In this document: positions 1-32,913 of the stretch, in pieces
Layout of the letters: each line of letters opens with the position of its first letter
Numbering within the stretch: the stretch's first letter is position 1
Origin: Lachnospiraceae bacterium
GTDB lineage: Bacteria > Bacillota > Clostridia > Lachnospirales > Lachnospiraceae
Assembly: GCA_017550535.1 (NCBI GenBank)
Contig: JAFZOS010000029.1
Coordinates: 1 to 32,913 of the forward strand
DNA length: 32,913 nt
Direction: 5' to 3'
The notes under the pieces: generated by a model
What the model saw: the letters and a program-made list of their open reading frames with translations, nothing else
Databases searched by the model: none
Told to the model about the DNA's origin: nothing
Translations under genes and position numbers: made by a program

Positions 1-491
1 CCGGCTTCATCAGTCTTGAATGGCTGCCCTATTTTGCTAACTGCCGCAGAAAAGGATATGACTTTGATGCCAGGTATCAGGACGGGCTTGCAAGCAGGAG
101 GGAGAAGAAGATCATGGACTTCTTTATCGGGGAAGATGAAGACGGGGATCCGGTCTACAAGGACGAGAGGATCCTGTCTACCGATCTTAAGAAGATGGCA
201 GGTTTTGGCAAGGGCGGATTAAAGAACTATCCGGGCATAGTCACCGGCCTCCAGATGCAGACCTATCTTGTGATTGCTGATTTTAAGAGGCGGAAAAACA
301 AGCGCGGCGATGAGTATGGCATGCCGGTATCAATCATGCTTCCGCCGGAATCGATCTGGGGATATGACAAGGTCACGGCAGCATATTCCGAAGATCCGGA
401 TGAGTCCTGGAACAGGATATTCGGACACGTTAAGGAGATGTATCCGGAAGCTGACGATACAGATATAATAAAACTTATAGGAAATAAGTAA
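1..491 (+). CDS. AlkZ-related (YcaQ-like) protein, 5'-partial
   Basis: The reading frame is open from the window edge (first full codon at base 3) to the TAA at 489-491, so the N-terminus lies outside. The visible 162 residues begin GFISLEWLPYFANCRRKG and contain a highly polar stretch (LQMQTYLVIADFKRRKNK) followed by MPVSIMLPPESIWGYDKVTAAY. From memory these segments resemble proteins annotated as AlkZ-related in Lachnospiraceae, a set distantly linked to the HTH/winged-helix DNA glycosylase AlkZ (YcaQ), which unhooks interstrand crosslinks. Whether such short relatives are active glycosylases is not known to me, and no catalytic residue can be assigned here. The next gene starts 3 bases downstream, so the two are probably cotranscribed. 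The family call is a recollection of sequence style, not a search result. Confidence 0.5.
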   Translation, partial: GFISLEWLPYFANCRRKGYDFDARYQDGLASRREKKIMDFFIGEDEDGDPVYKDERILSTDLKKMAGFGKGGLKNYPGIVTGLQMQTYLVIADFKRRKNKRGDEYGMPVSIMLPPESIWGYDKVTAAYSEDPDESWNRIFGHVKEMYPEADDTDIIKLIGNK

Positions 492-494
492 CAT

Positions 495-1142
495 ATGAAC
501 ATTTACATTGATTTTGATGACTGTCTGTGTGAGACAGCGAAGCACTTTTCAATACTTGTTAAGGATCTTTTCGGGCTGAACGTGCCTTATGAGGATATAA
601 GGTATTTTAACCTTCAGAAAACCTTTGCCTTGACAGATGAGCAGTATGAGGAGATGATGATCAAGGCGCACAGCCCCGAGGTTCTCCTGTCCTATGATGA
701 AACACCGGGAGCGGTAGAAACAGTAAACGGCTGGATAGACGAAGGTCATAACGTGTCCATAATAACGGGCCGGCCCTTCAGTGCGTATGAAGCGTCACGT
801 GAATGGCTCGACCGGCATGGACTTGAGCGGGTCAGGCTATACTGTCTTAACAAATACGGCCGGGACAGTTTTATCAAAAACAGCGACTTCAGCCTTGAGA
901 TAGAGGATTACTATAAGATGCATTTTGATTATGCAATAGAGGATTCACCGGCTGCATTCCGCTTTTTTGAACACCTGCCGGACCTTAAGGTAATGGTTAT
1001 TGACAGGCCCTGGAATCAGGGGTGTGAGTTCCCGGGAGAAAACTATTTTCGATGCTACGACTGGGATACGATAAGAAGAAGTTTGCCGCAAGGCAGTAAG
1101 ATAAACGACAGAGAGGAGAGCGACAATGGGAATGGTTTATGA
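495..1142 (+). CDS. HAD-superfamily 5'(3')-deoxyribonucleotidase-like protein
   Basis: This is a 215-residue HAD-fold protein. Motif I is IDFDDCLCET near the N-terminus (nucleophile D6, acid D8), motif II is IITGR around residue 90, and motif IV is AIEDSPAAF around residue 148. The layout fits the NT5C/5'-nucleotidase-like family, which dephosphorylates nucleoside monophosphates or related small phosphates in the cytosol. The substrate cannot be read from the sequence. A weak AGGAA element lies about 10 bases before the ATG, 3 bases after the upstream stop. The 3' end overlaps the DAHP synthase start by 17 bases, in a different frame, which implies cotranscription and possibly translational coupling. 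The last ~15 residues (DNGNGL end) are encoded in this overlap and are probably not part of the conserved fold. Confidence 0.7.
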   Translation: MNIYIDFDDCLCETAKHFSILVKDLFGLNVPYEDIRYFNLQKTFALTDEQYEEMMIKAHSPEVLLSYDETPGAVETVNGWIDEGHNVSIITGRPFSAYEASREWLDRHGLERVRLYCLNKYGRDSFIKNSDFSLEIEDYYKMHFDYAIEDSPAAFRFFEHLPDLKVMVIDRPWNQGCEFPGENYFRCYDWDTIRRSLPQGSKINDREESDNGNGL

Positions 1143-2154
1143 AAGGCAGCTTGCCATACCGGCAGAACTTAAGGAGATGTATCCGCTCACGGCAAAAATG
1201 AATGAGACGATACAGAAAAGGACGGCGGAACTTGAATCGATATTTGAGGGGAGGCGTGACCGCCTCATCCTGATCATAGGACCTTGTTCGGCAGACAATG
1301 AGGATTCGGTCATGGATTATATAAGCCGGCTGGTTCCCGTCCAGGAAAAGGTTAAGGATAAGATAATGATCGTTCCCAGGATATACACGAACAAACCGCG
1401 GACGACGGCGGAAGGATACAAGGGTATGCTCCACCAGCCCGACCCGACGGAGAAACCCAACCTCTTTAAAGGCATCGAGGCTACAAGGCACATGCATATG
1501 CGGGCCGTCATGGAGACCGGTTTTGCATGCGCAGACGAAATGCTGTATACGGAAAATTACGCATATCTGGATGATCTGCTCGCATATGTGGCGGTAGGAG
1601 CACGGTCTGTAGAGGACCAGCAGCACAGGCTGACATCGAGTGGGATCAGTGTTCCGGTCGGCATGAAGAATCCCACGTCGGGTGACTATCGCGTGATGAT
1701 GAATGCTATAAGCGCAGCCCAGAACGGCCATACCTTCATATATCGCGGATGGCAGGTCCACTCGGACGGAAACAGGCATGCCCATGCGATCCTGCGCGGC
1801 TACACCGACCAGCACGGCTCGATGAAGCCAAACTACCACTACGAAGATCTTGTAAGGCTGTGCGACGTATACGATGAGATGGAACTTCAGAATCCCGGCC
1901 TTATCGTAGATACCAACCATTGCAATTCAAACAAGAATCCCTTCGAGCAGCGGAGGATAGTAAAGGAAGTCCTTCATTCGGCAAGACATGATGAGCGTAT
2001 AGCCAAGATACTTAAAGGCTTCATGATAGAGAGCTATATCGAGGACGGTTCCCAGGAGCCCGGAGGCGGCGTATGGGGTAAATCCATAACCGATCCCTGT
2101 CTTGGATGGGAAAAGAGCGAGAAGCTCATATATGAGATCGCGGAATTATTGTAA
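1126..2154 (+). CDS. aroF: 3-deoxy-7-phosphoheptulonate synthase (DAHP synthase, class I)
   Basis: This enzyme condenses phosphoenolpyruvate with erythrose-4-phosphate, the first step of the shikimate pathway to aromatic amino acids. The 342-residue length and the motifs match the AroF/AroG/AroH class: LIIGPCSADNEDSV, VPRIYTNKPRTT, KGMLHQPDPT, the metal-ligand segment VDTNHCNSNKNP, and SYIEDGSQ near the end. The start at 1126 is chosen because GAGAGGAGAG sits 6-8 bases upstream inside the preceding gene. No other shikimate genes are nearby, so this is an isolated first-step gene. The N-terminal arm that usually carries feedback regulation by Phe, Tyr or Trp is present, but I cannot tell which amino acid regulates it. 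The symbol aroF is used for the family and does not imply Tyr sensitivity. Confidence 0.93.
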   Translation: MGMVYERQLAIPAELKEMYPLTAKMNETIQKRTAELESIFEGRRDRLILIIGPCSADNEDSVMDYISRLVPVQEKVKDKIMIVPRIYTNKPRTTAEGYKGMLHQPDPTEKPNLFKGIEATRHMHMRAVMETGFACADEMLYTENYAYLDDLLAYVAVGARSVEDQQHRLTSSGISVPVGMKNPTSGDYRVMMNAISAAQNGHTFIYRGWQVHSDGNRHAHAILRGYTDQHGSMKPNYHYEDLVRLCDVYDEMELQNPGLIVDTNHCNSNKNPFEQRRIVKEVLHSARHDERIAKILKGFMIESYIEDGSQEPGGGVWGKSITDPCLGWEKSEKLIYEIAELL

Positions 2155-2176
2155 AATTCCTTAAGCCTTTTATGAT
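2149..2176 (+). promoter_or_regulatory. Putative sigma-A promoter for the macro-domain gene
   Basis: TTGTAA (2149-2154), a 16-base spacer and TATGAT (2171-2176) lie 33 bases before the macro-domain start. The -35 overlaps the stop codon of the DAHP synthase gene. This rests on sequence pattern only. Confidence 0.4.
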
Positions 2177-2208
2177 AAACTTTGGGAAAGGAAAGGGAGG
2201 AAAATGAT

Positions 2209-2736
2209 ATGAGCAGGATAGATCTTATAAATGCCTCTTGTGCGGATCAGACCGTGGATGCTGTAGTAAATGCCGCAAATAACGGCTTATGGGCCGGCGG
2301 AGGTATATGCGGTGTGATCTTTCGTAAGGCAGGATCAGCAGAACTTACGGATGCGTGCAGCAGGCATAAAACACCCTTAAAAGACGGAGACGCGGTTATC
2401 ACTCCTGCCTTTAAAATGAAGAACGCCAAGGCGATCATTCATGCGGTTGGCCCCAATTTTGCGGTTACGCCCGATGCATTTGACAAGCTGTTTGATGCCT
2501 ACTACAATTCCCTCCGGGTCCTTATGGAGAACGGATACCACAGCATATCCTTCCCCCTTATAAGCTCAGGTATTTTCGGAGGCGATCTTGAAAACCCTGC
2601 GGCAGAGTCAGCCGGGCAGTGTTTGAAAGCCTACAGGAAGTTCACTGCCGATCATCCGGATTATGACGTGGATGTGAAGCTGTGTGCCTTTACGGCCCCG
2701 GAAATGCAGGCAGCAATGAAGGAATTTGAAAAATAA
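2209..2736 (+). CDS. Macro-domain protein (O-acetyl-ADP-ribose deacetylase-like)
   Basis: This is a stand-alone macro domain of 175 residues. Macro domains bind ADP-ribose and many hydrolyse O-acetyl-ADP-ribose or ADP-ribosyl-esters. The diagnostic motifs are VDAVVNAANNGLWAGGGICG (residues 16-35, with the N21/N24 and glycine-rich ligand loop), IIHAVGPNF, and ISFPLISSGIFGGD, which is the second phosphate-binding loop. I chose the ATG at 2209 because GGGAGG (2195-2200) is 8 bases upstream. An in-frame TTG at 2182 would place that ribosome binding site inside the coding region. It follows the DAHP synthase by 54 bases. The next gene starts 21 bases after the stop. The biological substrate is not determinable from sequence. 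Confidence 0.88.
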   Translation: MSRIDLINASCADQTVDAVVNAANNGLWAGGGICGVIFRKAGSAELTDACSRHKTPLKDGDAVITPAFKMKNAKAIIHAVGPNFAVTPDAFDKLFDAYYNSLRVLMENGYHSISFPLISSGIFGGDLENPAAESAGQCLKAYRKFTADHPDYDVDVKLCAFTAPEMQAAMKEFEK

Positions 2737-2757
2737 GAAGATAAACGGAGATTATAA

Positions 2758-3717
2758 ATGCCACCAAGCAGACACAGCAGTTCACACCACAGCAGCAGCC
2801 ATCACAGTTCGCACAGCTCATCGCATCATTCGAGCAGCCGGAGCCATTCAAGCCATTCGTCCAGTCATCACAGCAGCTCCTACAGGTCGTCGGGCAGCAG
2901 CTATAGAAGCAGAGCGATCGTGCATCGCAGCCGTACATCGCAGCCTTATGGATGGAATCACGAGGTGCACGGAAAGGTAAGCCATTTCTACTGCACAACG
3001 CATGACTATGATTATTATCCGCAGGGCTGGACGGCATCGGACGGTAAATATTTTGAAGAAGGCTACTACGATGAGAACGGCCGGCATTATGACAATATGG
3101 TCATGGTCGGCGGTTCGACTATGCTTAAATGCGAATACTGCGGAAACCGCATGGTCTATAACTGGACGGAAGGGACCGTGCCTGTCTGCGATAAATGCGG
3201 GGCCCAGTTTAAGATAGATATAACGGATAAAGAGAATAAAACATATGCCGATAACGGTTTTAAGAAAGTTTTTTCTGAAACACCCTTTGCCGGGAAGGCG
3301 GCGATAATCACCTTTTTGATATGCCTTTTAATGCCTTTCTTCGTTATTATAGGCAGCCTGTTTCTGACTTTTACCTCGCACATCGGCTCAAACGTAAACA
3401 GAAGCACTAAAGAATCCGTAAAGAATTCCATTTATGTTGATGAGATCGGAAGGACCTGCTATCTTGACGGTGAAGACTGGTATGACAGTAAGACCCAGTG
3501 CTGGTTTTACTATAACGATGATGTATCGCCGTATCAGTGGCAGTACTGGTATGAAGGGATATCTTCCGACTACGGGGATTACGGCTGGATGGAATATGAT
3601 ATGGACGAAGGTGCATGGTATATCGAAACCGGCAACGGTAAGTGGGTGCACCTGCCGGACACTTATGATACATCGGCTCTTTGGCACATGACGGATGAAT
3701 ACACGAACGAATACTGA
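2758..3717 (+). CDS. His/Ser-rich zinc-ribbon membrane protein, uncharacterised
   Basis: I do not recognise this 319-residue protein as a named family. Residues 1-60 are almost entirely Ser and His with some Arg (repeated SHHSS/HSSS units), a low-complexity tract that could bind metal. A compact four-cysteine zinc ribbon follows at about 125-150 (CEYCGNRM...CDKCGAQF). A single membrane helix sits at about 180-208 (AAIITFLICLLMPFFVIIGS). The C-terminal 100 residues are rich in Trp, Tyr, Asp and Gly and probably fold outside the membrane as short repeats of the pattern WYDSKTQCWFYYND / WQYWYEGISSDYGDYGW. GGAG is placed 9 bases before the ATG. The gene lies 21 bases after the macro-domain gene, in the same direction, so an operon is possible. 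Confidence 0.75.
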   Translation: MPPSRHSSSHHSSSHHSSHSSSHHSSSRSHSSHSSSHHSSSYRSSGSSYRSRAIVHRSRTSQPYGWNHEVHGKVSHFYCTTHDYDYYPQGWTASDGKYFEEGYYDENGRHYDNMVMVGGSTMLKCEYCGNRMVYNWTEGTVPVCDKCGAQFKIDITDKENKTYADNGFKKVFSETPFAGKAAIITFLICLLMPFFVIIGSLFLTFTSHIGSNVNRSTKESVKNSIYVDEIGRTCYLDGEDWYDSKTQCWFYYNDDVSPYQWQYWYEGISSDYGDYGWMEYDMDEGAWYIETGNGKWVHLPDTYDTSALWHMTDEYTNEY

Positions 3718-3778
3718 TGATCATTGCCGGATCTTACATTCACACATTATATTATTAAAAGGAAATGTGAAATGATAT

Positions 3779-4678
3779 ATGGAAATAAGATCATTTGACT
3801 CTCTCGAGGCTGCAATAGAAGGCTGCTTCGGAGAGGGTGTCAGGGAAGTTAAAAGATCATATGTTGGCGGAGGCGATATAAATGATGCATCGTGTCTGCT
3901 CCTAAGCAACGGGGAAAGGATTTTCGTCAAGTCAAATACCCTTGCCAATAAAAGCTTCTTCGATGCGGAGGAAGCCGGCCTTAACGCGATAGCCTCGACC
4001 GGGGCGGTAAGGACCCCGAAGCTTTTGTGCAAGGGGACCGACAGCAGGGCTGGGATTTCATTCCTTATGATGGAGATGATCGATGAAGGCAGGAAATCGG
4101 CAAGGAGCTGGGAAACCTTCGGATGCGAGCTTGCCGGTATGCACAAGAGTGATACATCCGCCTTTGTACCCTCAGGTAAGTTCGGCTTCTTTGTTGATAA
4201 TTATATAGGAGCTTCCAAGCAGATAAATACACCTAAGGATACCTGGATAGATTTCTTCAGGGAATGCCGCCTTGAACCGCAGTTTAAGATGGCTGCAGGG
4301 TATTTTGACAGTAAGTTTATAAAGGAGATGACCCGTCTTCTTGACAGGCTTGATGATCTGCTTACAGAACCCGCAAGTCCCTCCCTGCTTCACGGGGATA
4401 TGTGGTCAGGTAATGTCATGGCGGATGAGACCGGCAGGATCATGCTTATAGATCCCGCAGCTTATGTAGGACATCCCGAAGCGGACATTGCAATGACGGA
4501 GCTCTTCGGCCGCCTTCCCTCGGAATTCTACAGGGCATATGCGGCAGGAAACCTTATGCAGGAAGGATACGGGGACAGGAAGGATCTATACAACCTCTAT
4601 CACCTGACGAACCACTTAAACCTCTTTGGCAGTTCATATGCGTATTCTGTAATGAATATCGTGAAACGCTATGTCTGA
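3779..4678 (+). CDS. Fructosamine kinase family protein
   Basis: This 299-residue protein matches the fructosamine-3-kinase family (protein-kinase-like fold, APH-type). Bacterial members phosphorylate ketosamines on glycated amines or proteins and so start deglycation. Key segments are YVGGGDINDA (nucleotide loop, about 28-37), FVKSN (the ATP-contacting Lys, about 51), LLHGDMWSGNVM (catalytic loop with H205 and D207), and LIDPAAYVGHPEADIAM (metal-binding D about 225). All the catalytic positions look intact. The start is supported by the family-like N-terminus. The nearest purine-rich element, AAAAGGAAA, is rather far, about 15 bases. It has no clear operon partner, and the minus-strand small gene downstream converges on it. 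Confidence 0.82.
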   Translation: MEIRSFDSLEAAIEGCFGEGVREVKRSYVGGGDINDASCLLLSNGERIFVKSNTLANKSFFDAEEAGLNAIASTGAVRTPKLLCKGTDSRAGISFLMMEMIDEGRKSARSWETFGCELAGMHKSDTSAFVPSGKFGFFVDNYIGASKQINTPKDTWIDFFRECRLEPQFKMAAGYFDSKFIKEMTRLLDRLDDLLTEPASPSLLHGDMWSGNVMADETGRIMLIDPAAYVGHPEADIAMTELFGRLPSEFYRAYAAGNLMQEGYGDRKDLYNLYHLTNHLNLFGSSYAYSVMNIVKRYV

Positions 4679-4683
4679 CAGCC

Positions 4684-4782
4684 CTACGCTCCGCTTGTGA
4701 AAATCAGGAAAACCAACATCCCGACGAAGCATACAACCGCCATTATTATAGAAGAAACTATATAAAACACATCTGAAGCCAT
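4684..4782 (-). CDS. 32-residue single-pass membrane protein (small ORF)
   Basis: A minus-strand ORF runs from the ATG complement at 4780-4782 to a TAG at 4684-4686. It encodes MASDVFYIVSS, a hydrophobic stretch rich in Ile, Val, Met, Phe and Leu, and the end FTSGA. Residues 5-28 form one plausible membrane helix, with a short polar N-terminus and a C-terminus of only four residues. AGAGGTGG lies 5-12 bases upstream of the start. A promoter-like pair is found on the same strand (TTGCAC at 4859-4854, 16 bases, TATAAA at 4837-4832). It is convergent with the fructosamine-kinase gene (5 bases apart) and divergent from the methionine-sulfoxide reductase gene. I do not recognise a family. It could be a regulatory small protein or a type I toxin-like peptide, but neither is shown. 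Confidence 0.55.
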   Translation of the reverse strand: MASDVFYIVSSIIMAVVCFVGMLVFLIFTSGA

Positions 4783-4831
4783 TTTCCACCTCTCATAATA
4801 TTCTAAAGACAGTTTGGTTATAAGTAAAGGT

Positions 4832-4859
4832 TTTATATGATCCGGTTTATTATGTGCAA
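4832..4859 (-). promoter_or_regulatory. Putative promoter for the 32-residue membrane protein
   Basis: On the minus strand, TTGCAC (4859-4854), a 16-base spacer and TATAAA (4837-4832) lie about 50 bases before the small ORF start. The call rests on consensus likeness. Confidence 0.4.
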
Positions 4860-4925
4860 CATTTGTGAACAGGCAAAATATGGTAAAATATCCTATATCA
4901 GAACATGAAAAAGGAAGAGAAAAAC

Positions 4926-5372
4926 ATGACAGACTACAATCTTATTCAAAAACAAGCCAAAGAACTGACAAAAGATAATAAATGGGACATCACGTTATAT
5001 GCGAATATCTCTGCTCTTCTGTTTGAGAACATGGAAAACGTGAACTGGGCAGGCTTTTATCTTCTTCGCGATGGTGAGCTATGGTTAGGTCCCTTTCAGG
5101 GGAAAATTGCATGTACCCGGATCCCCGTCGGTAAAGGAGTTTGTGGAACAGCCGTTAAGGAAGACAGGATAGTACGCGTAGAAGATGTACATGAGTTTCC
5201 GGGGCATATTGCATGTGACAGCTCATCTGAATCGGAAATAGTACTGCCGATCCATAATGATGGGAAGACAATCGGTGTCCTGGATATAGACAGTACTATT
5301 AAAGGAAGGTTCAATGAAGAGGATGAAGAGGGGCTGAAGCACATAATCGAGATCATAGAGGGAGCAGTTTAG
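4926..5372 (+). CDS. msrC: Free methionine-(R)-sulfoxide reductase (GAF type)
   Basis: This is a 148-residue single GAF domain of the fRMsr/YebR family, which reduces free methionine-(R)-sulfoxide using thioredoxin-type electrons. The three family cysteines are present at C63, C73 and C97 (segments IACTRIPVGKGVCGTAV and FPGHIACDSSSESEIVLPI). Their spacing of 10 and 24 residues is the same as in the E. coli enzyme. Other family features are WAGFYLL and IGVLDIDS near the end. I prefer the ATG at 4926 because AAGGAAGAG lies about 6 bases upstream. The in-frame ATG at 4905 has no ribosome binding site. It is transcribed alone, divergently from the small membrane gene. Its function in oxidative repair fits the redox operon found 2 kb downstream, though they are not linked in one transcript. 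Confidence 0.88.
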   Translation: MTDYNLIQKQAKELTKDNKWDITLYANISALLFENMENVNWAGFYLLRDGELWLGPFQGKIACTRIPVGKGVCGTAVKEDRIVRVEDVHEFPGHIACDSSSESEIVLPIHNDGKTIGVLDIDSTIKGRFNEEDEEGLKHIIEIIEGAV

Positions 5373-5398
5373 ATCAGTTCTTCCCGCAGAACACCTGA

Positions 5399-5671
5399 AT
5401 AGCCCTATCGGTAAATACCGCAGTCCCTGTACCGCCGGCCCTGGACGGGCTGGGATTTACAAACATTACAGTGACCTGCCATCATGACCCGGATGATGTG
5501 TGGCGATATGAACAGACACTTCGAATATCTGAGGAACGTATTGTGTACGCCATGGAAGATATGAGCGCATTTTTCATAAAGGACGGGAAGATAGAGACTG
5601 TCGGAAAGATCTATCGTGTAGAGAACAGAGAACTTCGGTTGCTTACGGAAAAAATAGAAACAAGTATATAA
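5399..5671 (+). pseudogene. Unrecognised coding remnant, probably 5'-truncated
   Basis: An open frame of about 90 codons runs from just after a TGA at 5396-5398 to the TAA at 5669-5671. Its protein-like C-terminal part reads HHDPDDVWRYEQTLRISEER, then VYAMEDMSAFFIKDG and KIYRVENRELRLLTEKIE. The composition looks like real coding sequence, but there is no ATG. The only reasonable start is a GTG at 5471, with no well-placed ribosome binding site. The preceding bases also read as protein (VPVPPALDGLGFTNIT). I cannot assign a family. I read it as the tail of a gene whose 5' end has been lost, but a short real gene from GTG 5471 (66 residues) cannot be excluded. Confidence 0.35.
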
Positions 5672-5733
5672 CATTTAACCCAACTTTAATCTTCTTTCAA
5701 AGATTCCTTAATAAAGCTATATTAGACTTCATA

Positions 5734-5757
5734 CCGTCAAATGAGACGGCTTTTTAA
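5734..5757 (+). terminator. Rho-independent terminator
   Basis: The stem CCGTC (5734-5738) / GACGG (5745-5749) with a 6-base loop is followed by CTTTTTAATTT. The stem is short but the U-tract is good. It lies downstream of the remnant at 5399-5671. Confidence 0.6.
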
Positions 5758-5804
5758 TTTGCTTTTTCAGAAAAATAGGTAGGCTCAATTTACCGAAACA
5801 GTTA

Positions 5805-5833
5805 TTAAAGAATTTGTGATATGAGCATATAAT
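5805..5833 (+). promoter_or_regulatory. Putative promoter of the small membrane-protein operon
   Basis: TTAAAG (5805-5810), a 17-base spacer and TATAAT (5828-5833) lie 38 bases before the 70-residue gene. The -10 is consensus and the -35 is weak. Confidence 0.45.
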
Positions 5834-5871
5834 CAGCTCATAAGATAAAACATCGGAAGGAGGTTGGAGCG

Positions 5872-6084
5872 ATGTTAACATTATTGATGATGATCATGTT
5901 TTTTGCAGTATTTGGAAGGTTGTTAGGATTTGCATTAAGAGTAGGCTGGGGCATGTTTAAGATAGCTGCATACCTTATATTCCTTCCGGCCATAGTACTT
6001 ATGATGATATTCGGAGGACTTATCTATGTAGCACTGCCCATACTTATAATAGCCGGCATTGTTGGGCTGGCAGTAAGAGCGTAG
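5872..6084 (+). CDS. 70-residue two-helix membrane protein
   Basis: This is a small hydrophobic protein with two or three membrane segments: residues 1-14 (LLMMIMFFAVFG), 27-48 (IAAYLIFLPAIVLMMIFGG) and 50-68 (IYVALPILIIAGIVGLAV), with a short RVGWGMFK linker. The ribosome binding site AAGGAGG is excellent, 8 bases from the ATG. From memory, small proteins of this style are widespread in Clostridia and are often found beside envelope-stress genes, but I cannot name a family. It is followed by a 26-codon ORF and the 138-residue gene, with their ribosome binding sites packed into the 100-base gap, so these form a likely operon. Confidence 0.75.
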   Translation: MLTLLMMIMFFAVFGRLLGFALRVGWGMFKIAAYLIFLPAIVLMMIFGGLIYVALPILIIAGIVGLAVRA

Positions 6085-6095
6085 GAGGAACGGAT

Positions 6096-6176
6096 ATGAC
6101 GAAGTCATATTCAGCATTCGTTCCGACGATTGGCCGCCGACGGAGGAGGGAGCATTACATATTATATGAGAGGTAA
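6096..6176 (+). CDS. Possible 26-residue basic peptide ORF
   Basis: ATG at 6096 is preceded by GGAGG at 6084-6088, with 7 bases spacing, overlapping the stop of the membrane protein. The peptide begins MTKSYSAFVPTIG and contains five consecutive Arg before REHYILYER. The region also forms nested inverted repeats (GGAACG...CGTTCC around ATATGAC-GAA-GTCATAT, about 6087-6123), so it may instead be an RNA structure between two cistrons. There is no family match, and coding status is uncertain. Confidence 0.3.
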   Translation: MTKSYSAFVPTIGRRRRREHYILYER

Positions 6177-6184
6177 TACATATT

Positions 6185-6601
6185 ATGGTTATGAATGAAA
6201 TCGAGAGAAGAGAAGTAAACGAAGCTATTGATGCAGCGGATGATGCCATATATCATCTGAAAAGTGCAAGACGCTGCCTTGACAGTGCGGGGACCTGGGG
6301 CCTGTTTGATATATTCGGCGGGAATCTTCTGACCGGGCTTATAAAGCACAGCAAGATGGCAAGTGCGGAACGGGAGATAGATGATGCAAGGTATGCCCTT
6401 CAGAGGTTCAGTAAGGAACTGCGTGATGTGAGCGGCTTTTCATCCATCCATATAGGAGATTTCCTTACTTTTGCGGATTTCTTTTTTGACGGATTTGTTA
6501 TGGATGTGATCGTACAGAGTAAGATCAGTACTGCCAAAAGGCAGTGTGATGATGCCATAAGGCAGGTAGAATCTATCAGGAAAAAGTTGGTAATGATCTA
6601 G
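6185..6601 (+). CDS. Uncharacterised helical protein (138 residues)
   Basis: This is an alpha-helical, soluble protein. The N-terminal half contains EAIDAADDAIYHLKSARRCL and the segment GTWGLFDIFGGNLLTGLIKH followed by SKMASAEREIDDARYAL. The C-terminal half repeats the theme with STAKRQCDDAIRQVESIRKKL. The central GLFDIFGG...IKHSK signature recurs, to my recollection, in hypothetical proteins of many Clostridia, but no function is known to me. Two starts are possible, ATG 6185 and ATG 6191. GAGAGG ends about 11 bases before the first, so the choice is uncertain. It lies in the operon led by the 70-residue membrane protein. The repeat element at 6602 begins immediately after its stop codon. 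Confidence 0.7.
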   Translation: MVMNEIERREVNEAIDAADDAIYHLKSARRCLDSAGTWGLFDIFGGNLLTGLIKHSKMASAEREIDDARYALQRFSKELRDVSGFSSIHIGDFLTFADFFFDGFVMDVIVQSKISTAKRQCDDAIRQVESIRKKLVMI

Positions 6602-6631
6602 GTGAGTCAGGGGACGTTTCTTTTGACTCAC
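6602..6631 (+). repeat. Dispersed palindromic repeat, copy A
   Basis: An 8-base perfect inverted repeat, GTGAGTCA (6602-6609) and TGACTCAC (6624-6631), flanks the core GGGGACGTTTCTTT. The same core and arm occur inverted at 10723-10752. The form resembles REP/MITE-like intergenic elements of Firmicutes that contain GGGGAC-type motifs. No transposase is present in the window. Confidence 0.75.
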
Positions 6632-6657
6632 TTTGTAAAGGATGTTAAGAATGATCG

Positions 6658-6828
6658 GATTATGATCAGATCATCCTTGTTTACTGCAGGAGCGGGCGAC
6701 GCAGCAAGGAAGCGTCGCAGAAACTGGCAGATATGGGATATTCAAACGTATATGAATTTGGCGGGATCATAGATTGGACCGGAGACATTGAAAAGGGAGA
6801 AATGACGGATGGGATTGTTCAAGAGTAA
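6658..6828 (+). pseudogene. Rhodanese-domain remnant (5'-truncated)
   Basis: After an in-frame TGA (6652-6654) the frame reads DYDQIILVYCRSGRRSKEAS, then KLADMGYSNVYEFGGIIDWT, and ends at a TAA at 6826-6828. This is unmistakably the C-terminal half of a single-domain rhodanese: the catalytic-cysteine loop CRSGRRS (Cys codon 6685-6687) followed by the conserved GY-NVYEFGGI-DW ending. Rhodaneses move sulfane sulfur. The N-terminal half (about 50 residues) is absent from all frames, there is no start codon before the active site, and the repeat copy A lies 27 bases upstream. I read it as a gene whose 5' part was deleted, probably in the event that placed the repeat. The last 20 bases overlap the start of the next gene. 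Confidence 0.75.
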
Positions 6829-7057
6829 AGAGGAGGAGAAACTGGACAAAGTCATACAGCGGCTGCAGATGAATATGTCAAACAACTATAAAGACAACGC
6901 CCAGGATGATCTGAAGGAACTCGAAGCAACGATGAATGCCGTGCGTACTTCGGGAAAGCTCAAAGATAAGGCGCTTGCAAAGTATGAAGCTATCCTTGAT
7001 GAATACAAGGAGAAGATGAAGGGATATAGCCATAAGGATCAAAAACCGTATTGGTGA
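6809..7057 (+). CDS. Uncharacterised 82-residue charged protein
   Basis: This is a small, highly charged, predicted all-helical protein. It starts MGLFKSKEEEKLDKVIQRLQ, then has a DLKELEATMNAV segment and a Lys/Glu-rich coiled-coil-like stretch (ALAKYEAILDEYKEKMKGY). The purine run AAAAGGGAGAA is placed 8 bases before the ATG at 6809, inside the rhodanese remnant. There is no membrane segment or cysteine. I recognise no family. It now sits behind the broken rhodanese gene, so it may have lost its original promoter. The stop is followed by a degenerate copy of the dispersed repeat. Confidence 0.6.
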   Translation: MGLFKSKEEEKLDKVIQRLQMNMSNNYKDNAQDDLKELEATMNAVRTSGKLKDKALAKYEAILDEYKEKMKGYSHKDQKPYW

Positions 7058-7059
7058 TA

Positions 7060-7077
7060 GGTGACTCATGACTCACC
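7060..7077. repeat. Degenerate dispersed repeat, copy C
   Basis: GGTGA (7060-7064) and TCACC (7073-7077) surround CTCATGAC. The segment looks like two outer arms of the GTGAGTCA repeat joined after loss of the GGGGACG core. Assignment to the family is inference. Confidence 0.4.
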
Positions 7078-7094
7078 TTGACCCAAAATGCCTC

Positions 7095-7123
7095 TTGACA
7101 AGGGGTAATTTTTATGTAATAAT
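7095..7123 (+). promoter_or_regulatory. Promoter of the OhrR redox operon
   Basis: A perfect TTGACA (7095-7100) is followed after 16-17 bases by TAATAA/AATAAT (7117-7123). Just downstream lies ACTT-GTGCAA-AAGT (7125-7138), a short inverted repeat, and two GCAAAA units. These are candidates for the OhrR operator because they sit between the promoter and the gene. Confidence 0.6.
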
Positions 7124-7175
7124 CACTTGTGCAAAAGTAAATAGCGCAAAATCATTCAGATAAGGTCAAGGTTAT

Positions 7176-7640
7176 ATGAGTAAGAATAACAAATATGAAA
7201 GTCTGAAACTAAATAATCAGGTTTGTTTTCCGCTGTATGCATGTTCCAAGGAGCTTACCAAGCAGTATGGTCCGTATCTGAAGGAACTGGGTCTTACCTA
7301 CACGCAGTATGTTGTGATGATGGTCATGTGGGAAAGGGAAAATGTATCATCACGGGATCTGGCGGAATGTACGCACCTTGATTATGGGACTCTCACACCG
7401 GTATTAAAGCGCCTTGAAAATGCGGGTTACCTTACGAGGCAGAGGATGCCGGAGGATGAAAGGCTGCTGGTACTTTCACTCACTAAGGAAGGAAAATCAC
7501 TTAAGGATAGGGCGGTTAAGATTCCATCGTGTATTGCTTCCCGCATGGGACTGACGATGGATGAGTTCAAAACACTCTACGAGCTTACATATAAGGCGCT
7601 TAGCAACATGGAAAACGATAATACGGAGGCAGAATTATGA
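7176..7640 (+). CDS. ohrR: OhrR-type MarR-family peroxide-sensing repressor
   Basis: This is a 154-residue winged-helix regulator of the MarR superfamily. The OhrR signature is near the N-terminus: LNNQVCFPLYACSKEL with the sensing cysteine at C17. Y31 and Y42 lie at the same distances from it as Tyr29 and Tyr40 do from Cys15 in Bacillus OhrR. LGLTYTQYVVMMVMWE, the recognition region (DYGTLTPVLKRLENAGYL) and the wing (RQRMPEDERLLVLSLT) follow. OhrR dimers repress genes for organic-peroxide defence until the cysteine is oxidised. A consensus promoter and candidate operator precede it, so it is probably autoregulated. Its stop overlaps the next start by 4 bases (ATGA). C23 is a second nearby cysteine, so a two-cysteine mechanism cannot be excluded. 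Confidence 0.85.
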   Translation: MSKNNKYESLKLNNQVCFPLYACSKELTKQYGPYLKELGLTYTQYVVMMVMWERENVSSRDLAECTHLDYGTLTPVLKRLENAGYLTRQRMPEDERLLVLSLTKEGKSLKDRAVKIPSCIASRMGLTMDEFKTLYELTYKALSNMENDNTEAEL

Positions 7641-8305
7641 CAGACAGGGAAGCGATCTTGCAAAGGCACTCGGTAAGGGTTTATGAAGACAGGAGAATCG
7701 ACAAGGACACAGTCGGATTGATCGAGGAAAAGATAAAAGAGCTTAATAATGAAGGAAACCTTAACCTTCAATTCATAGAAGATGCAGGCAAGACCTATAA
7801 TAAGTTAATGAACAGGGCAATGGGTTTAGGGTCGGCGCCAAGCGTGATAGCCTGTGTCGGCAAGGATACTGACGATCTGGATGAACGGGTAGGATATTAC
7901 GGCGAGAAGCTGGTCCTGTACCTCCAGAAGCTGGGGCTCAATACCTGTTGGACAGGTACTTTTAACAGGAAAAATACCGGAGCCGAGGTGGCCGGAGATG
8001 AAAGGCTTGTTATCTGTATAGCCGCCGGATACGGAAAAGACGGGGGCCGGCCGAGAAAGTCAAAAAGTGCCGAACAGGTTACGGCAGGAAAAAAGGACAG
8101 ACCAAAGTGGTTTAATGATGGTGTGGAACTGGCACTTTTGGCGCCTACCGCGATAAACCAGCAGAAATTTACCATAAGGCTTAATGATGATGATACCGTG
8201 GAGTTCATTGATAATGGCGGTGTATTAAGCCGGGTGGATTTAGGGATAGTTAAATGTCATTTTGAGATTGGTGCAGACAAAGTCGAAAAGGAGGAAAACA
8301 GATGA
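7637..8305 (+). CDS. Nitroreductase-family oxidoreductase
   Basis: This is a 222-residue flavoprotein of the nitroreductase superfamily, resembling the TM1586-type group. The FMN-binding N-terminal motif is ILQRHSVRVYEDRRI (RxSxR type). An internal FMN segment reads CWTGTFNRKN, and a second half reads DGVELALLAPTAINQQKF, a duplicated version of the APTAxNxQ motif. Such enzymes use NAD(P)H and FMN to reduce quinones, nitro compounds or flavins. The substrate is unknown. It overlaps ohrR upstream (ATGA) and the glutathione peroxidase downstream (ATGA), so the three are translated from one message and are presumably derepressed together by peroxide. The C-terminus (KVEKEENR) carries the next gene's ribosome binding site GGAGG. 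Confidence 0.8.
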   Translation: MTDREAILQRHSVRVYEDRRIDKDTVGLIEEKIKELNNEGNLNLQFIEDAGKTYNKLMNRAMGLGSAPSVIACVGKDTDDLDERVGYYGEKLVLYLQKLGLNTCWTGTFNRKNTGAEVAGDERLVICIAAGYGKDGGRPRKSKSAEQVTAGKKDRPKWFNDGVELALLAPTAINQQKFTIRLNDDDTVEFIDNGGVLSRVDLGIVKCHFEIGADKVEKEENR

Positions 8306-8841
8306 TCTATGATTTTGAATTAACAACAGGCAAGGGAGAAAAGCTCAGTCTTTCTGAGTATAAGGGAAAGGTGATTTTGGTCGTTAATACGGCAACCGGA
8401 TGCGGGTTCACACCTCAGTATGCTCCTATCGAACAGTTATACAAGGATTATCATGATAAGGGGCTTGAGATATTGGATATACCCTGCAACCAGTTTGGGG
8501 GACAGGCTCCGGGTACGGATGATGAGATACATGAGTTCTGTACAATGCACTTTAATACTACATTCCCTCAGATGAAAAAGGCTGATGTAAACGGAGAAAA
8601 CGAGCTTCCGCTGTATACTTATCTCAAATCGGAGATCGGATTTGAGGGATTTGAGGAGCACGAACTTAAGCCCGTGCTTGTAAAGATGTTTTCGGAAGCG
8701 GATCCGGAGTGGGATAAGAAGCCTGACATCAAGTGGAACTTTACGAAGTTCGTCATTGATCGCGAGGGGAATGTTGTTGCAAGGTTTGAGCCGACCGCTG
8801 ATATGAAGACGGTCGAAGAATGCATAAAAGCGTTACTTTAA
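8302..8841 (+). CDS. Glutathione/thioredoxin peroxidase (GPx family)
   Basis: This is a 179-residue cysteine GPx that reduces hydrogen or organic peroxides. In bacteria without glutathione the donor is usually thioredoxin. The active-site set is complete: peroxidatic C34 in NTATGCGFTPQY, Q64 in PCNQFGGQAPGT, and W145-N146 in KWNFTKFVID. C80 (EIHEFC) matches the resolving cysteine of thioredoxin-dependent members. It is encoded by TGC, not by UGA, so it is not a selenoprotein. It is the third gene of the ohrR operon, joined by an ATGA overlap. The flavodoxin follows after 12 bases. Its position under an OhrR regulator suggests an organic-peroxide role. Confidence 0.92.
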   Translation: MIYDFELTTGKGEKLSLSEYKGKVILVVNTATGCGFTPQYAPIEQLYKDYHDKGLEILDIPCNQFGGQAPGTDDEIHEFCTMHFNTTFPQMKKADVNGENELPLYTYLKSEIGFEGFEEHELKPVLVKMFSEADPEWDKKPDIKWNFTKFVIDREGNVVARFEPTADMKTVEECIKALL

Positions 8842-8853
8842 GGAGATGATAAA

Positions 8854-9309
8854 ATGACATATGCAGTAAGATATTACACAAAAACCGGAAATACAAAGCG
8901 GCTTGCCGAGGCTGTAGCTAAAGAACTTGGAGTGGAAGCATATCCGCTTTCTACTCCGATAGAAGAAAAGGTGGATATCCTCTTCCTCGGGAATTCCTAT
9001 TATGCCTTCAATATCGATCCTGAAGTGAAGGACTTCATAGCATCACTTGATAAGGATAAAGTAGGCAAAATCGCTAACTTCGGATCCGCAGCCATGCTTA
9101 ACTCTACATATAAGAAAGTAAAGGCGGAGGCCGATAAGGTTGGGATACCTATGATAGAAAAAGAATTCCACTGCAAGGGCGAATTCAAGGGACTTCATAA
9201 AGGAAGGCCAAACGAAGATGACCTAAAGGAAGCAGCCGCTTTTGCAAGGAGCTTGTCGGCTTTTTTCGCGTCGGCCTCGGTAAATCCTTCGTTGGGATTT
9301 ATAAAATAA
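8854..9309 (+). CDS. Flavodoxin-like protein with extended C-terminus
   Basis: This is a flavodoxin-fold electron carrier. The FMN phosphate loop is YYTKTGNTKRLA (residues 7-18). The central strand is ILFLGNSYYAFNIDPEV, where many flavodoxins have a conserved aromatic loop. GSAAMLNSTYKKVK follows, and the family-typical end is KGRPNEDDLKEAAAFAR. After that point (about residue 132) the sequence SLSAFFASASVNPSLGFIK is not flavodoxin-like. These final residues are antisense to the 3' end of the HAD gene, with a 115-base tail-to-tail overlap, which suggests loss of the original stop and intergenic DNA. The ribosome binding site AAGGAGATG precedes the ATG. It is the last gene of the redox operon. 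Confidence 0.82.
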   Translation: MTYAVRYYTKTGNTKRLAEAVAKELGVEAYPLSTPIEEKVDILFLGNSYYAFNIDPEVKDFIASLDKDKVGKIANFGSAAMLNSTYKKVKAEADKVGIPMIEKEFHCKGEFKGLHKGRPNEDDLKEAAAFARSLSAFFASASVNPSLGFIK

Positions 9310-9686
9310 ACACGGTCGTTTATCCTTTCATACTCGTCGGGGTTGCCGTCTATTACGATATAATCCTTTCCCCTGTGAAAATATAAAAACCTCTCGATTT
9401 CCTTATCGCGAGGTCTTCCTTTAAGATACGGTGTTTTATCACTGATCTTCAGTCCGTAAGAATCAAATATCGCTTCGAGTTCCTTTATATACGGAGCGTT
9501 ATCCTTGTCTCCGGCGCCGTTAAATCCCAAGCGCCACGAAGATGTGAGCACCGGTATCAGATCATGCTCCGCCAAAAAGAAGCAGAAGAAATTGGCAAGT
9601 CCGTAATTTAATGTAAACGGTTTTTTCCAGTCACTTTTTTTGTTAAGAAGTCCATCCACGTTGAAGAAGCAATACCTATTAGCCAT
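9195..9686 (-). CDS. HAD-like protein (HAD_SAK type) with Asn in place of the nucleophile Asp
   Basis: This is a 163-residue compact HAD fold like those of the HAD_SAK family (found alone or with RNA-repair modules). Motif I reads RYCFFNVDGLLN: the first catalytic Asp is Asn9, while Asp11 is kept. Motif II is VLTSSWR, the Lys region is KGRPRDKEIERFL, and motif IV is DYIVIDGNPDE. Without the nucleophile, classical phosphatase chemistry is unlikely, so it may be a binding protein or a dead copy. The start has an almost perfect 16S-complementary site, AAGGAGGTGATC, directly upstream. The last ~14 residues (AAASFRSSSFGLPL) are antisense to the flavodoxin gene and look like readthrough after DKLLAK. 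Confidence 0.7.
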   Translation of the reverse strand: MANRYCFFNVDGLLNKKSDWKKPFTLNYGLANFFCFFLAEHDLIPVLTSSWRLGFNGAGDKDNAPYIKELEAIFDSYGLKISDKTPYLKGRPRDKEIERFLYFHRGKDYIVIDGNPDEYERINDRVYFINPNEGFTEADAKKADKLLAKAAASFRSSSFGLPL

Positions 9687-9759
9687 GGGATCACCTCCTT
9701 ATTAACTGCGGAAACCAAATATCCTTCCATATATTATTTCGGATACATAGTATTAAGAA

Positions 9760-9788
9760 TTAACTGTTCCGATCAGGAGATTTATGAT
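9760..9788 (+). promoter_or_regulatory. Putative promoter of the lipoprotein gene
   Basis: TTAACT (9760-9765), a 17-base spacer and TATGAT (9783-9788) lie 52 bases before the lipoprotein start. Confidence 0.45.
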
Positions 9789-9839
9789 AGAATATCAACT
9801 TGTCAGACAAAAAAAGAAACAATGAAAGGAAAAGATAAA

Positions 9840-10694
9840 ATGAGCATGTACTTTAAATCACGTAAAGCGACTTTGGCTACAGCAGCCATCCTTACAGCGG
9901 TTATGTCCCTTACGGGCTGTAAAGATGACGGCCCGAAAACGAGCATCATGGATAGCTCAAATGAAGTATCGTCTTATTCGGAAACTTCAGACAGCACCGA
10001 TACAGGTACCGATATAAATGCGGATATAGATCTTGATTCTCTCAACAAATCGATTGATGCAATAAATGATCTTAAATTTGATATAGGATCTGATACAGGC
10101 TCCGATAGCAATAATACGGAAAGTAATGCTGTGCAGGCGGGTGACTCTTCCGACAGTACAAAGGATGAGCCTTCGGGAGAAAAAACTGTATACAGTTTCA
10201 CGGATGTTTACGCTGACGAAAACGACCTGACAGTCATCCCGAACGGCGGCATGAATGCATCGACGGTTTTATACGGCGGGAAGGACCTTAAGGGATTCCT
10301 TGACTATGTCGATTCGAATGTTTTGGAAAAGGGCCGTACGATTAACAGGGATTTCTTTTATGACATGCTTGCTGTCATGATGGTTGACAAGGATTTAAGC
10401 TCGGATGCCGACAGTATAGAGAAAAATCTTATCATGTCGCTTGCAATGGCCAACAATTTTCACGATACGGATGTTAAGATAAACGACTGCTATCTTAATG
10501 CAGCCAATGCGGCCGAATACAGGTATCATGTGACCGCCTACGGGAAAGATGATACATGGGTCGTTAATTACAGGGACCGTACCATGTATATGAACGACGG
10601 TAAAACGGAGTATGTATCCGAGATGTTCAAGGATGAATACCTTGCGGTGTGGATGGTAGCCATAGAGGATTATTACGGGTTGGTATTTAAATAA
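9840..10694 (+). CDS. Lipoprotein, uncharacterised
   Basis: This is a 284-residue exported lipoprotein. It has a basic N-terminus (KSRK), a hydrophobic core (ATLATAAILTAVM) and a clear lipobox LTGC with the lipidated C27. A long low-complexity linker (about 35-120) rich in Ser, Asp, Thr and Gly follows, and then a folded C-terminal domain of about 160 residues beginning VYSFTDVYADENDLTVIPNG. I recognise no family. The segments ITINRDFFYDMLAVMMV and WVVNYRDRTMYMNDG could belong to a small alpha/beta domain. I prefer ATG 9840, with AAAGGAAAAG 8 bases upstream, over the in-frame ATG 9822, which would place the ribosome binding site inside the gene. It is monocistronic; the repeat copy B begins within 2 bases of its stop. 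Confidence 0.75.
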   Translation: MSMYFKSRKATLATAAILTAVMSLTGCKDDGPKTSIMDSSNEVSSYSETSDSTDTGTDINADIDLDSLNKSIDAINDLKFDIGSDTGSDSNNTESNAVQAGDSSDSTKDEPSGEKTVYSFTDVYADENDLTVIPNGGMNASTVLYGGKDLKGFLDYVDSNVLEKGRTINRDFFYDMLAVMMVDKDLSSDADSIEKNLIMSLAMANNFHDTDVKINDCYLNAANAAEYRYHVTAYGKDDTWVVNYRDRTMYMNDGKTEYVSEMFKDEYLAVWMVAIEDYYGLVFK

Positions 10695-10695
10695 A

Positions 10696-10752
10696 GTGAC
10701 TCACTCACCCTGACTCAAAAAAGAGTCAGAAGAAACGTCCCCTGACTCACCT
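10696..10752 (-). repeat. Dispersed palindromic repeat, copy B (compound)
   Basis: Read on the minus strand, 10752-10723 gives AGGTGAGTCAGGGGACGTTT and continues CTTCTGACTC, matching copy A except for one base. A second arm set follows (TGACTC-AAAAAA-GAGTCA hairpin at 10711-10728, and GTGACTCACTCACC at 10696-10709). It fills the space between the lipoprotein stop and the promoter of the GGDEF/EAL gene. The A6 loop hairpin could also terminate transcription. Confidence 0.7.
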
Positions 10753-10759
10753 TATGTGA

Positions 10760-10765
10760 TATAAT
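10760..10765 (+). promoter_or_regulatory. Putative -10 element of the GGDEF/EAL gene
   Basis: TATAAT (10760-10765) lies 32 bases before the start. The expected -35 position (about 10737) falls inside the repeat core GTCCCC and does not match TTGACA. If the promoter is used, the repeat supplies its upstream half. Confidence 0.35.
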
Positions 10766-10797
10766 TATATGACAGAGGGGTATATTGGGAAGGTGCA

Positions 10798-12504
10798 TTG
10801 ATGGATAATAATGTATATGAAGCTCTGCGCGAGCTGATGAGAAGGGCTGCCACGGAAGACCTTGAGAGGGATTCCTACAAGGAGATATGCGAAAGCGTTA
10901 AAGTGGCAAAGATGTACTACGACATGGATCTGGGTGATTCTAACAGGTACGTCGATCCTTTTACGGGGAACCTTGTGGTCGCGCAGCGGCAGAATGATGA
11001 CAAGATAATCCTTTATGACAGCGGTGATGAAACCGAACTTGTACTCACATACCCGTTTTATTTCGAAGGATTTGAGTATGTTCATGCATATATCGAATTC
11101 AGGCCGGGGATTAAGGAGGATGAGCTTGATCATGACCTGTATCAGATGCTTGCGGATACGGTATATACCATCGTCAGCCGCCGTAACATGCGGGTCATGC
11201 TCGATTTTGCCGAAAAGGTCGACTTAATGACAGGTATTCCCAATGTTATAGCCTTTAAGCAGGAGTATTTAAAAACGGTATCGGCGGTTCCGGCTTATGA
11301 ACTTATCTTAATGAGGATCAATATAATGAACTTCCGCTATATAAATGAGAGTGCGGGAGCTCAGGCGGGAAATGAGGCGATAGTAAGTCTTGCCAGGCAG
11401 CTGCTGCAGTTTGTCGGAAACGATGAGGCGGTATGCAGATTGGGCGGTGACAATTTCGCACTCTTCATATATGAAAAGAATCTGGACAAAACCCTCAATA
11501 AACTTAACAGTATAATCATCTCGGATCTTCCGAGTGCACCCGGGCGGACATTTGAGTTTTCCTCGTGGGTGGGCATATCCATGCTTGAAAAAGGCGATGA
11601 AAAGCCATACGACGTAAGGCTGAGCGACGCATCCATGGCCTGTGAGATAGGCAAGTCAAGGCTTAAGAGGACGGTAACCTTTTTCGATGGCGAAGTAGCG
11701 GCGATGGTAAACACGGGACGCGACATGATAGCAAAGTTCCGCCCCGCCCTTCATAACAACGAATTCCTGCCGTATTTCCAGCCCAAGGTAAACATGCGCA
11801 CGGGCGATCTTGCCGGATTTGAGGCACTGTGCAGGTGGCGCCACGGCGGCAAAGTCATATATCCCGACCAGTTCATTCCGCTGCTCGACCGAGAGGGCGT
11901 GGTGACCGAGCTTGATATGTATATCTTCCGCATGACCTGCGAGATAATACGTAAATGGAAGGACATGGGACTCAATCCCCCGACCATATCTTGTAACTTT
12001 TCTAAGAAGAACCTGTTTGTGCCCGATATCGAGTCTAAGATACTTGATGCCGTAAAGGAATGCGGTGTTAACCCGGCCGACCTTGAGATCGAGATAACAG
12101 AGAGCATGAAGGAATCGGAGTACGACCGTCTGATCTGGTTTGTAAGGACGTTAAAGTCACACGGATTCCATATTTCGATCGACGATTTCGGGACCGGCTA
12201 TTCTTCGCTGTCCCTTATCCATAATATCGATGCGGACGTGATCAAGATAGACAAAAGTTTCATTGATACCCTGCCGCAGGATAGGAAGTCGGCGATACTT
12301 ATCGAGAGCGTTGTTAACATTGCTTCAAGCCTCAATATGTCCACTATCGCAGAAGGTGTTGAAACCGCGGAGCAGGGCAGGTGCCTGCTTGAACTTGGCT
12401 GCCACATGGCCCAGGGTTTTTATTACAGCAGGCCGGTAAGCTACGATGAAGCGACTGACATAGTAAGGACAGGGGGTTTTGAGGCACTTATCGAAATTGA
12501 TTGA
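10798..12504 (+). CDS. GGDEF-EAL protein, probable c-di-GMP phosphodiesterase
   Basis: This is a 568-residue cytosolic signalling protein. Residues 1-140 form an unassigned alpha/beta input domain with no membrane helix. A GGDEF domain spans about 141-298, but its active site reads RLGGDNF, replacing the catalytic Glu with Asn, and no RxxD inhibitory site is seen, so cyclase activity is unlikely. The EAL domain (about 315-560) is complete: GFEALCRW (E342), the Asn of ISCNFSKKN, EIEITESMKESE, ISIDDFGTGYSS, VIKIDKSFID, IAEGVETAEQ and CHMAQGFYYSRP. It should hydrolyse c-di-GMP to pGpG, perhaps with GTP bound by the degenerate GGDEF domain as activator. GGAAGGTG precedes the ATG. It is monocistronic and ends at a strong terminator. 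Confidence 0.9.
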   Translation: MMDNNVYEALRELMRRAATEDLERDSYKEICESVKVAKMYYDMDLGDSNRYVDPFTGNLVVAQRQNDDKIILYDSGDETELVLTYPFYFEGFEYVHAYIEFRPGIKEDELDHDLYQMLADTVYTIVSRRNMRVMLDFAEKVDLMTGIPNVIAFKQEYLKTVSAVPAYELILMRINIMNFRYINESAGAQAGNEAIVSLARQLLQFVGNDEAVCRLGGDNFALFIYEKNLDKTLNKLNSIIISDLPSAPGRTFEFSSWVGISMLEKGDEKPYDVRLSDASMACEIGKSRLKRTVTFFDGEVAAMVNTGRDMIAKFRPALHNNEFLPYFQPKVNMRTGDLAGFEALCRWRHGGKVIYPDQFIPLLDREGVVTELDMYIFRMTCEIIRKWKDMGLNPPTISCNFSKKNLFVPDIESKILDAVKECGVNPADLEIEITESMKESEYDRLIWFVRTLKSHGFHISIDDFGTGYSSLSLIHNIDADVIKIDKSFIDTLPQDRKSAILIESVVNIASSLNMSTIAEGVETAEQGRCLLELGCHMAQGFYYSRPVSYDEATDIVRTGGFEALIEID

Positions 12505-12516
12505 TGAGTCAACAGG

Positions 12517-12549
12517 AAAGTCGGTGAAGTGATCTTCACCGACTTTTGA
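12517..12549. terminator. Strong bidirectional-type terminator
   Basis: A perfect 13-base stem, AAAGTCGGTGAAG (12517-12529) / CTTCACCGACTTT (12534-12546), with a TGAT loop, ends in a T-run on one strand and has an A-run at the other end. It can serve the GGDEF/EAL gene and the convergent glutamine synthetase gene, whose stop is at 12594. Confidence 0.85.
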
Positions 12550-12593
12550 CTTTGACAAAAAAGATTGTAAAACAGCAAATTACAGATCATAAA

Positions 12594-14024
12594 TTACAGA
12601 TCATAATATTCGGCAAATTCAGCAGGATGAGGTAACCTTGATATCCTGCTGCTTGCTTTTCTGCATCTTCCGACAAGCTGGGTAAGGAGCCTCTCAGGGA
12701 AGACCCCGCCGGCTGTCAGGTAATCATGATCGGATTCAAGAGCATCAAGTGCTTCATCCAATGATGTAGGAAGTCCGGACAGTTTAGCCTTTTCTTCATC
12801 GGAAAGCTCATACAGGTTAAAGTCATACGGACCCCAGCCTGCTTTATGAGGATCGATCTTATTCTTTATACCGTCAAGTCCTGCCATAAGGATAGCAGCA
12901 TAAGCATAGTACGGGTTGCAGGTTGCATCCGGGTTCCTGAGCTCGAAACGCTTGGTCTCGGGCGTCTTGGCATATGCCGGTATACGGATTACGGCGCTGC
13001 GGTTGGACATTGCGTAACCGATGGTAACGGGCGCTTCAAATCCGGGTACCAGTCTCTTATATGAATTGGTCGAGGGATTGGTTATGGCACATAAAGAGCG
13101 GGCGTGGGAGAGAAGTCCGCCCATGAACCAGTGTGCCTGTTTGCTGAGCTGGGCATAACCCTTGGCATCGTAGAAAACGGGCTTGCCTTTTTTGAAAAGG
13201 AGCATATGAACATGCATACCGTTACCGGCTTCACCTGCCAGGGGCTTAGGCATGAAAGTTGCGGTACAGCCGTCCATAACAGCTTCATTCTTTATAACGT
13301 ATTTGGCCGACATGGTATCATCGGCAAGTTTAAGCATATCTCCGAGTTCAACTTCTATTTCCATCTGGCCGCTGCCGCCAACCTCGGGATGATGATATTT
13401 AACATCAATGCCCCAGTCACTCATGGCAAGGCACATCCGTGAACGAAGATCATTCCTTATATCTGTCGGAAGCGAGTTGTGATAACCGGTTCCGGGCTTA
13501 AGCTGATAGCCCTTGTTATTCTCGGCATGACCGGCCGCAAATCCCGCCTGGGGAGTGAATATCTCGGTATACATGTTGTAATAATCGGTACTGTATTGGA
13601 TGCTGTCAAAGATATAAAATTCATACTCGGGGCCGATCACCATTCTGTCAGCGACTCCAAGTTCTTCCATGTATTCCAGTGCCCGGATCGCAACATTTCT
13701 GGGATACTGGTCAAAGGGCCTGTTCTTTGGAAGATCGATGATCTTTACATCGCCTATCATTGACAGTGTAGGTATTTCAGAGTAGCGGTCGATCACAGCC
13801 GATTCGAGTACGGGAATGAATACCATATCACTGTTCTCAATAGGGGCATAACCATAGTTGGAACCATCGAAACCAATGCCGTGTTCCATGGTGCTTTCAG
13901 TAAGTCTTTCGGCAGGGATGCTAAGATGACGCCATCTTCCGTCGATATCCGTCAGCTTAAAATCTACCATCCGTATTCCTTCGTCCTTAATGAGCTTCTG
14001 AATGTCTTTTAATGTCTTAGCCAT
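12594..14024 (-). CDS. glnA: Glutamine synthetase type I (GSI-beta-like)
   Basis: This enzyme makes glutamine from glutamate, ammonia and ATP, the main ammonia-assimilation step. At 476 residues it is longer than the ~445-residue GSI-alpha usual in Firmicutes. Motifs present are GFDGSNYGYAPIENSD, GPEYEFYIFD, HHPEVGGSGQMEIE, the ATP-site stretch MPKPLAGEAGNGMHVH, NPSTNSYKRLVPGFEAPV and RFELRNPDATCNPY. The C-terminal region FNLYELSDEEK (Tyr405) and the end PHPAEFAEYYDL are like GSI-beta enzymes, where that Tyr is the adenylylation site. A GGAGG site lies 8-10 bases before the ATG. Upstream on the minus strand are TATAAT (14068-14063) and an inverted repeat, TGCTCAT/ATGAGCA (14076-14103), that probably binds a regulator. 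Confidence 0.95.
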   Translation of the reverse strand: MAKTLKDIQKLIKDEGIRMVDFKLTDIDGRWRHLSIPAERLTESTMEHGIGFDGSNYGYAPIENSDMVFIPVLESAVIDRYSEIPTLSMIGDVKIIDLPKNRPFDQYPRNVAIRALEYMEELGVADRMVIGPEYEFYIFDSIQYSTDYYNMYTEIFTPQAGFAAGHAENNKGYQLKPGTGYHNSLPTDIRNDLRSRMCLAMSDWGIDVKYHHPEVGGSGQMEIEVELGDMLKLADDTMSAKYVIKNEAVMDGCTATFMPKPLAGEAGNGMHVHMLLFKKGKPVFYDAKGYAQLSKQAHWFMGGLLSHARSLCAITNPSTNSYKRLVPGFEAPVTIGYAMSNRSAVIRIPAYAKTPETKRFELRNPDATCNPYYAYAAILMAGLDGIKNKIDPHKAGWGPYDFNLYELSDEEKAKLSGLPTSLDEALDALESDHDYLTAGGVFPERLLTQLVGRCRKASSRISRLPHPAEFAEYYDL

Positions 14025-14062
14025 AAGAAACTTCCTCCTTTTTTGATTTACTCCTGTATTCC

Positions 14063-14103
14063 ATTATACAGGGTATGCTCATTGAGTGCCAGTGTCATGA
14101 GCA
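14063..14103 (-). promoter_or_regulatory. glnA promoter region with inverted repeat
   Basis: On the minus strand a consensus TATAAT (14068-14063) is preceded 17 bases away by TGGCAC, a poor sigma-A -35. TGGCACTCAATGAGCA (14091-14076) also fits the spacing of a sigma-54 -24/-12 element. The 7-base arms TGCTCAT (14076-14082) and ATGAGCA (14097-14103) enclose this area and could be an operator. Which mode operates cannot be decided from sequence. Confidence 0.4.
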
Positions 14104-14121
14104 GGAGGAGTAAGGCATTGT

Positions 14122-14838
14122 TCATGAAAAGATTTTCATGCTGTCAGGACGTGCATTGCCTATTATCACAAGCCCGTATTTTTGGGCAAGATCCACGGCT
14201 TCCGCCGTCGGTATTGATTTTGACGCAAGGATCGGTATCCCTGCGGCGATCGGTTTTTCGGCCATATCAACAGGTACCCTTCCCGAGGTATAAAGGATGC
14301 ATTCAGAAAGCGGAACACCCAAGCTTAATCCGTAGCCAACAGCCTTATCAAGGGCATTATGCCTTCCGATATCCTCGCAGGTAAACAGTATTTCCCCTCC
14401 CCGCGCAAGGATGCAGGAATGCGTACAGGCTGTCATATCATGAAGAGCGGTTCCCTGTTCGAACCGCTCCGCCATTGAAAATATCCATTCGGGCTTATAA
14501 TCAGGCTTGGGGAGCTCCTTAAACGGCCTGCGCCCCGCAGCCGGGTTGATATCCTTGTTTAAAAAAACACTGACTTCAGTCCTGTATTTGCTAAACAGGA
14601 TCTTATTTACATCTTCCGCGCTTTCTATGAATCCATCCGTCAGCAGCCTGCCCATCACAAGTTCGTTCAGATATCGGTCGGTACATATCAGCCTCATCAC
14701 ATTCTGTTCATTGACGATCACACTGAGTTCGTGTTCACGAAGAAGAACAAGCCCGGTTTGGGTTTGGCCCCCGTCCGCCGTGATAAGCTTTACTTCGTCC
14801 CGTCGATACAAATCCGAATTAATCATATCATCACCCAT
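14122..14838 (-). CDS. fdhD: FdhD-family sulfurtransferase for formate dehydrogenase
   Basis: FdhD passes sulfur from a cysteine desulfurase to the molybdenum/tungsten bis-MGD cofactor of formate dehydrogenases. The 238-residue protein (234 if it starts at the ATG at 14826) shows the family core: LNELVMGRLLTDGFIES, the catalytic-cysteine loop MTACTHSCIL, LFTCEDIGRHNALDKAVGYG, LYTSGRVPVDMAEKPIAAGIP, and LASKSIPTAEAVDLAQKYGL. The cysteine pair is spaced CTHSC. ATG 14838 has a weak site, while the ATG at 14826 follows GGTGATGAT, so the start is open. No formate dehydrogenase gene is in the window. The gene is on the same strand as glnA but is separated from it by the glnA promoter region. Confidence 0.9.
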   Translation of the reverse strand: MGDDMINSDLYRRDEVKLITADGGQTQTGLVLLREHELSVIVNEQNVMRLICTDRYLNELVMGRLLTDGFIESAEDVNKILFSKYRTEVSVFLNKDINPAAGRRPFKELPKPDYKPEWIFSMAERFEQGTALHDMTACTHSCILARGGEILFTCEDIGRHNALDKAVGYGLSLGVPLSECILYTSGRVPVDMAEKPIAAGIPILASKSIPTAEAVDLAQKYGLVIIGNARPDSMKIFS

Positions 14839-14851
14839 GTCAGTTTAAACT

Positions 14852-15160
14852 TTAGTCATCCAGTTCGGAAAGATCTGAGATAAATCCGGCATTCGTTACA
14901 GCGACTACCTTGCCGCCTTCGATCGTAACATCACAAACGGCAAAATCAACAGCTTTATCTGTGCTGTCAGCTGTAAAATGTCCTATTACAGTCCGTCCGT
15001 CGCCATCCTCGATCGTAGGCGCGATCTCAACATAGTAAATTCCGTCCTCATCAAGCTCATCAGCATAATAGTCCAACAAAAAAATTTTACCATATTTCGG
15101 AAAATAAACATATACCTTAAGCAGTTTCCCGGGTAAGATGAAAATTGATTTTTTCAGCAT
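14852..15160 (-). CDS. Hypothetical protein (up to 102 residues)
   Basis: I recognise no family. The C-terminal 70 residues look like a small beta-rich domain: YYADELDEDGIYYVEIAPTI, then GRTVIGHFTADSTDKAV and FAVCDVTIEGGKVVAVTN. The N-terminal 30 residues as drawn (MLKKSIFILPGKLLKVYVYF) are less convincing, because there is no ribosome binding site before 15160. That DNA also contains TATGGTAAAAT, which is promoter-like, so translation may start further in or the gene may be 5'-altered. It ends 13 bases before the fdhD start and could be cotranscribed with it. Confidence 0.5.
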   Translation of the reverse strand: MLKKSIFILPGKLLKVYVYFPKYGKIFLLDYYADELDEDGIYYVEIAPTIEDGDGRTVIGHFTADSTDKAVDFAVCDVTIEGGKVVAVTNAGFISDLSELDD

Positions 15161-15184
15161 TAAAGTATAATATTACTTAAGGAA

Positions 15185-15235
15185 ATGGCTGCGGAAGCCA
15201 TTGTAAATACAGCGAATCCGGATGTTGCGAGATAA
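15185..15235 (+). pseudogene. Macro-domain N-terminal remnant (16 codons)
   Basis: An ATG at 15185 preceded by AAGGAA encodes MAAEAIVNTANPDVAR and stops. EAIVNTANPDV is the start of the ADP-ribose-binding loop of a macro domain (consensus DAIVNTANP). TATAAT (15166-15171) and TTGATT upstream look like its original promoter. The rest of the domain is missing, so this is most likely the 5' scar of a deleted gene whose promoter may now serve the membrane-protein gene at 15266. A chance match is possible at this length. Confidence 0.4.
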
Positions 15236-15265
15236 AGTAAATATACCCGGAGAAGTGAAAAGAAA

Positions 15266-15565
15266 ATGAGTCAAAACAAAAGAAAACCTAAAAAGAAACC
15301 AACAATAGCAGCGGTGCTCATGCCTTTAATAACCATCCCGATAGTTGTACTTATCGATATCGGACTCGTTGTATTAGGCGGTTTTCTTGATGTTTCAATG
15401 TATGATCCGCAGCCCGGTACAATCGGCACTCCGGTTCCGTTTTTTACGGCGATATTAGCGGTCGTAGCCGCCGTTATCGCAATAATCGGTTTTATCATAA
15501 TGGTTGTGTTGATGATCGTCGGCGCTGTACGGTTAAGTAAGAGTTCGCATGCGGATGAAGAATAA
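15266..15565 (+). CDS. Small membrane protein, two helices
   Basis: This 99-residue protein has a very basic N-terminus (SQNKRKPKKKPT). It has a first membrane helix at about 14-38 (VLMPLITIPIVVLIDIGLVV), a short outside loop with YDPQPGTIGTPVP, a second helix at about 63-90 (LAVVAAVIAIIGFIIMVVLM), and an acidic tail. By the positive-inside rule both ends are cytoplasmic. GGAGAAGTG is about 9 bases before the ATG. I recognise no family. The HAD phosphatase starts 30 bases after its stop, so cotranscription is likely, possibly from the promoter left by the macro-domain remnant. Confidence 0.7.
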   Translation: MSQNKRKPKKKPTIAAVLMPLITIPIVVLIDIGLVVLGGFLDVSMYDPQPGTIGTPVPFFTAILAVVAAVIAIIGFIIMVVLMIVGAVRLSKSSHADEE

Positions 15566-15595
15566 ATAATTACGGGAAAGTAAAGTATAAGATTT

Positions 15596-16294
15596 ATGAA
15601 GCAGTACGAAGCGGTAATTTTTGATATGGATGGAGTGATTTTCGATTCGGAAAGATGTGTTCTGGATTGCTGGATCAAAATCGCCGAAAAATATGGAATA
15701 CGGGACATAGAAAGATCATTTCTGGCCTGTACAGGAACCAATAAAGAAAGAACCCGGGAGATCATGATTGAGGAATATGGGAGTGACTTTCCGTATGACA
15801 GGTTTTCGAAAGAAGCATCAAAGTTATTCCATGATAAATATGACAACGGAAACTTACCGGTCAAGCCCGGGGTTAACGAAATCCTTACGTTTCTGAAGAA
15901 TGAAAAGAAGAAGATAGCACTTGCATCTTCCACCAGGAGAGAGATCGTTCTTAGTCAGCTAAGGGATGCAGGGGTTTTAGACTATTTTGATGAGGTTGTC
16001 ACGGGGGATATGGTGACAAAGAGCAAACCGGATCCGGAGATATTTCTCCTGGCTTGCAGGAAGATAGGCGTTACCCCGGATAAATCCTATGCTATCGAAG
16101 ATTCGTATAACGGTGTCAGATCTGCATCAAGAGGCGGACTTATGACTATCATGGTACCCGACCTTCTTCCTGCAGATGATGAAATGAAGGGATTATCAGA
16201 GATCGTACTTGACAGCCTCTATGATGTGGTTGATTTTTTGGCAAAGGAGATACATGTTCGGGAAGAAGAAAAAGAGCTTTTCTGTGAAATATGA
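15596..16294 (+). CDS. HAD-IA phosphatase, beta-phosphoglucomutase-like
   Basis: This is a 232-residue HAD subfamily IA hydrolase. Motif I is IFDMDGVIFDSE (nucleophile D9, acid D11). The alpha-helical cap spans about 17-85. Motif II is LASSTRR, motif III carries the Lys of TKSKPDPEIF, and motif IV is AIEDSYNGVRSA. These are the hallmarks of the PGM-like/phosphoglycolate-phosphatase-like group. The exact substrate (a sugar phosphate or similar metabolite) is not predictable. The ribosome binding site is weak. The last 41 bases overlap the next gene in another frame, so the C-terminal residues HVREEEKELFCEI are probably outside the conserved fold. Confidence 0.85.
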   Translation: MKQYEAVIFDMDGVIFDSERCVLDCWIKIAEKYGIRDIERSFLACTGTNKERTREIMIEEYGSDFPYDRFSKEASKLFHDKYDNGNLPVKPGVNEILTFLKNEKKKIALASSTRREIVLSQLRDAGVLDYFDEVVTGDMVTKSKPDPEIFLLACRKIGVTPDKSYAIEDSYNGVRSASRGGLMTIMVPDLLPADDEMKGLSEIVLDSLYDVVDFLAKEIHVREEEKELFCEI

Positions 16295-16469
16295 TCCGGA
16301 TAAAGAGTATCCGGTAATAAAGGCTTCGATATGCAATGGTGAAAGAGTGGCCGGTTTTAAGAGTAAGGAAGACGGACACTTTACGGAAGTGATTTTCATA
16401 GCAAATGAGGCGGATTTAAAGGCGTTTAAGGATGCCTATGGAATCGAAGACATAAAGACAGAGTATTAA
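16254..16469 (+). CDS. Conserved-looking 71-residue protein
   Basis: The protein starts MFGKKKKSFSVKYDPDKEYP, followed by VIKASICNGERVAGFKSKED and a FTEVIFIANEADLKAFKDAY ending. I chose the ATG at 16254 because AAAGGAGA is 5 bases upstream; a start further out at 16209 would lie deep in the phosphatase gene. The composition suggests a small alpha/beta protein. Near-identical small proteins seem common in Lachnospiraceae from memory, but their function is unknown. It overlaps the HAD gene by 41 bases, which implies translational coupling. Confidence 0.7.
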   Translation: MFGKKKKSFSVKYDPDKEYPVIKASICNGERVAGFKSKEDGHFTEVIFIANEADLKAFKDAYGIEDIKTEY

Positions 16470-16547
16470 GATGAAGCAGCTTTCATAGAAAATAAATAAA
16501 ATAAAACCCCGTTACGGACTGTAAAATACAGGAAAAGAGGGATCAAA

Positions 16548-17681
16548 GTGATACAGTACAATGAGGAAAACAAGCGCGGTAAGATAATAGTACGCACCAG
16601 TATTATAGGAATAGTCGCAAACGTGTTTCTTGCCACCTTCAAGGCGATCATAGGAATACTAAGCAATTCCATAGCGATCCTGCTTGATGCGGTAAATAAC
16701 CTTTCGGATGCATTAAGTTCCGTGATCACGATAATAGGTACGAAGTTGGCGGGCAGGGAACCGGATAAAAAACACCCTTTCGGATACGGAAGGATAGAGT
16801 ATCTAAGTTCGCTGATCATCGCGATCATTGTTCTCTATGCAGGCCTCACATCGATCGAGGAATCCGTTAAGAAGATAATAAGCCCGGAAGCCCCGGAGTA
16901 TTCGATAACATCTCTTGTGATAGTCGGTGTTGCGGTTTTTGTTAAGATAGGTCTGGGATTGTACGTAAAGTCAACGGGTGAGAAGGTTAATTCGGGGTCC
17001 CTTGTCAATTCCGGGAAAGATGCCCTTCTTGATTCTGTAATATCTCTGGCAACCCTTGTCGCAGCACTTGGGTTTACACTTTCCGGATTATCGCTGGAAG
17101 CATATCTTGGAGCCCTGATCTCACTTGTGATAATCAAGGCCGGATTCGAAATGCTGTCGGAGACTATTTCCCATCTTATAGGCGAACCGGGTGATGTGGC
17201 ACTTATGCAGGATATCAAGAAAACGGTCCGCTCGTTTCCGGAGGTGAACGGGGCTTATGACCTGGTCCTTAACAACTACGGACCGGATACATATAACGGT
17301 TCCATTCATATAGAATTATCAGATGAATACTCCATAAGCCACCTGGATGAGCTTACAAGAGAGATCATGGTAGAGGTTTATAAGAAGCATCACGTTATAC
17401 TCACGGCGGTCGGTATCTATTCGATCAATACAAAGGATGAGGAAGCGGCAAGGCTCAAGGAGGAGATAGGCAAGCGCGTTCTCGCACATGAACATGTAAA
17501 GCAGATACACGGGTTTCACTATAATAAGAAGGACAGGTCCGTCCGTTTTGACGTAGTCATAAGCTTTGATGCGGCGAGCCGTCAGGAAGTCTTTAAGAAT
17601 ATAAGGGAGGATCTAAGGAGTGCATATCCCAATATGAAATTCACATTGGCGATGGATATGGATTATGGCGAGATCATCTGA
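16548..17681 (+). CDS. Cation diffusion facilitator, predicted Mn2+ efflux type
   Basis: This is a 377-residue CDF exporter with six predicted helices in the first 210 residues, HPFGYGR after helix 2, and a cytosolic C-terminal metal-sensing domain that is longer than usual (two CDF-CTD-like segments up to residue 377). Transport-site residues are N50xxxD54 (NNLSD) in helix 2 and D158xxxD162 (DALLD) in helix 5. The NDDD set is the one associated with manganese-type members such as MntE, whereas zinc types have His. It should therefore export Mn2+, perhaps Fe2+, by proton exchange. The start is GTG with GAGGG upstream. No riboswitch is visible in the 78-base leader. Confidence 0.87.
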   Translation: MIQYNEENKRGKIIVRTSIIGIVANVFLATFKAIIGILSNSIAILLDAVNNLSDALSSVITIIGTKLAGREPDKKHPFGYGRIEYLSSLIIAIIVLYAGLTSIEESVKKIISPEAPEYSITSLVIVGVAVFVKIGLGLYVKSTGEKVNSGSLVNSGKDALLDSVISLATLVAALGFTLSGLSLEAYLGALISLVIIKAGFEMLSETISHLIGEPGDVALMQDIKKTVRSFPEVNGAYDLVLNNYGPDTYNGSIHIELSDEYSISHLDELTREIMVEVYKKHHVILTAVGIYSINTKDEEAARLKEEIGKRVLAHEHVKQIHGFHYNKKDRSVRFDVVISFDAASRQEVFKNIREDLRSAYPNMKFTLAMDMDYGEII

Positions 17682-17734
17682 GGATGGCAATGAATAACAT
17701 TGTTATTTAAAATTAATTATCATTGGAGGTTATC

Positions 17735-17971
17735 ATGGGAATAATAGCAGGAATTATCGTAGGAGCAATATCAGGATGCATAGCGGGAGCCATCATGGGC
17801 AGCAAGGGAGGATTTCTTAAGAACATAATCCTCGGCCTTGTCGGTGGTTTTGTCGGAAGTTTTGTGTTCAGCATTATCGGTTTTCATGCTTCGAACATCA
17901 TCGGAAGCATCATTACATCGGTAGTGGGTGCCTGCCTTGTCATATTCGTGGGCAGGAAGCTGATGAAGTAG
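17735..17971 (+). CDS. GlsB/YeaQ/YmgE-family small membrane protein
   Basis: This is a 78-residue glycine-rich protein of the family once called transglycosylase-associated. It has three membrane helices: 1-20 (MGIIAGIIVGAISGCIAGAI), 27-47 (GFLKNIILGLVGGFVGSFVF) and 53-75 (ASNIIGSIITSVVGACLVIF). The pattern AGxIMGxKGGFLKNIILGLVGGFVGS is typical. Members are induced by stress in Firmicutes, and their biochemical role is unknown. I chose the ATG at 17735 because GGAGG (17725-17729) is 5 bases upstream. It lies 53 bases after the CDF gene. Confidence 0.85.
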   Translation: MGIIAGIIVGAISGCIAGAIMGSKGGFLKNIILGLVGGFVGSFVFSIIGFHASNIIGSIITSVVGACLVIFVGRKLMK

Positions 17972-17974
17972 AAA

Positions 17975-18009
17975 GATACTGAAGCAGAAAGCTTGCGACA
18001 GTCAGTATC
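17975..18009. other. Inverted repeat downstream of the GlsB-like gene
   Basis: GATACTGA (17975-17982) and TCAGTATC (18002-18009) are perfect 8-base arms with a 19-base spacer containing AAGCTT. No T-run follows, so it is more likely an operator or an RNA hairpin than a terminator. Confidence 0.35.
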
Positions 18010-18019
18010 AACTTAGGAA

Positions 18020-18048
18020 TTAACATAAAGAGGAATTTGTGGTATTGT
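18020..18048 (+). promoter_or_regulatory. Putative promoter of the SUKH-like gene
   Basis: TTAACA (18020-18025), a 17-base spacer and TATTGT (18043-18048) lie 46 bases before the start. Confidence 0.4.
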
Positions 18049-18094
18049 GTGACTTGAAGAGACGTAAAACAGACGTGCTTTCGGAGGAATGGTG

Positions 18095-19030
18095 ATGGAT
18101 CTTGATGACTTTGCCAAAACACACAATGTAGAAGTTGCCGAACAGTGCATAAACACTGACGACATTAAGGCAGTAGAGCAGAATATCCGCAGGTCCCTTA
18201 TAGGACTGCTTGGGGATATCCTGACAACAGAAGAGATAGTAAAGAAGAAAGAGGAGCTTCAGATCGCCTTTGGACCGAATCTTCGGCAGTACCTGCAAAA
18301 TTACGGGTATCTTAAGTACGGTGAAGTAAGCTTCTACGGCATGAGCAAAGGAGATCCGCTAAGCTCAAGTCTGGTCACGCAGACCAAGTACTTCAATAAG
18401 AATTTCCCGGCGACCTGGGGGAAGTTCGTAATTGAGGACCGCGGCGGGAGTTATGCCCTTGTCGCACCGGATGACGAAGTGTATCTGTTCGAGACAACGC
18501 AGGAAGAGCCGGAAGACCTTACAGATACAGGAATGAAGCTTAACCGGTACATGTTGGATCGATTGTCCTCCGCCCATGGCGACAGCCTTTATAAGGATGG
18601 AGAAGTCGAGACTTATGAAGTGGCATGGGAAGCATTCGAACGGGATCTTAAAAACCATAACCTGCCTGACTTTGGACAGCCGTCCGTAAAAGAAGTGATG
18701 GCCAAGAAGAAGGAAAAGTCATCCCTCTACAGCAAAAAAGAGCTGCAGAATCATATAAATCTACCATCCCGTAAGATGATCACGGAAGAATGCTCAAGGA
18801 TGCTTGATGCAAATAACGGCATTCCGGCAGAGATCGATATATGGGTGGAAAAATGCATTGCGTATTATTTCCCGCACGGGGCCATACTTAATGATTCCAG
18901 GATGGTAACAAAGACCGGTGATTCGTCCACATATTATCTGGATCCCAAAAAGGTTCTAAAGCCCCTGTACAAATACAGGGGATACACCTGGTACACATGG
19001 AAAGAGATCTATGCATATATCATCTATTAA
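18095..19030 (+). CDS. Uncharacterised protein, possible SMI1/KNR4 (SUKH)-like domain
   Basis: This is a 311-residue soluble protein. The N-terminal ~150 residues resemble the SUKH fold: an acidic helix, then FGPNLRQYLQNYGYLKYGEV, then FYGMSKGDPLSSSLVTQTKY and YALVAPDDEVYLFETT. SUKH domains occur in yeast Smi1 and, in bacteria, mainly in immunity proteins of contact-dependent toxins. No toxin gene is adjacent. The C-terminal 100 residues (after a Lys-rich linker KKKEKSS) are unassigned and end in Trp/Tyr-rich sequence. The ATG at 18095 is 7 bases after GGAGG; the in-frame ATG at 18089 is too close. The family call is tentative. Confidence 0.5.
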   Translation: MDLDDFAKTHNVEVAEQCINTDDIKAVEQNIRRSLIGLLGDILTTEEIVKKKEELQIAFGPNLRQYLQNYGYLKYGEVSFYGMSKGDPLSSSLVTQTKYFNKNFPATWGKFVIEDRGGSYALVAPDDEVYLFETTQEEPEDLTDTGMKLNRYMLDRLSSAHGDSLYKDGEVETYEVAWEAFERDLKNHNLPDFGQPSVKEVMAKKKEKSSLYSKKELQNHINLPSRKMITEECSRMLDANNGIPAEIDIWVEKCIAYYFPHGAILNDSRMVTKTGDSSTYYLDPKKVLKPLYKYRGYTWYTWKEIYAYIIY

Positions 19031-19056
19031 CAAGCCATGGGGGGAAGTGGTATAAT
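19027..19056 (+). promoter_or_regulatory. Putative promoter of the receptor operon
   Basis: TTAACA (19027-19032), an 18-base spacer and a consensus TATAAT (19051-19056) lie 32 bases before the receptor start. The -35 overlaps the stop of the preceding gene. Confidence 0.5.
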
Positions 19057-19088
19057 TAACCCGGATGGTACAGGAGGACCCGGAGCAT

Positions 19089-22000
19089 ATGGAGAAATGG
19101 AAGACCAGGAAGATAATTCTGTTTATTACATTATGTGTGTGTCTCAATGTGGGCGGTAAGTTTATTGCCGTGTGGCTTGAACTTCCGCTGTGGGCCGATT
19201 CGTTCGGTACTGCGCTGTGCGCCTATATAGGGGGACCCTTTTGCGGCGCGCTGGTCGGATTGACCGGAAACCTTTCTTATTGTGTTATCAACCGCCTTTC
19301 GGCAGTATATTCCATAACAAATGTAGCTCTTGGCATTATAATAGGCATCGCGGCCAGAAACAGGTGGCTTGACCGTTTCTACGGTTTCATGAAGACCGCT
19401 TCCTGGGCGATGCTTACAGGTCTTATCGTATCAGTACCCATTGACATCATATTTGATAAGGGTTTTACCGGAAATAAATGGGGCAATGCGGTTGTTGATT
19501 ATCTGCTTGACAAGGAATGGCCTTCCTTTGTCTGTACCCTGATGGGCCAGACAGCTATCGAGTTTGCCGATAAGGTGCTCACGATCGCTGCAGTATATCT
19601 TGTCATCCTCTTCAGGCGCTGGAACAGGGAGCGCAGGAAAGAGAATGAGATGCGCATGGGCAATACCGGAACCGCAGCCATGATAATCCTTCTGTCATTT
19701 AGCCTTGGCCTTGGCATGTCTTCTACCGTAAGGGCCGCTTCAAATATTCAGGATGAATCCGTCGATTACAACGATTACGTACAGAGCGTTTACAGCAGCA
19801 ATAACGGACTGCCCTGCGGTGAATCCAATGATATAGCCCAGACCAATGACGGAGTTTTATGGATAGGAACCTATGCAGGCCTTTATCGTTATAACGGCCG
19901 TGAATTCCGCTGGGTCGATAATTACGAATCAGTCAAGAACGTTAACTGTCTTTATGTTGATGAAGAAGGCCGTTTGTGGATAGGTACAAACGACAACGGC
20001 CTGTCCATAGCGATCCGGGAGAAGGTCATAAATGTAATCGATCATTCAAGCGGTCTTCCTTCCAATTCCGTAAGGTGCATCATACGTGCGGCCGACGGTT
20101 ATTACTATGTCGGCACCACCGACAGCATGCAGATCCTCCAGATGAACAACGGTCTTGTACCGTCCAATACATTGGAAGAAGTGAATTATGCCGACAGCAT
20201 TACTGCCGACGATAAGGGCAATGTTGCAACGATAGCTTCAAACGGCAAGCTTTTTCTTATGAAGGGCGGTCAGATCCTGTCGGTACATGAGCTGCCGGAT
20301 AAGGAAGAGATATATAAATGCTGTGCCTTTGCTCCGGACGGAACCCTGATGGTGGGAACTTCGGTCAACCATATCTATTGCTATGAGGTTGCCGGCGGCG
20401 ACATTACTGAGACCAAGGTAATAACCTGTGAGGAAGTAAACTGCATCAACAACCTTAATTACATAAGCAACGGTACCCTGTTCATATCAACGGACAGCGG
20501 TGTGTCCTATATAGACAAGGCAGGATATCATAAGCTCAATACCAATGAATTCAACAATTCTATCGACAACATGCTGTATGACTATCAGGGAAACCTGTGG
20601 TTCACATCTTCAAGGCTGGGTCTTTTAAGGCTGGCAAAGTCACCCTTTAAGGATGTATACGGGGCGATAGGAATGGAACGAAAGGTCGTAAATGCCATCG
20701 TTGCATGGAATAACTGTTACTATATCGGTACCGATACGGGGCTGGATGTGGTTGACAGGGCCTGCCGCAAGGAGATAGACAATGACCTGACGGAGGAACT
20801 TGAGGGTAAGCGTATCCGGTGCATGTATGTGGATGATAATGACCACCTGTGGGTATGTACTTACGGCAGCGGTCTTATAGAGTATGCTTCCGGCGGGGAG
20901 AAATGGATCTACAACGCGGACAGCGGAAGCTTCGGAAACCGTGCCCGTATAGTGACGGGTCTTTCGGACGGTACGATCATTGCAGCCGGTGATACGGGAA
21001 TAAGCTATATAAAGGATCATAAGATCACAAATACCATCCAGAATGAGGAGGGATATATCAATTCGATGATCTTAACGATCACCGAGAGGAACGACGGTAC
21101 GATCCTTGCGGGTACCGACGGCGACGGGTTGGCCGTAATAAAGGACGGTAAAGTAGAAAAAATGCTTAACAGGGAAGACGGACTGAGCAGCGGTGTTATC
21201 CTGCGTACGGTTAAGGATCCCAAGTCCGAGGGAGTCTTCGTCGTTACCAGTAACAGCTTATGCTACCTTGAGCCGGACGGTTTGATCCGAACCCTGGAGA
21301 AGTTCCCGTATTTTAACAATTATGATATCTGGATCAAGGATGAGGATACGCTTTTTGTCATGTCCAGTGCCGGTATATACGTTGTGGAGCGTGATGAACT
21401 TGTGGAAGACGGCGAGATATACTGGGAGCTGCTGGATGCAAGAAGGGGCCTTGGAACATCGCTTACCGCCAATTCATGGAATTACTATAACGGCAGGGGA
21501 GAACTCTTCCTTCCCTGTGATACGGGTGTTTATATAATCGATGTTGAAAAATATGACAGCGATGTCCGCTCTTACAGGATGCAGCTTGCTTCGGTAAGGC
21601 TTGACGGAGTGTTACAGCCCCTTGCCCGCAAGGAGGCTATAACGGTCGGACAGGGTGTGAACCGTGTGGAGCTGGGACCTGAGATCTTAAACTATACGAT
21701 CCAGGAACCCAATGTAGGTTACTATCTTGAGGGATTTGACACCCAGTGGACGACGGTTCCTCAGAATAACCTTAATAACATCATATACGTCAACCTCCCG
21801 GCAGGTAATTATACCTTCCACCTGGCCATCTTCGACAGCGCCGGTGAAAGCGTGCTGGAGGAGCGTACCTTTGAGATCGTAAAGGAAGGCGAGCTCTATG
21901 AGAAGCCCTTCTTCCAGGTGTATATGCTGCTTCTCTTATCCCTTATGCTTATCTGGTTTACCTGGCTGGTTGTACAGAGACAGCTTAACCAGCAGCAGAT

Positions 22001-22835
22001 CAAGCTGAATATGGCCAATGAGACGGTAACGGCTATCGCGAACGCCGTCGATGCCAAGGATGTACGTACCCATCAGCATTCCGTGCGCGTGGGTGAGTAT
22101 TCGGCCCTTATAGCACAGGAGATGGGGTGCTTCAAGGGCTTGCGTAAGAAGAAGGATTTAAACAGCTTAAAGAGGGCGGCCCAGCTGCATGATATCGGCA
22201 AGATAGGTGTTCCGGACAGCGTGCTTAACAAGGTCGGAAGGCTGACCGATGAAGAATACGTGCAGATGAAGTCACATGTTGAGAGGGGTTCCGACATACT
22301 TAAGGACTTCACATTGGTGGAGAATGTAACCGACGGAACAAGGTACCATCATGAGCGCTACGACGGACGCGGGTATCCTGATGGCTTAAAGGGCGAGGAG
22401 ATCCCTCTTTTCGGCCGTATCATAGGTGTTGCCGATGCATTCGATGCGATGACAAGTAACCGTGTTTACCGCAACCACATGGATACCGATTATGTAATAA
22501 ACGAAATGAAGCGGGGAAGGGGTACGCAGTTTGACCCCAATGTACTTGACGCATTCTTCCGCCTTATCGATAAGGGCATAATCAATCCGGATAAGATCTA
22601 CGCCCAGAAGAGCGAGGAGATCAAACAGGCCGGCCAGGATGCCCAGGATGAACTTGCCCGCCGTGTCGAGGAGGACAAGAGGATCCAGGCGGCACAGATG
22701 AAGGAAGATAAGGAAGAAAAAAAGGAAGAGGATAAGAAGGAAGCCGGAGAAGAAGTAAAGGAAGAGGATAAGAAAGAAGCCGGAGATGAAATAAAGGAAG
22801 AAAATAAGGAAGAAGAGAAGGGGGACGAGGCATGA
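19089..22835 (+). CDS. Multidomain HD-GYP receptor with ECF-S-like and beta-propeller domains
   Basis: This is a 1,248-residue transmembrane c-di-GMP phosphodiesterase. The order is: a five-to-six-helix membrane domain (about 5-190) resembling ECF-transporter S components (LPLWADSFGTALCAYIGGPF); a further helix (about 193-215); an extracellular propeller of repeats such as NDGVLWIGTYAGLYRYNG (about 225-840); a Y_Y_Y domain (about 855-930); a helix (about 942-963); HD-GYP (about 977-1160); and a Lys/Glu tail with 36-base repeats. Active-site motifs are intact: HQHSVRVGEYS, LHDIGKIGVP, HHERYDGRGYP and VADAFDAMTSNR. The propeller and Y_Y_Y domains are as in hybrid two-component sugar sensors. 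The ATG at 19089 is 10 bases after AGGAGG; ATG 19065 lies before it. It overlaps the next gene by 4 bases. Confidence 0.88.
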   Translation: MEKWKTRKIILFITLCVCLNVGGKFIAVWLELPLWADSFGTALCAYIGGPFCGALVGLTGNLSYCVINRLSAVYSITNVALGIIIGIAARNRWLDRFYGFMKTASWAMLTGLIVSVPIDIIFDKGFTGNKWGNAVVDYLLDKEWPSFVCTLMGQTAIEFADKVLTIAAVYLVILFRRWNRERRKENEMRMGNTGTAAMIILLSFSLGLGMSSTVRAASNIQDESVDYNDYVQSVYSSNNGLPCGESNDIAQTNDGVLWIGTYAGLYRYNGREFRWVDNYESVKNVNCLYVDEEGRLWIGTNDNGLSIAIREKVINVIDHSSGLPSNSVRCIIRAADGYYYVGTTDSMQILQMNNGLVPSNTLEEVNYADSITADDKGNVATIASNGKLFLMKGGQILSVHELPDKEEIYKCCAFAPDGTLMVGTSVNHIYCYEVAGGDITETKVITCEEVNCINNLNYISNGTLFISTDSGVSYIDKAGYHKLNTNEFNNSIDNMLYDYQGNLWFTSSRLGLLRLAKSPFKDVYGAIGMERKVVNAIVAWNNCYYIGTDTGLDVVDRACRKEIDNDLTEELEGKRIRCMYVDDNDHLWVCTYGSGLIEYASGGEKWIYNADSGSFGNRARIVTGLSDGTIIAAGDTGISYIKDHKITNTIQNEEGYINSMILTITERNDGTILAGTDGDGLAVIKDGKVEKMLNREDGLSSGVILRTVKDPKSEGVFVVTSNSLCYLEPDGLIRTLEKFPYFNNYDIWIKDEDTLFVMSSAGIYVVERDELVEDGEIYWELLDARRGLGTSLTANSWNYYNGRGELFLPCDTGVYIIDVEKYDSDVRSYRMQLASVRLDGVLQPLARKEAITVGQGVNRVELGPEILNYTIQEPNVGYYLEGFDTQWTTVPQNNLNNIIYVNLPAGNYTFHLAIFDSAGESVLEERTFEIVKEGELYEKPFFQVYMLLLLSLMLIWFTWLVVQRQLNQQQIKLNMANETVTAIANAVDAKDVRTHQHSVRVGEYSALIAQEMGCFKGLRKKKDLNSLKRAAQLHDIGKIGVPDSVLNKVGRLTDEEYVQMKSHVERGSDILKDFTLVENVTDGTRYHHERYDGRGYPDGLKGEEIPLFGRIIGVADAFDAMTSNRVYRNHMDTDYVINEMKRGRGTQFDPNVLDAFFRLIDKGIINPDKIYAQKSEEIKQAGQDAQDELARRVEEDKRIQAAQMKEDKEEKKEEDKKEAGEEVKEEDKKEAGDEIKEENKEEEKGDEA
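22725..22796 (+). repeat. 36-base tandem repeat in the receptor tail
   Basis: Two adjacent near-identical 36-base units (22725-22760 and 22761-22796) encode EEDKKEAGEEVK and EEDKKEAGDEIK, and a third, decayed unit follows. The length is a multiple of three, so copy-number change keeps the frame. Confidence 0.8.
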
Positions 22836-24034
22836 AGCGAATATATATAACAACCCTGGTAACCTGTCTTGTCATACTGGGTACCCTGATCTGCTGTTTC
22901 AGGCTTCTTAACCTGTCAGGGGGTAAGGATCACCTGACGGTCGGCTTTATCTATGACAATGATGACAGCACACCGTATACCTATAACTTCTCGCTTGCCA
23001 AGGATGCGGTTGAGAAAAAGTACGGAGATAAGGTGGATATCCTTACGTGCAGCAACGTACTGGATGATGGGATGGAAGCACCCTTAAGGGAACTGGCCGA
23101 TAAGGGCTGCGACATCATATTCTTTAACGGTTACAGTGATCTGGTAATAAAGCTGGCTCCGGAATATCCGGATATACAGTTCTGCCAGACATCATATATG
23201 GACATGTACGGCAAGACGGTACCGCCCAATTACCATACCTTTAAGGGTGAGGCTTATCAGGGCCGCTACGTGAGCGGGATCGCAGCCGGTGTTAAGATAA
23301 GGCAGATGCTGCTTGAAGGGATCATTTCGGAAGACGAAGCCGTTGTGGGTTTCGTTGCCGCCTTCCCGACATCGGAGGTCATTTCGGGTTATACGGCCTT
23401 CCTGCAGGGAGTCCGTTCGGTGGTGTCGGAGGCTAAGATGCGTGTCTGCTATACCTATACCTGGAGCAGTTACGCCCTTGAAAAGAACAGCGCCCATAAG
23501 CTCATAGATGAAGGCTGCGTTGTGATATCCCAGCATACAGATACCATAGGTCCGGCCATTGCCTGTGAGGAAGCATCGGGAGAGAAGAGAGAAAAGCCCG
23601 TTTATTATGTAGGTTATAACCAGAGCATGTCCGAGGTTGCCCCGGGCACATCGCTTGTTACGTCAAGGATATGCTGGGAGCCCTATGTGCTCTCGGCTGT
23701 TGATGCAGTCATGAGCGACAGGGAGATTGAGAAGGTCGTTACAGGACGTATCCACGGAACCGATGTATCAGCCGGATTCGATAAGGGATGGGTGGAGATG
23801 GTCGACCTTAACCTGTTGGTAGCGGCACCGGGTACCGAAGAAGCCATGAATGATGCAATAGAGAAGTTCAAGCACGGCAGCGGTGATTTCGTGTTCAAGA
23901 GTAATCATACAGGAGTTGATATCCTTGATTCCTCAAACACCATAGACTTAAGGAACGGATATTCTGAGAATGCCAATACATCCTATCCTTTATTCCACTA
24001 TATCATGCCGGACATCATCACAATAGATGATTGA
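22832..24034 (+). CDS. BMP/PnrA-family substrate-binding protein, membrane-anchored
   Basis: This is a 400-residue periplasmic-binding-protein fold of the basic membrane protein (BMP/PnrA) family, which in characterised cases binds purine nucleosides for ABC import. One N-terminal hydrophobic helix (about 4-26) has no clear lipobox. The mature domain starts LTVGFIYDNDDSTPYTYNFS. Then follow DIIFFNGYSDLVIKLAPEYP, GEAYQGRYVSGIAAG (family hallmark), VGFVAAFPTSEVISGYTAF, GCVVISQHTDTIGPAIA and the C-terminal strand FDKGWVEMVDLNLL. It overlaps the HD-GYP receptor by 4 bases (ATGA) and is followed 21 bases later by a GGDEF-EAL gene. No ABC permease or ATPase is present. I infer that it presents a ligand to the receptor. 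Confidence 0.85.
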   Translation: MKRIYITTLVTCLVILGTLICCFRLLNLSGGKDHLTVGFIYDNDDSTPYTYNFSLAKDAVEKKYGDKVDILTCSNVLDDGMEAPLRELADKGCDIIFFNGYSDLVIKLAPEYPDIQFCQTSYMDMYGKTVPPNYHTFKGEAYQGRYVSGIAAGVKIRQMLLEGIISEDEAVVGFVAAFPTSEVISGYTAFLQGVRSVVSEAKMRVCYTYTWSSYALEKNSAHKLIDEGCVVISQHTDTIGPAIACEEASGEKREKPVYYVGYNQSMSEVAPGTSLVTSRICWEPYVLSAVDAVMSDREIEKVVTGRIHGTDVSAGFDKGWVEMVDLNLLVAAPGTEEAMNDAIEKFKHGSGDFVFKSNHTGVDILDSSNTIDLRNGYSENANTSYPLFHYIMPDIITIDD

Positions 24035-24055
24035 ACTTGAAGGAAAGGAGTAGGC

Positions 24056-26293
24056 GTGGATTTTCAGAGCATAGTTGATTCTTTATATTCTCCTTCATGT
24101 ATAGTATCTATCGACAGAATTCCTGACGGCAGGTATGAAAACATACGTATTGCAGCAGGAAACAGGAAGTATGCGGATGTACTGGGCTTGCGAATGAACC
24201 CGGACGCATCGGACAAGGCCATGGATGCGGATGGCAACCTGGTCCCGGGATTACCTTATACGGATTATTTTCAACAGACTCAGAATTTCGAAGACCTGAT
24301 CGTAAATGCTGCGATACAGAAAAAGGAAGTACACACATATGCGCACATCTATAATGTCGATGTGTGGTTTGATATCTATGCCATACCGATCGACCATGAA
24401 GAGGGGAATACCTGTTACTGTCTGTATCTTGCTGTACCCAATGACAATGCGGATGCCCTTTTTGATACCTTCAGCTCATCCAAGACATCGGAGGATGTCC
24501 TTAAGACCTGCATAAAGCTTCATAAGGCAAATAACCTGCAGGAAGCAATGGAAGGTGTCATTGCCGAGATCCGTCTTATATGCAAGGCTGAGGGCTGTAC
24601 GGTCCTTCTTTTAAACCATGAGGAAGAGGATTTTTCCATACTCGCCACCAACTTCGTCCCAAACAGTACGATAAAGAGGGTCACGGAATTTGAGGGCTAT
24701 TATGACGTGGCGAATTCCTGGAAGGATATGCTGGGTGAAGAGGGTGACTGCATAATCATCAGAAACGATGAAGAAATGGAAAACATGAGCAGGATAAACT
24801 ATCCCTGGTATAAGACCCTGGTCGAAGCAGGCGTTAAGAGCGTTGTACTCTTTCCCTTACGTCAGGGCAATGAACTGCTCGGTTTTATCTGGGCCGTTAA
24901 CTTCGATACCGAGAACGCGCAGCGCATCAGGGAAATACTTGAACTGACGACTTTTTTCGTTTCTTCTCATATAGCACGTTATAAGGTAATAAGGCGTCTT
25001 AAGTACTTAAGCTACACGGATGCCCTTACAGGTCTGCCCAACCGCTTTGCATTAACGGAGTACATATCGGAGCTTATAAAAAAGAGAGAGAAGTTTGCGG
25101 CGGTATCGATTGATTTTAATGATTTCAAGCATGTAAACAATACTCTGGGTTTTGATGCCGGAAACAAGGTCCTTATAAACGTGACCGGGCGGTGGAAGGC
25201 GGTATCGAACAATATATTCCCGGATATGAAGAAGTATCTTACCTGCATAGGAGGAGATGAATTCTTCCTTGTGATCAGCGGATACGAAAACGATGAGGAC
25301 TTAAGGAAGGCAGTTGACTCTTATAACGATGCCCTTACCGATAACCTTACGGTTGACGGCTGCGATCTGTATGTATCGGCCAGCTTCGGATATGCCGAGT
25401 ATCCGATGGATGCCGATACGACGGATACGATCATTTCTTTTGCAAATGCTGCGATGAATGATATAAAAAAGACCAACAGCAGCGAACATGTCTTAAAGTT
25501 CACGCCTGAGCTTTTAAGGGATGAGCATATACTTGAGATCGAGAGACTTATAAGGAATGCTCTTGATAATGATGCTATATATTTCAACCTGCAGCCCCAG
25601 TACGATATGGATCACAAGCTTCGCGGCTTTGAGGCCCTTGCCCGCATGAAGGATGAGGATGGCAATGAAGTAAGTCCCGAAGAGTTTATACCTGTTGCGG
25701 AGAAGGTCGGGCTTATAGACAGGGTAGACGGATCGGTTGCCAGGAAGGCTGCCATGTTTTTCGGCGGTCTTTTGCGTGAAACGGGAGCCAAGCTCAGCCT
25801 TTCCTTAAATGCTTCGGTCCGCCATATGATGAAGAGCGATTTTATAGATGAGATGAGAAGTCTCCTTAAGGACAGCGGCATACCCGCAGACCAGCTTGAG
25901 ATAGAGATAACGGAATCCATCATGATAGATTCCGTTGATAAGGCCCTGCGCTGTATTGACGAACTCAGGAGCATGGGCATCCAGATAGCCATCGATGATT
26001 TCGGTACGGGTTATTCCTCATTAAGTTACCTTAACAGGTTCCCTGCAAACCTTCTTAAGGTCGATAAATCCTTCATCGATGTAATGAATTCGAGTGACTC
26101 TTCCAGGCAGTATGTTGCCGCCATCATTTCAATGGGGCATGTCATGGGATTCGACGTTATATCCGAGGGTGTTGAGGAACCCGAGCAGCTTGAGACCTTA
26201 AAGGAGATCGGGTGTGACTATGTACAGGGCTTTATCTGGGGACGTCCCTTATCGGAGGAAGATGCGCACAGGCTCATAACCGGGCTGAAATAA
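24056..26293 (+). CDS. GAF-GGDEF-EAL bifunctional c-di-GMP protein
   Basis: This is a 745-residue soluble protein. The N-terminal ~130 residues look PAS-like (SPSCIVSIDRIPDGRYENIR). A GAF-like domain covers about 155-300. GGDEF (about 318-480) begins LSYTDALTGLPNRFAL and has an intact CIGGDEFF active site, with no RxxD inhibitory site visible. EAL (about 495-742) is complete: GFEALARM, the Asn of LSLNASVRH, EIEITESIMID, IAIDDFGTGYSS, LLKVDKSFID, ISEGVEEPEQ and CDYVQGFIWGRP. It could both make and degrade c-di-GMP, with the GAF/PAS domains choosing the balance. The start is GTG at 24056 with AAAGGAG upstream. Probably the third gene of the receptor operon. Confidence 0.9.
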   Translation: MDFQSIVDSLYSPSCIVSIDRIPDGRYENIRIAAGNRKYADVLGLRMNPDASDKAMDADGNLVPGLPYTDYFQQTQNFEDLIVNAAIQKKEVHTYAHIYNVDVWFDIYAIPIDHEEGNTCYCLYLAVPNDNADALFDTFSSSKTSEDVLKTCIKLHKANNLQEAMEGVIAEIRLICKAEGCTVLLLNHEEEDFSILATNFVPNSTIKRVTEFEGYYDVANSWKDMLGEEGDCIIIRNDEEMENMSRINYPWYKTLVEAGVKSVVLFPLRQGNELLGFIWAVNFDTENAQRIREILELTTFFVSSHIARYKVIRRLKYLSYTDALTGLPNRFALTEYISELIKKREKFAAVSIDFNDFKHVNNTLGFDAGNKVLINVTGRWKAVSNNIFPDMKKYLTCIGGDEFFLVISGYENDEDLRKAVDSYNDALTDNLTVDGCDLYVSASFGYAEYPMDADTTDTIISFANAAMNDIKKTNSSEHVLKFTPELLRDEHILEIERLIRNALDNDAIYFNLQPQYDMDHKLRGFEALARMKDEDGNEVSPEEFIPVAEKVGLIDRVDGSVARKAAMFFGGLLRETGAKLSLSLNASVRHMMKSDFIDEMRSLLKDSGIPADQLEIEITESIMIDSVDKALRCIDELRSMGIQIAIDDFGTGYSSLSYLNRFPANLLKVDKSFIDVMNSSDSSRQYVAAIISMGHVMGFDVISEGVEEPEQLETLKEIGCDYVQGFIWGRPLSEEDAHRLITGLK

Positions 26294-26319
26294 TCACCTT
26301 AAAGGGAAAGAGGAAGATC

Positions 26320-27336
26320 ATGTTAAAGGATGAGATCATAATAACGGATGCGATAGTACATATACTGGAGACCGGTGTCGGTATGCCCGTACTGTCGGAG
26401 CACTTGCTGGAGAGGCATGAGGAACTTAATGACCTTTTAAGGACCCATATATATAAAGTTGCTTCAAGCGATGACCTTAAGGACTGCGTGTTCAGCGATG
26501 AAGAAGGATCGGATATGTTCAGGCTCGTTAAGGAATTCAACGGGGACGATCTTATAGGGTTCAGTCATGAGGCAGCAGGCAGGCTGTATGATATCATGTG
26601 TGCCAACCCGGACATACCCTCTGCCGATTTCTGTGTGGTGACTTTTAAGTGCGGGGGGAAACCGTACCTTGCCCTTCTTAAGCTTAACTATAAGGACAGC
26701 TTCGTCCATATGACACAAAGCGAAGACGACGGGACCAATAACATATCCATAATCATGCAGACAGCCACCCTTCCTTCATCGGGAAGCAAGCTGTCAGAGG
26801 CAGTCATTATAGATCTTGAGGATTATTCGATAAAGATCACGGAGAAGAAATACGAGGTGAACGGAGTCAAGACGGATTACCTGTCCGAACTCTATTTAAA
26901 GTGCCACGCCAGGATGTCGCAGAGGACCAGGATGAAGATCGTCGAGAAGGCTGTGGATCAGATAAACCATAAGTATTTCGAGGATGATATTGAGAAGCAG
27001 CTGCAGTCAAAGGCAGTTATAGAGAATCAGATAAGGGAGGAAGGTGCGATAAGGCCTTCCGCCATCAGTGAGAAGCTGTATGAAGAATATCCGACGGTTA
27101 AGGAGGAGTTCGAAGAGAAGCTTGATAAATACAATATGGTAAAGGAAGAGGTACGCCCGCAGAATGAAATGACCGTAAGGAAGTTCCAGAAGCAGTACCT
27201 TAAGACAGACAGGGGTATCGAGATCAATATCCCGATGGAAGAATACAACAATAATGACAGTGTTGAATTCATCACCAATCCGGACGGAACCATATCTATA
27301 ATGATCAAGAACATCAACAGGCTTATGGCAAAGTAA
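26320..27336 (+). CDS. Nucleoid-associated protein, NdpA/YejK family
   Basis: This is a 338-residue protein of the 37-kDa nucleoid-associated (NdpA/YejK) family, known as DNA-bound proteins in Gram-negatives and found in some Firmicutes. Typical features are the N-terminal DAIVHILETGVGMPVLSEHL, the central VVTFKCGGKPYLALLKLNYK, EAVIIDLEDYSIKITEKKYE, and YLSELYLKCHARMSQRTRMK. The C-terminus ends with a hydrophobic strand in NPDGTISIMIKNINRL. The ribosome binding site GAGGAAG is close to the ATG. It follows the GGDEF-EAL gene by 26 bases, so it may share its transcript. Why a nucleoid protein would travel with c-di-GMP genes is unclear. Confidence 0.75.
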   Translation: MLKDEIIITDAIVHILETGVGMPVLSEHLLERHEELNDLLRTHIYKVASSDDLKDCVFSDEEGSDMFRLVKEFNGDDLIGFSHEAAGRLYDIMCANPDIPSADFCVVTFKCGGKPYLALLKLNYKDSFVHMTQSEDDGTNNISIIMQTATLPSSGSKLSEAVIIDLEDYSIKITEKKYEVNGVKTDYLSELYLKCHARMSQRTRMKIVEKAVDQINHKYFEDDIEKQLQSKAVIENQIREEGAIRPSAISEKLYEEYPTVKEEFEEKLDKYNMVKEEVRPQNEMTVRKFQKQYLKTDRGIEINIPMEEYNNNDSVEFITNPDGTISIMIKNINRLMAK

Positions 27337-27363
27337 TTGTCACATTCACACTTAAACATACAG

Positions 27364-27392
27364 TTGAAAACACTACAATGGTGTGCTAATCT
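27364..27392 (+). promoter_or_regulatory. Putative promoter of the 94-residue gene
   Basis: TTGAAA (27364-27369), a 17-base spacer and TAATCT (27387-27392) lie 30 bases before the gene. Confidence 0.45.
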
Positions 27393-27422
27393 AAAACTGT
27401 AAGTAAAAGGTGGTGAATGATT

Positions 27423-27707
27423 ATGCTCAGGTCGGAAATTCAGAGAAAAATGGAATACATGGCCAAGGGTGCCGATATGTATGAAGCAGGCTGGAAGAGC
27501 AGCTACAAGAATGACTATATAAGGCAGACCTGTGAATATATGGGTATGACTCCTCAGGCCATGAAGATAAAGAATCCGGGATACTATGCCGAGATCCTTC
27601 TAAAGGCCGGTGAAGAGGCAGGCAGGGAATGGGAAGAAGAGAAGCGGCTTATAGAAAAGTGGGAGGAACAGCGCAGGAGGATCCTGGAATCAGCCAGAAT
27701 GGCATAA
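27423..27707 (+). CDS. Hypothetical 94-residue protein
   Basis: This is a small soluble, helical, charged protein. It starts MLRSEIQRKMEYMAKGADMY, has GWKSSYKNDYIRQTCEYMG and MTPQAMKIKNPGYYAEILLK, and ends in a coiled-coil-like EWEEEKRLIEKWEEQRRRIL. I recognise no family. Two starts are possible. GGTGG (27409-27413) is 9 bases from ATG 27423 but only 3 from ATG 27417, so I prefer the former. It has its own promoter and is followed 13 bases later by the PfkB kinase, so the two are probably cotranscribed. Confidence 0.6.
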   Translation: MLRSEIQRKMEYMAKGADMYEAGWKSSYKNDYIRQTCEYMGMTPQAMKIKNPGYYAEILLKAGEEAGREWEEEKRLIEKWEEQRRRILESARMA

Positions 27708-27720
27708 GGGATTTAAGGGA

Positions 27721-28839
27721 ATGAGGAAAAAAGCTGTTGTAGCCGGACATATATGCATCGATATAACACCCGGGATAACCAGGCAGGCATCGGATAAGAT
27801 ACAGGATGTACTGATGCCGGGCCGGCTTATAAATGTCGGGGAAGCCGACATCCATACCGGAGGAGCGGTCGCGAATACTGGTCTTGCAATGAAGATCCTG
27901 GGAGCCGATGTTTCCCTTGTGGGGAAGCTTGGTGATGATGACTTTGCAGATATGGTTATCTCCGTTACGGACAGGTATGATGCTTCGGATGGGCTTATAA
28001 GGAGTGAGGGTGATTCTACCTCTTATTCCGTCGTGCTGGCCATCCCCGGTATAGACAGGATATTCCTTCATAATCCGGGAGCCAACGATACTTTTTGTGC
28101 GGATGACCTGCCGATGGATAGGATAAGGGAAGCCGCCCTTTTTCATTTCGGATATCCGCCCCTCATGAAGAGGATATATGAAAATGACGGCCGGGAGCTT
28201 GTCAGGATAATGAGGGAAGTAAAGGAGGCAGGAGCAGCGACAAGCCTTGATATGGCGGCTGTCGATCCGGATACGGAAGCCGGAAGGGCCGACTGGAAGG
28301 GTATACTTGCAAGGGTCCTGCCCTATGTGGATATATTTGTTCCAAGCATTGAGGAGCTTCTCTTTATGCTTGACAGGGATAAGTATGACAGGTTAAGGAC
28401 TTATGATCCGGCTGCTGACTTAACCGGCATGATAAGCCTTGAGGATATAGAGCCCCTGGGACGTAAGTGTCTTGATATGGGTGCGAAGATAGTTATGATC
28501 AAGTGCGGTGCACCGGGAATTTATTACTGTACCGGAAGTGAAGAGAAGCTTGAAAATATAAGCGGGAGGCTGTCGCTTAATACATCGGTATGGGCTGATA
28601 AGAAGGGCTTTGAGAGAAGCTATAAGCCCGAGAAGATAGTCTCTGCAACAGGAGCCGGAGATACGAGCGTTGCCGCATTCCTGACTTCTGTATTAAACGG
28701 TTCTGCGCCGGAGGAGAGCGTAAGATATGCGGCTGCCACCGGAGCATGCTGTGTAGGAGCTTATGATGCCCTTAGCGGTTTAAAGAGCCTTGATAAGCTT
28801 GATGAAATGATTAATGCAGGCTGGGAGAAGATACAGTAA
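27721..28839 (+). CDS. PfkB-family carbohydrate or nucleoside kinase
   Basis: This is a 372-residue ribokinase-fold enzyme that phosphorylates a sugar or nucleoside. The N-terminus has AVVAGHICIDITPG. Substrate-binding GEADIHTGGAVANTGLA (GG motif) and LVGKLGDDDFAD follow. The C-terminal PfkB signature is IVSATGAGDTSVAAFLTSVL, with the anion hole and catalytic Asp intact. FVPSIEELLFML is the second PfkB hallmark. The protein is longer than ribokinase (about 300) owing to inserts near 215-290. The substrate cannot be read from sequence. Its location after a nucleoside-type binding protein gene makes a nucleoside substrate worth testing. It converges on hflX, with 9 bases between stops. Confidence 0.85.
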   Translation: MRKKAVVAGHICIDITPGITRQASDKIQDVLMPGRLINVGEADIHTGGAVANTGLAMKILGADVSLVGKLGDDDFADMVISVTDRYDASDGLIRSEGDSTSYSVVLAIPGIDRIFLHNPGANDTFCADDLPMDRIREAALFHFGYPPLMKRIYENDGRELVRIMREVKEAGAATSLDMAAVDPDTEAGRADWKGILARVLPYVDIFVPSIEELLFMLDRDKYDRLRTYDPAADLTGMISLEDIEPLGRKCLDMGAKIVMIKCGAPGIYYCTGSEEKLENISGRLSLNTSVWADKKGFERSYKPEKIVSATGAGDTSVAAFLTSVLNGSAPEESVRYAAATGACCVGAYDALSGLKSLDKLDEMINAGWEKIQ

Positions 28840-28848
28840 ACAGAGGGA

Positions 28849-30153
28849 TCAGGACCTGCTGTACTCTGTGAGGAGACCGGAGATCTTCACCGGACATACG
28901 GCACTTATTAAGATACCGTCTTCCTCATAGCTTTCCGATAATATCTGACCCTCGCTGTGAAGAAGGTTTATAAGGTGGCCGTCGGTATAAGGGATGCATA
29001 CATCCACATGTACGCTGCCTGACCGGAAGATATCCTCAAGGGCATCAAGAAGGTCATCGATACCGTAACCGGTACGGGCCGAAACATATACCGATCCGCT
29101 GCCCGGTTGATTCTTAACGGTTAAGCTTTCGGACCGGATATCAGCCTTATTATACACATATATCCTGGGGATGCCCATGGCATCAAGGTCCTTAAGGGTA
29201 TCCTCGGTTATGATCTTATGGGTTTTATAATGGGGATCCGATGAATCCATGACCAAAAGAAGGACATCGGCATACTTTACTTCCGCAAGGGTTGAGCGGA
29301 ATGCCTTAATGAGGTCGTGGGGTATGTTCTCGATAAAACCTACCGTATCCGACAGGAGGAAGGGCATCCTTCCCGGTATCTCTATCTTCCTTATCGAAGT
29401 ATCAAGAGTGGCAAAGAGCATATCCTTTTCGAAAACCTTCTTATCATCCGACTTCTCGGGATAGGGGCTTCCCATCTCAAGCAGGCGGTTCATTAGGGAT
29501 GATTTTCCTGCGTTTGTATATCCGACAAGAGCTACCTGGGGATATCCGTCCCGTTCGCGTCCCTGACGCTGGACATCCCTTGTCTTTTCGATCCCAGCAA
29601 GTTCTTTTTTTAGTTCGTTAAGACGCCTGGATATCTGGCGCCTGTCAAGCTCGATCTGTTTCTCACCTATACCCTTGTTGGCACGGCTTCCTCCTCCGCC
29701 GCTCTGACGGCCAAGGTGCTGCCACATACCGGTAAGGCGGGGCATCATATACTGAAGATATGCCGACTCGACCTGAAGCCTTGCTTCACGGGTACGGGCC
29801 CTTCTTGAGAAGATCTCAAGAATAAGATTGGTCCTGTCCCACACCGGAACGCCTATCACCTTCTGTAAGTTCTTCATCTGCGTTGGTGACAGGTTACCGA
29901 GACAGACAGCGTACTCGGCCATGGTGGCAAGTATGCAGGTCTTAAGCTCTTCGGCCTTGCCCGATCCTATCCAGGTTGCGGTATCGGGATGGGGAAGGGA
30001 CTGGGTCAGTGTATGCTTCACCTCAAGTTCGCAGGCCTCGCACAGGCTTTCAAGTTCTTCCACGGCATGGTTGAATTCCTCATCCGTTTCATTCATACGA
30101 AGACCGACAAGGACTACGGGTATCATGTTTTCGTTGTCTGCATTTATGTTCAT
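28849..30153 (-). CDS. hflX: GTPase HflX
   Basis: HflX is a ribosome-associated GTPase that splits stalled or hibernating 70S ribosomes under stress. At 434 residues it has the N-terminal HflX domain (LESLCEACELEVKHTLTQSL, GSGKAEELK, WDRTNLILEIFSRRARTREA), the glycine-rich linker GRQSGGGGSRANKG, and a G domain with G1 GYTNAGKSSLMN, G2 around MLFATLDTS, G3 LSDTVGFIENIP and G4 YNKADI. The start at 30153 has no good ribosome binding site. An in-frame ATG at 30126 would give MIPVVLVGLR, so the N-terminus is uncertain. It appears monocistronic and is divergent from the D-lactate dehydrogenase gene. Confidence 0.93.
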   Translation of the reverse strand: MNINADNENMIPVVLVGLRMNETDEEFNHAVEELESLCEACELEVKHTLTQSLPHPDTATWIGSGKAEELKTCILATMAEYAVCLGNLSPTQMKNLQKVIGVPVWDRTNLILEIFSRRARTREARLQVESAYLQYMMPRLTGMWQHLGRQSGGGGSRANKGIGEKQIELDRRQISRRLNELKKELAGIEKTRDVQRQGRERDGYPQVALVGYTNAGKSSLMNRLLEMGSPYPEKSDDKKVFEKDMLFATLDTSIRKIEIPGRMPFLLSDTVGFIENIPHDLIKAFRSTLAEVKYADVLLLVMDSSDPHYKTHKIITEDTLKDLDAMGIPRIYVYNKADIRSESLTVKNQPGSGSVYVSARTGYGIDDLLDALEDIFRSGSVHVDVCIPYTDGHLINLLHSEGQILSESYEEDGILISAVCPVKISGLLTEYSRS

Positions 30154-30201
30154 TCTGTAATTATAAGATTTTTCGGGCTAAAAGTATAGTGGGACCAAGG
30201 A

Positions 30202-30229
30202 TTGACAGTTTTACCCAGTACTCTATAAT
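30202..30229 (+). promoter_or_regulatory. Near-consensus sigma-A promoter of the dehydrogenase gene
   Basis: TTGACA (30202-30207), a 16-base spacer and TATAAT (30224-30229) are both perfect hexamers. They lie 47 bases upstream of the dehydrogenase ATG and predict strong expression. Confidence 0.8.
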
Positions 30230-30276
30230 TAAATTAAGTAAACGGATTAAGAATATGTCAGGTATGGAGGTGCATT

Positions 30277-31269
30277 ATGGCAGATAAGATCAAGGTTGCA
30301 TTTTTCGATGCTAAGGATTACGATATCAAGTCCTTCGAGGAGGCCAATACGGGAGGCAATATAAAGATCAAGTTCTTCGAGACCAAGCTTGATGAAGATA
30401 CCGTAAAGCTGGCCAAGGGCTATGATGTTGTGTGCATTTTCGTTAATGATACGGTAAACGAGAAGGTTGTTAATGCCCTTGTAAAGAAGGGGGTTAAGCT
30501 TATCGCACTTCGCTGTGCAGGCTTTAACAATGTGGATGTTAAGGCGGCAGCAGGCAGGATAGGAGTCGTAAGGGTTCCGGCCTATTCACCCTATGCGGTT
30601 GCCGAGCATGCCATGGCACTCCTTTTAACGTCAACAAGGAGGATACATAAATCCTATATAAGGACCAAGGACTTCAATTTCTCTCTTAACGGTCTTATGG
30701 GCTTTGACCTTCACGGCAAGACGGTCGGAGTTGTCGGTACCGGTAAGATAGGAAGGGTCTTTATAGATATATGTAAGGGCTTCGGGATGAAGGTTCTTGC
30801 ATATGATAAGTTCCCTGCCAAGGACGTCGATTTTGAATACGCAGACCTTAAGGAGATATGGAAGAAGTGCGATATCATATCCTTCCACTGTCCCCTTACG
30901 GAAGAGACCTACCATATGGTCGACAGTAAGTCCATCAAGAACATGAAGAAGGGTGTAGTCCTTATAAATACGTCAAGGGGAGCCCTCATCGATGCCGATG
31001 CTCTTTTAAACGGCATAAGGAACCGCCATATAGGGGCAGCCTGCCTGGATGTATATGAGGAGGAAGCGGATGTCTTCTTTGAGGACAGGTCGGGTCATAT
31101 ATTTGAAGACGATACCCTTGCAAGGCTTATATCAATGCCCAATGTCATAGTCACTTCCCATCAGGCTTTCCTTACTCAGGAAGCCCTGACAAATATAGCG
31201 GCTACGACCATTGCCAATATGGAAGAATATCTTAAGACAGGTTCATGTGCCAATGAGGTGAAAGCATAA
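30277..31269 (+). CDS. ldhA: D-lactate dehydrogenase (2-hydroxyacid dehydrogenase)
   Basis: This is a 330-residue NAD-dependent D-2-hydroxyacid dehydrogenase that most resembles fermentative D-lactate dehydrogenase, reducing pyruvate to D-lactate. The substrate loop is [14 protein letters not shown], and [20 protein letters not shown] follows. The NAD fold has [12 protein letters not shown]. The catalytic triad is Arg in [10 protein letters not shown], Glu in [11 protein letters not shown] and His in [16 protein letters not shown] lies 6 bases before the ATG, and a near-consensus promoter precedes it. The stop overlaps the next start by one base (TAATG). Other 2-hydroxyacids remain possible, but the length and YEEE...HQAF segments favour LDH. 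Confidence 0.9.
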
Positions 31270-32465
31270 TGGCTGAATTAAAATGCCCGCACTGCGGACA
31301 GGCATTTACCGTGGATGATGCGGAATTAAGCTCGATAATAAGCCAGATCAAGGACCGGGAATTCGAGAAGGAATTAAACGCAAGGGTGGGAGAGCTTGAA
31401 GACCACATGCGGCAGAAGCACGAGCTTGAGATGACCGCCCTTGAAAATGAGATAAAGCTTGAGGTAAAGGAAGGCCACGAGAAGGAACTTGAAAAGCTCC
31501 GCGAACGCATGAACAAGGCGGAGGAGAAGGCCCAGACCCTGAAGGCCCGGCTTGAATCGACCGAGGACAGCAAGAAGCTTGCCGTTATGGAAGCGGTAAA
31601 GAAGGTCGAGGATGAGAAGAGGGATCTTGAGAACGAGCTTGTAAAGGAGAAGGATCGCGGCAGGCTCCTGCTTGAGCAGAAGGATGAGCAGATAGCCTAC
31701 TATAAGGATCTTAAGACCCGCATGTCCACCAAGATGGTGGGAGAGTCACTCGAGCAGCACTGCGAGATCAAGTTCAATGAACTGCGTCCGACAGCCTTCA
31801 GGAATGCCTATTTTGAGAAGGACAATGACGCAAAGACGGGAAGCAAGGGTGACTATATCTACAGGGAATGCGATGAGTCAGGTGTAGAGATCATATCCAT
31901 CATGTTCGAGATGAAGAACGAGATGGATGAGACGGCGACCAAGCATAAGAATGAGGACTTCTTCAAGGAACTTGATAAGGACCGCAAGGAGAAGAACTGC
32001 GAGTATGCAGTCCTTGTATCCATGCTTGAGAGCGACAGCGAATTCTATAACGCCGGGATCGTGGACGTGTCCTACAGGTATGACAAGATGTATGTTGTAA
32101 GGCCCCAGTGCTTCATACCCATCATCACGCTCCTTCGTAACGCCGCAATGAACGCCCTTACCTACAAGCAGGAGCTTGCAATAGTAAGGAACCAGGATAT
32201 AGATATAACCAATTTCGAAGATAACCTCCTTAAGTTTAAGAATGATTTCTCCCGTAATTACGATCTGGCCCATTCACATTTCGACAAGGCCATAGAGGAG
32301 ATAGACAAGACCATTCAGCATCTTGAGAAGGTTAAGAAGGAGCTGCTTGGCTCAGATAACCAGCTGCGTATAGCAACGGGCAAGGTCGACGACGTCAGCG
32401 TCAAGAAACTTACCAAGGGTAATCCCACCATGCAGGCCAAGTTTGAAGAGCTTAAGAAAAACTGA
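31269..32465 (+). CDS. DUF2130 protein with zinc ribbon, coiled coil and nuclease-like core
   Basis: This is a 398-residue protein of the DUF2130 family. Residues 1-13 hold a half zinc ribbon ([11 protein letters not shown]). About 25-150 is a long Glu/Lys coiled coil. About 155-330 is the DUF2130 core, with [29 protein letters not shown] and [27 protein letters not shown]195, E214 and K216 (GD...FEMK) look like a PD-(D/E)xK nuclease-style active site, and the C-terminus is helical. The family is often seen as a candidate nuclease, but no substrate is established to my knowledge. It starts one base inside the dehydrogenase stop, so the two are cotranscribed, with no obvious functional link. 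Confidence 0.85.
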
Positions 32466-32504
32466 GTATTCTATTTCGTGCTGGCGGAGTTTAAATATGT
32501 GTGA

Positions 32505-32510
32505 TATAAT
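32505..32510 (+). promoter_or_regulatory. -10 element for tRNA-Gly
   Basis: A consensus TATAAT (32505-32510) ends 12 bases before the tRNA. No convincing -35 lies at the expected distance (TGGCGG at 32482). Confidence 0.45.
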
Positions 32511-32522
32511 AACCGTCGGAAT

Positions 32523-32593
32523 GCAGGGTTAGTACATCGGTAGTATGCAAGCTTCCCAAGCTTGAGAGGCGGGTTCGATTCCCGTACCCTGCT
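32523..32593 (+). tRNA. tRNA-Gly, anticodon CCC
   Basis: The 71-nt cloverleaf has acceptor arms GCAGGGT (32523-32529) and ACCCTGC (32586-32592), discriminator T32593, anticodon stem CAAGC/GCTTG with loop TTCCCAA (anticodon CCC, reading GGG), and T stem GCGGG/CCCGT with loop TTCGATT. CCA is not encoded. A terminator follows at once, so it is transcribed alone. Confidence 0.93.
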
Positions 32594-32594
32594 T

Positions 32595-32625
32595 AAAGGA
32601 CTCGAACGAAAATCGGGTCCTTTTT
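32595..32625 (+). terminator. Terminator of tRNA-Gly
   Basis: An 11-base stem, AAAGGACTCGA (32595-32605) / TCGGGTCCTTT (32613-32623), with one T-G wobble and a 7-base loop, runs into TTTTT. Confidence 0.85.
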
Positions 32626-32644
32626 CAGTAATGAAGCGGGCTAC

Positions 32645-32773
32645 AAAATTTTCAAAATTGTCAGAAAATTAGGGAAAATTCAGGTTACTGCAGGTTACGA
32701 AAATTGGCACATTGTGACATGTGTAAAAGATTTTGAAGTAACCCAAAATTTAGGAAGGAAGGAGAAGGTTACC
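32645..32773. other. AT-rich tract with phased A-tracts and GGTTAC repeats
   Basis: AAAATT occurs at 32645, 32654, 32665 and 32675 (steps of 9-11 bases), and again at 32700 and 32745. CAGGTTAC is repeated exactly 10 bases apart at 32681 and 32691. GTAACCC (32738-32744) and GGTTACC (32767-32773) add inverted copies. Helical phasing suggests bent DNA with a bound protein. No gene is convincing here. Confidence 0.6.
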
Positions 32774-32855
32774 GGTTTAGCCGCAATTTTCCCGGAACAG
32801 ATCTATAGCTTCTCATATCATTTCATATTTATATTGGCGCCATAGGAGAGACAGG

Positions 32856-32913
32856 ATGAAAGCATTAAAGAAGATATCATTATTCCCATTAAGATGCGTA
32901 TTCCGCTTGAACG
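32856..32913 (+). CDS. 3'-partial CDS, small basic/hydrophobic N-terminus
   Basis: ATG at 32856 is preceded by AGGAGAGACAGG and opens a frame that runs off the window: MKALKKISLFPLRCVFRLN. The start is basic and then hydrophobic, as in small membrane proteins, and this style is also seen in accessory proteins of integrative conjugative elements. Only 19 codons are visible, so no function is claimed. The frame and ribosome binding site are the only support. Confidence 0.45.
   Translation, partial: MKALKKISLFPLRCVFRLN

Follow-up and report, generated by a model that had tools for sequence, protein, structure and literature searches.

What does a binding protein of the BMP family do when its gene lies directly behind that of a membrane-bound c-di-GMP phosphodiesterase, with no importer genes beside it? 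Proteins of this family (PF02608) are mostly ABC substrate-binding proteins, and for many c-di-GMP enzymes the stimulus is, to our knowledge, unknown. We examined such a locus in Lachnospiraceae bacterium GCA_017550535.1 (contig JAFZOS010000029.1, positions 1 to 32,913, forward strand; this whole stretch of 32,913 nucleotides is called the window below), which has the following features:

19027 to 19056, + strand: promoter-like site immediately 5' of the receptor start (TTAACA-18-TATAAT, with a TG preceding the -10)
19089 to 22835, + strand: receptor (ORF 19065 to 22835, preferred start 19089), with S-component-like membrane domain, Reg_prop propeller, Y_Y_Y, membrane helix and HD-GYP
19092 to 19634, + strand: ECF S-component-like membrane domain (residues 10-190 of ORF 19065)
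19755 to 21944, + strand: Reg_prop propeller and Y_Y_Y, predicted extracellular (residues 231-960; Pfam, limits by homology)
21903 to 21980, + strand: membrane helix joining Y_Y_Y to HD-GYP (residues 947-972; hydropathy scan)
21990 to 22589, + strand: HD-GYP phosphodiesterase domain (residues 976-1175; HD_5)
22832 to 24034, + strand: BMP-family binding protein, membrane-anchored (PF02608; nearest folds AtzT and 3s99)
22835 to 22906, + strand: N-terminal membrane anchor predicted for the BMP protein (residues 2-25; lipobox absent)
24056 to 26293, + strand: GGDEF-EAL protein with a weak GAF (GTG start; Pfam matches)

All three genes exist as given in the preliminary description, which is also correct on the spacings of -4 and +21 bases, and an RBS-like sequence lies 5' of both the BMP gene and the GGDEF-EAL gene. 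For the receptor, the start at 19089 chosen there is better than that at 19065, with GGAGGA 10 bases 5' of it and a Met that is invariant in 42 aligned sequences. The promoter-like site agrees at 11 of 12 positions and was the best of 17 matches in our scan, with a shuffled mean of 17.8 that equals the number found. The receptor matches Reg_prop (2.1e-26), Y_Y_Y (8e-9) and HD_5 (6.6e-37) in Pfam, and of its HD-GYP motif, the residues HD, HHE and G-x-GY are present in 96/96 aligned receptors (95 different) and the P of GYP in 84/96. Judged by its sequence, this domain probably hydrolyzes c-di-GMP; as the genome contains 16 HD_5 domains, the receptor is just one of many. Its reading frame is apparently broken in the loci L167 and L207. 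The Pfam scan found no dCache family in the receptor (at E 0.1) and did not report 5TMR_LYT. The N-terminal domain, absent from the preliminary description, resembles an ECF S-component in a profile search (NF045596, E 7.1e-15, with bits below the equivalog cut-off) and in a fold search, in which the S-component fold scored above unrelated rows; among PDB chains it is placed by fold search alone, the sequence search giving no match at E 10. The membrane topology given here for the receptor and the BMP protein is one that we infer.

We found the pairing of BMP gene and receptor gene to be beyond chance. The receptor lies directly 5' of the BMP gene in 89/89 non-redundant close loci with upstream sequence, and the two overlap by exactly -4 in 79 of these, whereas the flanks are shuffled, with 54 families upstream of the receptor in 68 loci and 72 families downstream of the BMP gene in 86 loci. 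The neighbors of the BMP gene in relatives are thus not random. The additional loci that we fetched were likewise paired (20/20, with 17 at 45-51% identity; L228, among those fetched, is the same contig as L153), and the pair is kept in other genera down to about 45% identity. Upon drawing 397 genomes from the family, we observed the BMP in 31 and the receptor in 35, and the BMP was never seen without the receptor where the contig permits the check. Five of the 35 receptor-bearing genomes lack such a BMP beside the receptor, indicating that the receptor can stand alone; three of these five form one nested clade (one loss), and two fall outside the paired group. In the window's own genus, a close BMP orthologue was present in only 23/37 genomes searched, several of which are incomplete. 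Hence, the comparison makes a strong case for the earlier idea of a BMP dedicated to this receptor, which withstands both refuting checks proposed with it, given the non-random neighbors and the separate BMP of the importer (see below), but the receptor also exists without it. Next to other propeller receptors, 0/10 scanned neighbor genes matched a binding-protein family, one being a DcuC carrier and one having no match.

The third gene does not belong to this conserved unit. Its product matches GGDEF (7.1e-25) and EAL (3.5e-64), with GAF just below the cut-off (20.2 versus 22.4 bits), and it had been described as part of a three-gene module, which we rejected as a conserved unit: such a GGDEF-EAL gene follows the BMP gene in the window only, among 101 rows (80 named loci, 24 loci with a G handle, the C12 paralogue, and the window, minus L058, L161, L165, L167 and L209, whose BMP ORF was missed by the ORF picking). 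These rows include duplicates, as 14 loci were present in two collections. In the same rows, L144 and L166 have another GGDEF-domain gene after the BMP gene on the same strand, and the C12 paralogue instead has a homologue directly upstream of the receptor. The conserved unit comprises two genes, and the GGDEF-EAL neighbor is an optional local addition that is possibly co-transcribed with the pair in the window.

While the BMP protein belongs to Pfam Bmp (PF02608, 5.3e-23; 81.9 bits versus a gathering score of 24.1), its sequence does not look like that of an importer lipoprotein: a membrane anchor is predicted at its N-terminus, and a full lipobox is absent. Of the marks of a PnrA-type importer lipoprotein, it shows neither the lipobox cysteine nor ABC ATPase and permease genes directly beside the pair. 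In a set of 110 non-duplicate HD-GYP-linked BMPs (L228 and L153 counted once), a full lipobox occurred in 0/109 with a readable N-terminus (L065 is cut there), compared to 22/22 ABC-linked BMPs when Cys was allowed at -2 and 16/22 under a narrower pattern, with no HD-GYP-linked BMP matching under either. A looser pattern, in which any residue may follow the Cys, matched 21/110 HD-GYP-linked BMPs, and the following residue in these is always F, L or M; the window BMP was not among them. In a tree, the HD-GYP-linked BMPs form one clade with a support of 100/100, beside the ABC-linked BMPs. As a lipobox is present in BMPs adjoining MCP and SpoIIE-type genes, its loss is no general mark of signaling use. 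BMP proteins appear to have been recruited to signaling more than once, with histidine kinase, chemoreceptor and SpoIIE-type neighbors also occurring.

Regarding the ligand, the pocket points to purine bases and not to the nucleoside that the preliminary description had favored. By both fold and sequence, the nearest solved relatives of the BMP protein are AtzT (guanine) and 3s99 (adenine modeled), with which it shares a pocket made of an aromatic sandwich and a glutamate. The residues Y49, E182, W211 and D237 are kept in 110/110 HD-GYP-linked BMPs and align with Y45, E165, W194 and N220 of AtzT, which hold guanine according to the accessible text of PMC6834077. These relatives differ from the window BMP in not being membrane-anchored next to a receptor, and the S97/F98 loop of AtzT, which contacts guanine there (PMC6834077), is a gap in the BMP alignment. 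As AtzT N218 is furthermore replaced by H235 (H in 100/110) and N220 by D237, the exact ligand may differ from that of AtzT. A nucleoside ligand is disfavored; neither of the genome's two other BMPs (L001, L002) carries the Y/E/W/D set. From the alignment, a purine base is the likely ligand.

In every case that could be checked, the BMP lies directly behind the receptor, which suggests an outside-to-inside sensing device. We propose, with a probability of roughly 0.72, that the two proteins form one complex, a BMP-assisted, purine-responsive c-di-GMP phosphodiesterase that resembles NspS-MbaA but is built from different parts. The BMP protein would be held at the outer membrane face by its own N-terminal helix, and the cleft between its lobes would bind a purine base (adenine/guanine-like). 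The closed BMP would then dock on the receptor from outside the cell, with a putative contact either at the propeller/Y_Y_Y or at the outward-facing side of the S-component-like domain. Docking would alter how active the HD-GYP phosphodiesterase in the cytoplasm is and hence the local c-di-GMP level, with changes up or down both possible.

As with NspS-MbaA, a binding-protein gene here adjoins that of a membrane c-di-GMP enzyme without importer genes. CuaD, a second binding protein that invites comparison, is from another family than BMP. Both NspS-MbaA and CuaD-CuaS are precedents, in the portions of PMC8967002 and PMC10384115 that are accessible, in which a binding protein acts on a receptor. 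The Vibrio cholerae system likewise places a membrane c-di-GMP enzyme under the control of a periplasmic binding protein, responding to a small molecule from outside the cell; NspS binds polyamines, however, and MbaA is a GGDEF-EAL enzyme (PMC8967002, accessible text), whereas the Lachnospiraceae pair has a membrane-anchored protein of the BMP family, an HD-GYP output, a propeller and an S-component-like domain. Similarly, CuaD-CuaS-CuaR of Ruminiclostridium cellulolyticum has a binding protein that is encoded beside the sensor and binds it, apart from the importer's own, but it concerns cellobiose and a two-component system (same part of PMC10384115). A literature search that covered few subscription papers found, by title or start of abstract, no description of the BMP-HD-GYP pair, and CD3073 did not occur in the five papers listed out of 131 matches.

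Alternatively, the system may center on the S-component-like membrane domain of the receptor, which we consider unlikely. The fold of the domain fits this, and S-components bind small vitamins, at least by the titles of the matched entries. Distances between BMP proteins and receptor domains correlated best for the propeller among close pairs (0.36), and among distant pairs they tracked Y_Y_Y (0.49) and the S-component domain (0.45) more than the propeller, which was not singled out. Yet the domain is the least conserved part of the receptor, its mean distance of 0.76 exceeding those of the propeller (0.51) and HD-GYP (0.33), and in L064, L129 and L231 it is also attached to HD-GYP with neither a propeller nor an adjoining BMP.

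It is distinctly improbable that the BMP is an orphan importer subunit serving an ABC transporter whose genes lie elsewhere, with its place behind the receptor reflecting co-regulation only, even though the usual role of its family and 11 BPD_transp_2 permease matches in the genome would fit. The BMP gene stays paired with the receptor across many genera, and a scan of 106 loci with L070-derived queries gave no ABC permease match near the pair; ATPase-like matches occurred near it in a few loci (L062, L161, L165, L167, L227), none with a permease match. The anchor without a full lipobox, seen across the 109 readable N-termini, also speaks against an importer role. Moreover, one of the genome's four BMP genes lies within an ABC operon (ATPase plus two permeases) and encodes a lipobox lipoprotein with a pocket different from that of the window BMP, so the importer, the only BMP-linked ABC operon when we checked the genome for a partner of the window BMP, has its own. 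A ligand-independent structural or inhibitory receptor subunit would fit the membrane anchoring and fixed co-expression, but is very improbable, because a purely structural role would need none of the four pocket residues kept in 110/110.

The proposed sensing complex can be set beside two other classes of receptors. In S-component-fold receptors (5TMR_LYT kinases), the S-component fold likewise serves as the membrane domain of a signaling protein; GGDEF and EAL partners are named there, but HD-GYP and the propeller are absent from the accessible text (PMC11109136). The dCache_1PU receptors similarly modulate c-di-GMP turnover by extracellular purines but, as far as the accessible text of PMC11245519 goes, bind these directly in the dCache domain, whereas here a separate protein provides the pocket. 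More tentatively, and at slightly less than even odds, the complex may combine parts of two unrelated importers, a purine-base BMP of ABC type whose lipid anchor was replaced by a membrane helix, and an S-component-like domain that a propeller joins to HD-GYP, such that purine bases outside the cell control c-di-GMP in gut and rumen Lachnospiraceae. For this rumen and gut lineage, the fixed gene pair supplies a receptor as well as a class of ligands that can be tested. If the proposal is true, extracellular purines would be connected with c-di-GMP via a separate binding protein, and the pair would provide an example of importer parts turning into receptors.

All three genes of the module proposed in the preliminary description, together with their spacings and motifs, were borne out by ORF, Pfam and RBS checks, and of the two candidate receptor starts, 19089 agrees better with both RBS and alignment than does 19065, where the longer ORF begins. 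The genome carrying the window (contig C46) is 2.74 Mb. The features concerned are:

6080-6163: GA-cis RNA (RF02987), 58.5 bits
19027-19056: promoter-like site, 11/12 matches, from a scan that as a whole yielded no more sites than shuffles
19089..22835, forward strand: receptor
22832..24034, forward strand: BMP protein
24056..26293, forward strand: GGDEF-EAL gene

We found the conserved unit to be the pair of receptor and BMP genes. Close BMP relatives were sought in 99 relatives, where 23 of the 37 genomes belonging to the same genus as the window carried one, and in a named genome collection, where the best 80 of 177 loci came from records named Lachnospiraceae, Butyrivibrio or one of a few other Clostridia, many being rumen MAGs. 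Pooling gave 92 non-redundant BMP genes, three of them at a contig edge. Across this pool, which includes only the best 80 of those 177 loci, the receptor lay immediately upstream of BMP in 89/89 non-edge loci, with a 4-nt overlap in 79 of the 89; the gene preceding the receptor fell into 54 families in 68 testable loci (largest family, 7), and the gene following BMP fell into 72 families in 86 (largest, 3). Among 101 locus rows compared for the downstream gene, a GGDEF-EAL gene of the window's type trailed the pair in the window only. Hence, the GGDEF-EAL gene was dropped from the module. For the suggested pairing of BMP with the receptor, support is good at the level of function but not yet at that of physical contact. 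Separately, both copies of the pair in the genome have a PfkB-family kinase downstream (window 27721-28839 and, at the other copy, L005:14682-15803); it is not the BMP-adjacent gene in the relatives' loci that were compared.

Among 397 genomes drawn from the wider family, BMP was present in 31 (32 matches; E 1e-70 or better) and the receptor in 35 (E 1e-190 or better). Upon fetching 20 family BMP loci, 17 at 45-51% identity and 3 at 68-76% (one on the same contig as locus L153), we observed the receptor upstream of BMP in all 20, with L211 judged by coordinates. Genome G404 proved paired in locus L215, though its receptor was not among the matches listed in the genome search, and G038 and G044 were paired too. 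In the remaining BMP genomes, the two matches were adjacent by coordinates in seven, while in G186 they sit at the ends of separate contigs, where adjacency cannot be judged. Five genomes carried the receptor without this BMP type: G045 and G405 had zero PF02608 matches, and G321, G138 and G168 had only unrelated ones, located elsewhere in the genome. As the receptors of G045, G405 and G321 form a single clade within the paired group on a receptor tree (support 98/91), they reflect one BMP loss; those of G138 and G168 fall outside it, among receptors of other output. Because BMP accompanies the receptor wherever the contig allows a check and the receptor occurs without it in these five genomes, BMP depends on the receptor and not the reverse, and the receptor has to be capable of functioning, or of sensing, when BMP is absent.

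The preliminary description favoured a nucleoside ligand, which we shift to a purine base. The solved sequences nearest to the window BMP are 3s99 (2.9e-24) and AtzT (5.5e-20), again the top two by fold for its AF2 model (pLDDT 74.8). AtzT is described as sandwiching guanine between Tyr45 and Trp194, with bonds from Glu165, Asn218, Asn220, Ser97 and the Phe98 backbone and a Kd of 0.11 uM (adenine, 2.5 uM); adenine was modelled in 3s99 (PMC6834077). By alignment, Tyr45, Trp194, Glu165, Asn218 and Asn220 correspond to Y49, W211, E182, H235 and D237, with 3s99 likewise having H and D at the last two positions, whereas S97/F98 of AtzT meet a two-residue gap. Y49, E182, W211 and D237 are conserved in 110/110 HD-GYP-linked BMPs and H235 in 100/110; among the ABC-linked sister BMPs, E, W, H and D are present in 22/22 and Y in 18/22. 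Ten genes near some of these sisters were identified: six encode xanthine phosphoribosyltransferase (three genes), guanine deaminase, dihydropyrimidinase and YgeW carbamoyltransferase, but the other four encode threonine ammonia-lyase, FtsY, a permease and a further binding protein. The residue set is absent from the genome's two other BMPs, one adjoining a phosphorylase-superfamily gene and one sharing its operon with genes for an ABC ATPase and two permeases. Kinship to AtzT and 3s99, the kept pocket residues and the sister-gene context thus make a purine base or close relative our best guess for the ligand, as read from sequence and model.

Elements of such a system have partial precedents: a binding protein can control a c-di-GMP enzyme (NspS-MbaA; PMC8967002), a second binding protein serves sensing in a member of the Clostridia (CuaD-CuaS; PMC10384115), directly bound purines can control c-di-GMP (dCache_1PU; PMC11245519), and receptors with an S-component fold are already known (PMC11109136). 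What seems new is to see a predicted membrane-anchored BMP with a putative purine-base pocket combined with a propeller, an S-component-like domain and an HD-GYP output, an arrangement for which we found no published description by title or abstract start, most subscription papers being outside reach. The predicted BMP anchor and receptor S-component-like domain are additions to the earlier picture.

Other architectures were seen among the fetched loci. In L088, L089, L098, L100, L101 and L102, lipobox-less BMPs around the middle of the locus, sometimes two in tandem, lie immediately 5' of hybrid histidine kinases (the three checked by Pfam are HisKA-HATPase-REC, two of them with Hpt), with no ABC match beside them; this is, on sequence grounds, another BMP signalling pair. 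BMP genes also adjoin a chemoreceptor (sCache_3_3-HAMP-MCPsignal; L087:6848-9758) and a 4HB/HAMP/SpoIIE protein (L086:8138-10992). Propeller-HD-GYP proteins without the S-component-like domain (L118, L119, L120, L121, L123, L124, L125) repeatedly stand beside a 478-aa gene, a DcuC-type carrier in L119, the only one scanned, and are perhaps transporter-linked c-di-GMP sensors. The S-component-like domain is fused to HD-GYP without a propeller in L064:271-2523, L129:8313-10469 and L231:6303-8507, and S-component-propeller proteins in L113 and L114 have kinase-like ends. Proteins of 645-665 aa with a C-terminal Bmp domain (L090, L091, L092, L093, L094; Pfam checked for the first two) have no signal peptide evident by eye at their start and are perhaps cytoplasmic.

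A full lipobox occurs in 22/22 ABC-adjacent BMPs (16/22 by a narrower pattern), in 0/109 HD-GYP-linked BMPs with a readable N-terminus and in 0/9 adjoining hybrid histidine kinases; those beside the MCP and SpoIIE-type genes retain a lipobox. Ignoring the residue after Cys, 21/110 HD-GYP-linked BMPs match, the next residue always being F, L or M, indicating that this Cys is neither conserved nor lipobox-like. In the BMP tree, the HD-GYP-linked proteins form one clade (support 100/100) neighbouring 12 ABC-linked BMPs. As the kinase-linked BMPs are placed elsewhere, BMPs probably gained signalling partners more than once, with the rooting uncertain. Overall, the HD-GYP-linked BMP protein has probably exchanged an importer role for one in signalling.
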